A DNA stretch of 64,000 nucleotides from contig NZ_CP126093.1 of assembly GCF_030123065.1 (NCBI RefSeq), positions 3,850,001-3,914,000 on the forward strand, read 5' to 3'. Of the stretch, positions 1-64,000 are shown piece by piece (the first letter of the stretch is position 1; each line of letters opens with the position of its first letter). Origin of the DNA: Neobacillus sp. DY30 (lineage in GTDB: Bacteria > Bacillota > Bacilli > Bacillales > Cytobacillaceae). The notes beneath the pieces were generated by a model. That model saw nothing but the letters and a program-made list of their open reading frames with translations, was not told where the DNA came from and searched no databases. The translations under genes and the position numbers were made by a program.

Positions 1-523
<523 letters not shown>

Positions 524-648
524 AGTTGATATAGCTCATTTTGTTACGTTGGCTAGTTTCTATAGAAGAAACTAATAATTTTTGTTGACGTTCTTGTTTG
601 TTTAGTTTTCAAAGAACAATGTGTCATTTGTTTTTAGCGACAAAAAAT

Positions 649-678
649 ATCTTATCATATCCTATTCACTTGAGTCAA
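649..678 (-). promoter_or_regulatory. rrn promoter P2
   Basis: On the minus strand TTGACT (673-678) is followed after 18 bases by TAAGAT (649-654), 126 bases upstream of the 16S gene. Downstream lies the leader element TGTTCTTTGAAAACT, typical of Bacillus rRNA leaders. This appears to be the proximal of two tandem rrn promoters. Confidence 0.7.
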
Positions 679-729
679 CACATTTTTTAATTCATCGTGT
701 TGTTAATCACTCACCGAAGGAACTTTCTT

Positions 730-758
730 ATAATAACATCCTATCAAGAACCGTTCAA
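730..758 (-). promoter_or_regulatory. rrn promoter P1
   Basis: On the minus strand TTGAAC (753-758) and TATTAT (730-735) are separated by exactly 17 bases, some 80 bases upstream of P2. Tandem P1/P2 promoters are usual for Bacillus rRNA operons. The rest of the 524-1106 stretch is rRNA leader and upstream DNA in which I see no credible gene; the open frames there have no ribosome binding site. Confidence 0.65.
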
Positions 759-1106
759 TGTGAAATTTCTTCCAAATTCCATTACAGGGACAATCCCTGT
801 TTTCTACATTATTCGCCTTTTTGTTTAGCGACAATGTATTTCAATTTTTTACGATGTTAGGGATAGCCTTATACGAAAAGTAGTACTATCTTTTATTCAA
901 CCATCGATAATTATCCTGTTTTAATAGCAGGAGGATGTACGATTTAAATAGGGCAGTTCAGCAACCTTACACTTTTGTAAGGGTAAACAGTAAAGCATAT
1001 TCTTATATTCTTAAATGCACATAACTTATATGTTAATTCATGTGTTCGGGTATATTCACTAAAGCATCGGCATACTGTTTGAAGAATGGAAAGGAGAATC
1101 ACATCT

Positions 1107-1415
1107 ATGGCTAATGAAGAAGTAATAAAAAAGATTGAAAGTATCGCCCATCCAAAGGTGCGTAATATTGTGAGAGTTTGTGTGGAGCAAGGATGTCGGT
1201 TCAAGCCACATCCTAGCAATCCTAATTTAGTGAATTTATTTGACCCCGTCAGAAGGAAAAATATTATCGGCGATATTAACCCTACGAGTTCTAGAGGATA
1301 TTTCACACTTGAGGTGGAGAATGGGCGTTTTAAGTCCTTTCGAAATGAAGTGATTGGATTAGATATAGATCAAGCAGAATTTGAAGAACGAGTGCTACGC
1401 CGTTTAAACCGATAA
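1107..1415 (+). CDS. conserved hypothetical protein, 102 aa
   Basis: I do not recognise this family. The product is a small basic soluble protein with no signal peptide or membrane segment. The start is ATG 1107 (MANEEVIKKIES), 11 bases after GGAAAGGAG; an in-frame ATG at 1086 lies upstream of that site and is unlikely. The middle is rich in Pro, Asn and Arg (CRFKPHPSNPNLVNLFDP), and the C-terminal half looks like an alpha/beta fold ending in an Arg-rich helix. It stands alone between the rRNA promoters and a convergent GGDEF/EAL gene, sharing that gene's terminator. No function is proposed. Confidence 0.75.
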   Translation: MANEEVIKKIESIAHPKVRNIVRVCVEQGCRFKPHPSNPNLVNLFDPVRRKNIIGDINPTSSRGYFTLEVENGRFKSFRNEVIGLDIDQAEFEERVLRRLNR

Positions 1416-1430
1416 ATCTTATACATCACA

Positions 1431-1464
1431 AAAAACGCTTGGAGCTATTTTTCCAAGCGTTTTT
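1431..1464. terminator. bidirectional terminator
   Basis: A perfect 13-base inverted repeat (AAAAACGCTTGGA, 1431-1443; partner 1452-1464) with A- and T-rich flanks lies between two convergent genes. The stop codon of the minus-strand GGDEF/EAL gene at 1445 lies in the loop. Confidence 0.9.
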
Positions 1465-3595
1465 GCAAATAGTTTGTTTCAAATTCGGACATCGGAAGAG
1501 GTTTGCCAAATAAATACCCTTGCGCCTCGTTACAACCCTGCGCAAGTAGAAAGGATACTTGTTCCTCTGTTTCTACCCCCTCTGCAATGACCTTCATTTT
1601 TAGAAGATGAGCCATGATAATGATCGTCCTGACAAGGGTATTGCTATTAATATCATTGGGACATTCTCGAATAAAGGATTGGTCGATTTTTAGCTTATCG
1701 ATTGGAAGTCTCTTGAGATAATTTAGTGAGCTATATCCTATACCAAAATCATCTATGCTTACCTTGACCCCAATTCTCTGTAATTCCAATAGAGTCGTTA
1801 TCGACCGTTCAACATCCATCGTTATACTTTCAGTAATTTCTAGCTCTAAATACTTGGGATTAAGCTCCGTCTCGCTTAAGGCAGATTCTACAATTTCAAC
1901 TAGATTCGATTGGAAGAACTGTTTGGCTGATATATTTACCGAAACCGTGACAGGTGAATAACCGGCTAGCTGCCACTTTTTATTTTCTTGGCACGCGGTA
2001 CGGATTGCCCACTCTCCCATTGGGATAATCAACCCATTCTCTTCCGCCAAAGGAATAAAGGACGCTGGTGGAATGATCCCTTTCTCTGGATGTATCCACC
2101 TCATCAACGCCTCAGCCCCATAAATCTGATTGGTTTCTAGATTTACCTGTGGTTGATAAAATAACACTAATTGATTTTGTTCCAATGCTTTCCGTAAATT
2201 AAGCTCCATATCTAATTCATGCTTTGCTTTTTTATTTAACTCCTCATTAAAAAATTGATAATTATTTCTTCCTAAGCTTTTTGCATGATACATGGCTAAA
2301 TCACCATTTTTTATTAACATATCAAAGCTTTCACCGTGAGTAGGAAAAATGGAAATTCCTATACTAGGTGTCACCAATAATTCGTGATGAAGAAAGGTTA
2401 ATGGAAGAGATAATTTCGTTATGATTTGATGTGCGACTTGACTGGCTCTTTGTTCCCCAGCTTCAGGCAGCAGAACGGAAAATTCGTCGCCTCCATACCT
2501 AGAAATGATATCTGTTTGAGTGACACATGCTTTCAGTCGCTCAGCGACTTCCATTAATACTTTATCACCGACTTCATGTCCCAACGTATCATTTATCGCT
2601 TTGAATCGATCCAAATCTAGAAAGAGGAGCGCGAAATGACAGTTGTTTTGTCTTGACTCTATTATCGCTTCATTAAGTTTTTCCCGTAATAAATAACGAT
2701 TAGGTAAATCTGTTAACTGGTCATGATACGCCATGTGCCTGATTATTTTTTCAGTGTTTTTTCGCTCAGTAATATCAATTACTGTCCCAATAATCGCATC
2801 CCTGCCATTATAGACAATCTTTGAACCATATAATTCAAAGGTTATGACACTCCGATCCTTTCTGATTGCTCGATATTCAAACTTCATCGTGTCTATTTCA
2901 TTATTAAACCGTTTACGTATATTTTCAGTCACTAGTGGCAAGTCTTCAGGATAAATAAATTCTTTAACATGTAAACCTAATAACTCTTCACAATGATAAC
3001 CGGACATTTCACAAAGTCTTGGATTTACATATACCAATTTTCCATCTTGCATAATGTAAACCCCTACTAAAGAGTTTTCTATTAGGCTTCGATATTTAGC
3101 TTCTGCCTCCACTAAGTCGTTTTGTGCTTTTTTATGCTCAGTTATATCTTTTATAATGGTGTATACACCATGGATTTCTTGATTTACAAAAATAGGTATA
3201 TTGGTTACGCTAATCTCCCTTTGCAAGCCTTCTTTATCCAATATAGAGCAATCACAATTTGATGAACTTCCTTCCACCGCTTGGAAAAAGTGAGCCATCA
3301 CTTTTTCTAGATCTTTCGGAAGTATGTAGCCTGTAAATGGTTTATTAATTAATTCTTCAGCTGTATATCCATACAGAGAGACAGCTTTGTTTGCAACCAG
3401 AAAATTTCCATTTAAGTCAAAAATAAAAATAGCGTCAGGGTTTTCTTCAAATAGAGATTTATAATATTGTTCATTTAATTGAATATTAGTATTATTTCTA
3501 GAATTCCGTCGAAGATGGGAAGACATGATAAAAATTGTAGTTATAATTAAAGCTATCTCTATTACAAGACCCACCCCTAGTATTATTTCCCTCAT
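1445..3595 (-). CDS. membrane PAS-PAS-GGDEF-EAL cyclic-di-GMP enzyme
   Basis: The protein has one N-terminal membrane helix (about residues 3-25), two PAS sensor domains (about 45-160 and 170-280), then GGDEF (about 290-450) and EAL (about 460-710) domains. Both catalytic domains look intact: RYGGDEFSVLL in the cyclase and EALMRW, LEITES, DDFGIGYSSL and AEGVET in the phosphodiesterase. It could therefore make or break c-di-GMP. The usual inhibitory RxxD site before GGDEF reads TQTD, so product inhibition through that site is probably lost. The start is the ATG at 3595 (MREIILGVGL), 10 bases after GGAGG; the adjacent TTG is also possible. It is a monocistronic gene. The signal sensed is unknown. 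Confidence 0.93.
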   Translation of the reverse strand: MREIILGVGLVIEIALIITTIFIMSSHLRRNSRNNTNIQLNEQYYKSLFEENPDAIFIFDLNGNFLVANKAVSLYGYTAEELINKPFTGYILPKDLEKVMAHFFQAVEGSSSNCDCSILDKEGLQREISVTNIPIFVNQEIHGVYTIIKDITEHKKAQNDLVEAEAKYRSLIENSLVGVYIMQDGKLVYVNPRLCEMSGYHCEELLGLHVKEFIYPEDLPLVTENIRKRFNNEIDTMKFEYRAIRKDRSVITFELYGSKIVYNGRDAIIGTVIDITERKNTEKIIRHMAYHDQLTDLPNRYLLREKLNEAIIESRQNNCHFALLFLDLDRFKAINDTLGHEVGDKVLMEVAERLKACVTQTDIISRYGGDEFSVLLPEAGEQRASQVAHQIITKLSLPLTFLHHELLVTPSIGISIFPTHGESFDMLIKNGDLAMYHAKSLGRNNYQFFNEELNKKAKHELDMELNLRKALEQNQLVLFYQPQVNLETNQIYGAEALMRWIHPEKGIIPPASFIPLAEENGLIIPMGEWAIRTACQENKKWQLAGYSPVTVSVNISAKQFFQSNLVEIVESALSETELNPKYLELEITESITMDVERSITTLLELQRIGVKVSIDDFGIGYSSLNYLKRLPIDKLKIDQSFIRECPNDINSNTLVRTIIIMAHLLKMKVIAEGVETEEQVSFLLAQGCNEAQGYLFGKPLPMSEFETNYLQKRLEK

Positions 3596-3735
3596 CAATG
3601 TTGATCCTCCAAAACATTTACTATTACTATTTCCCAATTTTCCATCATATAAAAAAATTCAATACGAAATAAAAAATAACCTACCCCTCATCGGATAGGC
3701 TACGTATAAATAACATAGAACATTGATTAAATTTT

Positions 3736-5184
3736 TTATAAGATAGGTGAAAGTAATCGAGAGACGGACTCTTTAAGCCGTACCTCTAAAGAACGTTTTT
3801 GGTAACCTTCATAGGTCAATAACAACGATACATTTATATCCTCTTTAAAAATTTCAGTTAGTTTTCTAGAAACCCCTTCATCATATAAGAAGGCATTTAC
3901 TTCAAAATTGAGTTTAAAGCTTCGATAGTCGATGTTGGCAGTTCCTACTGATGAGATTTCCTCATCCACAACGATCATCTTGGCGTGGATAAAACCATTT
4001 CTATAAATATAGACCTTTGCACCCACTTTTAATAACTCACTAACATGCGATAGAGTTGCCCAGTAAACAAACAGGTGATCGGGTTTATCAGGAATCATAA
4101 TGTTGACTTCCACTCCTGATAAACAGGCAATTCGAAGGGCATCTAATAAACTTGTATCAGGTATAAAATAAGGCGTTTGGATATAAATCGATTTTTTGGC
4201 GGACATAATCATCTTAATATATCCATTCTTTATTTGTTGAAACTCAGAATCAGGGCCGCTGGTTACAATCTGAATCCCGATATTTCCATGAGAAATATCC
4301 TCAGGGTATAAATTTGGAACATAGTCAACATCATGGTCATCCGAGGCTTGATTCCAGTCAAGGATGAAACGTGTCTGGAGAGCATACACGGCCGTACCTT
4401 GAATCCTTAAATGGGTATCCCGCCAATAGCCAAATCTCTTATTTAGTCCTAAGTATTCATCGCCAATATTGAATCCCCCAACATAGCCAATTTTCCCATC
4501 GATAATGACCAATTTCCGGTGGTTCCGATAATTCATCCTGAGATTAATAAACCTAAATTTAGAAGGAAAAAATACCTCCACTTGACCTCCAGCTTTTCGA
4601 AATTCTTTAAATGATCTTTTCGGCAGACTGCGCGATCCTAATTCGTCATAAAGGATACGAACCTTTACCCCTTGCCTAGCTTTTACGGTTAAAGCATCAA
4701 TTAATTCTTTTCCCAAATTATCATTTTTAATAATGTAGTATTGGATATGAATATAATTCCTAGCTGCTTTTATATCTCTAAATAACTGATTAAATTTTTC
4801 TTTACCGTCTGTAAAAATTTCAACAGCATTGTCTTCTGTTAAGATGGCTTGATTATTAATCATATGCATATAAATCAAATCATGGTTATCCCTTGTGACA
4901 TCATTTCGATAATAAAATTGATTCAGTCGAAGTTTGGTCAATTGAGTATCTAATGCTTTTTCAAAACCTGTCTTTTTGAGATCATCCCATTGGAAAAGCC
5001 GTTTTCGACTTAAATTTTGTCCCAATAATAGGTACATCACAAATCCCAAGATTGGAATGAAAAATAACACTAATAACCAGGCCCACGTAGAACCCACGTC
5101 CCGTCTTTCTTGAAAAATTACAACGAGGGCCAACATGATATTCAATACAAGCAGTAAGCCTAATAATATAGAAGTAATATTCAT
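3736..5184 (-). CDS. cls: cardiolipin synthase
   Basis: This phospholipase-D superfamily enzyme joins two phosphatidylglycerol molecules to give cardiolipin and glycerol at the membrane. Two N-terminal transmembrane helices (about 4-26 and 35-55) precede two HKD motifs, HRKLVIIDGKIGYVGGFN and HAKMIVVDEEISSVGTAN. The length, about 482 aa, is normal for ClsA. The start MNITSILLG at 5184 follows GAGAGGG; a start 24 bases upstream has no better site. The dedA-like gene ends 45 bases upstream on the same strand, so both are probably cotranscribed as a membrane-lipid pair. Confidence 0.95.
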   Translation of the reverse strand: MNITSILLGLLLVLNIMLALVVIFQERRDVGSTWAWLLVLFFIPILGFVMYLLLGQNLSRKRLFQWDDLKKTGFEKALDTQLTKLRLNQFYYRNDVTRDNHDLIYMHMINNQAILTEDNAVEIFTDGKEKFNQLFRDIKAARNYIHIQYYIIKNDNLGKELIDALTVKARQGVKVRILYDELGSRSLPKRSFKEFRKAGGQVEVFFPSKFRFINLRMNYRNHRKLVIIDGKIGYVGGFNIGDEYLGLNKRFGYWRDTHLRIQGTAVYALQTRFILDWNQASDDHDVDYVPNLYPEDISHGNIGIQIVTSGPDSEFQQIKNGYIKMIMSAKKSIYIQTPYFIPDTSLLDALRIACLSGVEVNIMIPDKPDHLFVYWATLSHVSELLKVGAKVYIYRNGFIHAKMIVVDEEISSVGTANIDYRSFKLNFEVNAFLYDEGVSRKLTEIFKEDINVSLLLTYEGYQKRSLEVRLKESVSRLLSPIL

Positions 5185-5229
5185 GGAAATAACCCTCTCA
5201 ACCGACATAACTTTCTCTAGCTAGTTTTA

Positions 5230-5835
5230 CTAGTATCTTCTTCTTTTTCTCTTCCATCCGATAATGATAATAAGGAGGATGGCAAAAACGAGATACAGAT
5301 AATTGGAATATTGGTCCATTCTCTCCCCGATAACTTCCCAATTTTCTCCTACACGTGCCCCTAGATTTATCAGCATAGTATTCCAAAGAATAGTGCCTAA
5401 CGTTGTAAAAATAATAAACATCCAGAAGTTCATTCTTGCCATGCCAGCGGGGATTGAAATAAGGCTTCGAATCAACGGTATGAAACGGCAGAAAAAAACC
5501 GTCCAAATCCCATATTTGTCAAACCAGGCGTCAGCACGATAGAGGTCCTCTTTGGTTAAACGAAGGAAACGTCCATACCGTTCAATCACTACCTCCAATT
5601 TGTTTACATTTAAAACAGCCCCCAAACGGTAAAGAATGACCGCACCAAATACTGAACCAATTGTAGAAGCAGCAATAACTCCACCAATATTCAGATTAGT
5701 TTCAGCTGTCATATAACCTCCAAAAGTCAGTATGACTTCCGACGGGATGGGAGGGAATATATTTTCAAGTGCAATGAGAAGAAACACTCCCCAATACCCA
5801 TACTGTTCGATAAACTCTTTAATCCATAAATCCAT
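5230..5835 (-). CDS. DedA family membrane protein
   Basis: A 201-aa DedA/VTT (SNARE-associated) integral membrane protein. The family motif region ENIFPPIPSEVILTFGGY is at about residues 24-41, and FCRFIPLIRSLISIPAG at about 115-131 carries the conserved Arg residues. DedA proteins are implicated in lipid carrier or phospholipid flipping and in envelope homeostasis, and several bacteria need one paralogue for growth. It precedes the cardiolipin synthase gene on the same strand. It resembles B. subtilis YngC-type members, but which paralogue it is cannot be settled here. Confidence 0.9.
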   Translation of the reverse strand: MDLWIKEFIEQYGYWGVFLLIALENIFPPIPSEVILTFGGYMTAETNLNIGGVIAASTIGSVFGAVILYRLGAVLNVNKLEVVIERYGRFLRLTKEDLYRADAWFDKYGIWTVFFCRFIPLIRSLISIPAGMARMNFWMFIIFTTLGTILWNTMLINLGARVGENWEVIGERMDQYSNYLYLVFAILLIIIIGWKRKRRRY

Positions 5836-5962
5836 AATACCCTCCAGTGATCGAAAAATAACATTGATTGATTTTACGTTTAGTTATTCCAAAAAGTTTC
5901 AAATAAGGTCGTTTTCTTTAATAACTATATTTTTCACTGGTGAAATTAAAACCGTTTTTCAA

Positions 5963-5992
5963 CAAAAAAAAGCATTTGTGAGTACAAATGCT
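5963..5992 (-). terminator. terminator of the yhfK-like gene
   Basis: The inverted repeat AGCATTTGT (5971-5979) / ACAAATGCT (5984-5992) is followed on the minus strand by a run of seven Ts, 88 bases after the stop of the yhfK-like gene. Confidence 0.8.
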
Positions 5993-6079
5993 TTAATGTT
6001 TTCGCAGAATATTTATGGTTCGTTTACACCGATATAAGTCGTTTATCGCGGAAATGAATGGCTCACAATAGCAAAGTAC

Positions 6080-6724
6080 CTATAGTATCTTTAATGCCTT
6101 CTCAATAGGAACTTCACCAGTGACGAGGTCAAATGATTGGTAGTAAGTATTTTCTTCTGTTAAGGAATGAATTATTGTTTTAGCCACATCTTTTCGTGAT
6201 ATCTTCCCGCTTTTAATGTCCCTCGCGGCATTAATCAGCCCGGTTCCCGGCTCACTAATTAACCCGCCCGGACGGATAATGGTGTATGTTAATTCACTTT
6301 TTTCAAGCATTTTGTCTGCATAGTATTTTGCTGCATAATAGGGAAGCATTTTCTCTTGCCAGTTTTCTCGCCGATGTGCCTGAATGGCACTGATCATAAT
6401 GAAGCGTTTTATTCCGACCTTTTCTGCTGCTTCAATTGTTTTCACTGCACCATCAAGATCAATCAGCAATGTTTTATCATATCCCGTGTTCCTGCCTGAG
6501 CCTGCAGTAAACACAATTGCATTACAGCCTCTTGCAGCCTGAGCAATATCTTCAACACTTTGTTCTAAACAAGCCACAGCTACCTCTACTTCCATTTTCT
6601 TGAAAGCCACAGCTTGCTCTTCCTTCCTAACCATCGCTTTCACTGTATGTTTTTGACTGTCTCTGAGTTCATTGACAAGAAGTTTCCCTACCTGCCCATT
6701 AGCTCCAACCACTAATACGTTCAT
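6080..6724 (-). CDS. yhfK: NAD(P)-binding oxidoreductase, YhfK-like
   Basis: A 214-aa atypical short-chain dehydrogenase with the Rossmann motif GANGQVG at residues 7-13 and the segments FTAGSG, DLDGA and TIIRPGGL seen in the NAD(P)H-binding YhfK/YwnB/NmrA-like group. It closely resembles B. subtilis YhfK as I remember it, including QAHRRENW and PYYAAKYYADK. The substrate is unknown. It is transcribed alone, with a terminator downstream. A paralogue of the same broad group lies at 49319-49957. Confidence 0.85.
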   Translation of the reverse strand: MNVLVVGANGQVGKLLVNELRDSQKHTVKAMVRKEEQAVAFKKMEVEVAVACLEQSVEDIAQAARGCNAIVFTAGSGRNTGYDKTLLIDLDGAVKTIEAAEKVGIKRFIMISAIQAHRRENWQEKMLPYYAAKYYADKMLEKSELTYTIIRPGGLISEPGTGLINAARDIKSGKISRKDVAKTIIHSLTEENTYYQSFDLVTGEVPIEKALKIL

Positions 6725-6900
6725 CGATGTTAGCTCCTTACCTTGTTTACGACTATTATTTCATTGTAGAAATAACTTATTCAGAAATTCTATAAAGGGA
6801 AGGTTATACTGCCAGGAAATACGGGATATTTACTATTTAGATAATGTCATCCGATATCTGCAATCACCTAGACGCCCATCATGGAGGTGATTCCCTTCAA

Positions 6901-8412
6901 CTATTGTTTGAATTCAGGTTCCTTGCCAGTTAACCAATTCTCAAAATACTCTTGTGCTTCTGGTCCAAGGTCATCCGAAAAAACGGAGATGAAGTCACTT
7001 CCTGTTGCGATTTCATATTGATATTTTTTAAAATAATTTTGAAGCAATTGATCCATTTTCTCTTTTCCGATAACTTTTTCAAGGTTTTCCAGCATTAACG
7101 CACCTTTTTGATAGACAAGCTGAGAATAAGAGCCGATGTTGGTAAACTTATCTACGGGACTCCCTATAAATAGGCCGCGTCTTTCATGGACTTCCGTTCC
7201 TTGTGTCAAGTGTTTTCTCAGTTCTAAATCTCCGGCACCATGCTCTGGATATTCTTCTAACATAAATCTCGTGGTAGAATAGGTTGCCACCGCCTCATCC
7301 AGCCATGGTTCTTTCACTTCGTTATTCCCAACCATTCCATACCACCATTGGTGCGCAGTTTCATGGACGACTGAGCCAATTTCCGCTTCGTTTCTTTCAT
7401 TTTTTGGAAGGTATACTAATCCTGGAAATTCCATTGCTGTAAACATACCAGTTCGAACGATATCATATTCCGGATATGGATAGGGTCCATAAACTTTACT
7501 AAAATAAGTTAATGCCTTAATCCCTGCTTCATGGTTCTTCTTCGCTGCCTCGTTGCTTTCGCTGGCTAGATACCATGTATTTACAGTCGTTTTACCTACT
7601 TGGTCGGTTAACTTTTGGTAGGATTCATTCATAACGACCATTGCAAAATCCCTCACATTATCAATACTGGTCGTATATGTTAAGGAACCATCCTGTTCAA
7701 GTACACCGCCTTCTTCCTTACCGGTGCTTGTGACTTGATAATTGCTCGGTACAGTAACCTTGACATTGTATGTTCCAACCTGACTATAAAATGGATCTCC
7801 TATTGAATGGTATGGCTCTGTTACCCATCCTGCTTCATCAGATACAGCCTGAATGGGAATCCAATTTCCAAGCCAAATGGCGTTTTCGTCATAGGAGAAC
7901 CTGCCATTATTCTTGGGAACCCTCATGGTGAAATTCAATTCAAGGTCAATCGTTGAACCCTTTGTCCAATTGTCGTCCAGTGGTATTTCAAGGACCGTAT
8001 CCTTAATTTGAAAACTTCCTTTTTCTCCATTTACCTGAACCTCTGTAATCTCCATCGATCCTGGTACGGAATTCTTATCAATAATTTCACGCCAGAACCC
8101 ACCTAATAGATCGACTCCCTCTCGGAACTGATTGGGGTATACGTGAAAGTAAATTTTATCCTGAGTTTTTCCTGTATTGTTTGTCGATTTAACCTTTAGA
8201 GTACCGGTTAATGTTTTCTCATCAACATTAATCGTGATGGCAGTATCGTAAATAGTCGGAATATCTTCCTTAACTTCAGAAGTGACATTCTTAGCTGTTC
8301 CTGCAGTTTCCTTTGAGTTGTTTTCTTTACACCCTGCCAGCAATACTGTAAGTACGATAAACATGATTGCGAGCCATTTACCTCTCACCTTTTTCATTTC
8401 CCCTTTGTTCAT
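6901..8412 (-). CDS. M1 family zinc metallopeptidase, lipoprotein
   Basis: The 503-aa product begins with a lipoprotein signal (hydrophobic stretch then VLLAGC), so it should be anchored to the outer face of the membrane. The M1 aminopeptidase signature is complete: HETAHQWW (HExxH), with the third ligand in EPWLDEAVATY 18 residues later. TAMEFPGLVYLP replaces the usual GAMEN loop. It probably trims peptides at the cell surface. GGAGG lies 5 bases before the ATG at 8412. No partner gene is evident. Confidence 0.92.
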   Translation of the reverse strand: MNKGEMKKVRGKWLAIMFIVLTVLLAGCKENNSKETAGTAKNVTSEVKEDIPTIYDTAITINVDEKTLTGTLKVKSTNNTGKTQDKIYFHVYPNQFREGVDLLGGFWREIIDKNSVPGSMEITEVQVNGEKGSFQIKDTVLEIPLDDNWTKGSTIDLELNFTMRVPKNNGRFSYDENAIWLGNWIPIQAVSDEAGWVTEPYHSIGDPFYSQVGTYNVKVTVPSNYQVTSTGKEEGGVLEQDGSLTYTTSIDNVRDFAMVVMNESYQKLTDQVGKTTVNTWYLASESNEAAKKNHEAGIKALTYFSKVYGPYPYPEYDIVRTGMFTAMEFPGLVYLPKNERNEAEIGSVVHETAHQWWYGMVGNNEVKEPWLDEAVATYSTTRFMLEEYPEHGAGDLELRKHLTQGTEVHERRGLFIGSPVDKFTNIGSYSQLVYQKGALMLENLEKVIGKEKMDQLLQNYFKKYQYEIATGSDFISVFSDDLGPEAQEYFENWLTGKEPEFKQ

Positions 8413-8486
8413 AATGGCCTCCTATCATCTATTATTCACTCAAAACTTAGACGTCCTTTTTATGCAAGAGTTTCAATTTATTAATA

Positions 8487-8516
8487 AAAAAATCCCCTGT
8501 TTTCATTACCAGGGGA
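8487..8516 (-). terminator. terminator of the Bcr/CflA gene
   Basis: TCCCCTG (8493-8499) pairs with CAGGGGA (8510-8516) across a 10-base loop, followed by a T tract on the minus strand just after the transporter stop codon. Confidence 0.85.
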
Positions 8517-8523
8517 GCTACGT

Positions 8524-9762
8524 TTAATCACTTTTTTGTCTAGTTTTCCTAAGAACAAGAAATACATATGAAATAACTGCACACATTGAGGATATTAAGA
8601 TGACAAGTCCCATTGGGATTGCTGATTCTTCACCGCCTATTCCGACTAAAGGTGAAGTGATCCCGCCAAATGCAAAGGAAAGTACACCAAGTAGTGCTGA
8701 AGCGCTACCTGCATTTTTACCCTGCTTTTGCATCGCGAGAGAGAATCCTGCTGTATTCACAATACCAACACTGGATACCACCAAAAATAATGGACTTAAA
8801 ATCATCCATAAATTTGCCTGAAGCAAAATAAGAATTAACAAAGTTACACTTCCACAAAAGGACATTCCTAATCCGAAGTGTAATAGCTTCGATTCGGGAA
8901 TCCTTCCAGCCAATCGTCCCGTTGACTGGCTGGCAATCATTATGCCTAACCCATTGATGGCAAAAATAAGACTAAAAATTTGCGGCGAAGCCCCATATAT
9001 GTCCTGCACCACAAAGGGTGAGCCTGATATGTAAGCGAACATTGCGCCAGTAACGAGCCCTTGTGAAAAGGCATAACCAATGAAACTAGGGTCGAAGATC
9101 AATTTCCGAAATGTTAACAGCGTATTTTTGAGTCCTCCGCTTAATCGTCTTTCGTCGGGAAGTGTTTCATGCAAACCAAAAAGGACAACAATAAACATTG
9201 CACAACCGATGATGCCCAATACAATAAAAACACCTTGCCACGGGACAAACCTAAGGAGCTGAGCACCAGCTACTGGAGCTAGAATAGGTGCTGCCCCGTT
9301 TACTAAAGATAGAAGTGCAAAAAATCTCGTTAATTCCGTTCCAGAATATAAGTCACGCACAATCGCCCTCGAGACAACCATTCCCACTGAACCAGCCAGT
9401 CCTTGCAAAAATCGCAGCAGAATAAATGTCCAAATCGATGGACTTAATACACAAAGGAACGATACGACTGTATAGATGATCAAACCAATTAAAAGCGGTT
9501 TCCGTCTCCCATTAATGTCACTTATAGGTCCAGCAAAAAGCTGACCTAACGATAATCCTAGTAGGAAAAACGTTAGACTAAGTTGAATAAAAGACGGGCT
9601 GGTATGAAAGTAATCTGCTAATATAGGTAAAGCGGGTAAATACATGTCAATCGATAATGGCGCAAATGCTGCCAATGAACCTAACACCAACGCAATCCAT
9701 AAACGCTTTGAACGAGTGATGGTTCCGGGATTATCAATCGAATTATTTAAAGGAGAACCCAA
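8524..9762 (-). CDS. Bcr/CflA family multidrug MFS exporter
   Basis: A 412-aa, 12-helix major facilitator protein of the drug:H+ antiporter-1 (12 TMS) family. The N-terminal signature LAAFAPLSIDMYLPALP and the motif-A-like loop GPISDINGRRKPLL identify the Bcr/CflA group, which exports compounds such as bicyclomycin, chloramphenicol or small metabolites. The only in-frame start is TTG at 9762, with a weak AAGGGAA 12 bases upstream, so the N-terminus is uncertain. It stands alone with its own terminator. Confidence 0.92.
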   Translation of the reverse strand: MGSPLNNSIDNPGTITRSKRLWIALVLGSLAAFAPLSIDMYLPALPILADYFHTSPSFIQLSLTFFLLGLSLGQLFAGPISDINGRRKPLLIGLIIYTVVSFLCVLSPSIWTFILLRFLQGLAGSVGMVVSRAIVRDLYSGTELTRFFALLSLVNGAAPILAPVAGAQLLRFVPWQGVFIVLGIIGCAMFIVVLFGLHETLPDERRLSGGLKNTLLTFRKLIFDPSFIGYAFSQGLVTGAMFAYISGSPFVVQDIYGASPQIFSLIFAINGLGIMIASQSTGRLAGRIPESKLLHFGLGMSFCGSVTLLILILLQANLWMILSPLFLVVSSVGIVNTAGFSLAMQKQGKNAGSASALLGVLSFAFGGITSPLVGIGGEESAIPMGLVILISSMCAVISYVFLVLRKTRQKSD

Positions 9763-9984
9763 AATTGTTTCATTCCCTTCACTGTGTTATTTGTTTTTAA
9801 TTTTCTAATTATTGATACGATAAATCAAATGATTGAGCTTAGAAAACGAAACTTTTTCCACATATATAGAACAATGGTAACCATTAGCGCAATTAAAGGA
9901 TTTATGATGTATAAATAGAATATTAATGTGACTAGTAATTTTTTTGAAAAATTAAAAATAATTATATATAAGAGGTGTTCCTTT

Positions 9985-10446
9985 ATGAAAGAATGGACAA
10001 AAGAAATTGAAATTAATGCTCCTATTGAAAAAGTTTGGGATTTGTTTGACGGCTCGCTAGAAAAAATGCAAAAGATTATGCCGCAGGTCGTTGGTAATAC
10101 ACCAGTGAAAGTGACAGAAGAAGGCGTTGGAACGATTTATCGTCAACAGTATAAAGAAGGTAAACGGATTGAAGAGTATGATGTGGAAACTTTAGAATAT
10201 TTAAATACACCTGACCATAAAAAAATGAAAGTTGGATTCACCTTAGCTAACATTTTTGAAATTACTGCTGCTTATGAATTAACAAAGATAACTGAACATA
10301 AAACACGTTTTAAATACACTACCACGAATAAGCCGTTAAAGGCGATTTTTAAATTATTCTTATGGTTTGCCGGCGATAAGACGGTAGTTAAATTTATCGA
10401 GCGTGTTAAGGAATTAGCAGAAGAAGAAAGTGCTTTAGTGAAATAA
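9985..10446 (+). CDS. SRPBCC / polyketide-cyclase-like protein
   Basis: A 153-aa protein of the START/SRPBCC fold, recognised from the N-terminal strand and helix EIEINAPIEKVWDLF followed by an alternating beta-sheet pattern and a long C-terminal helix. These proteins bind hydrophobic ligands in a central cavity; the ligand here is unknown. ATG 9985 follows AGAGGTG by 8 bases; an upstream in-frame ATG at 9928 has no site. The next gene, a hot-dog thioesterase, starts 15 bases downstream, so the pair is very likely one operon, perhaps acting on acyl or lipid compounds. Confidence 0.85.
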   Translation: MKEWTKEIEINAPIEKVWDLFDGSLEKMQKIMPQVVGNTPVKVTEEGVGTIYRQQYKEGKRIEEYDVETLEYLNTPDHKKMKVGFTLANIFEITAAYELTKITEHKTRFKYTTTNKPLKAIFKLFLWFAGDKTVVKFIERVKELAEEESALVK

Positions 10447-10461
10447 CGAAAGGAGCCTGGA

Positions 10462-10872
10462 ATGGTAGATTATCGTTTCTCACATCGATTAAAGGTGCGT
10501 TATTCGGAAATTGATGGACAAAAGATTGTTTTTAATTCACATTACTTAACGTATATTGATGTAGCCGTCACAGAATATTTCCAGCAGCTTCTCCGACACG
10601 ATGAACAGTTTGATTTTGTTCTTGCAAAATCAACACTCGAGTATAAACGATCAGCCTTCTTAAATGACTGGCTCACCATCTGGTGCAGGGTGGAAAGAGT
10701 AGGAAACAAAAGCCTGACTATGAATTTTATGATTACAAGAGAAGATGAACTTGAGCCAGTACTCCTGGCTGAAATTATTTACGTCAGTGTTGAACACGAA
10801 TCTATGCAACCTTGCCCTGTCCCTGATTTCATTAGAGAACGAATTGAACAATTTGAACTTGAATATAAGTAA
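10462..10872 (+). CDS. acyl-CoA thioesterase, 4HBT/YbgC-like
   Basis: A 136-aa hot-dog fold protein. The N-terminal segment RYSEIDGQKIVFNSHYLTYI has the layout of the 4-hydroxybenzoyl-CoA thioesterase/YbgC motif, in which the Asp and the helix after it line the active site. Such enzymes hydrolyse acyl-CoA thioesters. AAAGGAG lies 8 bases before the ATG. It follows the SRPBCC gene closely and ends at a strong bidirectional terminator. Confidence 0.88.
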   Translation: MVDYRFSHRLKVRYSEIDGQKIVFNSHYLTYIDVAVTEYFQQLLRHDEQFDFVLAKSTLEYKRSAFLNDWLTIWCRVERVGNKSLTMNFMITREDELEPVLLAEIIYVSVEHESMQPCPVPDFIRERIEQFELEYK

Positions 10873-10873
10873 C

Positions 10874-10910
10874 AAAAAATTCCCCATTTTATAAAATGAG
10901 GAATTTTTTT
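10874..10910. terminator. terminator after the thioesterase gene
   Basis: A long inverted repeat, AAAAATTCC-CCATTTT with its partner AAAATG-AGGAATTTTT, lies directly after the stop codon and ends in seven Ts. Confidence 0.9.
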
Positions 10911-11006
10911 GTCAGACCTTCCCATAATATCTCCATGTTTTTACAAATACATGGATTAAACATTACTTGTTGGAGATAATAACGACGATTACCTTGAAAG
11001 GATGGG

Positions 11007-11756
11007 ATGTTAATGTCGTTAGAATGGTTTGACAGAGTTTGTGGCGAGCTGCAGGATCACCTGGAATCTATTTGCGAAGAATATGATCAGGTTGGTCAAA
11101 TGTCAATTGAGAGAGCTGCCAAACACCCAAGGATCGAATTTTTTGTAGAAACAGAAGATGTTCATACAGAAGATGTCGATAGAGACTATTTTTGTACATT
11201 GTTCTTTGATCCTCAGAACGAAGAATTTTACATCGATACCTTTGATGTTGACAGTGGGCATACTGCTAAAATCATCCTTTCGGACATAGAAGAAATCATC
11301 GATGAAGTACACGCTAGTCTTCATGATTATATGAATGATGATGATCATTACACCGATGATGGTGTCTATCTTACTTCGGACGAGGTATATGAAGACAGTG
11401 ACGACTATTATGAAATGGTCGAGGTTGATGACGATGATGATGACGAAGAATATTATGAAGCTCAGCAAGTAAATGATGATGATATTTTTGAGGAAATTGA
11501 TGTCGAATGGAACACGCCAGAGGTAACGGCATTCAAACATGAGGATGAAGTTGAAGTGACATATCAATTTGGCGTTGTCCCAGAAACCGGTGACGGTGTT
11601 CTGAGAAGAGTAAACCGAATTTGGACAACCGATGATGAATTAATCAAAGACGAATCTCATTTTATTTTCAGTAAAGAAGAGGCAAGCACCATTATCGCCA
11701 TGATCGCCAGCCATATGGATCAATTAAGTGAGTTTAATTTTGACGATATGCAGTAA
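11007..11756 (+). CDS. acidic conserved hypothetical protein
   Basis: A 249-aa soluble, strongly acidic protein. An N-terminal half with an alpha/beta pattern (about 1-105) is followed by an Asp/Glu/Tyr-rich low-complexity linker (about 108-165, including runs of Asp) and a C-terminal globular segment (about 170-249). There is no signal peptide and no motif I can assign to a family. AAAGGA precedes two nearby in-frame ATGs (11007 and 11013); either may be used. The linker suggests a disordered or cation-binding region, which is inference only. It is monocistronic. Confidence 0.8.
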   Translation: MLMSLEWFDRVCGELQDHLESICEEYDQVGQMSIERAAKHPRIEFFVETEDVHTEDVDRDYFCTLFFDPQNEEFYIDTFDVDSGHTAKIILSDIEEIIDEVHASLHDYMNDDDHYTDDGVYLTSDEVYEDSDDYYEMVEVDDDDDDEEYYEAQQVNDDDIFEEIDVEWNTPEVTAFKHEDEVEVTYQFGVVPETGDGVLRRVNRIWTTDDELIKDESHFIFSKEEASTIIAMIASHMDQLSEFNFDDMQ

Positions 11757-11793
11757 GAAAAGCGTAAGCGCATAAGCTGGACAATATGTAAAG

Positions 11794-11819
11794 GGAGCAT
11801 ATCCATTTTGGTATGCTCC
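11794..11819 (+). terminator. terminator of the acidic-protein gene
   Basis: GGAGCATA (11794-11801) pairs with TATGCTCC (11812-11819), followed by a T-rich stretch. It sits between two convergent genes and may serve both. Confidence 0.85.
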
Positions 11820-11826
11820 TCACTTT

Positions 11827-12567
11827 TTAATCGACTGTATAATCAATCTCAATCAAGTCCCACGGAGTGATAATTCCGAGTGGTGCCTCATCTTTTTTGC
11901 CGTTTTCAGTAATAATCACAGCTTCTAATTTCTTTTTTACCTTATGAGATTTTTCGAATATTGTTTCTACATCGAAGATATTCGTACTTTTCGCGACAAA
12001 ATCAATTGGATGGTCTTTTTCGTATTTCATAATATCGTATATATGTGTATCATCTAAGTTTACAGAAGTGCTCACCATGTTTTGTGCCATCCATTTTACA
12101 ATCGAGCCCGCTGTCAAAAGGCCGGCAAATTCTTTATTTTTATAGACCGGAAATTTAGAATAATTATACTCACGAATCGCTTCCGTCACTTTCAGTATAC
12201 TATCGTTATAGTCAAAGTACAGTACATTTTTTGTTGCAATCGACAAAGCATAGTTGGGCCGGTTAAAGACATTGGCGATTTTCTCTATATGCTCGACCAC
12301 TTTGGCGTTTGGTTCGGCGATATAATATCCGACTTGCATTTTTTCATGGACAATGGCATTCCTTAGTTTCGCATACTGCTCCAAATCCTTTTTAAATGTT
12401 TCGATAATTTGATATTTCTTCGCTCCAACCTTTACTAATACTACAAATCTATCATCATTTATTTTGACAATATCCTTCATCGCGTCATGCACTTGATTAA
12501 AGGCCACCTCAAATCGTTCCGATAGGATTTGTCCTTTTTTCACTTGTTTCATCTCTATCCCTGCCAT
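11827..12567 (-). CDS. CBS-domain protein
   Basis: The 246-aa product has an N-terminal alpha-helical part (about 1-95) resembling a HEPN-like or AbiA-type helical region (KLRNAIVHEK), followed by two CBS modules (about 100-165 and 175-246). The CBS hallmarks are KFPVYKNKEFAGLLTAGSIVKWM and AVIITENGKK...LGIITPWDLIEID. CBS pairs bind adenine nucleotides and act as regulatory sensors; the partner is unknown. Start 12567 has a weak site; the ATG at 12552 (MKQVKKGQ) is an alternative. Confidence 0.8.
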   Translation of the reverse strand: MAGIEMKQVKKGQILSERFEVAFNQVHDAMKDIVKINDDRFVVLVKVGAKKYQIIETFKKDLEQYAKLRNAIVHEKMQVGYYIAEPNAKVVEHIEKIANVFNRPNYALSIATKNVLYFDYNDSILKVTEAIREYNYSKFPVYKNKEFAGLLTAGSIVKWMAQNMVSTSVNLDDTHIYDIMKYEKDHPIDFVAKSTNIFDVETIFEKSHKVKKKLEAVIITENGKKDEAPLGIITPWDLIEIDYTVD

Positions 12568-12609
12568 TATGTTTACTTATTTCTTTCATTATATATTTAT
12601 TCTGACTAT

Positions 12610-13446
12610 TTAACTATCCCATTTTTGATAGAGTTGGGTAATTTCTTCTTTATGATTAATCCCTTCATCATCAGGTGTTTCTAACACAAAAGGAATATGT
12701 TTTACAATCGGGGATGTTACAATTTCCTGAAGAAATTCAGCCTTAATCAAGCCATTCTGAAAAATATTGGCATGACGATCCTTTTTGGATCCAGTTGGAT
12801 ACTTTGAATTGTTTAAGTGTATGATTTTTAGGTGTTCAAAATAAGCTAACTCTTGACCTTTCGTGAAAAAATCTACCGTATTTTCTCCAGTCCAAAGACC
12901 ACTTGCAAACATATGACAGGTATCGAGACAAAAACCTATTTTCTCTGGATATTCGGCTAAGTTTCGGACTTGTACTAATTCTTCAAAAGTTGTTCCCAGT
13001 GCCCCCTTTGTTCCAGCATTATTCTCAATTAATAATAAACAATCACCGTTCCATTGACTAAGGACTGAATTAAGAATCTCAAGCATTAAGTGATAACTGG
13101 CAAGCGGGTCTGTTTTACTGATTTGACTCCCAAAATGAACAACCACTCCAATTGAACCACAGGAATCTGCAATTTCTAAATCATTTAAAAGAGACGCAAT
13201 CGTTAACTCTTTTTTATCCTCAGAAGGCGTTAAACTTGTAGAGTATGGTGTATGCGCAACTGAAAATATACCATGATTCTGACAATATTCTTTACAACTC
13301 GCTGCATCTCCACGGTCAAAGGCCTTTACTGAAAGGCTCCGTGGATTTTTTGGAAAATATTGAAAGGCCTTCCCTCCATATTCTATTGCTCGTTTTGCCG
13401 CACCTGTATACCCGTTTCGAATACTAACATGACAGCCAAAAATCAT
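12610..13446 (-). CDS. nfo: deoxyribonuclease IV (AP endonuclease family 2)
   Basis: A TIM-barrel endonuclease IV homologue, 278 aa, that cleaves DNA 5' to abasic sites using a trinuclear zinc centre. Visible metal-ligand segments include GCHVSI, VAHTPY, VVHFGS, LLIENN, GFCLDTCHMFASG, IIHLNNSK and DRHANI, and VLETPDDEG. It is slightly shorter than B. subtilis YqfS (about 297 aa) and could be a second, divergent family member. The ATG at 13446 is preceded by GGTGGGA. Confidence 0.9.
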   Translation of the reverse strand: MIFGCHVSIRNGYTGAAKRAIEYGGKAFQYFPKNPRSLSVKAFDRGDAASCKEYCQNHGIFSVAHTPYSTSLTPSEDKKELTIASLLNDLEIADSCGSIGVVVHFGSQISKTDPLASYHLMLEILNSVLSQWNGDCLLLIENNAGTKGALGTTFEELVQVRNLAEYPEKIGFCLDTCHMFASGLWTGENTVDFFTKGQELAYFEHLKIIHLNNSKYPTGSKKDRHANIFQNGLIKAEFLQEIVTSPIVKHIPFVLETPDDEGINHKEEITQLYQKWDS

Positions 13447-13552
13447 CGTATCCCACCGTTTTTATGTTTATTTTTTGCAAAAAAGCTTCTTACTATTCTT
13501 CTATCTGTGAATGTTGTAAGATAATTCAGGATACTTGTGAGGGGGAAAATGG

Positions 13553-14035
13553 ATGAGGAAAATAACATTATCAAATGGTAAAACCGTAGAAGTGGAATGT
13601 TTAAGCTGTGCGTTGACGAGCGGGTCGGTAGAGCCAGATGGGGGCGTTATCGTAGAAACAGAACATTTTCATGCTCACCAGGATGTCGCCTACCCAATTG
13701 AAGGATTGGTTATTATTGCTTCAAAAAGACATATTAAATGCTTGGATGAATTAACGGATGAGGAAAGACTGGATTACATAAATACCATGGCGAAAATTAG
13801 GAAAGCGCAGCGAGAAGTTTTAGGTATTGATTATGTATATTATTTCTACAACGAAGATACCACTCATCATTTCCATACCTGGTTAGTACCTCGATATGAA
13901 TGGATGAGGGAATTTGGCAGATCTGTTGAATCACTTCGCCCAGTTCTGCTTCATGCGAGAAATCATCGAAATACGGTTGTTAATCATCAAAAGGTTATGA
14001 GTTCAATCGGCGCATTAAGAAACGCATTACAGTAA
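13553..14035 (+). CDS. HIT-like family protein
   Basis: A 160-aa protein with the layout of histidine-triad nucleotide hydrolases. The loop HHFHTWLVPRY at about residues 103-113 stands where HIT proteins carry HxHxH, but the triad is not perfectly canonical. The segment FHAHQDVAYPIEGLVIIASKRHIKCLDEL matches the HIT beta-strand core. It probably binds a nucleotide or nucleotidyl conjugate; the substrate is unknown. GAGGGGG is 7 bases before the ATG. It is monocistronic. Confidence 0.8.
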   Translation: MRKITLSNGKTVEVECLSCALTSGSVEPDGGVIVETEHFHAHQDVAYPIEGLVIIASKRHIKCLDELTDEERLDYINTMAKIRKAQREVLGIDYVYYFYNEDTTHHFHTWLVPRYEWMREFGRSVESLRPVLLHARNHRNTVVNHQKVMSSIGALRNALQ

Positions 14036-14044
14036 AATAGTAAA

Positions 14045-14079
14045 GCGGAAGAATCTTCAAACATACTAGATTCTTCCGC
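14045..14079. terminator. terminator between convergent genes
   Basis: A perfect 12-base inverted repeat, GCGGAAGAATCT (14045-14056) with its partner at 14068-14079, is followed by TTTTC. It lies between the HIT gene and the convergent dacC-like gene. Confidence 0.92.
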
Positions 14080-14089
14080 TTTTCTAACA

Positions 14090-15547
14090 TCAATGACTAG
14101 CTATTATTGAGATCAGTTTATCTTCAACTTTCTTCCCTTTGGCATCTTCCATAAGATTGTTTAACATAATGGAAAATATCAAGGTTTGTCCGCTTTTCGT
14201 GGTAACATAGCCTGATATAGTACTTACCGTAGAAATCGTCCCAGTTTTTGCGAATACCTTTCCTCTTACATCAGGACCTTTCATCCGGTTTCGTAAGCTG
14301 CCGCCCTCCATTTTTTCACTAGCTCCCGCTACCGGCAGTGAATGAAGAAAAGCAGGAAACCAAGATTGCTGCTGTACGGCAACTAATAATTGAGACAGCT
14401 GCGACGATGGGACTAAATTGACATGTGAAATTCCGGAGCCGTCCCTAAGGACCAATGTTTCCGTGTTAATGCCAAATTTGGCTAGCTCTGCTTCCATGAC
14501 CTCGAGACCCTTTTCCCAGCTGCCTTCCCCTTTGACCACTCTTCCCATTTCTTTAACTAAGGTTTCGGCATGCCCGTTGTTGCTCAGTTTCATAAATGGA
14601 ACAAGTAATTCCGAAAGCTTAATCGAGCTATGGGTATGTACGATTTTGGCTTCTGTTGGGGTGGTTCCGGTTTTTACCTTTCCGGAAAGTTGTATGCCTT
14701 GTTCTGCGAGCGATTGTTTAAAAAGTGCTAACGCATACCGAGTCGGTTCCCAGACACCAATCCATTCCTTTTCCCCTTTTGATTTAACAGGTAAGGTACC
14801 AGTAATCGTAATCGTGTTTTTGGCGTGCTCCCTTTCATAGGTCAGTTTCTTTTTTCCATCCTTAGCAACCGTTGCCGTTTGATTGATGATTTTTACAAAG
14901 TCTGTATTTGGCGTAACCGCTACTTCCCCCTTATCACCTTCGTGGTTTCCCGGTTTAACTTCAATCATTACTGACCCAGAATCATAATCATGAGTTGGTG
15001 AAGCCGTTAAGGCGGAAATTTGTGCACCGTAGTACGTTTGTTCATCACTCCACGGTAAATCAACCGAATAACGAATATCATCATACCAGGTGTCATCGCC
15101 AATTAAATGACCAGTGATTTTTTGTATCCCCATTGTTTTGAGGTCTGCTGCCATTTTATCAAAGTCTTCCTTTAGTAGAGTGGGGTCGCCCTTTCCCTTT
15201 ACGTAGAGGTCCCCCTGCAGGGTTTTCTTTTTTATGGTCCCATCCGTGAGTACTTCTGTTTTGAAGGTATAATCTTCCCCTAACACCGATAATGCTGCTG
15301 CTGCTGTGAACAGCTTCATATTCGAAGCAGGTCGCAGGCGGACATCTCCTAGGTGATCATAAATGACCTCACCATTCGTGGCATTTCGTATACTGATTCC
15401 AGCAATGGCCCCTTTTAAATCGGGATCTTCATTTAATAGTTGATTTAATTGCTGTGCCAAATTGTCCACCGCAAGGACTGGTTGTGTTTGTGGCAGTATT
15501 GTAGCTAAAAAACATATTAAAATGATCAAATTCAATCGTTTAAGCAA
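14090..15547 (-). CDS. dacC: D-alanyl-D-alanine carboxypeptidase/endopeptidase (PBP4, S13)
   Basis: A 485-aa peptidase-S13 penicillin-binding protein that trims or cleaves D-Ala bonds in peptidoglycan outside the membrane. An N-terminal signal peptide (hydrophobic to about residue 26, VLAV) is followed by the three active-site motifs SNMK (in RPASNMKLF), SNN (in LSNNGHAE) and KTG (in FAKTGTIS). The length matches B. subtilis DacC. The only usable start is TTG at 15547, because a TGA lies two codons upstream and the ribosome binding site is weak; expression may be low. Confidence 0.93.
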
Positions 15548-15701
15548 AATTCATTTCCAACTTTCTTGTTTTTCAATAAGTGTTTCCTAATAAACGTACT
15601 TTTTTTCCTTGTCATAGGTAATTTTTCACGAAATAAATAAATATATCACGTTCCTGAAAATATCGGCGTAAATCCAAATATATCAGAATGTCTCCAAATC
15701 A

Positions 15702-16967
15702 CTATTTCAGGACAGCAATATTTTTACTCAAATACGCCCAATTTTGCGGTGCAGGCAGACTAATTTGCCATAAGGTTGTACCTGACAGGTTATATAAATC
15801 GATCAATCGATATTTTGCTATGAAACTTCGAATATCCTCAAACCAAACGACGTGTTCTAGACCTGTACTCCAATGCCGGTACCAAGGAGACATGGACCTC
15901 TGATCAAATTCAATGATTGAACCTGTCGCAAGGGCTTGATTCTGGGCTGCTACAACTGACATCGCACGCGTCGCATTCGTCCCTACGACTTTATCATAAC
16001 CATAAAGCGGGATGGCAATCTGCAGTTTACGAGGGTTGATTTGCGTAAGGGCGTATTGAACCACTTCTTCCATCCACCAGATAGGAGCAATCGGTTCCGG
16101 TGGACCTCCTGGATATCCATAATCAATCGTCATAACCGCAACAATGTCCGCTGCATTCCCAATCGCAGCATAATCATATGCTCCGACAATTCGATTGGTT
16201 GGGAGATCTGCCGTTTTCGCATGTACATTTACATGCAATATCAATTCTCCCAAAGCAGTCTTTAATTCTCTTAAGAATAGACTAAAGTCATTACGCTGAG
16301 CGGGTGGAATAAATTCAAAGTCGATACTGACGCCTCCAAACCCTCTTTGCCTTGTTAAGTTCACAATGCTCTGAACCAAATTCCTGCGGTAAACTGGATT
16401 GGCTAGGACTTGGCCTGCGAGCTCTGCACTAAAATCAACTCCTGTAAAATTACGAATCATTAATAAGGGAGTGATGTTTAATTGCTTACTTCGTGCAACA
16501 ATAGCTGAATCCTCAAGCAAATTATAGGCATACCCCTCAGTCGTAAATGAATACGCTACCACGGCTAAATATGTTAATTGTCCTGCGAGAGAATCTAATA
16601 TTGATAGAACAGCACTCTCCCCTGTTGGCACAATAAACCCTAAAGTCGCTATTTTTAATTTTACCGGTGAAGGAATAAGGATCATTTGACCAACGGTAAG
16701 CTGATTCGGGTTTACGCCAGGATTGGCAGCTAAAATCGACGAGATGTCCGTTCTAAACCTCCGGGCTATTTCCCAAATTTGGTCACCCGATTTAATTTGA
16801 TAGGAGCGGATTGGCAGCTGGTTGTCCGGAATATACAAGGCTAGACCTGGTACGAGGGCATTTGCAGATGGCAGTCCATTTAGCTCAACAATGGTTTGGA
16901 TGGGCACACCATACCGATTTGAAATTGCCCACAAATTTTCCCCCGCACTCACTACATGAACAGCCAT
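15702..16967 (-). CDS. LysM-GH18 spore peptidoglycan hydrolase (SleL/YaaH-like)
   Basis: The protein starts with two LysM domains (about 2-46 and 51-95; NLWAISNRYGV and QIWEIARRF) that bind peptidoglycan, followed by a glycoside hydrolase 18 domain with GFGGVSIDFEFIPP, the catalytic strand of the YaaH/SleL group. SleL acts on spore cortex containing muramic-delta-lactam during germination. No signal peptide is present, as in YaaH. The start is ATG 16967, 9 bases after AAGGAG; an upstream in-frame ATG at 17009 has no site. It is monocistronic. Confidence 0.92.
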   Translation of the reverse strand: MAVHVVSAGENLWAISNRYGVPIQTIVELNGLPSANALVPGLALYIPDNQLPIRSYQIKSGDQIWEIARRFRTDISSILAANPGVNPNQLTVGQMILIPSPVKLKIATLGFIVPTGESAVLSILDSLAGQLTYLAVVAYSFTTEGYAYNLLEDSAIVARSKQLNITPLLMIRNFTGVDFSAELAGQVLANPVYRRNLVQSIVNLTRQRGFGGVSIDFEFIPPAQRNDFSLFLRELKTALGELILHVNVHAKTADLPTNRIVGAYDYAAIGNAADIVAVMTIDYGYPGGPPEPIAPIWWMEEVVQYALTQINPRKLQIAIPLYGYDKVVGTNATRAMSVVAAQNQALATGSIIEFDQRSMSPWYRHWSTGLEHVVWFEDIRSFIAKYRLIDLYNLSGTTLWQISLPAPQNWAYLSKNIAVLK

Positions 16968-17235
16968 ACTCTCACACTCCTTTTTACCTACATCATATGG
17001 GGAATTCACAAAGAATATTGCTCTTTAAATGAAAAGCTTTGTTAATTTTCATTCTTGATTATTAGAACAACGGTATAAAAGAGTCGATGAGGGACAAATC
17101 AGAAGAATTCCCAATGAGATTAGTCCTTCATAAGGGTGATGAAAGACTAATCATTCGAGTTCCCATTGAGGATTAGTTACTCGTAAGAATTTTCATGCGA
17201 AAAATCAACATCTGTCTATAAAAAGCCAAATAAAA

Positions 17236-17262
17236 AAACGAACTGATACAACCAGTTCGTTT
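17236..17262 (-). terminator. terminator of the hen1-pnkp operon
   Basis: AAACGAACTG (17236-17245) pairs with CAGTTCGTTT (17253-17262), with T-rich sequence following on the minus strand, 8 bases after the pnkp stop codon. Confidence 0.88.
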
Positions 17263-17269
17263 AGCTATC

Positions 17270-19870
17270 CTATAATCTTGGATCAATTGGTTCTGCTTCT
17301 AACGCTAGAATTCCTAACACACATTCATGAACTCGTTCTAATGATTCTCTTTTTACAAATCGATTAACACCCTCTACACCCAGAGCGAATTCCTTCAATG
17401 CGTTACGCTGCTTCTTGCCTGCATTCCGTTTCTTTAATCGAGATAAATTTTCTGGCAGCAGATAATCGATTCCATAAATGATATGCAAATACTTGCGACC
17501 CCTAACTTTTATCGCAGGCTGGAGAAGTTTTCCTTTGTGACGTGTAATATACGATTCTGGTTTCACAACAAATCCTTCATGACCATCCTCTGTCATCTCT
17601 TCCCACCATTCAATGGCGTCCTTCATCGAGGCTTCATCATTTACAATTCGGTATTCTGTTTCTATAAACAAACGGGAAATCTCACTAAATTCTTTATTTT
17701 TCTCCATATGCCAAGTGTGCCGCTTGTCAAAAAATGTTTCTGAACTGTGAGCCAATGTGTGGAATGGGGCGATTTGAATTCCTTCCAATCCTTCTGGTTC
17801 CCAACAGTATTTCTGATACACCGTATTAAATACTTGGGCATTCTTGATCCCTACATCATTTTCCTGGACCCAGCTTAAAACATCCTTCCCATTTTTCAGA
17901 GCCTGCTCGAGTGAATCCTTTAATTTATGCCGGTCAAGCAGCGCCATTTCCCCCACATGCGCATATTGGTTCAGAATCAGGTCTTTCGCCTTCAAATTCC
18001 ATGGCAGAATTTCTGCATCAAGCAAGACAAAATCAGTATTATATTTCTCAAAATAACCACTTTTCACTAAATCTTCATTCAAGACACTGACCACTTGTTC
18101 CTGCAGTTCTTTTTGAAAAAATGCCCTGCCTGTACGGGTATAAATGGTTCCTAACGTTTCCCTGCCAACATACTCCTTGGCAATTTCTTTATTTTTAAAT
18201 AAAAACAAAATCCCCCTGCTGCCCATATGTTTCTTTTCCACGACCATTGTATCTACACCATTGGCTTGGTAGTAATCGAATGCCTCCATTGGGTGCTCTA
18301 GGTATTCTTCCAGACGTGACGGTTTTGGCGTTGGACTCATCGTTGGAGGAAGATAAACGATGTCTTCAAGCGGCAAGGTGTAATGAGATAAATCATCTAA
18401 AGCTGGTTTCACACCATCATCATAAATCATGATCTCGCCGTACTGTTCTGTTAATACGGAATAACCGTCTAAGAATTTCATGATATTCGGCGCTGCGAGT
18501 CTCTTGAGTTCCCATTCCTTCAATGGATTGTCGGGAACATTTGCATAATCCTGTTTTGCCTTGACCGAAACAAATTGTTTTTCTGGATAACGGTAAGCAG
18601 TTAAACTACCACCGTATACCACACCTTGGTCAATATTAAGTGTGTTGTTAACCAACAATGGCTGCGGCTTTGGGTCGTGCCCCCAAAGAATGAGCTCACT
18701 TGATTTATGGGCGACGGACCAATCTTTTCGGATTGGCTTGCCATTTTCATCGAGCCCCTCACTATCACCATACCGACAAAAGTCAGAAATTCGGGGCGAC
18801 TGCTTTCCGATATAGTGATCCTTTATTCCTGCATGTACTGCTACTACAGTATTAACCTCATTTTTTCGAATCACATAGTGTGATTTCGCTTGTAAAAGTA
18901 ACTCTTTTATTTGTGCCTTTAACGTCTCAGTATCCTCACTGCCGTTTTTACGCTCATATTCTTCAAATTCAGCGGCTACATTTTCATCACCGTGTGCCAT
19001 CTTTACATTTTTTCCATCGAGCCAGCGGGCAATTTTCCAACCGTGATTGCTGTCAATCATAAAGCTGAGTCCTGCCGAAACATGCTTATGGAAAAATTTT
19101 AGTGTTTCAATGGACTTCGGTCCCCGGCTTAATACATCTCCTAATGAAAGTATTTTCCTGCCTTCTGGATGGATGTAATACCCTTCATCGTTTTCCTTGT
19201 ATCCAAGTTTGTTTAGTATTTCAACAAATTCATCAAAACAGCCATGAATATCCCCGATAAAATCGATTCCAGTCCCAACATCAATATATAATGGGTTCTC
19301 CAGACGACTCACGTTTACGACTTGAAGTTCATCTTCTCCAAGCATGTAAACACGGCGATATGGTTTCTTTTTAATGAAGCGAAGTGTATTTTTAAAAAGT
19401 TGATATTGTTGCTTGATACGGTTTCGACCACGTGGAAAGGCACGCTCCATATCCCTTCTCATCAATTCCGTTTCTGAAATATTTAAGACCATCGCAACGA
19501 CAGGAACATGATATTTCTTCCCCATTTGCAGATATTTTTCATGTTCTTCCTCACGTAAATGGGTGGCGTCGATAAACGTTAATTTATTGAGCTTACAGCG
19601 TTTTGAAATCACATAATCCATTGCTTCAAAGGCAGCACCGGATATTTGCTGGTATTCATAAAATAATGCATCACTTTCGTCTTTGGGGCGCCCGTTCCAA
19701 CTTATAAATTCAATATCGCTGACCAAAACACGAAATTGATCAGAGCTGACCACTTCAGATGGAAGAATCTGCTGTTCTTGTATTAATTGATTTAATAAGG
19801 TTGTTTTTCCGGTATTAGAGGGTCCCACTAACAGGACAATTCCCGCATGCGGTAAATGTAGTGTTGTCAT
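17270..19870 (-). CDS. pnkp: polynucleotide kinase-phosphatase-ligase (Pnkp)
   Basis: The 866-aa enzyme heals and seals broken RNA together with Hen1. Three modules are visible. A 5'-kinase has P-loop GPSNTGKTT at residues 16-24. A metallophosphatase has GDIHG (206-210), GDVLSRGP (244-251) and SNH (274-276), plus later AVHAG and WGHDP histidines that match the 2',3' phosphatase centre. A ligase-type adenylyltransferase has the lysine motif EKKHMGSRG around residue 550. The length matches the bacterial Pnkp family. Canonical GDLVDRGP and GNHE read GDVLSRGP and SNHG here, but the residues known to be essential in Clostridium thermocellum Pnkp are kept. The start codon overlaps the hen1 stop (TGATG), and GGGAGGAG lies in the hen1 end. 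Confidence 0.94.
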   Translation of the reverse strand: MTTLHLPHAGIVLLVGPSNTGKTTLLNQLIQEQQILPSEVVSSDQFRVLVSDIEFISWNGRPKDESDALFYEYQQISGAAFEAMDYVISKRCKLNKLTFIDATHLREEEHEKYLQMGKKYHVPVVAMVLNISETELMRRDMERAFPRGRNRIKQQYQLFKNTLRFIKKKPYRRVYMLGEDELQVVNVSRLENPLYIDVGTGIDFIGDIHGCFDEFVEILNKLGYKENDEGYYIHPEGRKILSLGDVLSRGPKSIETLKFFHKHVSAGLSFMIDSNHGWKIARWLDGKNVKMAHGDENVAAEFEEYERKNGSEDTETLKAQIKELLLQAKSHYVIRKNEVNTVVAVHAGIKDHYIGKQSPRISDFCRYGDSEGLDENGKPIRKDWSVAHKSSELILWGHDPKPQPLLVNNTLNIDQGVVYGGSLTAYRYPEKQFVSVKAKQDYANVPDNPLKEWELKRLAAPNIMKFLDGYSVLTEQYGEIMIYDDGVKPALDDLSHYTLPLEDIVYLPPTMSPTPKPSRLEEYLEHPMEAFDYYQANGVDTMVVEKKHMGSRGILFLFKNKEIAKEYVGRETLGTIYTRTGRAFFQKELQEQVVSVLNEDLVKSGYFEKYNTDFVLLDAEILPWNLKAKDLILNQYAHVGEMALLDRHKLKDSLEQALKNGKDVLSWVQENDVGIKNAQVFNTVYQKYCWEPEGLEGIQIAPFHTLAHSSETFFDKRHTWHMEKNKEFSEISRLFIETEYRIVNDEASMKDAIEWWEEMTEDGHEGFVVKPESYITRHKGKLLQPAIKVRGRKYLHIIYGIDYLLPENLSRLKKRNAGKKQRNALKEFALGVEGVNRFVKRESLERVHECVLGILALEAEPIDPRL

Positions 19871-21213
19871 CAGATCTCCTCCCTTCTAAAAATGGCTATT
19901 TGTGTTGGCTGTCCGTACGTTGGATGTTCTTCGCCAATCCCTTGAATGCTGAATTTGTAAGGATATCTTTTCGTCCATGCTTCCACATGCTGAGCAAATT
20001 CTGCTCGTGTCCATTCAAACCGGTGATCATCATGTCGCATTGCTTCATCCATATCATAGAGGACATTGTATTCCTGGTTTGGTGTTGTAACAATCAGAGT
20101 TTTTGGCCGATACTCACCAAGAATCGTATCAACTATTTTTGGGAGCCGGTTCTCGTCAATATGCTCAATCACTTCACACAAAATGATGATGTCTTTATTT
20201 TGCAGCCGGCTGTCAAAATAAAATAAAGACCCTGCGAGTGATTGTGGTTCAACAAATCCTTCTTTATCTATCACTTGTCCAAATCTTTCAATCGCCTTAA
20301 GTCGGGATTTGTTTGAGGGCTCAATCGATAAAATTTCTTTGACACCTTCGACAAATCCAAGCTGTACGGATAGTCTTCCTTCCCCAGCACCAATGTCCAC
20401 AACAGTCTCCCTCTGCGGGAGTGTCCGAATAATGTTCAGTATGGCTTCATAACGCAGGTCGTTTAAGCGAGTCTTCGGGCTCTCTTCCTGGTTACGAACG
20501 TACGGTTTCTTTTCATAGTATTTAGATTGAGAAATTAAGGCATTAAATCGAAGGGCACGCTTGACGATAATTTGTTTTAACGGATGAGTTTCTAGCCATC
20601 CTTCCCCGTAACGTTCGAGTTTCTCCACTTCTCTTTCGTCTAAAAAATAATGCTTATAATTATCGATGACAGGTATGAGAATCGAAACATGCTTAAGCGC
20701 TTTTTGAACGCTCTGCCTGCCGGAGATCGTAACAAATCGTGCGGAGCTTTTTTTACGAATCGTACTTTCTACGCGCTCAATTTCCACTTTGTAACCCATT
20801 GGTTCAAACAAATCAGCCAATTCCTGATCTCTTAAATCCGTTGATACCGGACCAAAAGCCAGTTCCATATCAAATGCGTGGTCCACCCATGGCAGATACT
20901 CTTCATCTGGTTTCCCATTTAAAGCGGTTCCTAATGCCTTGCGGAAGGTAGTAATAAACAAGCTGCTGACGGCAAACTCGCGGTCGTTTATGTAATGGGT
21001 AATATCAAATAAATCGGATGAGTTTCGCACTAAATCTATCGGGTCTGGCTTTACATAGATAAGGAACTGGACTTCTTCTTTTGTAAAAATAGGATAAACG
21101 AGGCGGACCTTAAAGCCTTTTTCATCCCTCTCATACGGGTTATTAGGGTTCTTCGCGATAAGATAAGAGACCACATCTGCACCATTTCCCCTTACTGTTA
21201 ATGATAGCTGCAT
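19870..21213 (-). CDS. hen1: 3' terminal RNA ribose 2'-O-methyltransferase Hen1
   Basis: Bacterial Hen1, 447 aa. The N-terminal half (about 1-240) is the Hen1-specific domain that pairs with Pnkp. The C-terminal half is a SAM methyltransferase with VVDIGAGEGRL (motif I), the metal-binding segment CEVIEHID and a further His in RHDDHRFEW. The enzyme methylates the 2'-OH at an RNA break before sealing, so the repaired site resists a second cut by a ribotoxin. It overlaps pnkp by one base, which makes an operon certain. The ribosome binding site is weak (AAGTGAAGTG). Confidence 0.94.
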   Translation of the reverse strand: MQLSLTVRGNGADVVSYLIAKNPNNPYERDEKGFKVRLVYPIFTKEEVQFLIYVKPDPIDLVRNSSDLFDITHYINDREFAVSSLFITTFRKALGTALNGKPDEEYLPWVDHAFDMELAFGPVSTDLRDQELADLFEPMGYKVEIERVESTIRKKSSARFVTISGRQSVQKALKHVSILIPVIDNYKHYFLDEREVEKLERYGEGWLETHPLKQIIVKRALRFNALISQSKYYEKKPYVRNQEESPKTRLNDLRYEAILNIIRTLPQRETVVDIGAGEGRLSVQLGFVEGVKEILSIEPSNKSRLKAIERFGQVIDKEGFVEPQSLAGSLFYFDSRLQNKDIIILCEVIEHIDENRLPKIVDTILGEYRPKTLIVTTPNQEYNVLYDMDEAMRHDDHRFEWTRAEFAQHVEAWTKRYPYKFSIQGIGEEHPTYGQPTQIAIFRREEI

Positions 21214-21327
21214 ACATTACACTTCACTTTCTGCTGAACTATTTTCTCCTACCTATTATCATTGCATAAAAAGGGATATTTTAGAAATAGGTTGGTAAAT
21301 ATTTAATGAACATAACTCCAAACATAG

Positions 21328-21358
21328 AAAAACACCCACAAACATTTGTGAGTGTTTT
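21328..21358 (-). terminator. terminator of the HTH/F1-beta-like gene
   Basis: A stem of about 13 base pairs on the minus strand (AAACACTCACAAA with a partner containing one G-U pair) ends in a T run. It separates the HTH/F1-beta-like gene from the hen1-pnkp operon, so the two are distinct transcription units unless there is read-through. Confidence 0.8.
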
Positions 21359-21387
21359 ATTGTTTATATTTCAGCCACTATAGACTT

Positions 21388-22437
21388 TCAGGATGATATT
21401 GTTCCGATAAAATTCAACGACGCAATATCCCTGGAATCTACGAAACCATCCAGTATTTTCTTAACATCATTCAAGGTATCCTTTAGACTCACTTCCGCCC
21501 CTTTAATACCTGTAAACTCCTCAGCTACATAGAATGGCTGTGTCAAATATGCCTCTAATCGTTCTCCTCGATGAAATGTTTCTATTTCAGAAGCAGGTAT
21601 TCCGTTAATTCCCTTCACATTAACGAGTGATCGTAGTTCGCGGTAGCGGCGTAATAGCTTTTGTGCTTTTTGTTGGATGGTAAGATGGGTTTGATCTAGG
21701 TGTGCGTCTTCCAATACGGAAGATGTAGAGTAGATTGGGTTTACTGCCGGGAAGCGATGTCTTGCTGCTAGGTCCATATCAAACTGCCATAAAGTTTCAA
21801 GCGGTCCATATGGCAGATCCTCATCCACTGAAGCCCCTTTTAAATCTAGTAAAAAGGTTGTAACAGACTTGATGTCGACATCTTGTAATTTTTCTTGAAG
21901 TTCGTAGATTTCTCCTGTTAAAACATGTGAACGGTCTGCTACAAAAATAATCTCTCTACTTTTTCCAACCTCTGACATTTTTACGAAAGCCTTTTCAATG
22001 GTCTCGGCTACAATCTCTGTATCGTCTAGGATTTCCGCTAACTCCGGGTGATCATTTTCTGGTTTTAATAATACCGTTACATAACCCTCTCGCTTTAAAC
22101 GGTAAACTAATTCCGCAAGTACGACCAACTGCCCCATACCTGGCCGAGCAACAAGTCCAATGGTGCCTCCCTTAACGATTGGCGCAAACAAATCTAATGT
22201 TTTAATTTTTGTTTCAATCATCTCTACATTCTCCCCTCTTAAAATCAATTCATCTAGACTACATTGTGCCAATTCTGCTAAAGCTACGATGGTACGAACT
22301 TCAGAGCGTCCTACTGGAATTTTCCCCGTGCATAAATTAGATACGGTCGCCGGCCGCAACCCTACTTCTTTTGCAGCACTGGTAAGATTGGGCACCCTTC
22401 TTCGTAATAATGGTACATTCAATCTTATATTTTCCAT
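21388..22437 (-). CDS. HTH regulator fused to a degenerate F1-ATPase beta-like domain
   Basis: The 349-aa product has a Cro/XRE-like helix-turn-helix at about residues 17-40 (NLTSAAKEVGLRPATVSNL). From residue 74 to the end it aligns with the nucleotide-binding and C-terminal domains of ATP synthase beta: LDLFAPIVKGGTIGL (81-95), FPAVNPIYSTSSVL (229-242), RYRELRSLVNV (264-274) and FYVAEEFTG (302-310) match LDLLAPYIKGGKIGL, YPAVDPLASTSRAL, RYKELQDIIAI and FHVAEQFTG of AtpD. The P-loop GxGKT reads GMGQL (100-104), so the catalytic Lys and Thr are lost, and DELSEED reads NGIPASE. It is probably a DNA-binding protein using a dead F1-beta fold as sensor or oligomer. The start ATG is 8 bases after GGAGG; a GTG nine bases upstream is unlikely. 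Confidence 0.85.
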   Translation of the reverse strand: MENIRLNVPLLRRRVPNLTSAAKEVGLRPATVSNLCTGKIPVGRSEVRTIVALAELAQCSLDELILRGENVEMIETKIKTLDLFAPIVKGGTIGLVARPGMGQLVVLAELVYRLKREGYVTVLLKPENDHPELAEILDDTEIVAETIEKAFVKMSEVGKSREIIFVADRSHVLTGEIYELQEKLQDVDIKSVTTFLLDLKGASVDEDLPYGPLETLWQFDMDLAARHRFPAVNPIYSTSSVLEDAHLDQTHLTIQQKAQKLLRRYRELRSLVNVKGINGIPASEIETFHRGERLEAYLTQPFYVAEEFTGIKGAEVSLKDTLNDVKKILDGFVDSRDIASLNFIGTISS

Positions 22438-22450
22438 TATTTCCACCTCC

Positions 22451-22531
22451 TTACTTTATATAGTAAAATATGTTACTTTAAAACGCAACATTTTTTACTC
22501 CTAAGAGTAATTTTTTTGCTTTTAAACGTAA
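22451..22531 (-). promoter_or_regulatory. promoter with four tandem palindromic operators
   Basis: Four 16-base sites of the form TTRCTNNNNNNNGYAA lie at 22451-22466 (TTACTTTATATAGTAA), 22473-22488 (TTACTTTAAAACGCAA), 22495-22510 (TTACTCCTAAGAGTAA) and 22516-22531 (TTGCTTTTAAACGTAA). Their starts are 22, 22 and 21 bases apart, about two helical turns, so they sit on one DNA face. On the minus strand TTGCGT (22483-22488) and TACTAT (22460-22465), 17 bases apart, form a promoter lying inside the second and first sites. Binding by the gene's own HTH product would block RNA polymerase; autoregulation is inferred. Confidence 0.75.
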
Positions 22532-22856
22532 TTTGTTATTAATTTTGCTATTCATTACTGATAACACAACCCAATTTATTAAACTAGCAATTATTGCAAT
22601 TACATTAATTTTCTTAATTGGACCTTTATATTTTGGTTTATTCAATTATGCATTTAAGTAAATCATTTATTTTTTCTAAGTCACTAATCTTATTATTCCA
22701 CCCATTACCAAACCTATTTAGCTGATATTTATGTGGATAAAGTACGCTTCCTGTTTCATAAAGTGAGTAAAACTGCTTCAGCTGGGTAGTATATGTTTAG
22801 GATGGTGTGCGCTGATATTTAGTATAGTCCCTATTAATAAACGAGGAAGTGAATAG
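22532..22856. other. intergenic stretch with one possible small membrane ORF
   Basis: Between the operator array and the next gene the only coding hint is a plus-strand frame from TTG 22533 to TAA 22661 (42 codons) ending in a strongly hydrophobic stretch (FIKLAIIAITLIFLIGPLYF). It lacks a ribosome binding site and overlaps no known domain, so it may be a remnant. Nothing else is recognisable. Confidence 0.3.
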
Positions 22857-23147
22857 ATGAATCAGAATAACGAACGCAATGACTTTAGCCGAAATGCAGA
22901 AGAAAGTAGCAACAATCAAGCTGATAATAAAGATAATCCAGGTACCAGTGACTTTGTTGAAGCAGCAGGAACTTTTACTGATGGAATTGCGGGTGCTATG
23001 ATAGGTTCTCAGTTTGGACTAATTGGTACTGTTATAGGCGGTATTTCAGGCGGTGTTATTGGTAACCAGATTGTGGAGGGGGATGAAGCGGATAAAGCTT
23101 CAAATAATCGTGATGTGAGCGATGATATTAACTCTGTAAATAAGTAG
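22857..23147 (+). CDS. glycine-zipper small protein
   Basis: A 96-aa protein with a hydrophilic Asn/Asp-rich N-terminus (about 1-35), a central small-residue helix pair with glycine-zipper spacing (GIAGAMIGSQFGLIGTVIGG, continuing ISGGVIGNQI) and an acidic tail. Glycine zippers insert into or associate with membranes. No signal peptide is present. GAGGAAGTG precedes the ATG. The function is unknown; the composition would suit a spore or membrane-associated small protein, which is inference. Confidence 0.75.
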   Translation: MNQNNERNDFSRNAEESSNNQADNKDNPGTSDFVEAAGTFTDGIAGAMIGSQFGLIGTVIGGISGGVIGNQIVEGDEADKASNNRDVSDDINSVNK

Positions 23148-23291
23148 GCATTTTTTTGATTTCAATTATTTTAACAAGGACTTATCAAAGGAAAAACACC
23201 TAAGGAAAGTGAGAGGATACAATAAAAAAGGAGAGTGTGTATCGGGGATGAAAAGTAAATGAAATGGATATTGGATAAAATAAATACAATT

Positions 23292-23321
23292 AAAGCAATT
23301 CTCATTATTGAGAATTGCTTT
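23292..23321. terminator. hairpin terminator between convergent genes
   Basis: A perfect 13-base inverted repeat (AAAGCAATTCTCA, partner 23309-23321) with a 4-base loop lies between the glycine-zipper gene and the convergent beta-helix gene. Confidence 0.75.
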
Positions 23322-23403
23322 CAATCCCATAGAATATTCAAGTATTGCTCCCTATAAGTTTTTTTAAAAATTTGGTCACTATCTATTGTTAGTATACTTA
23401 GAT

Positions 23404-24591
23404 TTACCACGTTCCTAATGTTACAACTAATCTTCCATCTTGTTTAAACATGTTGAGAGATTGTCTAACATAGCCAGTACCATATTTTATAATTCTGGGC
23501 TTAGTGGTGGTTTTGTCACCCCATATGCAGTTGGTTACTACACCACTACTTGCGTCATCCCAGTACATAACACCATTGATTTTACAACCATTGAACACAA
23601 TCCCATTTTGTCGAACATGGACATAGGTTACATAAGGGTCAGTATAACCATCACTAATAACATGACAATTATTAAAGGCTACGTATGTATTATTTTGAAT
23701 GGAATAAATGGCTTGGATATCTATTGCTCTAGCTGTACAGTAAATCCAACATCCATCAAATACAAAATCTGACATATCAGCTCCTGTAACAGCATAGAGT
23801 GTGTTTAAGTCGATGATTACGTGAGAGAATTTGAAAGCCAATCCTCGTACTACATTTACCCCAATTTTAGCTGAACCGATGAACCCTCCCAAGAATGTAC
23901 AGCCCTCTGGACGTCTGATAAATCCTTGATAGGTTGCTCCATTTACATAAACACCGTTATATAAACCCGAAAATTGACAGCCAACAAAGGTGTTATTAAC
24001 AATTTGTCCTTGTATTTTTAAACCACAATCCCAAATATAGGACGTGTGAATATTTTCAAAATAACTCCCCCATACCTCAGCTAAAAATAAACCAGTAGAG
24101 ACATAGGAGATTGAGATGTTTTTAAATGCGCATTTATAGACAGAATAGTTAACACTGGTGGATTGTGTAATTTCACTTTGATCTGCGGTGCCCATATACA
24201 TACCAATAAGGTTACTGTAATTGGGATTTCCACTAATCTTCAAATCCTCTATAAATCTAGTGCTCATAGATAAATCTGTTCCCGCAAAAGGTTCTCGACC
24301 CTTTACCCAAATTATCGTATTAATTGGAACACTAGCACCTACTGTAACTTTATTCCATACACTTGATACTTTTATTGATGCATTGTTCCCGATAACAGAA
24401 ATATAATTAGGGATAACGAGTGTTTGTGTAATTACATAGGTTACATGAGGTTTAAGGTTTACTATCCCCATGCCTCCCGAGGCGCTAGCAATACAGTGTT
24501 TCAAGGCTTCAGTATCATCAGAAAAACCATCACCCTTTGCTCCGAAATCCTCCGGTAATAGGTAGTATTGCATAGAGTTTGGAGTAGACAA
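23404..24591 (-). CDS. pectate-lyase-superfamily right-handed beta-helix protein
   Basis: The 395-aa protein opens with DFGAKGDGFSDDTEALKHCI, the signature of the Pectate_lyase_3/GH28-like domain found in phage tailspikes and surface polysaccharide-binding proteins. The rest shows short repeating strands rich in Asn, Val and Gly (HVIIDLNTL, FNNCHVIS, FNGCKING), typical of parallel beta-helix rungs. There is no signal peptide. No phage genes are nearby, so a tailspike origin is only a possibility. GGAGC-type sequence precedes the start. It is monocistronic. Confidence 0.8.
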   Translation of the reverse strand: MSTPNSMQYYLLPEDFGAKGDGFSDDTEALKHCIASASGGMGIVNLKPHVTYVITQTLVIPNYISVIGNNASIKVSSVWNKVTVGASVPINTIIWVKGREPFAGTDLSMSTRFIEDLKISGNPNYSNLIGMYMGTADQSEITQSTSVNYSVYKCAFKNISISYVSTGLFLAEVWGSYFENIHTSYIWDCGLKIQGQIVNNTFVGCQFSGLYNGVYVNGATYQGFIRRPEGCTFLGGFIGSAKIGVNVVRGLAFKFSHVIIDLNTLYAVTGADMSDFVFDGCWIYCTARAIDIQAIYSIQNNTYVAFNNCHVISDGYTDPYVTYVHVRQNGIVFNGCKINGVMYWDDASSGVVTNCIWGDKTTTKPRIIKYGTGYVRQSLNMFKQDGRLVVTLGTW

Positions 24592-24947
24592 TATTATCAG
24601 CTCCTTTAAACAATTAGAACAGAACCTTATTAAATCGACTTTTTATCTTATTTATTTAACCGGTCTTAGAGAAATTGTATGCTTATCTGTTGATCCATAT
24701 TAATTGATTTTGCGTGATTATGAACATTCTGCACCGTTAGCGCAGCATACAAAAAAGACCCAGCTACAATTTAACTGTATTTTAACATTTTCTTGTTCAA
24801 CTAAATAGAGATCGCTGCAGCCATCCCTTCTTTAACTCTTACTACACTTTGTTTAAGTGCATTTATTCACATTCAAATATCTGACTCTAGATGAACCACA
24901 TTAAATGGGTTATTTTGCACAGACTAACGGTTAAGGAGAGATAATAA
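24592..24947. other. intergenic stretch, no feature recognised
   Basis: These 356 bases separate two divergent genes and probably hold both promoters. I found no convincing small gene, riboswitch, strong hairpin or repeat here. Confidence 0.4.
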
Positions 24948-25493
24948 ATGGAGATGGTTGATATGGATGGTACTGTAAAGGAGTTAATTGCTTTACAAGA
25001 AAGATATGCCACTTTGACTATTGAAGGGTGGTTATCAACTTCTTTATTTACTTGGGGTTGGTGGTTTCTAGCAATCTTTTTTGTAGTACCTTGGTTGATA
25101 TTCGTTATGCTTCTTGATAGAGACCGTACTCTTGAAATCTGGAGTTTTGGACTAATTATAATAATAATCACCAGTTTTATTGACGATCTGGGTAGTGAAA
25201 TATGTGCTTGGATTTATCCTATTAAGTTTGTTCCTGCTGGTCTTCTTGCATTTCCGTTCGATTTCTCAATAATTCCAGTGACGTGTATGTTAATATATCA
25301 ATATTTTTATACATGGAAATCATTTAGTATTGCTCTTGTTTGCCAAGCTACCATTTTTGCATTTGTTGGAGAGCCTATTTCAGTTATGCTTGGAACAGTT
25401 ACATATTTAAAATGGAAATACTTATATTCATTTGTTTTTTATATAGTTACTGGATTTATAGCTAAGTTTATTATTCAGAAATGGAAATCATAA
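24948..25493 (+). CDS. CBO0543-like integral membrane protein
   Basis: A 181-aa protein with about five transmembrane helices (around 37-55, 66-82, 95-112, 125-145 and 155-175) and a hydrophilic N-terminus of about 30 residues. The WGWWFLAIFFVVPWLIFVML start and Trp/Tyr-rich helices resemble the CBO0543 family of uncharacterised Firmicute membrane proteins, which I recall only from family descriptions. GGAG lies 9 bases before the ATG. A shorter, possibly related protein is encoded at 45712-46131. Role unknown. Confidence 0.75.
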   Translation: MEMVDMDGTVKELIALQERYATLTIEGWLSTSLFTWGWWFLAIFFVVPWLIFVMLLDRDRTLEIWSFGLIIIIITSFIDDLGSEICAWIYPIKFVPAGLLAFPFDFSIIPVTCMLIYQYFYTWKSFSIALVCQATIFAFVGEPISVMLGTVTYLKWKYLYSFVFYIVTGFIAKFIIQKWKS

Positions 25494-25527
25494 TCTAAAT
25501 ATTCAATCAAGCGCTATATTAAAGTGG

Positions 25528-26397
25528 TCAATGTCTATAATATTCAGTTACCAGTTTCATGAAATTTTTGGCAGGTGTAGAGACAAAATGGTGTTCAAGC
25601 CAAATGACTCCTAAAGAAGAGAACATATTGGCATTGTTTATCGGTGCCCCGTAAAGTGTTTTTGCCCCATAGACATCAAAAACCGATTTTGGCACAATCG
25701 TTACCCCCATTCCCCCCTTAACCAATTCCATTAATACATGCATATCAGAGCATTCTGCAATATTTGTTAGTGAAAGTTTTTGACTAGTAAAAGCTTCCAG
25801 AATCGTATTATATATACCTAAGCCTTCTGTACTAGGAATAATAAGGGGCAATCGTGAAACCTCTTCTAAGGATATATTGTCTACTTCTTTTTTGCTGACG
25901 AAAATAAAAGGCTCATTAATAAGATGATGATAGGTCAAATCTTGATGTTCAAGTGGAAGACGTACAAATGCCATTTCAATCGCCCGCGTTTTAACCATTT
26001 CAGCTAAATAAATAGAATCATTTTGAACAATTTTTAAAGACACAAGGGGATAATTATGGTGAAAGGATTGAAGCATTTCCGAAAATCCTGAAACAGATAA
26101 GGTGTTAATTCCTATATTTAGTGCGCCCCTTTTTCCCTCTTCTGTATCCTTTAATTCAATTTTAATTTCTTCAAAACTAGTCACAAATTGCCGAGCACGT
26201 TGATAGAGTAGATGTCCCTTATCGGTTAACTCCATGCTCTTTCCATTTCTCTCAATTAATTTTACTCCTAGTTCCTCCTCCAATTGTTTCAACAGTATGC
26301 TAAGGGGAGGCTGAGACATATGAAGCCGATTTGCAGCAGCTGTTATATTTTTTTCTTCAGCAATAGCTATGAAATACCGTAATTGTTTAATGTCCAT
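25528..26397 (-). CDS. LysR-family transcriptional regulator
   Basis: A 289-aa LysR-type regulator. The winged HTH (about 1-60; FIAIAEEKNITAAANRLHMS, then QPPLSILLKQLEEELGVKL) is followed by a periplasmic-binding-like effector domain (about 90-289). The gene diverges from an NCS2-type permease at 26505, the usual arrangement for a LysR protein controlling the neighbouring transporter, so a purine, pyrimidine or related ligand is plausible by inference. The ATG at 26397 is preceded by GGAAGAAGAC. Confidence 0.93.
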   Translation of the reverse strand: MDIKQLRYFIAIAEEKNITAAANRLHMSQPPLSILLKQLEEELGVKLIERNGKSMELTDKGHLLYQRARQFVTSFEEIKIELKDTEEGKRGALNIGINTLSVSGFSEMLQSFHHNYPLVSLKIVQNDSIYLAEMVKTRAIEMAFVRLPLEHQDLTYHHLINEPFIFVSKKEVDNISLEEVSRLPLIIPSTEGLGIYNTILEAFTSQKLSLTNIAECSDMHVLMELVKGGMGVTIVPKSVFDVYGAKTLYGAPINNANMFSSLGVIWLEHHFVSTPAKNFMKLVTEYYRH

Positions 26398-26441
26398 TGT
26401 CTTCTTCCTTCATTTAAAAAATGTATGGTTTTAAAACAAAT

Positions 26442-26458
26442 TATATATTTTTCATATA
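26442..26458. promoter_or_regulatory. candidate LysR binding box
   Basis: TATAT (26442-26446) and ATATA (26454-26458) form a 17-base inverted repeat in the 107-base gap between the divergent lysR and permease genes, fitting the loose T-N11-A pattern. The AT-rich context makes chance occurrence possible. Confidence 0.35.
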
Positions 26459-26504
26459 GCCATGTCCATGTTACGATAACCAACAAACAAGAAAGGAGAA
26501 ATAC

Positions 26505-27792
26505 ATGGAACGCCTATTTAAGTTACAGCAACATGGTACGACGCTTGCAAAGGAACTTTCTGCCGGTTTTATTTCGTATATAACAGTAGTCTACATTATT
26601 ATTGTCAATGCTACGATTTTGGCTGCGGCAGGTATTCCATTTGAGGCAGGTATCATTGCGACGATATTAACTAGTTTTTTTGGATGTTTAATTATTGGTT
26701 TTTGGAGCAACACCCCAATTCTTCTCATTCCTGGTATGGGGCTAAATGCGATGTTCACTTATACAATCGTTCAATCAGGGGGATTTTCTTGGCAAGAAGC
26801 GTTGGCGATGGTTTTCGTTACAGGGCTCATTTTCGTTGTGATTGCTTTTACACCCCATAGCGAAGATGATAACAACCTCGATTCCAAATTCCTTAAAGGA
26901 AGCCATAACCATTGGAATCGGAATCTTATTGATATTAATTGGGTTTGACAATGCTGGTATTATTACAGATTCCGAGCACACCTTGCTAGCAATTGGAGAT
27001 TTAAGCAGTCCCGGTGCTGTCACTACAATTATTGGTTTGATTATTACGGTAATATTATTTATTAAAAATGTACCCGGAAACCTTCTTTTAAGTATTTTGA
27101 TTACATCATTGTTATCGATTTGGATTGGAGGTTCTGATGTCGAGGGGATTTCCCTTACAATGCCATCTTTTCAAGAATATCGCGGGGTATTTGGACAACT
27201 ATCGTGGGCACAAGTTGGAAATATGGCGTTCTGGCTAACTTCAATCTCTTTTGCAATGGTGGTCGTATTTGAAAATATTGGTTTGATTCATGGACATAAC
27301 AAGATGTTAAAAAGCTCTGAGGGTAGTAAAAAAACACTACAGGCAACAGGGATTTCTGTTTTGACTTCTGGAATATTCGGTACGAGTCCCACCGTTGCAT
27401 CTGTGGAATCAGCAGCTGGAATAACAGCTGGCGGAAGAACAGGGTTAACCACCATTGTAACCGGAATATTGTTTCTTGCTTCGATCTTATTTATACCAGT
27501 TATAAAGATTGTACCCGCTAGTGCGGTTTCGCCTATTCTCATATTAATAGGTGTCCTTATGTTGCAAAACATTGTTCATATTTCCATGGAAGACTTAACA
27601 GAGAGCTTTCCGGCACTCCTGATTATTGTATTGATTCCATTAACCTATAGTATTGCAGATGGTATGGCAATAGGCTTTGTTCTATACCCATTGTTGAAAC
27701 TTTTATTGGGGAAAGGCAAGGAAGTTCACCCTGCGCTTTATTTTATTGCCATTCTGTTTTTTAGCAATTTTGTTATTCAGTACGTATTTTAA
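26505..27792 (+). pseudogene. NCS2 (AzgA-like) purine permease, frameshifted
   Basis: Two overlapping frames together give one NCS2/AzgA-type permease of about 429 aa. The first (26505-26948) has LSAGFISYITVVYIIIVNAT and IPGMGLNAMFTYTIV; the second carries on with KMITTSIPNSLKEAITIGIG, ENIGLIHGH, GTSPTVASVESAAGI and ADGMAIGFVLYP. Removing one C from the CCCC run at 26853-26856 restores AFTPIAKMITTS. The gene is thus a single-base frameshift, either a real mutation or a homopolymer sequencing error. AAAGGAG precedes the start. The divergent LysR gene probably regulates it. Its substrate would be adenine, guanine or hypoxanthine by family. Confidence 0.88.
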
Positions 27793-27858
27793 GTAACTAA
27801 AGTGTCGGCCGGTTAAATTGATCATAATACCTATTATTTTTAAATGGAGGGTCGAATA

Positions 27859-28047
27859 ATGTACGAATATAAATTTATTCAAGTTAAACTTAGTAGATGG
27901 AACAATGTACCGAAAGAAAATTACCATGAAATCATTGCTAAGCATGCAAAAGATGGGTGGAGATTCGTCCAATTATTTGCTCCGGTTACTTCCGGAAACG
28001 GTTCATCTTCTTTTTTTGAGATTATTTTTGAAAGATCTCTCAATTAA
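27859..28047 (+). CDS. DUF4177 family small protein
   Basis: A 62-aa protein with the compact DUF4177 pattern MYEYKFIQVKL followed by a helix and GWRFVQLFAP...FFEIIFER. The start is ATG 27859, 8 bases after GGAGG, not the in-frame ATG at 27844. The family is uncharacterised; the fold resembles small RNA-binding-like alpha/beta domains, which is not evidence of function. It lies 66 bases downstream of the permease, possibly in the same transcript. Confidence 0.85.
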   Translation: MYEYKFIQVKLSRWNNVPKENYHEIIAKHAKDGWRFVQLFAPVTSGNGSSSFFEIIFERSLN

Positions 28048-28200
28048 TAGTGGCATTAAAAAGTTCTTAAATATCTCAAGTGTGGAAACTGGAAAGTTCA
28101 AGATACACAATGCAAATGAATAAAACCTTTCATATTTTGGATATCTTTTAACCTTATGGAAAAAAGCACTCTTAAGTTGAAAAAGGACTGTTTTGGTATT

Positions 28201-28599
28201 TTAATCTACAGGACCATTGCCGATGTAATCAAAAGTATCTATATCGGCATAAACAATCATATTGTTTGGAATTGATTTACTTTTAGTTGGAAAATCAATT
28301 AAATACACTTCTTTTCCTTCATATGACTTATCGGCAACGTGAGTCACCATATTTTCATTCAGAATAATTATAGTAACCTTTCCATCTTTCCAGGTACCAT
28401 CAATAAATTCTATTTGTTCTGAGGACAATTGCTTCCAAACTATTTCTCTGACATCATCTTTTTTGACACCCTTATCACCTTGTTCGGTGCTATTAACATC
28501 ACTTTCGTCATTATTATTTTCTTGTCCATTTTGGTTAGAACAAGCAATTAGTCCTAACAGAAGAACTGCGGAAAGAATACTTAGAGAGATTTTACTCAT
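28201..28599 (-). CDS. small lipoprotein, unknown function
   Basis: A 132-aa secreted lipoprotein: a hydrophobic signal ends in LLLGLIAC, with Cys as the lipidation site, followed by an Asn/Asp/Glu-rich linker (about 25-50) and a small globular domain with alternating strands (KVTIIILNENMV, KEVYLIDFP, NMIVYADIDTF). I do not recognise the domain. ATG 28599 follows AGGGG by 8 bases; a GTG nine bases upstream is less likely. It is monocistronic. Confidence 0.8.
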   Translation of the reverse strand: MSKISLSILSAVLLLGLIACSNQNGQENNNDESDVNSTEQGDKGVKKDDVREIVWKQLSSEQIEFIDGTWKDGKVTIIILNENMVTHVADKSYEGKEVYLIDFPTKSKSIPNNMIVYADIDTFDYIGNGPVD

Positions 28600-28714
28600 T
28601 CTTAACACCCCTTATTTTAATAGACGAACATTTTCTTAATTGGTTCCAAAATAAAACCAATTACACATTTATTTCTGCTCTTCTTCGACTAACTCTACCC
28701 TTAGTCGAATTATT

Positions 28715-28736
28715 AAAAATGGCTGCTGAAGCAGCC
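28715..28736 (-). terminator. terminator of the GNAT gene
   Basis: GGCTGC (28721-28726) pairs with GCAGCC (28731-28736), with a short T tract following on the minus strand, about 105 bases after the acetyltransferase stop. Confidence 0.65.
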
Positions 28737-28842
28737 ACTAATTATAAACTTTTGCATCCTTTGATAAAAAATCTAGAAATTTTTATTAGAAAAAGCTAGA
28801 TCTTTTATAGAGTTCATTTTTGTTACCTTTTCTCGATATTAA

Positions 28843-29319
28843 TTAATTCAAATCTTTTAAATACCACGCATCCATAGCAGAGTGTTCAGAACCTGGTAGT
28901 GGTTCATGTAAAAGTGTAAATCCAAATTTTTTATATAAAATACATGCAGTTTTTAATTCATGCATTGTTTCTAGGTAGCACTTTTCATAATGTTTAGAGG
29001 CAAATGACAAAGCTGTTTCCATTAGTTTCTTGGAGAGACCTAAACCTTTAGCTTTAGGACTTAAGTATAGCTTTTGTAATTCGCAAACTTTATCATGTTC
29101 GTTGAACGGTGCAATCCCAATTCCACCAACAACTTCTCCATCCATTTCTGCAACCCAATAGTTCGCATGTTTAATATTATTATAATATTGGTGAAGGTCG
29201 TTAAGTTGAGGATCAAAATAAGCTGACCCAGGAATCGCTAAACCAAGTGATTTTAATGAATCTTGTATAATTTCTTTTACTTTTGCATTATCTTCTTTTT
29301 TAATTTCTCGGATAATCAT
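28843..29319 (-). CDS. GNAT family N-acetyltransferase
   Basis: A 158-aa acetyltransferase of the GNAT fold. Motif A appears as LQKLYLSPKAKGLGLSKKLM (about 82-101), in which the (Q/R)xxGxG/A acetyl-CoA loop is KAKGLGL. GGIGIAPFN forms the preceding strand and ACILYKKFGFTLL is motif B. The acceptor substrate is unknown. AAGGAGATCG precedes the ATG. It is monocistronic with its own terminator. Confidence 0.9.
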   Translation of the reverse strand: MIIREIKKEDNAKVKEIIQDSLKSLGLAIPGSAYFDPQLNDLHQYYNNIKHANYWVAEMDGEVVGGIGIAPFNEHDKVCELQKLYLSPKAKGLGLSKKLMETALSFASKHYEKCYLETMHELKTACILYKKFGFTLLHEPLPGSEHSAMDAWYLKDLN

Positions 29320-29416
29320 ATACGATCTCCTTCAATAAACTTAATTTTATTTTAACATAATTAGCCAATTATATTTAGACTTAGCAAAATGTCTTACTAT
29401 TTTTGGAAGTAACATA

Positions 29417-29450
29417 AAAAGGTTCAAATCATTTGCGATTTGAACCTTTT
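29417..29450 (-). terminator. terminator of the SUV3-like helicase gene
   Basis: A perfect 14-base inverted repeat, AAAAGGTTCAAATC (29417-29430) with its partner at 29437-29450, lies directly after the helicase stop and gives a T run on the minus strand. Confidence 0.9.
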
Positions 29451-29459
29451 ATGATACTT

Positions 29460-32033
29460 TTAGAAATCTTCTCCGAAGCGTCTTCTAAATTTAGCACTAT
29501 GGCAGGCATCACAGGTTGGAAAGGCGTGATCCCAAGGAAGGTTCTTTCCACAGTTTCGACATTTTTTCACGAACTTGCGAATATCCGTTTTTAATTTATC
29601 TTGTACCTTGTCACTCATTTCTTCACGCAGCCGCTCCCAATAGATTGCCTCCGTACGTTCTCCCAATCGGTATAAAAAGAGCAAGTGCAAGCCAAGTGCT
29701 TTATAAGCTAACTCGAGATCCTCTAAACTTCGTTCCTTATATGGCGGTTCCGGTAAAGGAGTACCATGAATAATCGCATACATCGTGTCTTCCCATTGTC
29801 GTGTAAGCGTCGGTTCATTTTTTGAAAAAGGAAGGTGCAAAAACCCATAAAGGTCCATTAAAGGTAACCGTGCTTCAATTTCCGTCCCTGCAATCAGATT
29901 GTAAAGTGACCGCTCCTCCGCTAATGAAGCTTTCTTCGTTCCTGGCGGGCTTTTAAATTTCCCCCAAAGCTCAAAGAATGTTCCTAAATCACGATAATAC
30001 CGCTGAAACCGCTCGAACACTGAGTTGGTTGGAGCGATGGCAAACGTATGAACAGGTTCATCCTCTTGATTAAGCAATCTCCTCATAAGACGAATGTCCT
30101 TCGTAAATGCGACCTTCCCCACATCGTAGATCCCTTTACGACCTGCTCGTCCGGCAATTTGTTTCACTTCCTGCGAAGTTAACAACCGCCTTCTTGTTCC
30201 ATCAAATTTTTCATTTTCTAAGAACACAATCCGGCGAATTGGCAAATTCAAGCCCATTCCAATGGCATCCGTGGCGACAATGACCTTTGTTTTACCGCTG
30301 TTAAATTGCTCAATTTGCTTTTTTCTAGTTTCCGGCGGCATGCTGCCGTATATCATGCTGACGGTATGACCATCGCTTTGAAGTCTAGATGCAGTTTCAA
30401 GCACACGCCTTCTAGAAAAACAAATCAGTGCGTCCCCTTTTTTCACATGTTTAATATGGAATTCTTTTGATTCTACTTCGAGCGGCGTATCCCGACTGTA
30501 TTCGTGGATCTCGATGTCCGATTCTCCTAACAGCTGCAAAAGCATCGGTTTGGAGTTCCTGCTCCCGATAATATGGACTTCATGTGCATTTGCTTTTGTA
30601 ATCGCTTTGTACCACGAGAAGCCACGGTCCTTATCGGTAATCATTTGTGCTTCGTCAATGACGACGATATCATAACTTTCTTTTTCATGAAACATTTCCA
30701 CCGTGCATGAAAAATGGTTAGCACCTGCTACGATTTTTTCTTCTTCACCGGTTTTCAGTGAGCACAGTGTTCCTTCAGCATTTAATTTATCATAAACCTC
30801 CAGCGCTAATAATCTTAATGGGGCTAGATATAAACCGCTGTTTGCCTGCTTCATTTGCTCTAGTGCATGGTGGGTTTTTCCCGTATTGGTTTCACCAATA
30901 TGAAGAATATAACGAACTCTTCGACCAAGCGATGGATTGTACTCCTGACCAAAAATATCCTCCATCATTCTATTTTCTTCTTCACGTTTTCGTTGTAATT
31001 CTGCTTCTTCCTCTGCCTTTTTACGTTCTCTTTCGGAGTAGTCCTTTTCAAAAATTTGCTTATGAACGGTAAGGTCAAATGGAATTACTTCAATTTTCAA
31101 TAAGTCCGAAAGATATTCCTCTTGAATATCTTCGATAAAATAATCTTCTACCTCATATAAAAGCTGCGTCATGCTCCCCTTTATGTAGGAAGGAGTCAGT
31201 TTTTCACCAAAAGCTTCTTCAAACTGTTCCTTCATCTCCTTCGGGAGTTTTTCCAAAACTCTTTGCGGGATCACTTCTGACAGAAAGTCAGAAATTAAGC
31301 TTTCATAGACAAAAAAATACGTCTGATATTCATACAAACTCCGTCCACTATGAACAGTTTTATGAATATCTCCAGTTAATTCCGCAAAAAAGGTTGCCAC
31401 CGTTGTATAAGAATTAGGATTAAAATGACCCTCATCCACTAATTTTTCTTCCAGCGCAAAGGTATCGATGTTTTGAAACTTTACATTGTTCTTTATATCC
31501 GCATCCAATTGTTTCGCTGTAAAATGACGAACATAGAGATAAAGTTCAGCATAATCTTTCTCAAGCATATCGGCTGCCATTTCTCCTATCTCTTCTGATA
31601 AGATATGACGTAGTTCAGCCAAGCGGTTTGATTCTTGTCTCTTTATAAAATCTGCTTTTGCTTGGTAGTATCTTTGTTCCCATTCCTGTTCTTGATTTGC
31701 AAAAGTTTCCTCTGTCCATTCACTTACATGAAAGGGCTGAAACTCTCTCATTTCATCCCGGAAAAGTTTATTAATTAATTTGCGGTCCACTCCTTGAACC
31801 TCGTATCCTTTTTCCCGCAAAAATTCTTTCTTTTCATTCTTCGGGACATCATTGGTGACTTTATTCAGCCAAACATTGACCCAAATTTGCTCAAGATAAT
31901 GGCCACGGTCATTTAAATATTCGTTAAAAGACGGCAAACTATCTTTAGATTCTAAATAATGATTCATATCTTCGATCACTTTATTCTTGGTATGTTCAAT
32001 CGCTTGAGTGTAAACGGCGGTTAATTTATTCAA
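29460..32033 (-). CDS. SUV3-like superfamily 2 RNA helicase
   Basis: The 857-aa protein has an N-terminal helical region of about 370 residues with a charged coiled-coil stretch (RKKAEEEAELQRKREEE) and no recognised domain. Next is a helicase core: Walker A GETNTGKTHHA, Walker B VIDEAQM, YGSMPPETRKKQ, motif V ATDAIGMGLNLPIRR and motif VI QIAGRAGRKG. These match eukaryotic mitochondrial SUV3, an RNA helicase of RNA decay, better than ordinary DEAD-box proteins. A C-terminal zinc ribbon follows (CRNCGK and CDACH). The start is TTG 32033, 7 bases after GGAGGG. It probably remodels structured RNA; partners are not evident. It is monocistronic. Confidence 0.88.
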   Translation of the reverse strand: MNKLTAVYTQAIEHTKNKVIEDMNHYLESKDSLPSFNEYLNDRGHYLEQIWVNVWLNKVTNDVPKNEKKEFLREKGYEVQGVDRKLINKLFRDEMREFQPFHVSEWTEETFANQEQEWEQRYYQAKADFIKRQESNRLAELRHILSEEIGEMAADMLEKDYAELYLYVRHFTAKQLDADIKNNVKFQNIDTFALEEKLVDEGHFNPNSYTTVATFFAELTGDIHKTVHSGRSLYEYQTYFFVYESLISDFLSEVIPQRVLEKLPKEMKEQFEEAFGEKLTPSYIKGSMTQLLYEVEDYFIEDIQEEYLSDLLKIEVIPFDLTVHKQIFEKDYSERERKKAEEEAELQRKREEENRMMEDIFGQEYNPSLGRRVRYILHIGETNTGKTHHALEQMKQANSGLYLAPLRLLALEVYDKLNAEGTLCSLKTGEEEKIVAGANHFSCTVEMFHEKESYDIVVIDEAQMITDKDRGFSWYKAITKANAHEVHIIGSRNSKPMLLQLLGESDIEIHEYSRDTPLEVESKEFHIKHVKKGDALICFSRRRVLETASRLQSDGHTVSMIYGSMPPETRKKQIEQFNSGKTKVIVATDAIGMGLNLPIRRIVFLENEKFDGTRRRLLTSQEVKQIAGRAGRKGIYDVGKVAFTKDIRLMRRLLNQEDEPVHTFAIAPTNSVFERFQRYYRDLGTFFELWGKFKSPPGTKKASLAEERSLYNLIAGTEIEARLPLMDLYGFLHLPFSKNEPTLTRQWEDTMYAIIHGTPLPEPPYKERSLEDLELAYKALGLHLLFLYRLGERTEAIYWERLREEMSDKVQDKLKTDIRKFVKKCRNCGKNLPWDHAFPTCDACHSAKFRRRFGEDF

Positions 32034-32107
32034 CTTCTTCCCTCCTTTATCAGTATTTGGTATTTTTAGTTTATCACTTATTCAGCAACCGAACAAATAT
32101 TCGGACT

Positions 32108-32302
32108 CTAAATTTCTCGTTTATTGCAATATTGGTCGACTAAATCCTCTATCTGATCTAGTTCAGGAAAATCCCCTGAAAATTCAAATTTGATTTCTTC
32201 AATGAATCGGTTCTTGTTGTTGTAAACATGAATGGCCCCATTTTGATGGCTGACACTATATTCTGGTACAAAGCGAAATCCGTTTCGTTCAATGGCTCCC
32301 AT
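32108..32302 (-). CDS. small conserved protein (YbxH/DUF5370-like)
   Basis: A 64-aa protein starting MGAIERNGFRFVPEYSV with a beta-rich middle and an acidic C-terminal helix (FPELDQIEDLVDQYC). It resembles the short Bacillus YbxH/DUF5370 proteins as I remember them, but I cannot confirm this. AAAGGGGAT precedes the ATG. It lies upstream of the SUV3-like helicase on the same strand, with a 74-base gap, so cotranscription is possible. Confidence 0.7.
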   Translation of the reverse strand: MGAIERNGFRFVPEYSVSHQNGAIHVYNNKNRFIEEIKFEFSGDFPELDQIEDLVDQYCNKREI

Positions 32303-32440
32303 GATAATCCCCTTTTTTGAATTTTTTTTTAGTATTTACTATTGTACTGTGGTTAATCTTCCAAAAACAGAACGGTACTAAGAGAACAGGTCTAATCATA
32401 TTCTCATAGGAGAATACAATTAGGAGGAGTGGGAAGTTAG

Positions 32441-33850
32441 GTGATAAACGTAAAGGTTCGTTTACGGCCGATTGTCAGCAAAATCAATTTACCCACTGTT
32501 TTGAAAACCGCTATCCTTCCGGGTGACTCTTTGGAAAGATTATTCATTGCAACCCAGGTCGGAGAGGTCTTTTTTTTAAGTAATGAAGGCATTAGGACTT
32601 TTTTAGATATTCGTCCTCGGATCATAAAACTTGGTTCATCTGGTGGTTATGATGAACGAGGATTGCTAGGGCTCACATTTCATCCCCAATTTTATTATAA
32701 CGGGCTGTTTTATCTCCATTATTCAGTAGCAGGAACACAAGGTCCAGGTGTTCTTTCTGAATCTTTTACACCTAATCCTTGTGACCCCAGAACTATAAAT
32801 CTAAGGTGGATAAATAGAGAAACTCAATATGACCATATCGATACAGTGGAGGAATGGATTTTACAATCAAATGGTCAACCTCAAAAACGAAGGACATTGC
32901 TTAATTTAAGAAGACCTTTTATGAATCATAATGGCGTCAACAGCTTGAACTTTTCACCTGAAACAGGAAAACTTGTTTTAACAACCGGGGATGGCGGATC
33001 AGGCTATGATCCATTTAATTTAAGTCAGGATGCGATGGAAATTGCAGGTAAGATCATTGAAATCGACGTTGGAAAAAATACAGGTATTACGAACCCACCC
33101 GTGGTCACACGTTTCAATGAAATTCCCATACCTATTCAGGAAACGCTTAGTATAATGGCAAATGGAGTTCGCAATATATCAGGCATTTCCTATCAAAGGG
33201 TTCATCACCAGTATATTAAATATGTGGGAAATGTTGGACAGGATTTGGAAGAGGCGATTTTTTCATTCGGTCATTATAATCCAATACCCGTTACTCAGCT
33301 TGTTCAAGCCACTTCAATGAATGTTAACCTTGACCCAGAAGGATTCGTTAACTTTGGCTGGCGGGGGTGGGAAGGTGCTTTTCCTACTTCATTTATCAGG
33401 GGCTGCACTAATAATCCGGCTTTAGATGAGAAAATAATTGCTTTTTACAATGAAGCAATAACTACTTCAGCGAGGCGTCTTCAGCCTTTGACTAGTTATT
33501 ATCATAGAGATCCACGACCAGATAAGTTTAGTGGAACCGCACTAACAGGAGTGCAAGCCTATATGGGGCAAGCAATTCCCGCTTTATCGGGAAGCGTTGT
33601 GTTCATCGACCTTGCCCGGAAAGAATCTCAACCTCAGACTAGAGGGGCATTAGCTTACACCCATGTAAGACAGGATGGGAAACAAAATGATTTTAGTGTG
33701 ATTAATACGGATTATGATTTTGGGTCACAAGCCGCTTACTATGTTAGTTTGGGAAGTAATCTAGATCAAACCAGACTATATTTAGGGGTTTATGGATCGA
33801 TGAGGGTGACCGATTTGAACCAGGGTACTGTTTTTGAAATTGTTCCTTAA
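32441..33850 (+). CDS. PQQ-type glucose/sorbosone dehydrogenase-like protein
   Basis: A 469-aa six-bladed beta-propeller protein of the GSDH/soluble PQQ-glucose dehydrogenase-like family. It is recognised from RLFIATQVGEVFFL, DERGLLGLTFHPQFYYNGLF, HNGVNSLNFSPETGKLVLTT, GDGGSGYDP, ANGVRNISGI and VNFGWRGWEGAFP. The family oxidises sugars with PQQ and calcium, but many members have unknown substrates, and no PQQ biosynthesis genes are in view. There is no signal peptide. The start is GTG 32441, about 13 bases after AGGAGG. It is monocistronic. Confidence 0.85.
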   Translation: MINVKVRLRPIVSKINLPTVLKTAILPGDSLERLFIATQVGEVFFLSNEGIRTFLDIRPRIIKLGSSGGYDERGLLGLTFHPQFYYNGLFYLHYSVAGTQGPGVLSESFTPNPCDPRTINLRWINRETQYDHIDTVEEWILQSNGQPQKRRTLLNLRRPFMNHNGVNSLNFSPETGKLVLTTGDGGSGYDPFNLSQDAMEIAGKIIEIDVGKNTGITNPPVVTRFNEIPIPIQETLSIMANGVRNISGISYQRVHHQYIKYVGNVGQDLEEAIFSFGHYNPIPVTQLVQATSMNVNLDPEGFVNFGWRGWEGAFPTSFIRGCTNNPALDEKIIAFYNEAITTSARRLQPLTSYYHRDPRPDKFSGTALTGVQAYMGQAIPALSGSVVFIDLARKESQPQTRGALAYTHVRQDGKQNDFSVINTDYDFGSQAAYYVSLGSNLDQTRLYLGVYGSMRVTDLNQGTVFEIVP

Positions 33851-33865
33851 TTCTTCCAAATATAA

Positions 33866-33892
33866 AAGGGAGTGGAGTAAATCCATTCCCTT
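33866..33892 (+). terminator. terminator of the GSDH-like gene
   Basis: AAGGGAGTGGA (33866-33876) pairs with TCCATTCCCTT (33882-33892) with one G-U pair. It lies between convergent genes. Confidence 0.75.
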
Positions 33893-33915
33893 CCTGGCTA
33901 CGCGCCAATTTGTCA

Positions 33916-34878
33916 TTAAAATTTAGTGAATTTCAGTTTGAAATCACCTTTATATGGAACATGTTCAACGGTTATCGTTATGTTTTTACCATCTTTGTCT
34001 TTACCCATTCTTTTATAGGTAAATTTCTTTTCATTCAGCTCTGTTAGTTCCAGAACTGCACCGTACTTCATTCCTAATGAAACATGGGCTCTTATCTTAT
34101 TACCGTGTACAACATCGTAATAGCCGTAATCACCACGGCTTGCACCTGTTTTCGCATCGAAAAATTCATATTTATTTGTCTTATAATCATATTTTGCAAG
34201 ACCTAAAAAGTTTGCGTTATAGGCAGATACATCATTGCCGTTTTCATCTAATGCCACAGTTCCTTGCCAAAGGGTATCTGATAGAATTTTATCTCCATCC
34301 TTATCTGTAACAATTTCCCCCGTTTTTGTTACCAAGCTTTTATCTGGATCCGTAAAAGATAGATTTGTTTCTTTATATGGAATATGATCAACAAATACCT
34401 CTACTTCGTTACCATTCGCATCTTTTCCCATTCTCTTATAAGTAAATATGTCTTTATTAAGTTTTGTTATTTCAACAACAGCTTGGTAACCCATTGATTC
34501 AGATAGTAATACTCTATTCTTTCCATCATTGGTGATAAAGAACGTTCCTTTGTCACCGCGGCTCTTTTTTGTGCTTTTATCAAAAAATTCATATCTCGAG
34601 GTTTTATCATCATATTTTGCAAGACCAATAAAGTTTGCATTCTCCTTTGTTAAGTCATTTTTATCCTTATCATATACTTTAGTACCTTGCCAATTTGTGC
34701 TACTAAGAATATTAGCGAATTCCTGTCCTTTTGTTTCCTTATTTTGCTTATTTCCCTTGTTTTCTGTTTGTTCTTGCTTTTGGTCATTTGTTTGTGCTTG
34801 TGTGATTGTGCTGCATCCTGAAATAACTAAAGTTAACCCAAGAAGAATAGATGGTAACATTTTTGCTTTTTTGTTCAT
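33916..34878 (-). CDS. lipoprotein with two DUF4822 repeats
   Basis: A 320-aa surface lipoprotein: a signal ending LVISGC, a Gln/Asn/Lys-rich linker (about 25-52), then two homologous domains of about 130 residues each. The repeats share NWQGTKV/LWQGTVA, NANFIGLAKYD/NANFLGLAKYD, YEFFD, SRGDKG/SRGDYG and FTYKRMGKD, so an internal duplication is plain. This matches DUF4822, a secreted family of unknown function. The gene lies 76 bases downstream of the ankyrin lipoprotein gene on the same strand. Confidence 0.88.
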   Translation of the reverse strand: MNKKAKMLPSILLGLTLVISGCSTITQAQTNDQKQEQTENKGNKQNKETKGQEFANILSSTNWQGTKVYDKDKNDLTKENANFIGLAKYDDKTSRYEFFDKSTKKSRGDKGTFFITNDGKNRVLLSESMGYQAVVEITKLNKDIFTYKRMGKDANGNEVEVFVDHIPYKETNLSFTDPDKSLVTKTGEIVTDKDGDKILSDTLWQGTVALDENGNDVSAYNANFLGLAKYDYKTNKYEFFDAKTGASRGDYGYYDVVHGNKIRAHVSLGMKYGAVLELTELNEKKFTYKRMGKDKDGKNITITVEHVPYKGDFKLKFTKF

Positions 34879-34954
34879 TTTATTGTCTCCTCATTTCTTT
34901 ATTTTGGTGTCAATTACATGGTTTTGTTCCGGATTAAGTCTTTATACAACCTAG

Positions 34955-35662
34955 TTATTTTGCCCCTGCTTTTACCAATATATTTTCAATCTCGTTAAAA
35001 CCTTTCTTTCGTGCATGCTGTAAAGGAGTTATATTATTTCGATCGGGAATATTCACATCTGCCCCATGATCGATCAACAATTGCACTGTTTGCTGCTGTT
35101 TTTCATCACCATTATTCAAAATGATAGCTTCAAGTAAAGCAGTCCAGCCAAGATCATTTATATGATTTATATCGATATTAGTATTGGTAAGAAGTTCTTT
35201 AATAACATCTACATATCCATGCTCTGAGGCAGGGATTAAAGCAGTTCCTCCATACCGGTTTGTTATAGATGGGTCGGCACCAGCTTTAATCGTAAGTTTT
35301 AAAATTTCAATATACCCTTCAGCACCAGCATAAAGGAAGGGGTTATTTTCCATATCATCCTGAATGTTGACGTCTGCTCCCGCGTCAATAAGTATTTTTG
35401 CAGTCTTTGCATCGTTGTTGTATGTCGCAATCATTGTGGCAGTTCGCCCTTCTGAGTCCTGTGTATTAATATCGACACCTTCCTCAATCAACCTTCTAAC
35501 GGTATCCGCCTCTTTGGCTTTTACTGCTTGAATCAGTTGTTCCTCCATATCTATCACTACCTTTATCTCATTCTCCTGATTATTTGAATTACCATCATTA
35601 ACAGAGACACATCCATGAAGAATGAGTATAGTTCCAATGGCTATTGCTTGGCGCCCCCACAT
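34955..35662 (-). CDS. ankyrin-repeat lipoprotein
   Basis: A 235-aa lipoprotein with a short signal ending LILHGC, then about five ankyrin repeats (from residue 45 on; for example DSEGRTATMIATYNNDAKTA, AGADVNIQDDMENNPFLYAG, HGADVNIPDRNNITPLQHA). Ankyrin repeats mediate protein contacts; the partner is unknown. ATG 35662 follows AGGTGG by 8 bases and is preferred to an in-frame ATG at 35674. Together with the DUF4822 gene just downstream it may form a two-gene surface-lipoprotein operon. Confidence 0.87.
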   Translation of the reverse strand: MWGRQAIAIGTILILHGCVSVNDGNSNNQENEIKVVIDMEEQLIQAVKAKEADTVRRLIEEGVDINTQDSEGRTATMIATYNNDAKTAKILIDAGADVNIQDDMENNPFLYAGAEGYIEILKLTIKAGADPSITNRYGGTALIPASEHGYVDVIKELLTNTNIDINHINDLGWTALLEAIILNNGDEKQQQTVQLLIDHGADVNIPDRNNITPLQHARKKGFNEIENILVKAGAK

Positions 35663-35805
35663 GATTTTCACCACCTGTCGGTATTTTGTATTTGCTATCC
35701 TCCCTCATTCATTTGGCCATACATTTATGTTAATATGTAATTTTAAACTCCCTCGAAAGAATTTCTTAAAAAAAGATAAACTTTTTCAGAAAATTTCTTC
35801 ATGTT

Positions 35806-35842
35806 TATAAAAATATCCGCCACCTTATGTGACGGATATTTT
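35806..35842 (-). terminator. terminator of the two-component operon
   Basis: A hairpin made of ATATCCG and GTG/CAC arms around CTTAT, flanked by A and T tracts, lies 12 bases after the response regulator stop. Confidence 0.85.
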
Positions 35843-35853
35843 TTATATTTAGT

Positions 35854-36540
35854 TTAAACATTGAATCGATAGCCTGCTCCCCAAACCGTTTCCAAATATT
35901 TAGGATGTGCAGGATCCTTTTCAATTTTACCGCGTATTTTTCTGATATGGACGGTCACGGTTGACACATCTGCTGCCATTTCATAGCCCCAAATATGTTC
36001 ATATAGCTGCTCTTTGTTCAAGACTTGATTCGGGTGATTCACAAGAAATACCAACAAATCAAATTCCTTTGTTGTGAACGATGTCTCCTCACCGTTAAGA
36101 TAGACTTTACGTGCTGACTTATCAATCGTAATCTCTTTAACCTTAATCATATTTGATTTTGTTTGATTTCCAGCTAGTCGTTCATATCGATCTATATGTG
36201 CTTTCACCCTAGCTACCAACTCACTTGGACTAAAAGGCTTGGTAATATAATCATCTGCTCCTAAACCGAGACCTCGGATTTTATCGATATCCTCTTTTTT
36301 TGCGGAAACAAACAGAATCGGAATATTTTTCACTTGACGTACTTGTTTGCATATATCAAACCCATTTACGCCAGGGAGCATGATGTCTAAAATAATCAAA
36401 TCATAATCATTTTCAAGTGCCATTTGGAGTCCTAAATCACCACTATGTTCAACATCTACAAGAAACTGGTGAATCTCTAAGTAATCTCTTTGTAATTCTG
36501 CGATACTTACTTCATCTTCGACCAATAATATCTTTTTCAT
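35854..36540 (-). CDS. OmpR-family response regulator
   Basis: A 228-aa regulator with a receiver domain (phosphoacceptor Asp52 in LIILDIMLPG, acidic pair Glu8/Asp9, Lys101 in TKPFSPSE) and a C-terminal winged-helix DNA-binding domain (FTTKEFDLLVFLVNHPNQVL, VTVHIRKIRGKIE, VWGAGYRF). Its start overlaps the stop of the sensor kinase gene (ATGA), so the two are translationally coupled. It resembles YclJ/VanR-type regulators of Bacillus, but the orthologue is not fixed here. Confidence 0.94.
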   Translation of the reverse strand: MKKILLVEDEVSIAELQRDYLEIHQFLVDVEHSGDLGLQMALENDYDLIILDIMLPGVNGFDICKQVRQVKNIPILFVSAKKEDIDKIRGLGLGADDYITKPFSPSELVARVKAHIDRYERLAGNQTKSNMIKVKEITIDKSARKVYLNGEETSFTTKEFDLLVFLVNHPNQVLNKEQLYEHIWGYEMAADVSTVTVHIRKIRGKIEKDPAHPKYLETVWGAGYRFNV

Positions 36541-37985
36541 TTATTCACACCTTTCTTCAAAGAAAAGAAAACACTTGTACCTTTGCCTTTCTCGCTCGTT
36601 GCCCAAATCTCGCCTTCGTGCTCTTCAATGATGTGTTTGGCAATGGCTAGTCCTAATCCACTTCCCCCGGTCCGAGAATTTCTAGACTTTTCTGCCCGAT
36701 AAAATCGATTAAAAATATATGGCAACGAAGAAGGTTCTATTCCATAGCCATTATCTGTTACTTCTACAACGACATCAAAAGGGCCTTCATGCAGTTGAAT
36801 TGAAATATACTGATCATCTTTATTCATATACTTCACACAATTGTTAATGAGATTTACTAAAACACGCTTTAACTTTTCTCGGTCAGCAGTCACATAGATC
36901 GGTTTATTTGGTGAATGATGGTGAATCTGTATCCCTTTTTGAACTAAATCGAGATGAAGTTTCTCTACAAAATCTTTCATGTATTCAACCAGTTCAATCG
37001 TTTCAAAAGTGAAGGACTCCTTCTTTAAATCTAGTTTTGAAAATAAAAACAGTTCATCGATTAATGTATCCATATCCCTTGCTTTGACATGAATGGTGGT
37101 TAAATACTTCTCCATTTTCTCTTGGGTATTTGCTACACCGTCTTTTATTCCCTCAACATAACCAATAATCGACGTAATCGGTGTTTTTAGATCATGTGAA
37201 ATATTTGAAAGAAGTTCTTTTCGATTTTCCTCATATTGAAGTTGGAGGGTGATCGACTCCTTTAGTTTAAGTCTCATTTCCTCAAACGTTTTATTTAATT
37301 GTCCGATTTCATCATTGGAAGTTGTTTTGATTTCAAAATGTAAATCACCCGATTTAATCCGTTCTGCACCCTCTTTAAGAATGGAAATCGGCTTGATAAT
37401 GCTTCTTGACACTAAATAGTTTAATATCCCAATAATCATGATAAATAGAAGCAGTAAAAGTCCTAATAAAATGGGAAACAGCTCTTGAATCAATTGAGTA
37501 TTTGAGCTTACCTTCCTTAAAACAAAAATACTTCCTTTACTTTTGTCTGAAAAATAAAAATCAAACTTTACATAAGTAAAATAAAAGTCATTGAGTTTAA
37601 TGGAATCCCGCGTATTTATATTCGTTTCCTCAAACTTAGGAAGTGACGTAACCAAAGCCTGCTGGTCTAATGTAGAAGTCGCATACTCTATAATGTTTTC
37701 TTTTCTAACGACAATTTTGATATCTTGCTGTTCAAGCTTCTTCAGTTGCTCTTTATTTAATAGCTGCTCAGGGTTATTTTTCGCCAAAAGTTTTAAATCA
37801 AGAAAAACACTTTCCTCAACTGGAGTCAAAGGTTTTTGAAGATATGATTTCTTATAAAAGTTCGCAATCGAATTTACATCGCCCGTTATCGTAAAAAGCA
37901 GCAAATAACCAGCAGCTAAAAACAAAGAGATAGAAAAAACAATGACCCCCACGTATGACAACAGAAACCTCATTTTAATGGACAT
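36537..37985 (-). CDS. membrane sensor histidine kinase
   Basis: A 482-aa kinase with two transmembrane helices (about 7-32 and 165-190) enclosing an extracytoplasmic sensor of about 130 residues, then HAMP (about 190-240), the H-box NISHDLKTPITSIIGY and an HATPase domain with N box LINNCVKYM, G1 DNGYGIEP and G2 TGGSGLGLAIA. It phosphorylates the response regulator encoded just downstream. GGAGGTGAAG precedes the ATG. The extracellular signal is unknown, and no obvious target operon is adjacent. Confidence 0.94.
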   Translation of the reverse strand: MSIKMRFLLSYVGVIVFSISLFLAAGYLLLFTITGDVNSIANFYKKSYLQKPLTPVEESVFLDLKLLAKNNPEQLLNKEQLKKLEQQDIKIVVRKENIIEYATSTLDQQALVTSLPKFEETNINTRDSIKLNDFYFTYVKFDFYFSDKSKGSIFVLRKVSSNTQLIQELFPILLGLLLLLFIMIIGILNYLVSRSIIKPISILKEGAERIKSGDLHFEIKTTSNDEIGQLNKTFEEMRLKLKESITLQLQYEENRKELLSNISHDLKTPITSIIGYVEGIKDGVANTQEKMEKYLTTIHVKARDMDTLIDELFLFSKLDLKKESFTFETIELVEYMKDFVEKLHLDLVQKGIQIHHHSPNKPIYVTADREKLKRVLVNLINNCVKYMNKDDQYISIQLHEGPFDVVVEVTDNGYGIEPSSLPYIFNRFYRAEKSRNSRTGGSGLGLAIAKHIIEEHEGEIWATSEKGKGTSVFFSLKKGVNK

Positions 37986-38107
37986 ACTTCACCTCCAATC
38001 CATTACTTTCAACTAAATTACCATCAAGATAATTGAACCATATCACACAAATCTTAAAAATTTCGAAAAAATAAAGAAAAAATCTAAAAACAGGTTAAAA
38101 ATATACA

Positions 38108-38133
38108 AAAAACGCTGCATAAACAGCGTTTTT
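38108..38133 (-). terminator. terminator of the yitT-like gene
   Basis: A perfect 10-base inverted repeat, AAAAACGCTG (38108-38117) with its partner at 38124-38133, has T tracts on both sides. It lies between the yitT-like stop and the two-component operon. Confidence 0.85.
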
Positions 38134-38141
38134 GCATAAAT

Positions 38142-38172
38142 GGTGCCTGTCACCTTTTAATGTCACCTTTTA
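38142..38172. repeat. GGTGCCTGTCACC element with direct repeat at a stop codon
   Basis: GGTGCCTGTCACC (38142-38154; GGTG and CACC arms) is followed by two copies of TGTCACCTTTTA (38148-38159 and 38161-38172). The second copy contains the yitT-like stop codon. GGTGACAGGCACC-type sequences recur in Bacillus intergenic regions as I remember them; copy number here is unknown. Confidence 0.55.
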
Positions 38173-39042
38173 GTGAACATCATGCTTCTTGAAGTTTCCA
38201 CCTTTTACTTCTGCTACGTCATATACGATAACAAAGGCATTCTCGTCAATTTCGTTAATGATTTCTTTCATTTTGCTATCTTCTAAACGGTTAATCACGC
38301 AATTGATTTCTTTGAATTTTTCGTTTGAATATCCGCCTTCTACTATGTTATACGTTGCCCCGCGTCCTAAGTTTTCACGAATTTTCTCAACCATTAATTC
38401 GGGTTGATTGGTAATGATTTTAAAGGTTTTAGCACCACTTAAACCTTCTTCCACGATATGTATAACCTTAGATGCGATATAATAAGCGATTGCGGAAAGA
38501 ATGGCTCCTTGAAAACCAAAGACTGTAGATACAACAATAAAGACAAACATGTTTAAAAATAAAATAAGATCGCTGGTACCAAAAGGTAGTTTACGTGAAA
38601 GTAATACGGCTAACATATCAATTCCATCTAATGCGCCGCCATTTCGTAATGCTAACCCCATTCCAAAACCGATGATAATTCCACCAACAACCGTTATTAA
38701 CAAGGTATCTCCTTCAATAATCGGTGTTAAATGATGCATCAAGAGCGTTCCGATTGCTAACGAGGCTATTCCAATAACTGAATAAATGGCAAAACTCGTG
38801 CCAATCTGTTTATATCCTAAAAATACGAATGGAATATTCAGCACTGCAATGAGGAGTCCTAGAGGTAATCCGATTAATTTAGAACCAACGATACTCAGTC
38901 CAGTCACACCGCCGTCTGATACATTATTGGGAATTAATACAGTTTCTAGTCCATATGCAGTAATAAAAGCCCCAATAATAACCAATAACGCACGTATAAT
39001 CATTTTTCCTTTATTGGGTTTTTGTTTAGTGTTTGCACTCAC
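38170..39042 (-). CDS. YitT family membrane protein
   Basis: A 290-aa protein with five or six transmembrane helices (about 14-175; LLVIIGAFITAYGLETVLIPN, NGGALDGIDMLAVLLSR) and a C-terminal DUF2179 domain (about 205-285; KTFKIITNQPELMVEKI, RGATYNIVEGGYS). This architecture defines the YitT/DUF161 family, whose function is not established. The start is GTG 39042, shortly after AGGAGATAAA. It is monocistronic. Confidence 0.92.
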   Translation of the reverse strand: MSANTKQKPNKGKMIIRALLVIIGAFITAYGLETVLIPNNVSDGGVTGLSIVGSKLIGLPLGLLIAVLNIPFVFLGYKQIGTSFAIYSVIGIASLAIGTLLMHHLTPIIEGDTLLITVVGGIIIGFGMGLALRNGGALDGIDMLAVLLSRKLPFGTSDLILFLNMFVFIVVSTVFGFQGAILSAIAYYIASKVIHIVEEGLSGAKTFKIITNQPELMVEKIRENLGRGATYNIVEGGYSNEKFKEINCVINRLEDSKMKEIINEIDENAFVIVYDVAEVKGGNFKKHDVH

Positions 39043-39184
39043 TTTATCTCCTACTTTCGTAACCCTTATATAGTTTCAGTTTTTCCCTTTATGTATTTCA
39101 CACTGTTCCACCTTTCCGATTTTTTCATTATATTCGAAACTACCTAGTTAAACAAAAATAAGCATTCGAAGCAGGAAGATCTCG

Positions 39185-39218
39185 AAATACTGGCGCATAA
39201 CCCAAAATACTGGCGCAT
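39185..39218. repeat. 14-base direct repeat
   Basis: AAATACTGGCGCAT occurs at 39185-39198 and again at 39205-39218, a 20-base period, between the yitT-like and ppdK genes. A weakly similar stretch (AAATATCGGCG) lies at about 15658. The role is unknown. Confidence 0.7.
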
Positions 39219-39233
39219 GGTTCCAAAGAGAAA

Positions 39234-39260
39234 AGACCAAATCGATATCCGATTTGGTCT
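39234..39260 (-). terminator. terminator of the ccpN-yqfL-ppdK operon
   Basis: A perfect 11-base inverted repeat AGACCAAATCG (39234-39244, partner 39250-39260) is followed by a T run on the minus strand. A second hairpin, AAGTGGG/CCCACTT at 39316-39333, lies directly after the ppdK stop. Confidence 0.8.
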
Positions 39261-39337
39261 ACTAATGAATTGTTATTCTCCATAGTTTCACACATGATAA
39301 GGGAATGACCTAACTAAGTGGGCACACCCACTTCTAA

Positions 39338-42010
39338 TTATGCTGTTGTATAAACTTCCTTCTTATTTAATCCATGCCGAATCGTAGCTTGTGCTGCCGC
39401 TAATCTAGCCAACGGCACACGGTATGGTGAACAGCTGACATAGTCAAGTCCAGTTTTGTAACAGAAATCAATCGATGATTTTTCACCGCCATGCTCTCCA
39501 CAAATTCCTGTTTTTAATGTAGGTTTAGCTCCACGGCCGAGTTTAACCCCCATTTCTACCAATCTGCCAACACCATCTTGATCAAGAACTGCAAACGGAT
39601 TTTCAGGCAGCACCTTATTTTCGATATAGTTCTGAAGGAATTTGCCTTCTGCATCGTCACGGCTGTATCCGAATGTGGTTTGCGTTAAATCGTTTGTACC
39701 AAATGAGAAGAAATCAGCTTCTTCCGCAATTTGATCAGCGGTAAGCGCCGCACGTGGAATCTCAATCATTGTTCCAATCGTATACTCAAATTGCTTTCCT
39801 GTCTCTTCCTGAACCTTTACAGCCGCGTCGATCACAAGCTGGCGCATTTGTTTTAACTCATTGACATGACCAACAAGTGGAATCATGATTTCAGGCTGAA
39901 CTTCCAGCCCTCTGTCAGCAAGCGTAGCCGCAGCATAGAAAATCGCCTTTGCCTGCATTTCATAAATTTCAGGATAAACCATTCCGAGACGGCATCCGCG
40001 ATGTCCAAGCATTGGGTTGTATTCATCTAATTGTCGAACCTTTTTCAATAGTAACTCTTTCTTTTTCAGTTCAGGTGAAGCAGGATCAAGAATTTGCAGC
40101 TTCGTCACTTCGACTAACAACTCTTCTTTATCTGGTAAAAACTCATGTAATGGCGGGTCTAATAAACGAATGGTTACAGGGAAACCTTGCATAGCTTCAA
40201 AAATACCTTCAAAATCACCTTGCTGCATTGGGAGCAGTTCCTCCAGGGCTTCCATTCGCTCTTTGTACTGTTCAGCTAAAATCATTTTTTGAACGATCGG
40301 AATTCGCTTTAAGTCCATAAACATATGTTCAGTCCGGCACAATCCGATTCCACCTGCACCAAATTCAAAGGCTTTTTGTGCGTCCTCTGGATTATCGGCA
40401 TTGGCACGTACACCAATTTTTCTTTCTTGATCAGCCCATGCGAGTAAAAGCTGGAATTCTTCAGAAAGCTGCGGTTCAATCATTGGAATTTCCCCAAGCA
40501 TAATTTCACCTGTTGAGCCATCAATGGTAATGACATCACCATATTTGATGACCTTTTCGTCAACGGTAAATTGCTTCGCTTTTACATCAATCTTCAGTGC
40601 ATCACATCCGCAAATACACGCTTTACCCATACCGCGGGCCACTACTGCAGCATGACTTGTCATACCTCCGCGGCTCGTAACGATAGCTTGCGCGGCCACA
40701 ATTCCATGAATATCATCAGGAGTAGTTTCTGGACGAACAAGAATGACTTTTTTTCCAGCATTGCCGAGCTCCTCCGCTTCATCTGCATCAAACACAACTT
40801 GGCCAGTTGCCGCGCCTGGTGATGCTGGCAAACCTTTTGCCAAAAGCGTACGCTGATATTTATCATCAATTCGGCGGTGAAGAAGCTGATTGAGTTGATC
40901 GGGATCAACACGAAGCAAGGCAGTTTTTTTATCAATAATTCCCTCTTCCACCATTTCTACGGCAATACGAATCGCTGCTTGGGCTGTCCTCTTACCATGA
41001 CGGGTTTGAAGAATAAATAATTGACCACGTTCTACAGTAAATTCAATGTCCTGCATTTCCTGATAATGCTGTTCAAGACGTTTGCATGTGTCAGCAAATT
41101 GCTTGTAAACGGCAGGCATTTCATCCTTTAAGGTTTGAATTGGCTGTGGCGTACGGATTCCTGCAACCACATCTTCCCCCTGAGCATTAATGAGGTACTC
41201 ACCGTAAAGAACATGTTCGCCCGTTGAAGGGTTTCGAGTAAAGGCTACACCTGTGCCTGAATCATTTCCCATGTTTCCGAACACCATACTTTGAATATTT
41301 ACAGCCGTGCCAAGGTGGTCAGGAATTTTATTTAAGCGGCGGTAGACGATTGCACGCTGATTATTCCAAGAATCAAACACCGCATTAATCGCAAGAAATA
41401 GCTGTTCCTTTGGATCCTGTGGAAATTCTTTTCTAGTATGCTTTTTAACTATTCCTTTGTATCCCTCGATGACCTCTTTCCAGTCTTCAGCAGTCATTTC
41501 CGGGTCAGAACTATAGCCTTTTTGCTCACGTGTTTCCTCTAACAATTGTTCAAAATAAAACGTATTGATATCAAGGACCACATTACTGAACATCTGGATG
41601 AATCGACGGTATGAGTCGTAAGCAAAACGCGGATTATTCGTTAGTCTACCCATGCCGACAACTGTTTCATCATTCATACCTAAGTTCAATACGGTATCCA
41701 TCATCCCTGGCATTGAAAATACTGAACCTGAGCGGACAGAAACAAGCAGCGGATTTTCTGCGTCTCCCAGCTTTTTCCCCATTTTCTCCTCTAGGGTGCT
41801 TAAAGCTCCTAATACTTGACTCTCAACAAGCGATGGAATGGTCTTTCCTGCGTCATAATAAGCATTACATGCTTGTGTCGAAATGGTAAATCCATAAGGG
41901 ACAGGTAAGCCAATACGTGTCATTTCAGCCAAGTTTGCCCCTTTTCCTCCGAGTGTTTCCTTCATATTTCCATTTCCTTCATGAAACAAGTAAACGAATT
42001 TTTCCATCAT
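39338..42010 (-). CDS. ppdK: pyruvate, phosphate dikinase
   Basis: An 890-aa PPDK that interconverts pyruvate, ATP and phosphate with PEP, AMP and pyrophosphate. The N-terminal ATP-grasp region is GGKGANLAEM and SVRSGSVFSMPGMMDTVLNLG; the central swivelling domain carries the catalytic His in TSRGGMTSHAAVVARGMG; the C-terminal PEP-binding barrel ends with FGTNDLTQTTFGYSRDD. The length is typical. Its start overlaps the yqfL stop by one base (TAATG), and AGAGGAG lies 6 bases before it. With CcpN and the PPDK regulator upstream, this operon links PEP formation to gluconeogenic control. Confidence 0.96.
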   Translation of the reverse strand: MMEKFVYLFHEGNGNMKETLGGKGANLAEMTRIGLPVPYGFTISTQACNAYYDAGKTIPSLVESQVLGALSTLEEKMGKKLGDAENPLLVSVRSGSVFSMPGMMDTVLNLGMNDETVVGMGRLTNNPRFAYDSYRRFIQMFSNVVLDINTFYFEQLLEETREQKGYSSDPEMTAEDWKEVIEGYKGIVKKHTRKEFPQDPKEQLFLAINAVFDSWNNQRAIVYRRLNKIPDHLGTAVNIQSMVFGNMGNDSGTGVAFTRNPSTGEHVLYGEYLINAQGEDVVAGIRTPQPIQTLKDEMPAVYKQFADTCKRLEQHYQEMQDIEFTVERGQLFILQTRHGKRTAQAAIRIAVEMVEEGIIDKKTALLRVDPDQLNQLLHRRIDDKYQRTLLAKGLPASPGAATGQVVFDADEAEELGNAGKKVILVRPETTPDDIHGIVAAQAIVTSRGGMTSHAAVVARGMGKACICGCDALKIDVKAKQFTVDEKVIKYGDVITIDGSTGEIMLGEIPMIEPQLSEEFQLLLAWADQERKIGVRANADNPEDAQKAFEFGAGGIGLCRTEHMFMDLKRIPIVQKMILAEQYKERMEALEELLPMQQGDFEGIFEAMQGFPVTIRLLDPPLHEFLPDKEELLVEVTKLQILDPASPELKKKELLLKKVRQLDEYNPMLGHRGCRLGMVYPEIYEMQAKAIFYAAATLADRGLEVQPEIMIPLVGHVNELKQMRQLVIDAAVKVQEETGKQFEYTIGTMIEIPRAALTADQIAEEADFFSFGTNDLTQTTFGYSRDDAEGKFLQNYIENKVLPENPFAVLDQDGVGRLVEMGVKLGRGAKPTLKTGICGEHGGEKSSIDFCYKTGLDYVSCSPYRVPLARLAAAQATIRHGLNKKEVYTTA

Positions 42011-42837
42011 TATAAGCTCCTCTCTTTTTTCAGCACTTCTAATATTAATCCAGCTGTTTCTTCAATTGCTTTATTTGAAACATTGATAATTGGACAGCCT
42101 ACTCGTTTCATAATTTTTTCAGCATAATCCAGCTCATCAAGTATTCTTTCGAAGCTTGCATAACTTGCTTTGGAACCTAATCCTAAAGCCTTCAACCTTT
42201 CAAGACGAATTTCATTTAATTTATTAGGAGAAATAATTAAGCCAATACAATTCTTTCTCGGAATCTCAAATAATTCCTCTGGCGCAGGTACCTCTGGAAC
42301 CAAAGGAACATTGGCCACCTTAAAGCGTTTATGCGCTAAATACATCGATAATGGTGTCTTCGATGTCCTTGAAACACCAATTAAGACAATATCAGCCTTA
42401 AGAATACCTCGGGGATCACGGCCATCATCATACTTAACCGCAAATTCAATAGCCTCTATTTTTCTAAAATACTCTTCATCTAGTTTTCTCATTAATCCTG
42501 GTTGATGATGAGGAGTCTTATTGAAACTAGTGGTGAAGGCATTCATCAAGGGGCTAAGCAGATCCACTGCCATAATGTTTTCTTCTGCGGCCCGGCGATC
42601 TAAATATTCCTTTAAAACCGGAATGACGATCGTGTAGGCAATAATGGATTTACCGCCGCTGCTTCTTGCAAGAATAAGAACATCCTCAATATCTTCAAAA
42701 TCATCAACATAGGAATTACGGCGTATCTCAACGTTTCCTCCGTTAAATTGTGTCGCTACCGCTTTTACTACAAACTCAGCTGTTTCACCAACCGAGTCCG
42801 AAACCACATAGACAACTTCCTTCTCTCCTAAAATCAC
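42010..42837 (-). CDS. yqfL: PPDK regulatory kinase/phosphorylase
   Basis: A member of the DUF299 PDRP family, about 275 aa, which inactivates PPDK by ADP-dependent threonine phosphorylation and reactivates it by phosphorolysis. The P-loop-like GVSRTSKTPLSMYLAH and the N-terminal VSDSVGETAEFVVKAV are the family hallmarks. In B. subtilis yqfL also affects CcpN activity. The GTG at 42837 is best placed after AAGGGG (7 bases); a GTG at 42843 is too close. It sits between ccpN and ppdK in a tight operon, beside its substrate enzyme. Confidence 0.93.
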   Translation of the reverse strand: MILGEKEVVYVVSDSVGETAEFVVKAVATQFNGGNVEIRRNSYVDDFEDIEDVLILARSSGGKSIIAYTIVIPVLKEYLDRRAAEENIMAVDLLSPLMNAFTTSFNKTPHHQPGLMRKLDEEYFRKIEAIEFAVKYDDGRDPRGILKADIVLIGVSRTSKTPLSMYLAHKRFKVANVPLVPEVPAPEELFEIPRKNCIGLIISPNKLNEIRLERLKALGLGSKASYASFERILDELDYAEKIMKRVGCPIINVSNKAIEETAGLILEVLKKERSL

Positions 42838-42849
42838 TGCCACTCCCCT

Positions 42850-43491
42850 TTATACTGAATTTTGCTCCATTATTTCTAGATATGCTCGAGTAATCGTTGT
42901 TTTCGTAATCCGACCGACAAGTAAATATGTATTGTTTACCGGATTGATTGCTTTCACTATGGGTAAGGAGTCAATGTGATTTGTAATCATCTTTTTTGCA
43001 GCCTCTAACAAAGTTTCATCAGGTGTTATGGTTATAATGTTAGGCATTCTTGTCATAATGACGCTGCAGGGTAGTTCTTGCAAGTCTTTATTACCAAGGG
43101 CTGTTCTTAGTAAATCTTTTCTCGAAATCACACCCGCTAAATAGCCGTCGCTGTCAACCGCATAAAGCGTTCCGACATCTTCTAAAAAAAGCTGAACAAT
43201 CGCATCATATACAGAAGTCGATTTTTCAACGACGATAGGGTGGGCTTTATAATCTGCAACTTTTTGGAGAATGAATTGTTCCGCCTGCTGCTTTACCTCA
43301 TGGTTATGATTGAAAAAATAACCGACGCGAGGTCTGGCGTCCAAATTTCCTGCCATCGTTAAGATTGCTAAATCTGGTCTTAAGGCTGCTCTTGTTAAAG
43401 ATAGCTTTTCTGCAATTTGCTGCCCCGTAATTGGCCCGTTTTCCTTCACAATCTTAAGAATTTCATCTTGGCGTTTCGTTAGTTTAATCAC
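42850..43491 (-). CDS. ccpN: CcpN-type repressor of gluconeogenic genes
   Basis: A 213-aa regulator with an N-terminal winged HTH (KRQDEILKIVKENGPITGQQ, LSLTRAALRPDLAIL) and two CBS domains (about 80-140 and 145-210). CcpN represses gapB and pckA under glycolytic conditions and senses ADP/ATP through its CBS pair. The start is GTG 43491, 5 bases after GGGGG. It leads the ccpN-yqfL-ppdK operon. The upstream region has a near-palindrome around ACTATATAGTA (about 43558-43568) that could be an operator, not shown. Confidence 0.93.
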   Translation of the reverse strand: MIKLTKRQDEILKIVKENGPITGQQIAEKLSLTRAALRPDLAILTMAGNLDARPRVGYFFNHNHEVKQQAEQFILQKVADYKAHPIVVEKSTSVYDAIVQLFLEDVGTLYAVDSDGYLAGVISRKDLLRTALGNKDLQELPCSVIMTRMPNIITITPDETLLEAAKKMITNHIDSLPIVKAINPVNNTYLLVGRITKTTITRAYLEIMEQNSV

Positions 43492-43733
43492 ATTGACCCC
43501 CTTTTCAATTTAATCATGTTATATTATATGATGAAATTTTAAATGTGCTATACTTATTACTATATAGTATATTACATTTATACAATATAGGGAACAATTA
43601 GTTCAACATATTTTTGACAATTTTTTTAACGGGTTAATAGAGATAGTCTTTTTTACCCAATGATGAGCTCATCCTTGGCTAGTGTATGGGCTCTGCTTTC
43701 GGAAAGACCATGGCTGTATAGTTTCAGCAAAAA

Positions 43734-43762
43734 AAGAATCCTACCGTTGAGATAGGATTCTT
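43734..43762 (-). terminator. terminator of the Fpg-like gene
   Basis: A perfect 10-base inverted repeat AAGAATCCTA (43734-43743, partner 43753-43762) is followed by T-rich sequence on the minus strand, just after the glycosylase stop. Confidence 0.88.
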
Positions 43763-43764
43763 AT

Positions 43765-44574
43765 CTATTTTTGACAAACCGGACAGAAGAATGTTTTACG
43801 AGACGAAATCATTTCCTTTACAATCGTACCACCACATCTCTTACAAGTCTCACCTTCCCGGTCATAAACCAAGCAGAGATTATTATAGCCACCCGTTAGG
43901 TTGTCACCTTGAAAAAGAGGATTTTCCATGTAACCCCCATGTTTCAGCGCATCAAGGAGTACATGTTTCATTGACTCGTAAAGTTGGTTTCTTTCAATCT
44001 CCTCTATGTCTTCAATACTCCGTTTCGTTTTAATTCTTGCGTGATAACAGATTTCGTCCGAGTAACAATTTCCAATACCGGCAATAAACTCTTGATCGAG
44101 GAGTTTTGTTTTAATTTTCCCCCGTCTGTCACCAAGCAGCTTTAAAAAGGCATGTGCTGTAAAGGATGGGTCCAATGGCTCAGGACCCAAAGAAGATAAT
44201 TCCTTTTGGACATCCTGTTCTCTGTATAAATGTAAATAACCAAGTCGAAGCCCAATAAAATATAGATGATGATTTCTGAACGATATACGAACCTGAATCG
44301 TCCGGTTAGGCTTGTCTTCTTCTGTTCCAAAATACATCCAGCCGCCTAGCATTAAATGCAGCAGCATAACCTGCCCATTATCTAAATGAAAAAGTAAATG
44401 CTTCCCTCTACGATTGACAGTCAGAATCTTGTGATTTGTGATGGTATTAATGAAGATAGTTGGGTTCACATTAACTGATTTCTCCCGGTTGATTTGTACC
44501 TGAGTAATTGTTTGCCCCGCTATTTTTTGATTTAACAATCTCCGGTAATTTTCCATTTCCGGCAGTTCAGGCAT
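43765..44574 (-). CDS. Fpg/Nei family DNA glycosylase
   Basis: A 269-aa formamidopyrimidine-DNA glycosylase family protein. It starts MPELPEME, keeping the catalytic Pro2 and Glu3; the beta-strand lysine is in NRRGKHLLFHL; the helix-two-turn-helix has LLDQEFIAGIGNCYSDEICY; and the C-terminal zinc finger is CKRCGG...CPVC. It excises oxidised bases such as 8-oxoguanine or pyrimidine lesions. PELPEME rather than PELPEVE and the divergent middle suggest a paralogue of MutM rather than MutM itself. It is monocistronic. Confidence 0.9.
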   Translation of the reverse strand: MPELPEMENYRRLLNQKIAGQTITQVQINREKSVNVNPTIFINTITNHKILTVNRRGKHLLFHLDNGQVMLLHLMLGGWMYFGTEEDKPNRTIQVRISFRNHHLYFIGLRLGYLHLYREQDVQKELSSLGPEPLDPSFTAHAFLKLLGDRRGKIKTKLLDQEFIAGIGNCYSDEICYHARIKTKRSIEDIEEIERNQLYESMKHVLLDALKHGGYMENPLFQGDNLTGGYNNLCLVYDREGETCKRCGGTIVKEMISSRKTFFCPVCQK

Positions 44575-44628
44575 AAATTCTCTTCCTCTCTGCTACTTTT
44601 TTCATATCATTTCCCCGAAAACGCAAAA

Positions 44629-44654
44629 AAACCGAACTTTTTATAGTTCGGTTT
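44629..44654 (-). terminator. terminator of the tRNA pair
   Basis: AAACCGAAC (44629-44637) pairs with GTTCGGTTT (44646-44654), with an A tract to the left giving Ts on the minus strand, 40 bases after the tRNA-Ile gene. Confidence 0.85.
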
Positions 44655-44689
44655 ATGTATCAATATTCATTTTATGTATCAATATTCAT
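44652..44689. repeat. 19-base perfect tandem duplication
   Basis: The 19-base unit beginning TTTATGTATC and ending ATTCAT occurs at 44652-44670 and is repeated without a gap at 44671-44689, between the tRNA terminator and tRNA-Ile. It overlaps the last bases of the terminator stem. Confidence 0.95.
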
Positions 44690-44693
44690 TGAG

Positions 44694-44767
<74 letters not shown>

Positions 44768-44776
44768 ATAGTTTTA

Positions 44777-44850
44777 TGGAGCGGGTGATGAGAATCGAAC
44801 TCACAACATCAGCTTGGAAGGCTGAGGTTTTACCACTAAACTACACCCGC
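44777..44850 (-). tRNA. tRNA-Gly (TCC anticodon)
   Basis: The cloverleaf has acceptor GCGGGTG/CACCCGC, anticodon loop CTTCCAA with TCC, and T-arm GTTCGATTC. A 3' CCA is encoded at 44777-44779. It lies 9 bases upstream of tRNA-Ile on the same strand, so both are processed from one transcript. Confidence 0.97.
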
Positions 44851-44899
44851 ATTTAAGTGCCCTATCAATAGTACATGAAATATTATAGCACCCTACCAT

Positions 44900-44939
44900 G
44901 AAGTTGTAAACTACTTTTTGAAGTTGTAAACTACTTTTT
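44900..44939. repeat. 20-base perfect tandem duplication
   Basis: The unit GAAGTTGTAAACTACTTTTT occurs at 44900-44919 and again at 44920-44939. The second copy includes the stop codon and final codons of the DUF1450 gene. Confidence 0.95.
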
Positions 44940-45206
44940 ATCTTCTTGGAAATGTGTAAGCTTTTTCAATAGTTCCAATGAATCCCCTGCTGCCATAAAC
45001 TCACCATTAACAATCGCATAAGGAGATTTTTTGCAATCCTCACATCTACTTTGACAATGATACTCTTTATATTCAATATTTCTTTTACTAAGGAAATTAC
45101 TATATTGATTTTGTAAATCTTCAGTTAGAAAACGATCGAGGTTTTTTTCACAAAAATCAATTGTCAATTTCTTTTCTTTTGCAAAAAGTTTTGAAATAAA
45201 ATTCAT
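44931..45206 (-). CDS. DUF1450 family protein
   Basis: A small protein (91 aa from ATG 45206) with the DUF1450 pattern: IDFCEKNLDRF near the N-terminus, then CQSRCEDCKKSPYAIVNGEFMAA, where CxxxCxxC probably binds a metal or forms a disulfide, and SLELLKKL at the end. Related Bacillus proteins (YuzB type) are uncharacterised. GGAG lies 11 bases before ATG 45206; an ATG at 45233 has no site. The stop codon lies inside a 20-base tandem duplication. Confidence 0.85.
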   Translation of the reverse strand: MNFISKLFAKEKKLTIDFCEKNLDRFLTEDLQNQYSNFLSKRNIEYKEYHCQSRCEDCKKSPYAIVNGEFMAAGDSLELLKKLTHFQEDKK

Positions 45207-45281
45207 TTGTTGAACATCTCCACTGTCTATCATCTTACATTAAGTATATCAATTTTGACACAAAAATTCTCTAAATAAACA

Positions 45282-45322
45282 TATAAAGAGCAACCATTTC
45301 AAAATCTAAGGTTGCTCTTTAT
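45282..45322 (-). terminator. terminator of the fbpB-like gene
   Basis: A long inverted repeat (ATAAAGAGCAACC at the left arm, GGTTGCTCTTTAT at 45310-45322) lies 18 bases after the fbpB-like stop codon. Confidence 0.85.
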
Positions 45323-45340
45323 TATTTATATATGAAGCTT

Positions 45341-45463
45341 TTATCTTTTTGAATGTTTCTTTTCAATTTTCGCCTCGATTCTCTCCATTGCTTTAGTATC
45401 ACTTTTTAATTCCTGCTTATTTTCGTCTACTAATTTTTTAAAACTAATATTACGTTTCCTCAT
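45341..45463 (-). CDS. fbpB: FbpB-like small basic protein
   Basis: A 40-aa Lys/Arg-rich protein (begins MRKRNISFKKLVDENKQELK, ends EKIEKKHSKR before the stop apart from short variation) matching the FbpB family of small basic proteins as I remember it. In B. subtilis FbpB assists the small RNA FsrA in the iron-sparing response. AAAGGTGGAG precedes the ATG at 45463, and TATAAT (45491-45496 on the minus strand) is a plausible -10. I do not see a convincing Fur box, so iron control is unproven here. Confidence 0.82.
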   Translation of the reverse strand: MRKRNISFKKLVDENKQELKSDTKAMERIEAKIEKKHSKR

Positions 45464-45711
45464 TTGTTTCTCCACCTTTCTTATGTTTTCATTATACATA
45501 ATTTAGAAAGGTTAAAATCAAGTAAAATATTACAACTTTTTGAACTTTTTTATATTATCCGAAAATTTAAAATGAATGAGGATGGACATTAGTTATAAAA
45601 GCCACCATTATAGCAGCTCTAAATCCTTTTCTTTCCCCGTTGAAGGATTAAAGGATTTTTACATAAAAAATATTATTTGCGACAAATTATAATATGAGGA
45701 GGTGTAAAAAA

Positions 45712-46131
45712 TTGAGAAGAAAAAATTTTCCAAATTACTCATTAATCCTAGTTACTATAACAGGATTGGTTTTACTTCCGTTCGCCATTTTAAAACGTTC
45801 ATTTAAAGATTGGCTTATCGTATACCTTGTAAGTTTTATTGGTAATTTTTTCTCAGATGAATTTTTAGTAAAAAGAGGCTATTTAAAATACCCTAAAAGG
45901 CTTTTCCCAAAGTATAAAATCCACCTCCCATTTGATTTTATTCATTACCCTTTAATACTGCTTTATTATAATCAGTGGACTTTGAACAGCAAACCCGTCG
46001 GAATTATTTTAAAACTTTTCCCTTTTGTTATACCGCAAACAATCATAGAGACCATAGCTTCAAAGAAAACTAACCTCATTAAATGGAAAAAGGGATGGAC
46101 TTGGTATCACTCTTTAATAAGTCTTTGTTAA
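45712..46131 (+). CDS. CBO0543-like small membrane protein
   Basis: A 139-aa membrane protein with two or three hydrophobic helices (LILVTITGLVLLPFAIL, WLIVYLVSFIGNFFSD, LPFDFIHYPLILLYY) and a basic C-terminus. The pattern resembles the CBO0543 family, like the gene at 24948-25493. The start is TTG 45712, 7 bases after AGGAGGTG; an in-frame ATG at 45694 lies upstream of that site. Function unknown. Confidence 0.75.
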   Translation: MRRKNFPNYSLILVTITGLVLLPFAILKRSFKDWLIVYLVSFIGNFFSDEFLVKRGYLKYPKRLFPKYKIHLPFDFIHYPLILLYYNQWTLNSKPVGIILKLFPFVIPQTIIETIASKKTNLIKWKKGWTWYHSLISLC

Positions 46132-46270
46132 AACTGTTAATTTGCAGAGGTATTATTGCAACGATTAGAACAATAAACAAAGGTAAAATTTCAGTAAGGT
46201 AAATTGGTATTTAGGAGCATTCTATATTTTGTAGACAAACTATTATTAAATAAATGGAGGTGGATGAATA

Positions 46271-46423
46271 ATGAGCAATGAAAACACAGAAGCACCAAAT
46301 ACTATTAAATATAGCATATGGAATACACGAACTGACGAACCTATACCTGCAATCAAAGATAAAATTGTTGAATCCATTGAAAAACCTATCCATAAATCAA
46401 ACGCAACAAATAATCGTGACTAA
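46271..46423 (+). CDS. hypothetical 50-aa protein
   Basis: An open frame of 50 codons starting at ATG 46271 after GGAGGTGGATG, a very good ribosome binding site. The product (MSNENTEAPNTIKYSIWNTR at the start) is hydrophilic, has no membrane segment and ends NNRD. No family is recognised. The strong site is the main reason to call it. Confidence 0.6.
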   Translation: MSNENTEAPNTIKYSIWNTRTDEPIPAIKDKIVESIEKPIHKSNATNNRD

Positions 46424-46469
46424 CTAGATGGTATATAAAAATAGAGCTGCATATTGCAGCCCTCCTTAC

Positions 46470-47687
46470 TTACCCCATTTGTGTTGCTGGAAACTCAATC
46501 GTAACGGTTGTTCCTTTACCTTTTTCGCTATCAAAGTGGATGGTTCCTTTATACTTTGTAGCAATATTAAAGCAGATCATCATTCCTAGGCCTGTTCCTT
46601 TACTTTTTAACGAGTAAAATGGAGTTCCAAGAGAATCGATTTCTTCCTTTGACATCCCATGTCCAAAATCGGTTACATTAATTTTTACCCAGTCCTTTTC
46701 ACTTTCAGCGGTAACGACAACAGAATCACCGTCTTTAGAAGCTTCAAGGGCATTTTTAATTATATTGATTATTAGCTGTTTAAATTCAATCGTATTCGCA
46801 GCGATATAACAATCTTCAACCATATTTAGTACAATCTCATTGTCATGGAGGAGGCCGTACGTGTTGAGTAAATCTGTTACACTTTGAAGAACACTCTTTA
46901 CATTTACAAGTTCAAGTTCAGTGTCTTTATCGGGCTTGGCTATAGATAAAAATTGAGAAATTACCTGTTCTGCTGTGTTTAATTCATCGATGAGTAACGA
47001 GTAATGCCGCTTATTATTTTCTTTATATGTAGTTTCTTTTTCGTATAACTGTAAGAACCCTTTAACGACTGTTAATGGATTTCTAATCTCATGTGCCACT
47101 GCAGCGGCGAGCTGTCCAGTTGTTTTTAGACGTTCTGTTTGTTTAATTTGCTCATAGTAGAGCTTCTGTTTCTCCAACCGTCCATATGATAAATAAAAAA
47201 TAAAATAAAGAATGGCTTGGCTTCCTAAAAAGTTAATACTATTTCCGATTAAGTCTTCACTTATATAAGGAAAAAGATCTCCTCTATCAACGAACGCAAC
47301 ATAACTAAAAAGACCTATGACGGAAAGAGTATTTAATAATAACGAAAGATAAAAAAGTTTCGTATCAAAAAACAAAATAGAAATAGCAGGAATAAAACAT
47401 AAAAATAGAAAGTTCGACCAAGTATTCGGATATATAAAGAAGATGGTATAAAAGTATGTAGATGCCACGACGATTATAATAATTCTAAAAACATGTGACT
47501 TAAATATAGGATAAATCAGCAGACAAATAGAAAAAAAGAAAACTAAAACACCATGTGTAATATAGCCTGGTCCAGGATGATGAAGAAGTGGATTATCTGC
47601 AAACAGCCCAAGCAGCATAAGTGCCATCACCACTATTACTGTGCTGTAATATAACTTTAGATTAAATTGAGTATGTTTATTCTTCAT
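46470..47687 (-). CDS. KinB-like membrane sensor histidine kinase
   Basis: A 405-aa kinase: six transmembrane helices (about 10-185) with almost no extracytoplasmic domain, a cytoplasmic helix, the H-box AVAHEIRNPLTVVKGFLQL of the sporulation-kinase class, and an ATPase domain with N box NIIKNALEAS, G1 DFGHGM and G2 GTGLGM. This layout matches B. subtilis KinB, which feeds the Spo0F-Spo0B-Spo0A phosphorelay. No response regulator is adjacent, as expected for an orphan kinase. ATG 47687 follows AAGGGG by 5 bases; an upstream in-frame ATG is unlikely. A Spo0E-like gene diverges from it. Confidence 0.88.
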   Translation of the reverse strand: MKNKHTQFNLKLYYSTVIVVMALMLLGLFADNPLLHHPGPGYITHGVLVFFFSICLLIYPIFKSHVFRIIIIVVASTYFYTIFFIYPNTWSNFLFLCFIPAISILFFDTKLFYLSLLLNTLSVIGLFSYVAFVDRGDLFPYISEDLIGNSINFLGSQAILYFIFYLSYGRLEKQKLYYEQIKQTERLKTTGQLAAAVAHEIRNPLTVVKGFLQLYEKETTYKENNKRHYSLLIDELNTAEQVISQFLSIAKPDKDTELELVNVKSVLQSVTDLLNTYGLLHDNEIVLNMVEDCYIAANTIEFKQLIINIIKNALEASKDGDSVVVTAESEKDWVKINVTDFGHGMSKEEIDSLGTPFYSLKSKGTGLGMMICFNIATKYKGTIHFDSEKGKGTTVTIEFPATQMG

Positions 47688-47910
47688 ACGAACCCCTTCT
47701 GCTCGAAGCCCAATCTTAATTTGTATCAAACTACCTATATTCTAACATATAAGTAAGAAAAAGCCGTTAGCCACTTTTTTATGCGTTACAATTAAAGACT
47801 TATTTGTTGAACAAGTAATCACCAATAACATGAAATTTAAACTCGTTTATTAATTTGTTTATTTAACTTACAAAAATATATTTACTTTTAGAAATTACAA
47901 ATTATAATTA

Positions 47911-47940
47911 AAATTACCTAGTATTTTCAGGTAATTTTTT
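47911..47940 (+). terminator. terminator-like hairpin in the spo0E-like leader
   Basis: AAATTACCT (47911-47919) pairs with AGGTAATTT (47929-47937), followed by more Ts, ending 20 bases before the spo0E-like start codon. No plus-strand gene ends upstream, so this would act as an attenuator in the leader of that gene if the promoter lies further upstream. Confidence 0.5.
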
Positions 47941-47959
47941 CCCGAACGGAGTAGAATAT

Positions 47960-48136
47960 ATGAATAAGAAAACGGACGATTTTACCCCTTCAAAAATTGT
48001 AATGGAAATTAATTCGCTGAGGATATATTTAGTCAATATTGGAAAAACGAAAGGTCTTACTCATCCAGATACGATAAAAATTAGTCAAGAGCTGGATTTA
48101 TTGATCAATAAATACCAGCATTCAAAAGTCTTATAA
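47960..48136 (+). CDS. Spo0E-like Spo0A-P phosphatase
   Basis: A 58-aa helical-hairpin protein with the Spo0E family signature ISQELDLLINKYQ at residues 41-53; the SQELD core is the catalytic motif of Spo0E, YisI and YnzD. These dephosphorylate Spo0A-P and delay sporulation. The N-terminal helix (KIVMEINSLRIYLVNIG) pairs with the second as in the family. GGAG precedes the ATG by 9 bases. It is divergent from a KinB-like kinase, so a kinase and a phosphatase of one phosphorelay sit side by side. It is too short for many gene finders. Confidence 0.88.
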   Translation: MNKKTDDFTPSKIVMEINSLRIYLVNIGKTKGLTHPDTIKISQELDLLINKYQHSKVL

Positions 48137-48424
48137 TTTATTTCATTTACTCTTTTTTGCCTTATCTCAACTTCGTTTTAATAACCGACAACATCGCCTT
48201 TACCCATATTTCATTCCCCCTTTATAAATCGTAACCAATTATGAATCACTAAAAATTATTCTTCAATTAGATTGCATCTTAAGTTGAATAGAAAAAGAAA
48301 ACAAAAGAAGCACTCAAAATTTTGAGCACTTTTAGAAATAAATTAAAGTAGGTTCGGGCTCCGTTTCACGCTTTAAGTGTTTTTAGTAAAAAAATGTCAA
48401 TCAGATATATTTTAACTTAAACTA

Positions 48425-48598
48425 TTACGTTTCTTGGTTATTGATTGTATTGTTAACTAAGTTTTGAGTTGCATCTCGAGACGAAACTGCCGGATTTTCA
48501 ATAGCTTGCTGCACGTAGTTTAAAGCGGACTGATTTATGTTTTTAAATATTTTCATTTTATTTTCAGGATCGTTCTGATTTCGATTACTTTCCTTCAT
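48425..48598 (-). CDS. hypothetical 57-aa protein
   Basis: A short hydrophilic protein (MKESNRNQNDPENKMKIFKN, then helices ALNYVQQAIENP and TQNLVNNTINNQ) rich in Asn and Gln. The start is ATG 48598, 8 bases after GGAGG; an ATG at 48613 lies on the binding site itself. No family is recognised. Its composition is like small Bacillus spore-associated proteins, which is only an impression. Confidence 0.65.
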   Translation of the reverse strand: MKESNRNQNDPENKMKIFKNINQSALNYVQQAIENPAVSSRDATQNLVNNTINNQET

Positions 48599-48810
48599 TG
48601 TCAATTCCTCCATTGTTTTCTTTCATCTTTTTATTCTTTGATTTATTTTGAAAAATAAACATACAATTCGCCGCATGTAATTCAGAGTCCTTTTTTACCT
48701 AACATTTCCTTTATCTTCCCTATACCATTGTGTATTTTATAGCACTAACTTATACTAAATAATGTAAGTTTATCTGAATGATTAATCAATAATATAAAGG
48801 GGGTAGTTTT

Positions 48811-49182
48811 ATGAAGTTAGGTGCATTTTCTGTCAGTTTAAATGTAAAAGACATACATGTATCAAAAGAGTTTTACGAAAACCTAGGATTTCACGTCTTT
48901 GGTGGTGACATTTCTCAAAATTGGCTGATTATGAAGAATGAAAATTGCATTATCGGGCTATTCCAAGGAATGTTTGAAAAGAACATCCTGACTTTTAATC
49001 CTGGGTGGAATGAAAATGCCGGAAATCTTGAATCATTTACAGACATTCGAGACCTTCAAAAGCAGTTTAAGGAAAAAGGGATAACAATGCTCTCTGAAGC
49101 AGATGAAACTACTGAAGGACCAGCACATTTTATAATCGAAGATCCAGATGGCAATCAAATCCTTGTGGATCAACATCGTTAA
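48811..49182 (+). CDS. VOC (glyoxalase/bleomycin-resistance) family protein
   Basis: A 123-aa vicinal-oxygen-chelate protein with two betaalphabetabetabeta modules: FSVSLNVKDIHVSKEFYENLGF at the start and HFIIEDPDGNQILVDQH at the end. Metal ligand positions are only partly conserved, so enzymatic activity is uncertain. GGGGG lies 7-8 bases before the ATG. It is monocistronic and shares a hairpin with the convergent oxidoreductase gene. Confidence 0.9.
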   Translation: MKLGAFSVSLNVKDIHVSKEFYENLGFHVFGGDISQNWLIMKNENCIIGLFQGMFEKNILTFNPGWNENAGNLESFTDIRDLQKQFKEKGITMLSEADETTEGPAHFIIEDPDGNQILVDQHR

Positions 49183-49267
49183 AAACAAATTCAAGGGCAC
49201 AAGAAAATACATAATTCTTTTTATCTCAGGTCCCCATACTCCTCTATTAGGATCATTAAATTTAAAC

Positions 49268-49313
49268 AAAAACACTCACAAACGTTGTCGTTACAACATT
49301 TGTGAGTGTTTTT
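49268..49313. terminator. long bidirectional terminator
   Basis: Arms of 21 bases (49268-49288 and 49293-49313) with one mismatch and a 4-base loop contain AAAAACACTCACAAA and its complement. It separates the VOC gene from the convergent NAD(P)-binding gene. Its stem is nearly the same as that of the terminator at 21328-21358. Confidence 0.92.
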
Positions 49314-49318
49314 AAGTA

Positions 49319-49957
49319 TTATTCTGCTTCCCCAACTACTGTAAATCTTTCATTTATATGCTTAGGATTTTCGACTTCGTCCATTACAGCAATAGCAAAG
49401 TCTGCATAACTAATATAACTGTCACCTTTTGAATTAACGAGAAGGTGATCTTTCCCTGACTGGTAAGAACCTGTTCTTTTTCCTTCAGGATTAAATACAG
49501 CAGAAGGGCTGATAAATGTCCATGTTAAGTCCGCTGATTCCTGTAATTCTTGCAGATTCCTTCCTTGACCCATAGCCGTTGGTTTAACAAAATCCGGGAA
49601 TTCAGGAGTATCAATTAGTTTCACGGTTTTGTTCTCGTCGACAAAAAGACTTCCAGCTCCGCCAACAACGATTAATTTGGTACTTGTTCCTTTTAGTGCT
49701 TCAATTAACGCATGACCTGCATCGACGTGTGCTTGTTCCTCTCCAAGCGGTGCTCCAAAAGCGTTAATTACAACATCAAACGCATTTACATCACCAGTTG
49801 TTAATTCAAACACATTTTTCTCAATAGCGGCTGTATTTTTATCTTGAAGCTTAGACGCATCTCTTACAACTGCTGTTACATGATGTCCCCTGCTTACTGC
49901 CTCTTTCAAAATCAGACTTCCAGCTTTCCCACTTGCTCCTATAACAGCGATGTTCAT
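49319..49957 (-). CDS. NAD(P)-binding oxidoreductase (YwnB/NmrA-like)
   Basis: A 212-aa Rossmann-fold protein with GASGKAG at residues 7-13 and the YwnB-like segments VVINAFGAP, LIVVGGAGSLF and WTFISPSAVFNPEG. The family reduces or binds unknown small molecules and is often induced by electrophile stress. GGAGG precedes the ATG. It lies 19 bases downstream of the LLM oxidoreductase and is very probably the last gene of the decayed cat-like operon. Confidence 0.87.
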   Translation of the reverse strand: MNIAVIGASGKAGSLILKEAVSRGHHVTAVVRDASKLQDKNTAAIEKNVFELTTGDVNAFDVVINAFGAPLGEEQAHVDAGHALIEALKGTSTKLIVVGGAGSLFVDENKTVKLIDTPEFPDFVKPTAMGQGRNLQELQESADLTWTFISPSAVFNPEGKRTGSYQSGKDHLLVNSKGDSYISYADFAIAVMDEVENPKHINERFTVVGEAE

Positions 49958-49976
49958 GCTAAATTCCTCCGAATCG

Positions 49977-51038
49977 TTATTTGCTTGTTGCTTTTTTCAC
50001 CACTGGCGCAACCTCAGTTGCTATTAATTCAATGTTTTTGACTACTTTATTATAAGGTAATCCGCCTATATCAACTTGTGCCAGGAAACGAGTATGGCCA
50101 AAAAGCTCATGTTGGCGAAGAATCTTTTCTACTATTTGCTGCGGACTCCCTACGAATAAAGCTGTATTTGGACTAGCCATATTTTCGAAGTCATCTCTTG
50201 ACATCCTTGTTCCCATTCCTCGTTGACGATTCACGTAGGACCAATAGTTCGAATAGTAAGGAAAGAATTCGTCTTTGGCTTGCTGTGTCGTGTTAGCAAG
50301 GAAGGTATGACCTGTTACACCCACTTTTAATACTTCAGGGGAATGACCTGCCTCCAACCCGGATTTTCGGTATATGTCCACAAGCGGCTTAAAACGCAAT
50401 GGATTACCACCTAAAATGGCCAGTGCCATGCCTACCCCGAATCTCCCTGCACGAACGGCACTTTCAGGGGTACCGCCAACACCAATCCAAATCGGCATTT
50501 GCTCCTGTAGCGGTCGTGGTGAAATTTCTGCATTCCTCAAGGAAGGACGAAAGTTTCCCGACCAAGTGACTTTCTCATTTTTGTTTAGTTTTAAAAGTAA
50601 ATCCATATGTTCGGTAAAAAGCTCATCATAATCATTTGTACTATACCCAAAAAGAGGGAATGATTCAATAAACGCACCTCGGCCTGCTAAGATTTCTGCA
50701 CGTCCGTCTGATAACAAATCCAATGTTGCAAAATCCTCGAATAAGCGAACAGGGTCAAGGGTACTTAACACACTGGTTGTACTCGTTAATCGAATGCGCT
50801 CGGTTACTTGAGCAATGGCAGACAAAATAACGGCTGGAGAAGAGACGGCATAATCTAACCGATGGTGTTCCCCTACCCCAAAAACATCCAAACCTGCTCC
50901 ATCAGCTAGCTTTGCAGCTTCAATGATTTCTTTCACTCGTTGGTGCGCTGTAATCGTTTTTCCTGTTAGAGGATCCGGACCAATATCTGCAAGTGTGTAG
51001 ATACCTATTTCAATACCGTTATGTTCAATCGTGGACAA
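49977..51038 (-). CDS. LLM-class flavin-dependent oxidoreductase
   Basis: A 353-aa luciferase-like monooxygenase family protein (TIM barrel; GVGEHHRLDYAVSSPAVILSA, RIRLTSTTSVLSTLDPVRLFEDFATLDLLSDGRAEILAGRG in sequence, IWIGVGGTPESAVRAGRFG). Such enzymes use FMNH2 and oxygen or act as F420- or FMN-linked reductases; the substrate is unknown. The start is TTG 51038, 7 bases after GGGGAGGT. It follows the catE-like remnant by 17 bases in the same operon. Confidence 0.9.
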   Translation of the reverse strand: MSTIEHNGIEIGIYTLADIGPDPLTGKTITAHQRVKEIIEAAKLADGAGLDVFGVGEHHRLDYAVSSPAVILSAIAQVTERIRLTSTTSVLSTLDPVRLFEDFATLDLLSDGRAEILAGRGAFIESFPLFGYSTNDYDELFTEHMDLLLKLNKNEKVTWSGNFRPSLRNAEISPRPLQEQMPIWIGVGGTPESAVRAGRFGVGMALAILGGNPLRFKPLVDIYRKSGLEAGHSPEVLKVGVTGHTFLANTTQQAKDEFFPYYSNYWSYVNRQRGMGTRMSRDDFENMASPNTALFVGSPQQIVEKILRQHELFGHTRFLAQVDIGGLPYNKVVKNIELIATEVAPVVKKATSK

Positions 51039-51055
51039 TCAGATACCTCCCCATC

Positions 51056-51318
51056 TTATACTGCTAACTCAACTCGATCTCCAGATGGATTATGAGTTAC
51101 AAATTTATTATTTTCTTCCATAACATCGGCCATTACATTATCAGGCTGTTCTAGAGACAAAATACTTTTTTTACCATTGCTTGTTAGTTTGGCTGTTGAA
51201 GCTGTTTGTTCTAAAATATCGAAACCAAACATCTTGATAAAATGTTAAAGAATGCTGCAATTTTCTACTTGATTTTAACATGCTCTGCAAATGTTGTTGG
51301 TTTACTACGAAATCCCAT
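51056..51318 (-). pseudogene. catE-like VOC ring-cleavage dioxygenase remnant
   Basis: Reading three frames in turn gives pieces of one VOC protein: SKPTTFAEHVKIK (ends at a TAG), HSLTFYQDV, then GFDILEQTASTAKLTSNGKK and SILSLEQPDNV, and finally THNPSGDRVELAV before a stop. Together they match the N-terminal module and the extreme C-terminus of CatE-type extradiol dioxygenases, with at least two frameshifts and most of the middle deleted. A GGAGAG site still precedes the ATG at 51318. The position after a catD-like gene matches the catDE order of B. subtilis. Confidence 0.78.
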
Positions 51319-51342
51319 AAATAGCTCTCCAAGAGTCATTTC

Positions 51343-51738
51343 TTATGATTGAAAAATCTTTTGATCCAATGAGATTTGCGATTTATCAGCTAATACAAAA
51401 TAAATGGATATCACAAGTAAAATAAGTTCCAGTTCATACCCTGCCATTTGACCATTGCCGAGAAACCCAAGTGAAAGTTTCGCAGAAAAAATAGCACCTG
51501 CCATAATTAGCGCAAATAATACAGAAACAATTCGTGTTCCGAGTCCTAGAATCAAAGCAATACCGCCTATTAGTTCAATAAGGGCCACTACATACGCCAT
51601 AAACCCAGGAATTCCAATACTGTCAAAAAAGCCTGCTGTATTTGTAATTCCACCTTGAAACTTTGATAATCCGTGAATAAAGAATGTAAGACCTAAAACA
51701 GCTCAAACGAAAACTTTTCCTAATTCATTTTTATTCAT
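51343..51738 (-). pseudogene. catD-like DoxX membrane protein with in-frame stop
   Basis: The full-length frame from ATG 51738 reads MNKNELGKVFV, stop, AVLGLTFFIHGLSKFQGG and on through MAYVVALIELIGGIALILGL to a normal C-terminus. The TGA at 51703-51705 stands where DoxX proteins have Arg (CGA to TGA would explain it). Everything else resembles the four-helix CatD/DoxX subunit. An 85-aa fragment could start at ATG 51600 but would lack the first helix and has no good binding site. Confidence 0.85.
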
Positions 51739-51760
51739 TTGTTATGATCCTTTTCTCAGT

Positions 51761-51815
51761 TAGTTACTTTATGTAAGTTAGTATATTTGTGTAATTATAT
51801 TTTGTCAAGTAACTA
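51761..51815 (-). promoter_or_regulatory. promoter and CatR-type operator of the cat-like operon
   Basis: On the minus strand TTGACA (51803-51808) and TATACT (51780-51785) are 17 bases apart, a near-consensus sigma-A promoter. Perfect inverted arms TAGTTACTT (51761-51769) and AAGTAACTA (51807-51815) flank it, the second overlapping the -35. The adjacent HxlR-type regulator is the probable binder. Confidence 0.65.
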
Positions 51816-51883
51816 TATTATTATTTGTAATTTAAATTATGTTTATTGTGGTATACTAGACAATATAGAGAGGTGTTATTACT

Positions 51884-52210
51884 ATGAAGCAGCCGACAAT
51901 TTGTCCACGATTTGAAAAAGCGATTTCGCTTTTAAGTCAACGATGGACTGCGTTAGTTATCTATCAATTATTATCAGGACCGCAAAGATTTAGTGAAATT
52001 CAATCAGCGATTGGTATAAGTGGAAAAGTATTATCAGAGCGTTTAAAGGACTTAGAACACCAAGATGTTGTTAAACGTAAAGTGATACCGGAAACACCTG
52101 TGGTCATTGAGTATTCATTAACAGAAAAAGGTCTTTCACTTGAACCGATTCTAAGAGAAATCGAAAAATGGTCCCAGCTTTGGGTTCCACCTGTAAGTAT
52201 AAGTGAGTGA
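51884..52210 (+). CDS. catR: HxlR-family redox regulator, CatR/YodB-like
   Basis: A 108-aa winged-helix MarR/DUF24 (HxlR) protein: LLSQRWTALVIYQLLSGPQR, SEIQSAIGISGKVLSERLKD, then EYSLTEKGLSLEPILREIEKW. Cys7 in ICPRFEKA corresponds to the conserved N-terminal cysteine through which YodB and CatR sense quinones and diamide in B. subtilis, where they repress catDE. Here it diverges from catD-like and catE-like remnants, the same partnership. Its own promoter has an extended -10 (TGGTATACT at about 51850). The symbol is by similarity and context. Confidence 0.85.
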   Translation: MKQPTICPRFEKAISLLSQRWTALVIYQLLSGPQRFSEIQSAIGISGKVLSERLKDLEHQDVVKRKVIPETPVVIEYSLTEKGLSLEPILREIEKWSQLWVPPVSISE

Positions 52211-52230
52211 TCCAACTATATTTCATTACT

Positions 52231-52285
52231 AAAAAGACATTTTCACAGTGATTCCTAATTGAATCACTTGTATAAATGTCTTTTT
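52231..52285 (+). terminator. terminator of the catR-like gene
   Basis: Outer arms AAAAAGACATTT (52231-52242) and AAATGTCTTTTT (52274-52285) enclose a second stem AGTGATTC/GAATCACT. It lies 20 bases after the regulator stop and ends in Ts. Confidence 0.88.
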
Positions 52286-52437
52286 CTTCATGACAGGATA
52301 AATTTATAAATACTAGAAGTCAGAATCATTCCAGTTCAGAGCACCCATAAATACTAAACTACTTACTTTAAAAACTATAGGAGCTTAGGATAGTTCGTAT
52401 ACTGAGCAGACAAAGTTTGGTAGACTTTTGTTGAAGT

Positions 52438-52453
52438 TAGAAAGCGTTTTCTC
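52438..52453 (+). promoter_or_regulatory. catabolite response element (cre)
   Basis: TAGAAAGCGTTTTCTC fits the cre pattern with a central CG and GAAA/TTTC arms, about 38 bases before the start of the GH10 gene. It predicts CcpA repression of that gene in the presence of preferred sugars. Confidence 0.72.
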
Positions 52454-52490
52454 AAACGTTTAATAAGGTTATGAAATTGGAGGTAGAATG

Positions 52491-53723
52491 ATGGGACGAA
52501 CGAATGAATTGGCACACCGTATGGCAAGCAAAACAATTAAACTTATGGATGGGGCAGGAAATCCTGTAGCCGGAAAAGAAGTCGTTCTTAGACATACAAA
52601 CCATAAGTTCCTATTTGGCTGTGGCATTTTTGATGTGATTGATGTTGCAAACAAAAATGTACCCGCTGACCGCCTTGCGTTTCAGGAGGAGAAACTTAAT
52701 AAGTTCCTTGAAGTCTTTAACTCAGCCACACTGCCCTTTTATTGGGGAACGTTTGAGCCTGAAAAAGGAAAACCGCGGACAAAAGAATTAAAAGCTGCTG
52801 CTCAGTGGTTAAAAGAAAGAAAAATATCAGTGAAAGGACATCCTCTCTGCTGGCATACGGTAACGGCTCCATGGCTGTTGGAGATGAGCAATGAAGAAAT
52901 CCTTAAAGCACAGTTTGCTAGAATTGAACGTGATGTTTCAGACTTCAAAGGTCTAATAGATACGTGGGATGTAATCAATGAGGTCGTAATCATGCCAATC
53001 TTTGACAAATATGACAATGGTATCACACGAATTTCTCAAGAACTTGGCCGTGTTGGAATTATTAAAGAAATGTTTGCAAAAACACGCGAATATAATCCTT
53101 GTGCGACACTATTGTTGAATGATTTTAATACATCGATTAATTATGAAATCTTAATTGATGGATGTTTACATGCAGGTATTCCAATTGATGCCATAGGGAT
53201 TCAGTCACATCAGCATCAAGGATATTGGGGACGTGAGAAATTAGAAGAAGTTCTCGACCGTTTCTCGCACTTTGGTCTCCCTCTCCACTTTACAGAAAAC
53301 ACATTAACTTCTGGTCATCTCATGCCTCCTGAAATTGAAGATTTGAATGATTATCAAATCCCAGAATGGCCGTCAACCCCTGAATTCGAAGAACGTCAGG
53401 CAAAAGAAGTCGAAGAAATGTATACCATTCTGTTTAATCATCCTCAGGTAGAAGCTATCTCAACCTGGTCCTTCAGTGATGATGGTGCATGGCTTGGTGC
53501 TCCTGCTGGATTTATCAGAAGTGATAATAGCCCAAAACCGTCTTATGAAGTATTAAAGAAGCTGATTAAAGGTGACTGGTCTACAAATGTAACGTGTAAG
53601 ACAGATGACAACGGAATCGTTTCTTTTAAGGGATTCCTTGGTGATTATGATCTTGTTTGTGAAGACAAGAAAGTGAGCTTTACCTTAGATAAAAATGCTG
53701 CAACCGAACAGTTCGTAATTTAA
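52491..53723 (+). CDS. GH10 endo-1,4-beta-xylanase-like enzyme
   Basis: A 410-aa glycoside hydrolase 10 protein. After an N-terminal beta segment of about 40 residues (TIKLMDGAGNPVAGKEVVLR) comes a TIM barrel with acid/base Glu in WDVINE (about residue 164), nucleophile Glu in LHFTEN (about 269), GHPLCWH and WSFSDDGAW. A short beta-rich tail follows. No signal peptide is visible, so it is either intracellular, acting on imported xylo-oligosaccharides, or exported another way. The second of two adjacent ATGs (52491) is 7 bases after GGAGG. A cre site upstream suggests CcpA control. Confidence 0.9.
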   Translation: MGRTNELAHRMASKTIKLMDGAGNPVAGKEVVLRHTNHKFLFGCGIFDVIDVANKNVPADRLAFQEEKLNKFLEVFNSATLPFYWGTFEPEKGKPRTKELKAAAQWLKERKISVKGHPLCWHTVTAPWLLEMSNEEILKAQFARIERDVSDFKGLIDTWDVINEVVIMPIFDKYDNGITRISQELGRVGIIKEMFAKTREYNPCATLLLNDFNTSINYEILIDGCLHAGIPIDAIGIQSHQHQGYWGREKLEEVLDRFSHFGLPLHFTENTLTSGHLMPPEIEDLNDYQIPEWPSTPEFEERQAKEVEEMYTILFNHPQVEAISTWSFSDDGAWLGAPAGFIRSDNSPKPSYEVLKKLIKGDWSTNVTCKTDDNGIVSFKGFLGDYDLVCEDKKVSFTLDKNAATEQFVI

Positions 53724-53743
53724 TCAAGGCAGTAAAAAAAGTA

Positions 53744-53786
53744 AGACTGTTCAAAAGCTGCTAACATTGCGGCTTTTGAAACAGTC
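53744..53786. terminator. terminator between GH10 and DUF421 genes
   Basis: Arms AGACTGTTCAAAAGC (53744-53758) and GCTTTTGAAACAGTC (53772-53786) pair with one bulge; ATCTTTT follows. The convergent arrangement suggests it serves both genes. Confidence 0.8.
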
Positions 53787-53811
53787 ATCTTTTGTGATTC
53801 TGTTAGTCCCA

Positions 53812-54507
53812 CTAGTTTTTTTGATTATCATCATATAAATCAACATAAACAGAACCATTAGAATCAATCTGAGCTAAAAAGACATCTTCAAAATCATTTG
53901 CCCCTTTTTTCTGTATCTCACTAAAAAGCCAATCCTTTGTATACCCTAAGGAGCGTAAGCGTTTTTCCAAAAGAGTTCCATCTATAATAATTAAGGATGG
54001 GGCATGGTCCGCTTTCATTCTTAGACCAATGTCTTTTGGAGTCAGTGCCTGATACTCGGGTTTCTTCATTACACTAATCTGCCCATTTGTTTCCAAAATC
54101 GCCATTTCAACCTCATCGATCATAAAAGCGTCTTTTTCCCTTAAACCATTCATTAGATCATCATACGTCATCTTATGTTTAAAAAGATTTCTCTCCATTA
54201 TTTTTCCATCTTTAATGAGAATAGAGGGACTACTTTCTACTAAATCCCTAAACTTAAACGATTTGATTGCACCGTATGCAAGAATGACTGATAAAAGAGT
54301 ATACACAACTAAACCTATTAAGCCATTCACAATTTTCATTGAAGTGTCGATTGCTATTTGTGAGGCCATGTCTCCAATTACAATGCCAACGACGTAATCA
54401 AAAAAAGTAAGATGTGAAATCTGCTTTTTTCCAAGGATTCTTGCAAGAGAAAATAATACTAAAAAAGAAAAGATAGCCCGACCAGCCACTTCTACATATT
54501 CCGGCAT
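53812..54507 (-). CDS. DUF421 membrane protein (YetF/YrbG-like)
   Basis: A 231-aa protein: three transmembrane helices (about 5-25, 35-55 and 60-80; LARILGKKQISHLTFFDYVVGIVIGD is split between the first two) then a cytoplasmic DUF421 domain and a tail (SPSILIKDGKIMERNL, KHKMTYDDLMNGLREK). B. subtilis homologues occur in the spore and forespore membrane and are of unclear function. GGAGG lies 5 bases before the ATG. It is monocistronic. Confidence 0.9.
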   Translation of the reverse strand: MPEYVEVAGRAIFSFLVLFSLARILGKKQISHLTFFDYVVGIVIGDMASQIAIDTSMKIVNGLIGLVVYTLLSVILAYGAIKSFKFRDLVESSPSILIKDGKIMERNLFKHKMTYDDLMNGLREKDAFMIDEVEMAILETNGQISVMKKPEYQALTPKDIGLRMKADHAPSLIIIDGTLLEKRLRSLGYTKDWLFSEIQKKGANDFEDVFLAQIDSNGSVYVDLYDDNQKN

Positions 54508-54700
54508 AACAACCTCCAGATATTTGATTCCATCCTATCTTGTCCGATTCTAAAGGAAATATCTTGTAGGAATAAAAAATGGACAAAAAGACCTAATTAA
54601 TTTTTGATTCTTTTTGTTATATTCATCTATTCTTTTTAACTATTATATAAAGTCTAATGTTTTTTGCAGAAGTATATTCTATATTTTAAAGGAGGAAAGT

Positions 54701-55315
54701 ATGAGCGAGATTGTTGCAGCATTTCAAGACATTCCTACAACGTGTATTTCAGATATTATGCAAGGGCTAAATAATATGGATCCTTTAATTAAACCATTAA
54801 AAGAGGAATACAAAATCGCAGGGCGTGCTTTTACCGTTAAAATGCCAGTTGGGGATAATCAATGCGTTTTACGTGCTATTCGTGAAGCCAAGCCAGGAGA
54901 TATTATCGTTGTGGACGCCAAAGGAGATACCTATCGAACGATTGCAGGGGATTTTATTCTTGGGCTAGCACAAACATTAGGCATTAAAGGGGTGGTAACA
55001 GATGGGGTTATTCGTGATATCCTCGGAGTAAAAAAACTAAATTTCCCTGTTTTCTGTAAAGGTACAACCGTTGCTTCGAGCGCTAAAGGGGGTTGGGGTG
55101 AAGTTAATGTTCCGATTTCATGCGGTGGAACATCAGTCAGTCCTGGGGACATCATTGTGGCAGATGCTGATGGAGTTGTAGTTGTTCCCCAAGCAATTGA
55201 GAAAGAAGTATTAAGGAAAGCAAAAGAAAAACTGGTTAAAGATCAAGAACGGGATGAGAAAGTTTCTGGAAAACCCGATGAAGTGACTCGATATTTAGAT
55301 AGTATGCTAAAATAA
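54701..55315 (+). CDS. RraA-like aldolase family protein
   Basis: A 204-aa RraA/HMG-aldolase superfamily protein (RAFTVKMPVGDNQCVLRAI, GLAQTLGIKGVVTDGVIRDI, SPGDIIVADADGVVVVP). The GVVTDGVIRD motif supplies the Arg and Asp of metal-dependent 4-hydroxy-4-methyl-2-oxoglutarate aldolases; family members without that activity exist. ATG 54701 follows GGAGG by 7 bases; the frame upstream to 54614 lacks a site. It is divergent from the DUF421 gene and separated from the catabolic cluster on the other strand. Confidence 0.88.
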   Translation: MSEIVAAFQDIPTTCISDIMQGLNNMDPLIKPLKEEYKIAGRAFTVKMPVGDNQCVLRAIREAKPGDIIVVDAKGDTYRTIAGDFILGLAQTLGIKGVVTDGVIRDILGVKKLNFPVFCKGTTVASSAKGGWGEVNVPISCGGTSVSPGDIIVADADGVVVVPQAIEKEVLRKAKEKLVKDQERDEKVSGKPDEVTRYLDSMLK

Positions 55316-55330
55316 ATAGGTAACCAGAAA

Positions 55331-55364
55331 GAAAGGTAAACGTTTTGACGTTTTCCTTTCTTTT
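55331..55364 (+). terminator. terminator of the RraA-like gene
   Basis: GAAAGGTAAACG (55331-55342) pairs with CGTTTTCCTTTC (55349-55360) apart from one position; TTTT follows. It lies 16 bases after the stop codon. Confidence 0.8.
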
Positions 55365-55648
55365 AAAATTATAGACCATCTTCCTCCTACAAAACTTAAA
55401 TGGAATCAAATGCGTATGATAGGTTAGGACGCCTGTTGATGCAAATTTGTTTGAACAATCTGCTTGTATTCCTTCTTTTGCAACCTTACAAAAATATTAT
55501 TAGCCAAAAGTGATAGAATGATTAAGGAAGTGCCTAGGCTGTCGAACATCCTTGATAAATAGAAATTAAAAGTGTGGTAACGGGAAGAAAGTTAATGAAT
55601 AAAAACTAAAATATAGCAATTGTGAAAAGGAAATGAATTGACAACAAA
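55365..55648. other. intergenic stretch with a possible gene remnant
   Basis: Within this gap the minus strand has one short frame (ATG 55549 to stop 55424, 41 codons) whose product starts with a hydrophobic stretch (SLIILSLLANNIFV) and ends with a basic tail. It has no proper ribosome binding site and could be the C-terminal scrap of a membrane protein. Nothing else is recognisable. Confidence 0.3.
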
Positions 55649-55675
55649 GCGCCCCCCCCCCAACTGGGAAGGCGC
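55649..55675 (-). terminator. terminator with a ten-base homopolymer
   Basis: GCGCC (55649-55653) pairs with GGCGC (55671-55675), with CCC/GGG pairs inside, followed on the minus strand by TTTGTTG. The left arm is part of an uninterrupted run of ten Cs (55652-55661). It ends the DUF1028 transcript. Confidence 0.7.
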
Positions 55676-55702
55676 ATTTAGTAGATATTTAATTAAAATT
55701 TG

Positions 55703-56377
55703 TTATTCGTCACCTAAAACTCCATAGGAAGGAGCCATCTCTGGAACAACTGCCCTTACTTTATAGTCGTTTGCCTGAGGGCCATAAATTTCCCAAAGCT
55801 TCTTTAAATCATCAAGAGGATGATCACTATAGTCCACTCTTAGGTCAACATAGGGGAATGGTTCCTCTGTGTATACTAATAGGCCGATAGAGTGTTCCTG
55901 ATCTAATTCCCCACCTAACTGAAAGCCTTTTTCAAGCGCCAAAATTAACCTTTCTGCTAGGGGCCTTCCTTCCGTTTCTAAAAACACATGACCCATTGCT
56001 TCAGGAATGGCAGGATCACTGAGGAGATTTCCAATACTAGCAACATTTTTAGCACAGAATTCTCCATGGACACCTAGAGCATTTTTTCCTGTAAAGGCAG
56101 CGGAATTCCCTTTGGAATCAACCACAGCAAGTTGCCTGTATTCTGGAAATGGCGACGCCTCTCGCATTGATCGAATAGCCGATTGGGCATCGAAGCCGTT
56201 TTCTAACACAGTAAATCCGATAGCGGCTAATCTTGGGTCAGTTACATTCTGCGATAAAATAGCACCTTCTCCGGCCTTTACCCATGGACATCTTGCCCCT
56301 ACTGCTGGACTACTCGAAGTAACAATTACTCCTAATGCACCGGTGGAAGAACAGCGGCCTGCAACCGAAAATGTCAT
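55703..56377 (-). CDS. DUF1028 family protein
   Basis: A 224-aa protein of the DUF1028 family, recognised from MTFSVAGRCSSTGALGVIVT, CPWVKAGEGAILSQNVTDP and the C-terminal YVDLRVDYSDHPLDDL. The family has been suggested to be Ntn-hydrolase-like amidases, without solid proof. It lies 70 bases downstream of the Rid-family gene on the same strand and probably shares its promoter. Its repeated pairing with Rid proteins and amidases fits breakdown of a nitrogen-containing compound; the substrate is unknown. Confidence 0.88.
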   Translation of the reverse strand: MTFSVAGRCSSTGALGVIVTSSSPAVGARCPWVKAGEGAILSQNVTDPRLAAIGFTVLENGFDAQSAIRSMREASPFPEYRQLAVVDSKGNSAAFTGKNALGVHGEFCAKNVASIGNLLSDPAIPEAMGHVFLETEGRPLAERLILALEKGFQLGGELDQEHSIGLLVYTEEPFPYVDLRVDYSDHPLDDLKKLWEIYGPQANDYKVRAVVPEMAPSYGVLGDE

Positions 56378-56447
56378 TTTACCCCTCCTCGGTAGATTTA
56401 ATTTTATTTTTCTATATTCACCAAGATTATAGACTAATCAATATAAC

Positions 56448-56900
56448 CTATTCGCTAATGACAGCCTCTACATCGATTTCCATTAACATCTCAGGCATTG
56501 CAAACCCACTTACCAATAATCCAGTACTGCAAGGGTATACATCTTTAAAATGTTTTGCAATAACCGGATAGACTTTGCTTCGATCTTCACGGTGCATCAA
56601 GTAAACGGTAATCTTACAAATATCATTAATCGTGCCGCCAGCCTCCTCAATCAGCTGCCTAACACAGGTACATGCCATTTCGGCTTGCGCTTCTACATCG
56701 CCAATACCGTGAAAGTTTCCATCTAAATCAAATCCTGTTTGCCCTCTCAAAAAGATTCGATTTCCAGCTCGAACGGCCATGCAAAATTCATTATCAATAT
56801 GGTGTTCTGGTTTTCCCAAGTTTTTTGGATAATATTGGGCAGTTTTGAACTTTCGGAATCTCTGAATCTCTACTTTTTTTGTTTCGCCATGAACTGTCAT
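56448..56900 (-). CDS. Rid-family (YjgF/YER057c) protein without the RidA arginine
   Basis: A 150-aa chorismate-mutase-like-fold Rid protein with a longer N-terminus than typical RidA (about 125 aa). Family segments are FLRGQTGFDLDGNF, ACTCVRQLIEEAGG, ICKITVYLMH and MLMEIDVEAVI. Where archetypal RidA has PARS with catalytic Arg105, this protein has PCST, so imine deaminase activity of RidA type is unlikely. Other Rid subgroups include 2-aminomuconate deaminases. GGAGG lies 11 bases before the ATG, and a good promoter lies at 56962-56990. It starts a two-gene unit with the DUF1028 gene. Confidence 0.85.
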   Translation of the reverse strand: MTVHGETKKVEIQRFRKFKTAQYYPKNLGKPEHHIDNEFCMAVRAGNRIFLRGQTGFDLDGNFHGIGDVEAQAEMACTCVRQLIEEAGGTINDICKITVYLMHREDRSKVYPVIAKHFKDVYPCSTGLLVSGFAMPEMLMEIDVEAVISE

Positions 56901-56961
56901 CTTGGTATTTCCTCCCTAAATTTTTATTAAAGGAATTTATCCTTATTTATACCCTAAAAAC

Positions 56962-56990
56962 AATATAATGTTTTTTCTGAATATTGTCAA
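56962..56990 (-). promoter_or_regulatory. sigma-A promoter of the rid-DUF1028 unit
   Basis: On the minus strand TTGACA (56985-56990) and TATATT (56962-56967) are 17 bases apart, 62 bases before the Rid gene start. It makes the unit separable from the liv operon upstream. Confidence 0.7.
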
Positions 56991-57003
56991 GATTTTGAAC
57001 ATC

Positions 57004-57702
57004 TTATCCGAGATAAGATTTTTGAACAATTTCGCTTTCTTTTAGTTCTTTTTTGGTTCCTTCGCCTGCTAAACGCCCAGCCATTAATACATACCCACGA
57101 CTGCAAAAATCAATCGCCATTTCCGCATTCTGATCTACCAAGAGGATAGTGGTTCCTTGCTGATGTAATTCGGTTATTTTATCATAAACTTCAAACACTA
57201 GTTTTGGTGATAGACCCATTGATGGTTCATCGAGTAATAATAATTTCGGTTTCGTCATCATTGCTCTTGCAATCGCCAGCATTTGCTGCTCTCCACCAGA
57301 CAAAAGTCCTGCAAACTGGTCTTTTCTTTCTCTTAGAATTGGAAAAGGCTCTGTAACCTCTTCTGCCCTTTGCTGACGACTTTTAACCGGAAGAGTATAA
57401 CCACCTAGAAGTAAATTATCCCAAACTGACAGTAATGGAAATACATGTCTTCCTTCAGGAACAAGTGTCATGCCGCGACTGACTAGTTTAAACGTTTTTT
57501 CATTAAGAATTGATTTACCAGTAAGTTGAATATCACCACTTTTAGGGCGCAGCTCTCCAATAATCGTTTTCAATAATGTGCTTTTCCCTGCACCATTGGC
57601 ACCGATAACAGAAACGGCTTCCTTCTCTCCTACCTTCAAACTAACATTGTCTAAAGCACATATTTGTCCATAATATGTACTTACGTTTTCTACATTAAGC
57701 AT
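57004..57702 (-). CDS. livF: branched-chain amino acid ABC transporter ATPase (LivF)
   Basis: A 232-aa ABC ATPase of LivF type: Walker A GANGAGKST, signature LSGGEQQ (in GLLSGGEQQMLAIARAM), Walker B LLLLDEPSMGLSP and H-loop region replaced by LLVDQNAEMAI, as usual for LivF. It forms the ATPase heterodimer with LivG and powers import. It overlaps livG by 8 bases and is the last gene of the liv operon. Confidence 0.95.
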   Translation of the reverse strand: MLNVENVSTYYGQICALDNVSLKVGEKEAVSVIGANGAGKSTLLKTIIGELRPKSGDIQLTGKSILNEKTFKLVSRGMTLVPEGRHVFPLLSVWDNLLLGGYTLPVKSRQQRAEEVTEPFPILRERKDQFAGLLSGGEQQMLAIARAMMTKPKLLLLDEPSMGLSPKLVFEVYDKITELHQQGTTILLVDQNAEMAIDFCSRGYVLMAGRLAGEGTKKELKESEIVQKSYLG

Positions 57703-58489
57703 TTACCTCAGCCCTCCCCATATAAGCCTCTATTACAGCAGGATGATTCTGAATCACTTCAGGAGGACCTTCTACTAACTTTTCTCCAAAATTTATTACA
57801 GTAATTTGGTTTGACAATGTATTTACTAGGTGCATATCGTGAGCAATAATTAAAATCGTAATGCCTTGTTCACTGACCTGTGTAAATAGATTCATAAGCT
57901 CTTTTGTTTCTTTCTGATTCATACCAGCAGTAGGTTCATCGAGTAATAATAACCGTGGATTTGTTGCTAAAGCTCTGGCAATCTCAACACGTCTTTGACT
58001 TCCATAGGATAGTTTGGCTGCGTACTCATGCCGCATATCCCACAAACCAACGAATTTTAATATTTCTTCAATACGTTCCCTTGCCTGCCGTTCCTTGTTC
58101 CGAAAGTTCTTTGTCCGGAATAAAGCAGGGAGAAGTTTTCCACCTGTAAAAAGATAGGTTCCTATTAATACAGTTTCAAAGACTGTCATATCAGGAAATA
58201 ACCGGATATTTTGGAAGGTACGTGATACCCCTTGCTCGGCAATTTTATCTGGTCTCAATGAAGTAATATCCTGATTTAATAATTGTATTTTCCCTTCATC
58301 TGGCGTAATAACCCCTGTGATGAGGTTAAATAAGGTGCTTTTCCCAGCTCCGTTTGGACCGATAATCGCATGAATATTGTTTTGCGAAACCGAAAATGTT
58401 AAATTGTTAACTGCCTTTACTCCCCCAAAAGCCTTTGAAAGATTGTCGACGGTTAAGATAGCTGAATTAGTAACATAATTATTGTTCAT
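57695..58489 (-). CDS. livG: branched-chain amino acid ABC transporter ATPase (LivG)
   Basis: A 264-aa ABC ATPase of LivG type: Walker A GPNGAGKST, signature LSYGSQRRVEIARAL, Walker B LLLLDEPTAGMNQKE and H-loop IIAHDMHLV. It overlaps livM by 11 bases and livF by 8, so translation is coupled through the operon. Confidence 0.95.
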   Translation of the reverse strand: MNNNYVTNSAILTVDNLSKAFGGVKAVNNLTFSVSQNNIHAIIGPNGAGKSTLFNLITGVITPDEGKIQLLNQDITSLRPDKIAEQGVSRTFQNIRLFPDMTVFETVLIGTYLFTGGKLLPALFRTKNFRNKERQARERIEEILKFVGLWDMRHEYAAKLSYGSQRRVEIARALATNPRLLLLDEPTAGMNQKETKELMNLFTQVSEQGITILIIAHDMHLVNTLSNQITVINFGEKLVEGPPEVIQNHPAVIEAYMGRAEVNA

Positions 58490-59504
58490 AACTCAACCCC
58501 TCTTTCTCTAACGCTGTTTTTTCTATTCGTGAATTTTTTTGAAAAAGACGTTCTGTTACTAACTTTAATAACCCCATGATTCCCTTAGGGAAAAACATAA
58601 TCATGACGACGATCAAAAATCCATAAATTAACATTCTTAATTCTGGTGTCTCCCGAAGTGCTTCTGAAGAAACGGTAAGAATCGATGCACCGATTAAGGC
58701 ACCCGCTATTGAACCTTGGCCACCAATCATGACCATAGTTAAAATCGTTACAGACATTCCAAAAGCAAATGTTTCCGGACTTACAACACGTAAGAAATGA
58801 GCATATAAAGCGCCAGCCGCGCCGCAAAAGGAAGCCGATATGGTAAACATCATTACTTTTGTCTTAAATACAGGTATTCCCATCGCTTGAGCTGCAAGTT
58901 CATCATCTCTTATGGCCGTACAGGCACGGCCAAATCCTGATTTAATGATTAACCTTGTTACTAAAATACCTAAAAGTACAAATATTAATAATAAAGGGTA
59001 ATAATCGTGATATTGTAAAAACATTAGCTCAAATGATCCTATTTTAATAGATGGAGGGGCAGGTATTCCGGCAATCCCCATTGGTCCTCCTGTAAGATCA
59101 TTCCAGTTTAAAAATACTAGCCAGATGATCGTTCCAAATGCTAGTGTCGCCATTACTAGGTATTCTTCGATTAATTTCAATCCAATAAAACCAATGACAA
59201 ATCCAATTAAGGCGGTTATGACAATGGAAAATGGAAGATTCACCCAGAGAGAAAAACCTAGTTTTTTAGCCAAAATGGCAGCAACATATGCTCCGATCCC
59301 AAAGAATGCTCCATGTCCAACGGAAACTTGACCAGTATATCCAACAATGAGGTCTAGACCTAATGCAAGGATGGCGTAGATCAGGATAAGATTAATAACA
59401 TACATAAAGTAAGGATTCACAACTGCAAGAGGCAGGAGAAATAATGCAATCCCTCCAAAAATGAACACGATTTTTCGAAAACCTGTTTTTTTGATTAATT
59501 CCAT
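58479..59504 (-). CDS. livM: branched-chain amino acid ABC permease (LivM)
   Basis: A permease of about 341 aa with roughly ten membrane helices and the LivM signature LDLIVGYTGQVSVGHGAFFGIGAY, plus GFGRACTAIRDDELAAQAMG as coupling helix. ATG 59504 (MELIKKTGF) follows GGGGGAGAAAGG; an in-frame ATG at 59546 would lie within livH and is unlikely. It pairs with LivH. Confidence 0.94.
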   Translation of the reverse strand: MELIKKTGFRKIVFIFGGIALFLLPLAVVNPYFMYVINLILIYAILALGLDLIVGYTGQVSVGHGAFFGIGAYVAAILAKKLGFSLWVNLPFSIVITALIGFVIGFIGLKLIEEYLVMATLAFGTIIWLVFLNWNDLTGGPMGIAGIPAPPSIKIGSFELMFLQYHDYYPLLLIFVLLGILVTRLIIKSGFGRACTAIRDDELAAQAMGIPVFKTKVMMFTISASFCGAAGALYAHFLRVVSPETFAFGMSVTILTMVMIGGQGSIAGALIGASILTVSSEALRETPELRMLIYGFLIVVMIMFFPKGIMGLLKLVTERLFQKNSRIEKTALEKEGLSYEQ

Positions 59505-59517
59505 CCTTTCTCCCCCC

Positions 59518-60384
59518 TTATACCTTCTGTTGAACGATTTTCCCAAAGATTCCTTGAGGACGAACTAATAAAATGAATAATAAGATGACCATGGCAACGG
59601 CATCTCTATAACCCGAAGAAATAAAACCTGCAGCAAAACTTTCAATTATTCCTAGCAATAAGCCGGCAATCATAGCTCCTGGAATATTTCCCATTCCCCC
59701 CATAACCGATGCAGTAAATCCTTTTAGTCCTGCAAATACACCCATCGTTGGATATACTAGGAATACAGGACCTACCAAAATACCCGCAAGTGCACCAACA
59801 GCTGAACCGATTGCAAAAGTAATCGAAATGATTTTGTTGGCATTAATACCCATTAATTGCGTAGCCTGAATGTTTTGTGAGGCTGCTTGGACTGCTTTTC
59901 CCATAAGGGTTCGATTGATAAATAATTCTAAAACAATCATGACTAGAATGGTGACTATGATAATATAAACATAGTGCTGATTGATCAGCATATCTCCAAT
60001 ACTTATATTCTTAGAAAGAAATGGAGAGGTTAATCTTTCCGGTGTGGCCCCCCAAATATATTGAGCTAAATTTTGTAGGACAATGGAGATCCCAATAGCT
60101 GCAATGAGTAAATTTAATTTAGGTGCACTTCGCATTCGCATGTAAACCACTTTTTCCATTAAATACCCTAGTAATGCTCCAGCACATACGCCTCCAATAT
60201 AAGCAAGCCATAAAGGTGTATCTAATAATAGAAGATAAAGGGACACGAATGCCCCTCCCATATATACTTCACCATGTGCAAAGTTTATAAAACGAAGCAC
60301 ATTCCACACCATCGTGTAGCCAATCGCCATTAACGCGTATATGCTGCCGAGGACTATTCCATTTATTAATTGGTCAAAGAACAC
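59518..60384 (-). CDS. livH: branched-chain amino acid ABC permease (LivH)
   Basis: A 288-aa permease with eight or so membrane helices and LivH hallmarks: LINGIVLGSIYALMAIGYTM at the start, FINFAHGEVYMGGAFV, and AVQAASQNIQATQLMGI as coupling helix. The start is GTG 60384, 6 bases after GGGGG. It lies 10 bases after livJ. Confidence 0.94.
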   Translation of the reverse strand: MFFDQLINGIVLGSIYALMAIGYTMVWNVLRFINFAHGEVYMGGAFVSLYLLLLDTPLWLAYIGGVCAGALLGYLMEKVVYMRMRSAPKLNLLIAAIGISIVLQNLAQYIWGATPERLTSPFLSKNISIGDMLINQHYVYIIIVTILVMIVLELFINRTLMGKAVQAASQNIQATQLMGINANKIISITFAIGSAVGALAGILVGPVFLVYPTMGVFAGLKGFTASVMGGMGNIPGAMIAGLLLGIIESFAAGFISSGYRDAVAMVILLFILLVRPQGIFGKIVQQKV

Positions 60385-60394
60385 GATTATCCCC

Positions 60395-61558
60395 CTATTC
60401 TGATTCTTTAATTACTGAGAAGTTACCCTTTTGAACTTGCATAATCATTGGGGTATTTGAACGATCACCGTTTTTATCAAATTTAATTGGTCCAGTTATC
60501 CCTTGATATTCAATACTTGCCAATGCCGCGCGTGCTTTTTCAGCGTCGCCGCCGCCATCTTCTAGTGCTTTTGCAAGAGCCATCGCTGCATCAAAAGCAA
60601 TTGCCGTATTGGCCTGTGCTGGAACATTATTTTCCTCAGCTAGCGCTTTAAATTCTTTCATTTGTTCTGAATCTGCGTTTAGATCAATCATCGACGCAAA
60701 AATATGATTTTCAACTGCATCTCCACCTAATGAAATGAGTTGCTCTGAATACATAGAATCATCTGGTGAGAAGAACTGTACATCCAACCCAGCCTGTCTT
60801 GCTTGTTGCTCAATTAACGCTACCTCGTTGTACAGTCCGACAACCATAACCGCATCAGGATTTAGGTTTTTAATCTTAGATAATTGTGCTGAGAAGTTTT
60901 TATCGCCTGGATTATATTTTTCAGTTGCAATAAATTCTACTCCAAGGTCTTTTGTCGATTTCTTTGCTGCATCATACATTGTAATTCCATAATCTGTATT
61001 TTCAAATAAGGCTGCTATTTTCTTTACCTTTTTCTCTTCTGCCATATATTTCATAACAGCAGGTACATAAACGGAACCAGTTAAGATTACACGAAATAAA
61101 TACTCATTACCCGTTTTAGACAAATCAGGGCTTGCCCCCATATTTAAATGAAGGACTTTTGAGGATCCTGAAACTTCCTGGGCAGCCAATGTTGGTGATG
61201 AATTATATCCTCCAATGATAGCCTTAACCCCGTCATTCATAATCATTTTATTGACTACGGCAACGGCTTCTGAAGGAGTAGCTTTATCGTCACCAACTAC
61301 TAACTCAAGCTTTTTGCCGTTTATGCCGCCTTCACTATTAATCTTTTTAAAAGCAAGATCTACACCATTTTTCATATCTTGTCCGTATTGTGCGTTATCG
61401 CCAGTCATCGGTGCTTGCAGCCCTACAAGAATCTTGTCACCACTCTCTGAATTTCCTGTTCCAGATGAAGAATTTGTCCCAGAACACCCAACTAACAATA
61501 TGGCTAAGACCATAAACATAACAATCTTTTTCACTATTAATTTTGTAGATTGTGCCAC
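60395..61558 (-). CDS. livJ: amino-acid-type ABC substrate-binding lipoprotein (LivJ-like)
   Basis: A 387-aa lipoprotein: signal helix ending LLVGC, Ser/Gly linker, then a two-lobed periplasmic-binding fold of the LivJ class (VGLQAPMTGDNAQYGQDMKN, INGKKLELVVGDDKATPSEA, VKAIIGGYNSSPTLAAQ). It captures the solute for LivHMGF. LivJ relatives bind branched-chain amino acids, but also amides, aromatic acids and urea; the catabolic genes around it suggest something other than leucine. The start is GTG 61558, 7 bases after GGGGG. It lies 48 bases downstream of the hpaB-like gene. Confidence 0.92.
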   Translation of the reverse strand: MAQSTKLIVKKIVMFMVLAILLVGCSGTNSSSGTGNSESGDKILVGLQAPMTGDNAQYGQDMKNGVDLAFKKINSEGGINGKKLELVVGDDKATPSEAVAVVNKMIMNDGVKAIIGGYNSSPTLAAQEVSGSSKVLHLNMGASPDLSKTGNEYLFRVILTGSVYVPAVMKYMAEEKKVKKIAALFENTDYGITMYDAAKKSTKDLGVEFIATEKYNPGDKNFSAQLSKIKNLNPDAVMVVGLYNEVALIEQQARQAGLDVQFFSPDDSMYSEQLISLGGDAVENHIFASMIDLNADSEQMKEFKALAEENNVPAQANTAIAFDAAMALAKALEDGGGDAEKARAALASIEYQGITGPIKFDKNGDRSNTPMIMQVQKGNFSVIKESE

Positions 61559-61606
61559 ATTAAGTCCCCCTTTAATATATTTAGAAATTTTTATTACTTA
61601 CATAAC

Positions 61607-63075
61607 TCATAGTCTTATAGAAGACTTTGTAGTATTAGGTTTAATCCCAGCTGCTTTTCGCACCAATTCACGATTAGGTTCCAAATCAAAATTGTTAAAC
61701 ACGGCCATTTGTTGAGCAAATGGCGGACTTTGGGCAAATAATTCAAAGGTGGTACGATGACCCGCATAAGAGGAATTTAACAAATCTCTTGCAAAATAGA
61801 GCAATTTTCCGCGGTCTTCCGGTGACCATGTCCCAACAGAGTAATATTGATCGATGTATGGTTTGATTTCCGAGTCTGCCATCGTGACAGAGTCTGGCGT
61901 TACCGCTAATTGTCCTCCAACCAACTCTCTTGTTAAATGAGCCATTGCCGGGAAATTAGCTAATGCAAAGACACGTCGGTGTACAGTAGTGATTGATTTG
62001 GCATCATTAATCCGCCTGGGCTTTTTTCTGCTTCTGCGACGGCTGCGGTTAAATGAGCATTAATTCCTTCACGATAATTAATAAGTTGAGAGATTTTCTC
62101 TTTTACTGCTTGTAGATGAGTCAAACCAGTTTGTTCGACATTCAATAAGGCGGCTCCGATTAAATAATCGGCCCTGCGCAACATTCTAAGGGTGTAATTA
62201 AAGGCAGAATAACGATGAAGAGTGGAACGGATATAAGCGGCAGATTCTAAGGAGCGATGGAAAAGGACATTTTCCCATGGAATTAAGACGTTATCGAAAA
62301 TAAGTAATGTATCAATTTCTTCAAATTTTGTGGCAATCGGATAATCTTGAGGGTTTCTGTTAGTACCTAGAGATGTCCGGCAAATATGCTTCAATCCCGA
62401 TGAACCCATATCACAAATGAATCCGCAGGCGAATGGAGCCATTTTTTCCGACCCAGCGTTCCAGTCTAAAATGGTTGGTTTTACAAATGCTTGATGTGCA
62501 TAGGCAGCGGCTGTTTCAAATTTAGCACCCTTTACCACAATTCCTTTATCGTTTTCTTCAACGACATGAAGCAGGGTTCCACCATCTTTTCCACTGAATA
62601 ATTTACTTCTATCGCCTTTTGGATCTGTATTCGCTGATACATGAAACAAATCTTCTCTTGCGACACGGTCAATGTGATACTTAATATTTTTGGCATAGGT
62701 TGGATCAATTTCATTTAGTTTATCTTGGGCATCAAAGAGGGACCACATTTCACCAATGGTTTCATCTCCAACTCGGTAAACTACCCCGCCAAGGTCGTCT
62801 AGAACGGTTTCCACATGTGTGCGAATAGCTCTCAAATCTTCCTTCGTCTCAGGTGCTTTGTATGCTCGAGATACAATCTCACCATCTGGCAGTCTGGTCG
62901 TTAACGTATTGGTATACTTCTCTTCAAACGCAATATCATACATTCTAGCTTTTACATCAATGATGGGCTTAAAGGATGGGTGTTCGGCCACGTTCCGAAC
63001 TTTTTCACCATCAATATAGATTTCCCTTCCGTCATTCAGCGATTCACGGTACTCTTTACCTGTCATTAATCCCAT
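61607..63075 (-). pseudogene. HpaB-type flavin monooxygenase, frameshifted
   Basis: Two frames make one protein of about 490 aa of the 4-hydroxyphenylacetate 3-hydroxylase (HpaB) family. The first (63075 to 61960) runs from MTGKEYRESLNDGREIYIDG to MMPNQSLLYTD; the second carries RVFALANFPAMAHLTRELVGG and a normal C-terminus. Adding one base near 61976-61979 (GGACGT instead of GACGT) restores LLYTGRVFALANF. The family hydroxylates phenolic or related rings using FADH2 from a separate reductase, which is not in the window. AGGAGG lies 7 bases before the ATG. It leads the liv operon. Confidence 0.88.
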
Positions 63076-63184
63076 ATGATTCCTCCTATAATTTCATTGA
63101 TGGCTAGAACCCGCTACATGAATTTCAAAGATTAAGTTTTCTTTGTTCATTTACGGAACTTTTCTTTAATTGTTCTTTAATTAA

Positions 63185-63213
63185 AAATAACAAATTCACA
63201 GTGTTAATGTCAA
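63185..63213 (-). promoter_or_regulatory. probable promoter of the hpaB-liv operon
   Basis: On the minus strand TTGACA (63208-63213) is followed after 17 bases by TTATTT (63185-63190), about 110 bases before the hpaB-like start. The -10 is only a fair match. Confidence 0.5.
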
Positions 63214-63348
63214 TTAAATATTCAAAAAATTCTTTATTTTATAAATTCAATATTATTACTATATCAAATTTTAATTTAATTTTTTACATTAAAAATACTA
63301 TTTTAATAGAGAAACTAGAAAGCATTCAAAAAGACCTATACTACAAAT

Positions 63349-63376
63349 GAAGGCCCGCTAATATTAGCAAGCCTTC
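63349..63376 (-). terminator. hairpin after the M20 gene
   Basis: GAAGGC/GCCTTC arms surround a perfect GCTAATATTAGC palindrome with small internal loops, 59 bases after the M20 stop. The T tract is poor, so termination strength is doubtful. The remaining intergenic DNA up to the hpaB start is AT-rich with no gene seen. Confidence 0.5.
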
Positions 63377-63434
63377 TATCGTAACATTAAAAGGAAAAAG
63401 ACTTTATTCCTATCCTTTTCTTTCTTCAATCTTC

Positions 63435-64000
63435 TTAAACGCTAATCTCCTTTCCTGAAATCTTTCTGTCCAATTGAATAACTCCTTGCAAAATTAAATT
63501 TCCAACCTTCTCAATATCATCGGGTTCACTAAACTCTTCCGGGCAATGGCTTTTCCCACCGATACTCTTTACAAAAACCATAACCGATTTCGTTATACTT
63601 GCCATATGGGCGGCATCATGCACAGCCATGCTTGGCAGCGTTAAACAAGGTTCGTTCATTTCCCTAGCAGTGTTTTCAAGTACAGATACCATATCCTGAT
63701 CTAAAATCACTGGTTTTTGGTCAAGAAATACTTCTTGATTGACTTTTACTTTTCTTCTACAAGAAACCTCGTTCCAAACACCTTGGATGGAATCAACCGC
63801 CTCATGAATAATCTCCTCCGACTCAGCTCTTATTTCCAAAATAAAATCAACTTGTCCAGGGATGATATTGGCAGCATTGGGAATTACATTTATTTTCCCT
63901 ACTGTTCCGACAACATTACCCTTGGATTTGCAATACCGCTCCACTTCAAGAATCATTTCCGACGCGGCTGTAAGAGCATCTCGTCTATTAACCATCATGG
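63435..64000 (-). CDS. M20 family amidase (hydantoinase/carbamoylase type), C-terminal part
   Basis: The last 188 or so residues of an M20 metallohydrolase continue beyond the window end. MMVNRRDALTAASEMILEVE matches the segment after the AGTTPM motif of allantoate amidohydrolase and N-carbamoyl-amino-acid hydrolases; next come GTVGKINVIPNAANIIPGQV (dimerisation-domain start) and LTLPSMAVHDAAHMASI with its metal-ligand His. These enzymes hydrolyse N-carbamoyl or amide bonds. The apparent start Met near the edge is internal, so the gene is partial. It probably belongs with the catabolic cluster on the same strand. Confidence 0.9.
   Translation of the reverse strand, partial: MMVNRRDALTAASEMILEVERYCKSKGNVVGTVGKINVIPNAANIIPGQVDFILEIRAESEEIIHEAVDSIQGVWNEVSCRRKVKVNQEVFLDQKPVILDQDMVSVLENTAREMNEPCLTLPSMAVHDAAHMASITKSVMVFVKSIGGKSHCPEEFSEPDDIEKVGNLILQGVIQLDRKISGKEISV

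Follow-up and report, generated by a model that had tools for sequence, protein, structure and literature searches.

Neobacillus sp. DY30 harbors a presumably quinone/catechol-responsive operon that has probably been caught early in the loss of its first two genes, and by this loss trimmed to a flavin-monooxygenase module. The operon is located within a window of 64 kb, the whole stretch of DNA that was analyzed, out of a genome of 6.14 Mb forming a single contig; positions refer to the window unless stated otherwise. Beginning at the promoter, a catD-like gene, the relic of a catE-like gene, a gene for a luciferase-like flavin monooxygenase (LLM) and an NADH-flavin-reductase-like gene follow each other on the minus strand, and a terminator-like hairpin stands at the end. 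The regulator gene on the plus strand (51884-52210) is divergently orientated to this unit. The names catD and catE were adopted from a first-pass annotation of the window and from similarity. Bacillus sp. OK048 was the nearest relative compared, followed by types of Neobacillus niacini.

Both genes at the head of the unit are broken. The catD-like (DoxX) gene (51343..51738, minus strand), identified by reading of the open reading frame (ORF), domain match and alignment, comprises 132 codons including the final stop and contains a single in-frame TGA at codon 12 (51703-51705), at which all of the 12 other aligned catD sequences encode arginine. No frameshift was seen between positions 51343 and 51738. 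The catE-like dioxygenase relic (51056..51318, minus strand), delimited by alignment to relatives, still has its ATG start at 51318 and its stop at 51056. Codons 1-17 are kept, and the stretch from codon 18 to codon 32 has lost four bases through small deletions, which MAFFT draws as 2+2 and which by eye read as 1+1+2. Codons 33-64 are retained in the original frame, followed by an in-frame jump to codon 260. Compared to OK048 and the niacini-type relatives, codons 65-259, i.e. 195 of 283 codons or 585 bp, are deleted; the junction lies at approximately 51130/51131, with the deletion ends counted by hand. This deletion takes most of both glyoxalase-type stretches (residues 11-123 and 175-281 of the intact protein). 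Thus, the stop in catD and the frameshifts and large internal deletion in catE, which had been claimed in the first-pass annotation, were confirmed. Neither an intact DoxX-type CatD, on account of the TGA, nor an intact catechol dioxygenase CatE is encoded by the operon, as would be expected of a functional catDE.

Within this group, catD seems to erode repeatedly. Out of 34 loci whose LLM is at least 80% identical, 25 contain no catD and three a partial one, while the six nearly full-length copies include that of DY30 with its stop and the shortened one of locus L145. In the catD tree, DY30 is placed with moderate support beside Lederbergia citri, B. fonticola and genome G014, a position that fits ordinary descent, although the sister genome OK048 is devoid of catD; a recent arrival of the gene from elsewhere was not supported. 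As a separate observation, the catD copies of loci L145 and L037 are shortened by internal deletions.

The control region has remained intact. The regulator of 108 aa matches the HxlR (MarR/DUF24) domain PF01638 at 102.3 bits (cut-off 20.8), its nearest solved protein is YodB (5hs7, E 6.5e-28), and the N-terminal Cys7 is present in 12 of 12 aligned rows including DY30. By its HxlR domain and the conserved cysteine it is assigned to the CatR/YodB-type redox repressors, for which binding to the operator and release by quinones are predicted. The promoter TTGACA-17-TATACT of the catDE-LLM unit (51780..51808, minus strand) is kept in relatives; with 11/12 of the consensus, it ranks first among 13 promoter-like sites of this region. 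Since a total of 13 is near the mean of shuffled sequences (9.7, sd 3.2; approximately one sd above), only the top-scoring site counts. One operator-like block, TTACTTGACA (51803..51812, minus strand), overlaps the -35 box, and another, ACTTACATAAAGTAA (51764..51778, minus strand), follows directly after the -10 box. When 25 intergenic regions, taken from hand-chosen loci with the regulator adjoining, were aligned, these two proved to be the best-kept parts; a further conserved block, AGTATACCACAA (51846..51857, minus strand), is situated on the regulator side.

The 15-mer ACTTACATAAAGTAA has only one exact match in the 6.14 Mb genome. With up to three mismatches, the composite operator was found upstream of 63 of the 93 LLM loci described below (a set with the best 80 of 285 species matches), compared to 0 of 465 mononucleotide-shuffled upstream regions, 1 of 93 reverse strands, 1 of 93 downstream regions and 0 of 93 LLM genes. 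One mismatch in the 15-mer adds a single site in DY30 (59398-59412, within the ORF 58479-59546). Attempts were also made to identify further regulon members in the same genome by their operators. Up to two mismatches gave 22 + 17 sites versus 28 + 23 in the reversed control, and these sites were dismissed as noise because they are fewer than in the control.

The two genes behind the relics are open. The LLM gene (49977..51038, minus strand) encodes 353 aa from a TTG start preceded by GGGGAGG. Its product can be assigned to the luciferase-like monooxygenase family by its matches to Bac_luciferase (PF00296, 192.6 bits) and to the solved relative 2i7g (E 1e-110). The nearest subfamily model, TIGR03858 (Atu2307/SP_0267 LLM subfamily), gave 429.4 bits, which is below its cut-off of 462.25. 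The NAD(P)-binding, NADH-flavin-reductase-like protein (49319..49957, minus strand; 212 aa, GGAGG upstream) matches NAD_binding_10 at 65.5 bits and the 'putative NADH-flavin reductase' 4r01 at E 2.8e-54. Ribosome-binding sites are thus recognizable for both genes. Behind the reductase gene, a hairpin search revealed a terminator-like structure (49268..49313, minus strand) with a 20-pair stem and a T-rich tail, and no terminator was found on the minus strand between promoter and LLM. In these respects, too, the first-pass annotation was right: regulator with Cys7, promoter and operator arms are intact, and both downstream genes are open. The unit runs from the promoter through LLM and reductase to the hairpin. 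The hairpin region (49265-49314) also resembles a dispersed palindromic repeat, of which copies with 83-89% identity occur at four other places of the genome (C1:1255505, 2928965, 3002932 and 3927120).

To place the operon among its relatives, 93 LLM loci were compared, including DY30 and two second copies within the same loci. They were drawn from 118 stretches (20 of relatives, the best 80 of 285 species-collection matches and 18 further stretches of the genus) and had to share at least 65% identity over at least 300 aa; identical genes were removed, and loci in which LLM is broken or incomplete, e.g., L152 and L156, were dropped. The order regulator, [catD], catE, LLM, reductase recurs among the relatives. 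OK048 exhibits the same gene order with a full-length catE, and its LLM and reductase are 91% and 92% identical to those of DY30. In this set with its best 80 of 285 species matches, catE is full-length at 56 loci, partial at two (DY30 and N. niacini MER TA 87) and lacking at 35, 'full-length' here and for the other genes meaning alignment coverage rather than an open frame; the frames of the L088 catE and the L038 reductase seem broken. A divergent regulator lies within 2.8 kb at 50 loci, and catD is matched over most of its length at 21, including the TGA-bearing copy of DY30 and the shortened one of L145. Flavin-reductase-like genes were recognized within 900 bases at 41 loci (26 of the FMN_red type, PF03358, and 15 of the DY30 type). 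Such a gene was not recognized at 52 of the 93 loci, and the operator is absent at 30, so that neither link is obligatory. Out of the 63 operator-bearing loci, again with the best 80 of 285 species matches, 45 possess a full-length catE and 18 do not. Among these 18, the operator of L119 is weak and far from LLM, and at L080, L093 and L097 catD separates the operator from LLM. Conversely, catE occurs without the operator at 11 of the 93 loci.

These counts, which show LLM and often a reductase beside full-length catE, indicate that both are old companions of this gene. The proposal of an operon changing its job could therefore not be upheld: the two downstream genes are already members of the operon in relatives carrying it intact, and the operon of DY30 has been shortened, not given a new job.

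As in DY30, the regulator, the exact operator, LLM and the reductase gene are kept in N. niacini MER TA 87 (L142/L063), where catE is a C-terminal relic. Its deletion differs from that of DY30, as it begins at most about 30 bases after the operator and ends at approximately codon 203, and the remaining catE contains a frameshift. By sequence comparison, MER TA 87 has lost catE separately from DY30. No catD relic was found at the locus, and further catE-like genes, searched for in the draft genome down to E 1e-10, were absent. Counted from the aligned LLM start, the operator 15-mer begins 34 bases upstream in Bacillus sp. HNG and B. timonensis AF060A6; a related regulator (72-73% identical to that of DY30) lies elsewhere in the genome, beside an open catE-like gene (61-62%). 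Operator and LLM without catE between them recur in other genera, so that this arrangement can be stable. The reverse of DY30 was also encountered: at L152 (genome G072), LLM is broken into two pieces with one TAA, and catE and reductase are matched over their full length. In Sporosarcina thermotolerans (G082:C1:298680-299515), the catE-like gene consists of two overlapping pieces and is possibly a broken catE.

We propose that the ancestral unit consisted of a divergent CatR/YodB-type repressor, a promoter whose operator comprises two blocks, [catD], catE, LLM, a flavin reductase and a terminator. Modification of Cys7 by quinones or thiol oxidants would release the repressor and thereby switch on the unit. 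In DY30, transcription presumably passes the dead catD/catE stretch into LLM and the reductase gene, whose products probably act as a two-component flavin monooxygenase in which the reductase would provide the reduced flavin. Cleavage of the ring may fall to an unlinked, intact catE-like paralogue of 281 aa (G000:C1:703952-704785), which is 53% identical to the OK048 protein and might buffer the loss. A second catD-like gene was detected at genome positions 3440226-3440612 between hydrolase-like and dioxygenase-like ORFs; judging by eye, we take its surroundings to be an mhq-like cluster. This copy might likewise stand in for the broken catD. The paralogue's neighbors are, as we assume, MhqD-, MhqP- and DODA-like.

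The decay of catD and catE in DY30 is recent, since the relics still look constrained. Codon models of our own script were fitted on fixed trees, with a separate tree for catD. They gave omega values on the DY30 branch of 0.08 for LLM (from 13 rows), 0.03 for the regulator (from 12, as L139 lacks one), 0.05 for the reductase (from 10, without L038, L139 and L064), 0.14 for the catE relic (12 rows and 81 codons, without L142) and 0.06 for catD (13 rows). An omega of 1 fits worse by 26.6, 14.0, 19.5, 7.3 and 6.6 lnL units, respectively. The dN/dS of approximately 1 that characterizes an old, neutrally evolving pseudogene was thus found for neither relic. The raw count by codon position leans towards some relaxation in the catE relic, where 9 of 14 DY30-specific changes affect positions 1 and 2, versus 2 of 13 in OK048, 13 more changes being ambiguous. 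For the catE relic of MER TA 87, omega is 0.24, and a value of 1 costs 4.6 lnL units.

Because the decay is so recent, the constraint on LLM cannot be assigned to the time after the loss, and retention by selection is unreadable from DY30. We therefore did not accept the dN/dS values of LLM, reductase and regulator as proof that these genes were retained after the decay, given that the relics themselves still look constrained and the test has little power; the same applies to MER TA 87. The first-pass suggestion that the promoter was kept to drive the downstream enzymes is plausible insofar as other genomes have operator and LLM without catE, but this cannot be shown from DY30 itself.

The little time elapsed since the lesions arose, to which the constrained look of the relics points, would also suit an operon that is plainly decaying as a whole, with catD and catE first and LLM, reductase and regulator next, their intactness reflecting recency only. 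LLM is indeed disrupted in L152 and the frame of the reductase gene in L038, and loci without a recognized reductase are common (52 of 93, in the set with the best 80 of 285). Nevertheless, we regard this course as rather unlikely. Operator and LLM without catE recur in other genera and can thus be stable, and the omega values of LLM, reductase and regulator (0.08, 0.05 and 0.03) are not raised, albeit in a test of low power.

Far less probable is an artefact of sequencing or assembly, by which the TGA and the small deletions would be mere errors. The near-normal substitution pattern of the relics and the small number and clustering of the minor lesions would agree with it, but an internal deletion of 585 bases, which by itself accounts for the loss of 195 of the 283 catE codons, does not arise from base calling. 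Furthermore, only four stretches of more than 450 bases in the 64-kb window, among them 51039-51883 and one that overlaps an rRNA gene, contain no ORF of 90 aa or more, and the remaining window is densely open, which makes a general frameshift problem unlikely. That one of the leftover frames, the 85-aa C-terminal DoxX piece or the 58-aa CatE piece carrying the in-frame deletion, is made and used is hardly credible: it would agree with the preserved frame across the large catE deletion and with the absence of relaxation in what is left of catD, but neither ATG is preceded by a recognizable ribosome-binding site, and most of both glyoxalase-type stretches of CatE is gone.

Operons of this kind are known from B. 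subtilis and S. aureus, and the early loss of catD and catE ahead of an LLM module that is still intact represents a variant. The catDE operon of B. subtilis is under repression by three regulators, CatR, YodB and Fur, among which CatR is the principal sensor of catechol; CatDE additionally aids in coping with catechols derived from bacillibactin (PMC6212828). CatR is a MarR/DUF24 repressor that senses via a redox-active Cys7 (PMC6943732, PMC6798810). Compared by gene kind rather than identity, DY30 shares with this system catD, the catechol dioxygenase gene catE and a Cys7 repressor. The portions of the B. subtilis report consulted mention no LLM gene in the operon (PMC6212828), whereas LLM and the reductase gene follow the broken catD and catE in DY30. 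The QsrR regulon of S. aureus, which is reportedly induced 25- to 121-fold by methylhydroquinone and includes an FMN-linked monooxygenase, holds the operon catE-SACOL0409-azoR1 (PMC6798810). As far as these accounts go, both systems have a YodB-family Cys-based quinone repressor and a ring-cleavage dioxygenase gene, a middle gene and a reductase gene, but catE is broken in DY30. SACOL0409 may be the FMN-linked monooxygenase of the regulon and a relative of LLM. The product of azoR1 is presumably another kind of reductase than that of DY30. Titles and abstract openings of the open-licence PMC literature mentioned neither an LLM gene as part of a CatR operon in Bacillaceae nor such a decay.

The DY30 locus would thus represent an operon early in gene loss whose sensor and promoter are intact, and its relatives show other stages of seemingly the same process. 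The comparison also suggests that a flavin monooxygenase which has received little study often belongs to the response of soil bacilli to quinone stress. More tentatively, and as a possibility that we do not favor, LLM and not the dioxygenase might be the core payload of the quinone-responsive operator across Bacillaceae. It would then belong to an undescribed flavin-dependent branch of quinone/catechol detoxification, in which catD and then catE are dispensable and operons are repeatedly trimmed.

Some further features were recorded in the window. A stretch of approximately 1.1 kb (47730-48810) contains no ORF of at least 90 aa but short ones of, e.g., 58 and 62 aa, and adjoins a gene that by eye is histidine-kinase-like. 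Positions 1-523 on the minus strand hold the beginning of a 16S rRNA gene truncated by the window edge. Directly behind the regulator gene, a GH10-family gene is located at 52488-53723, and an inverted repeat (52223-52293) lies between the two.
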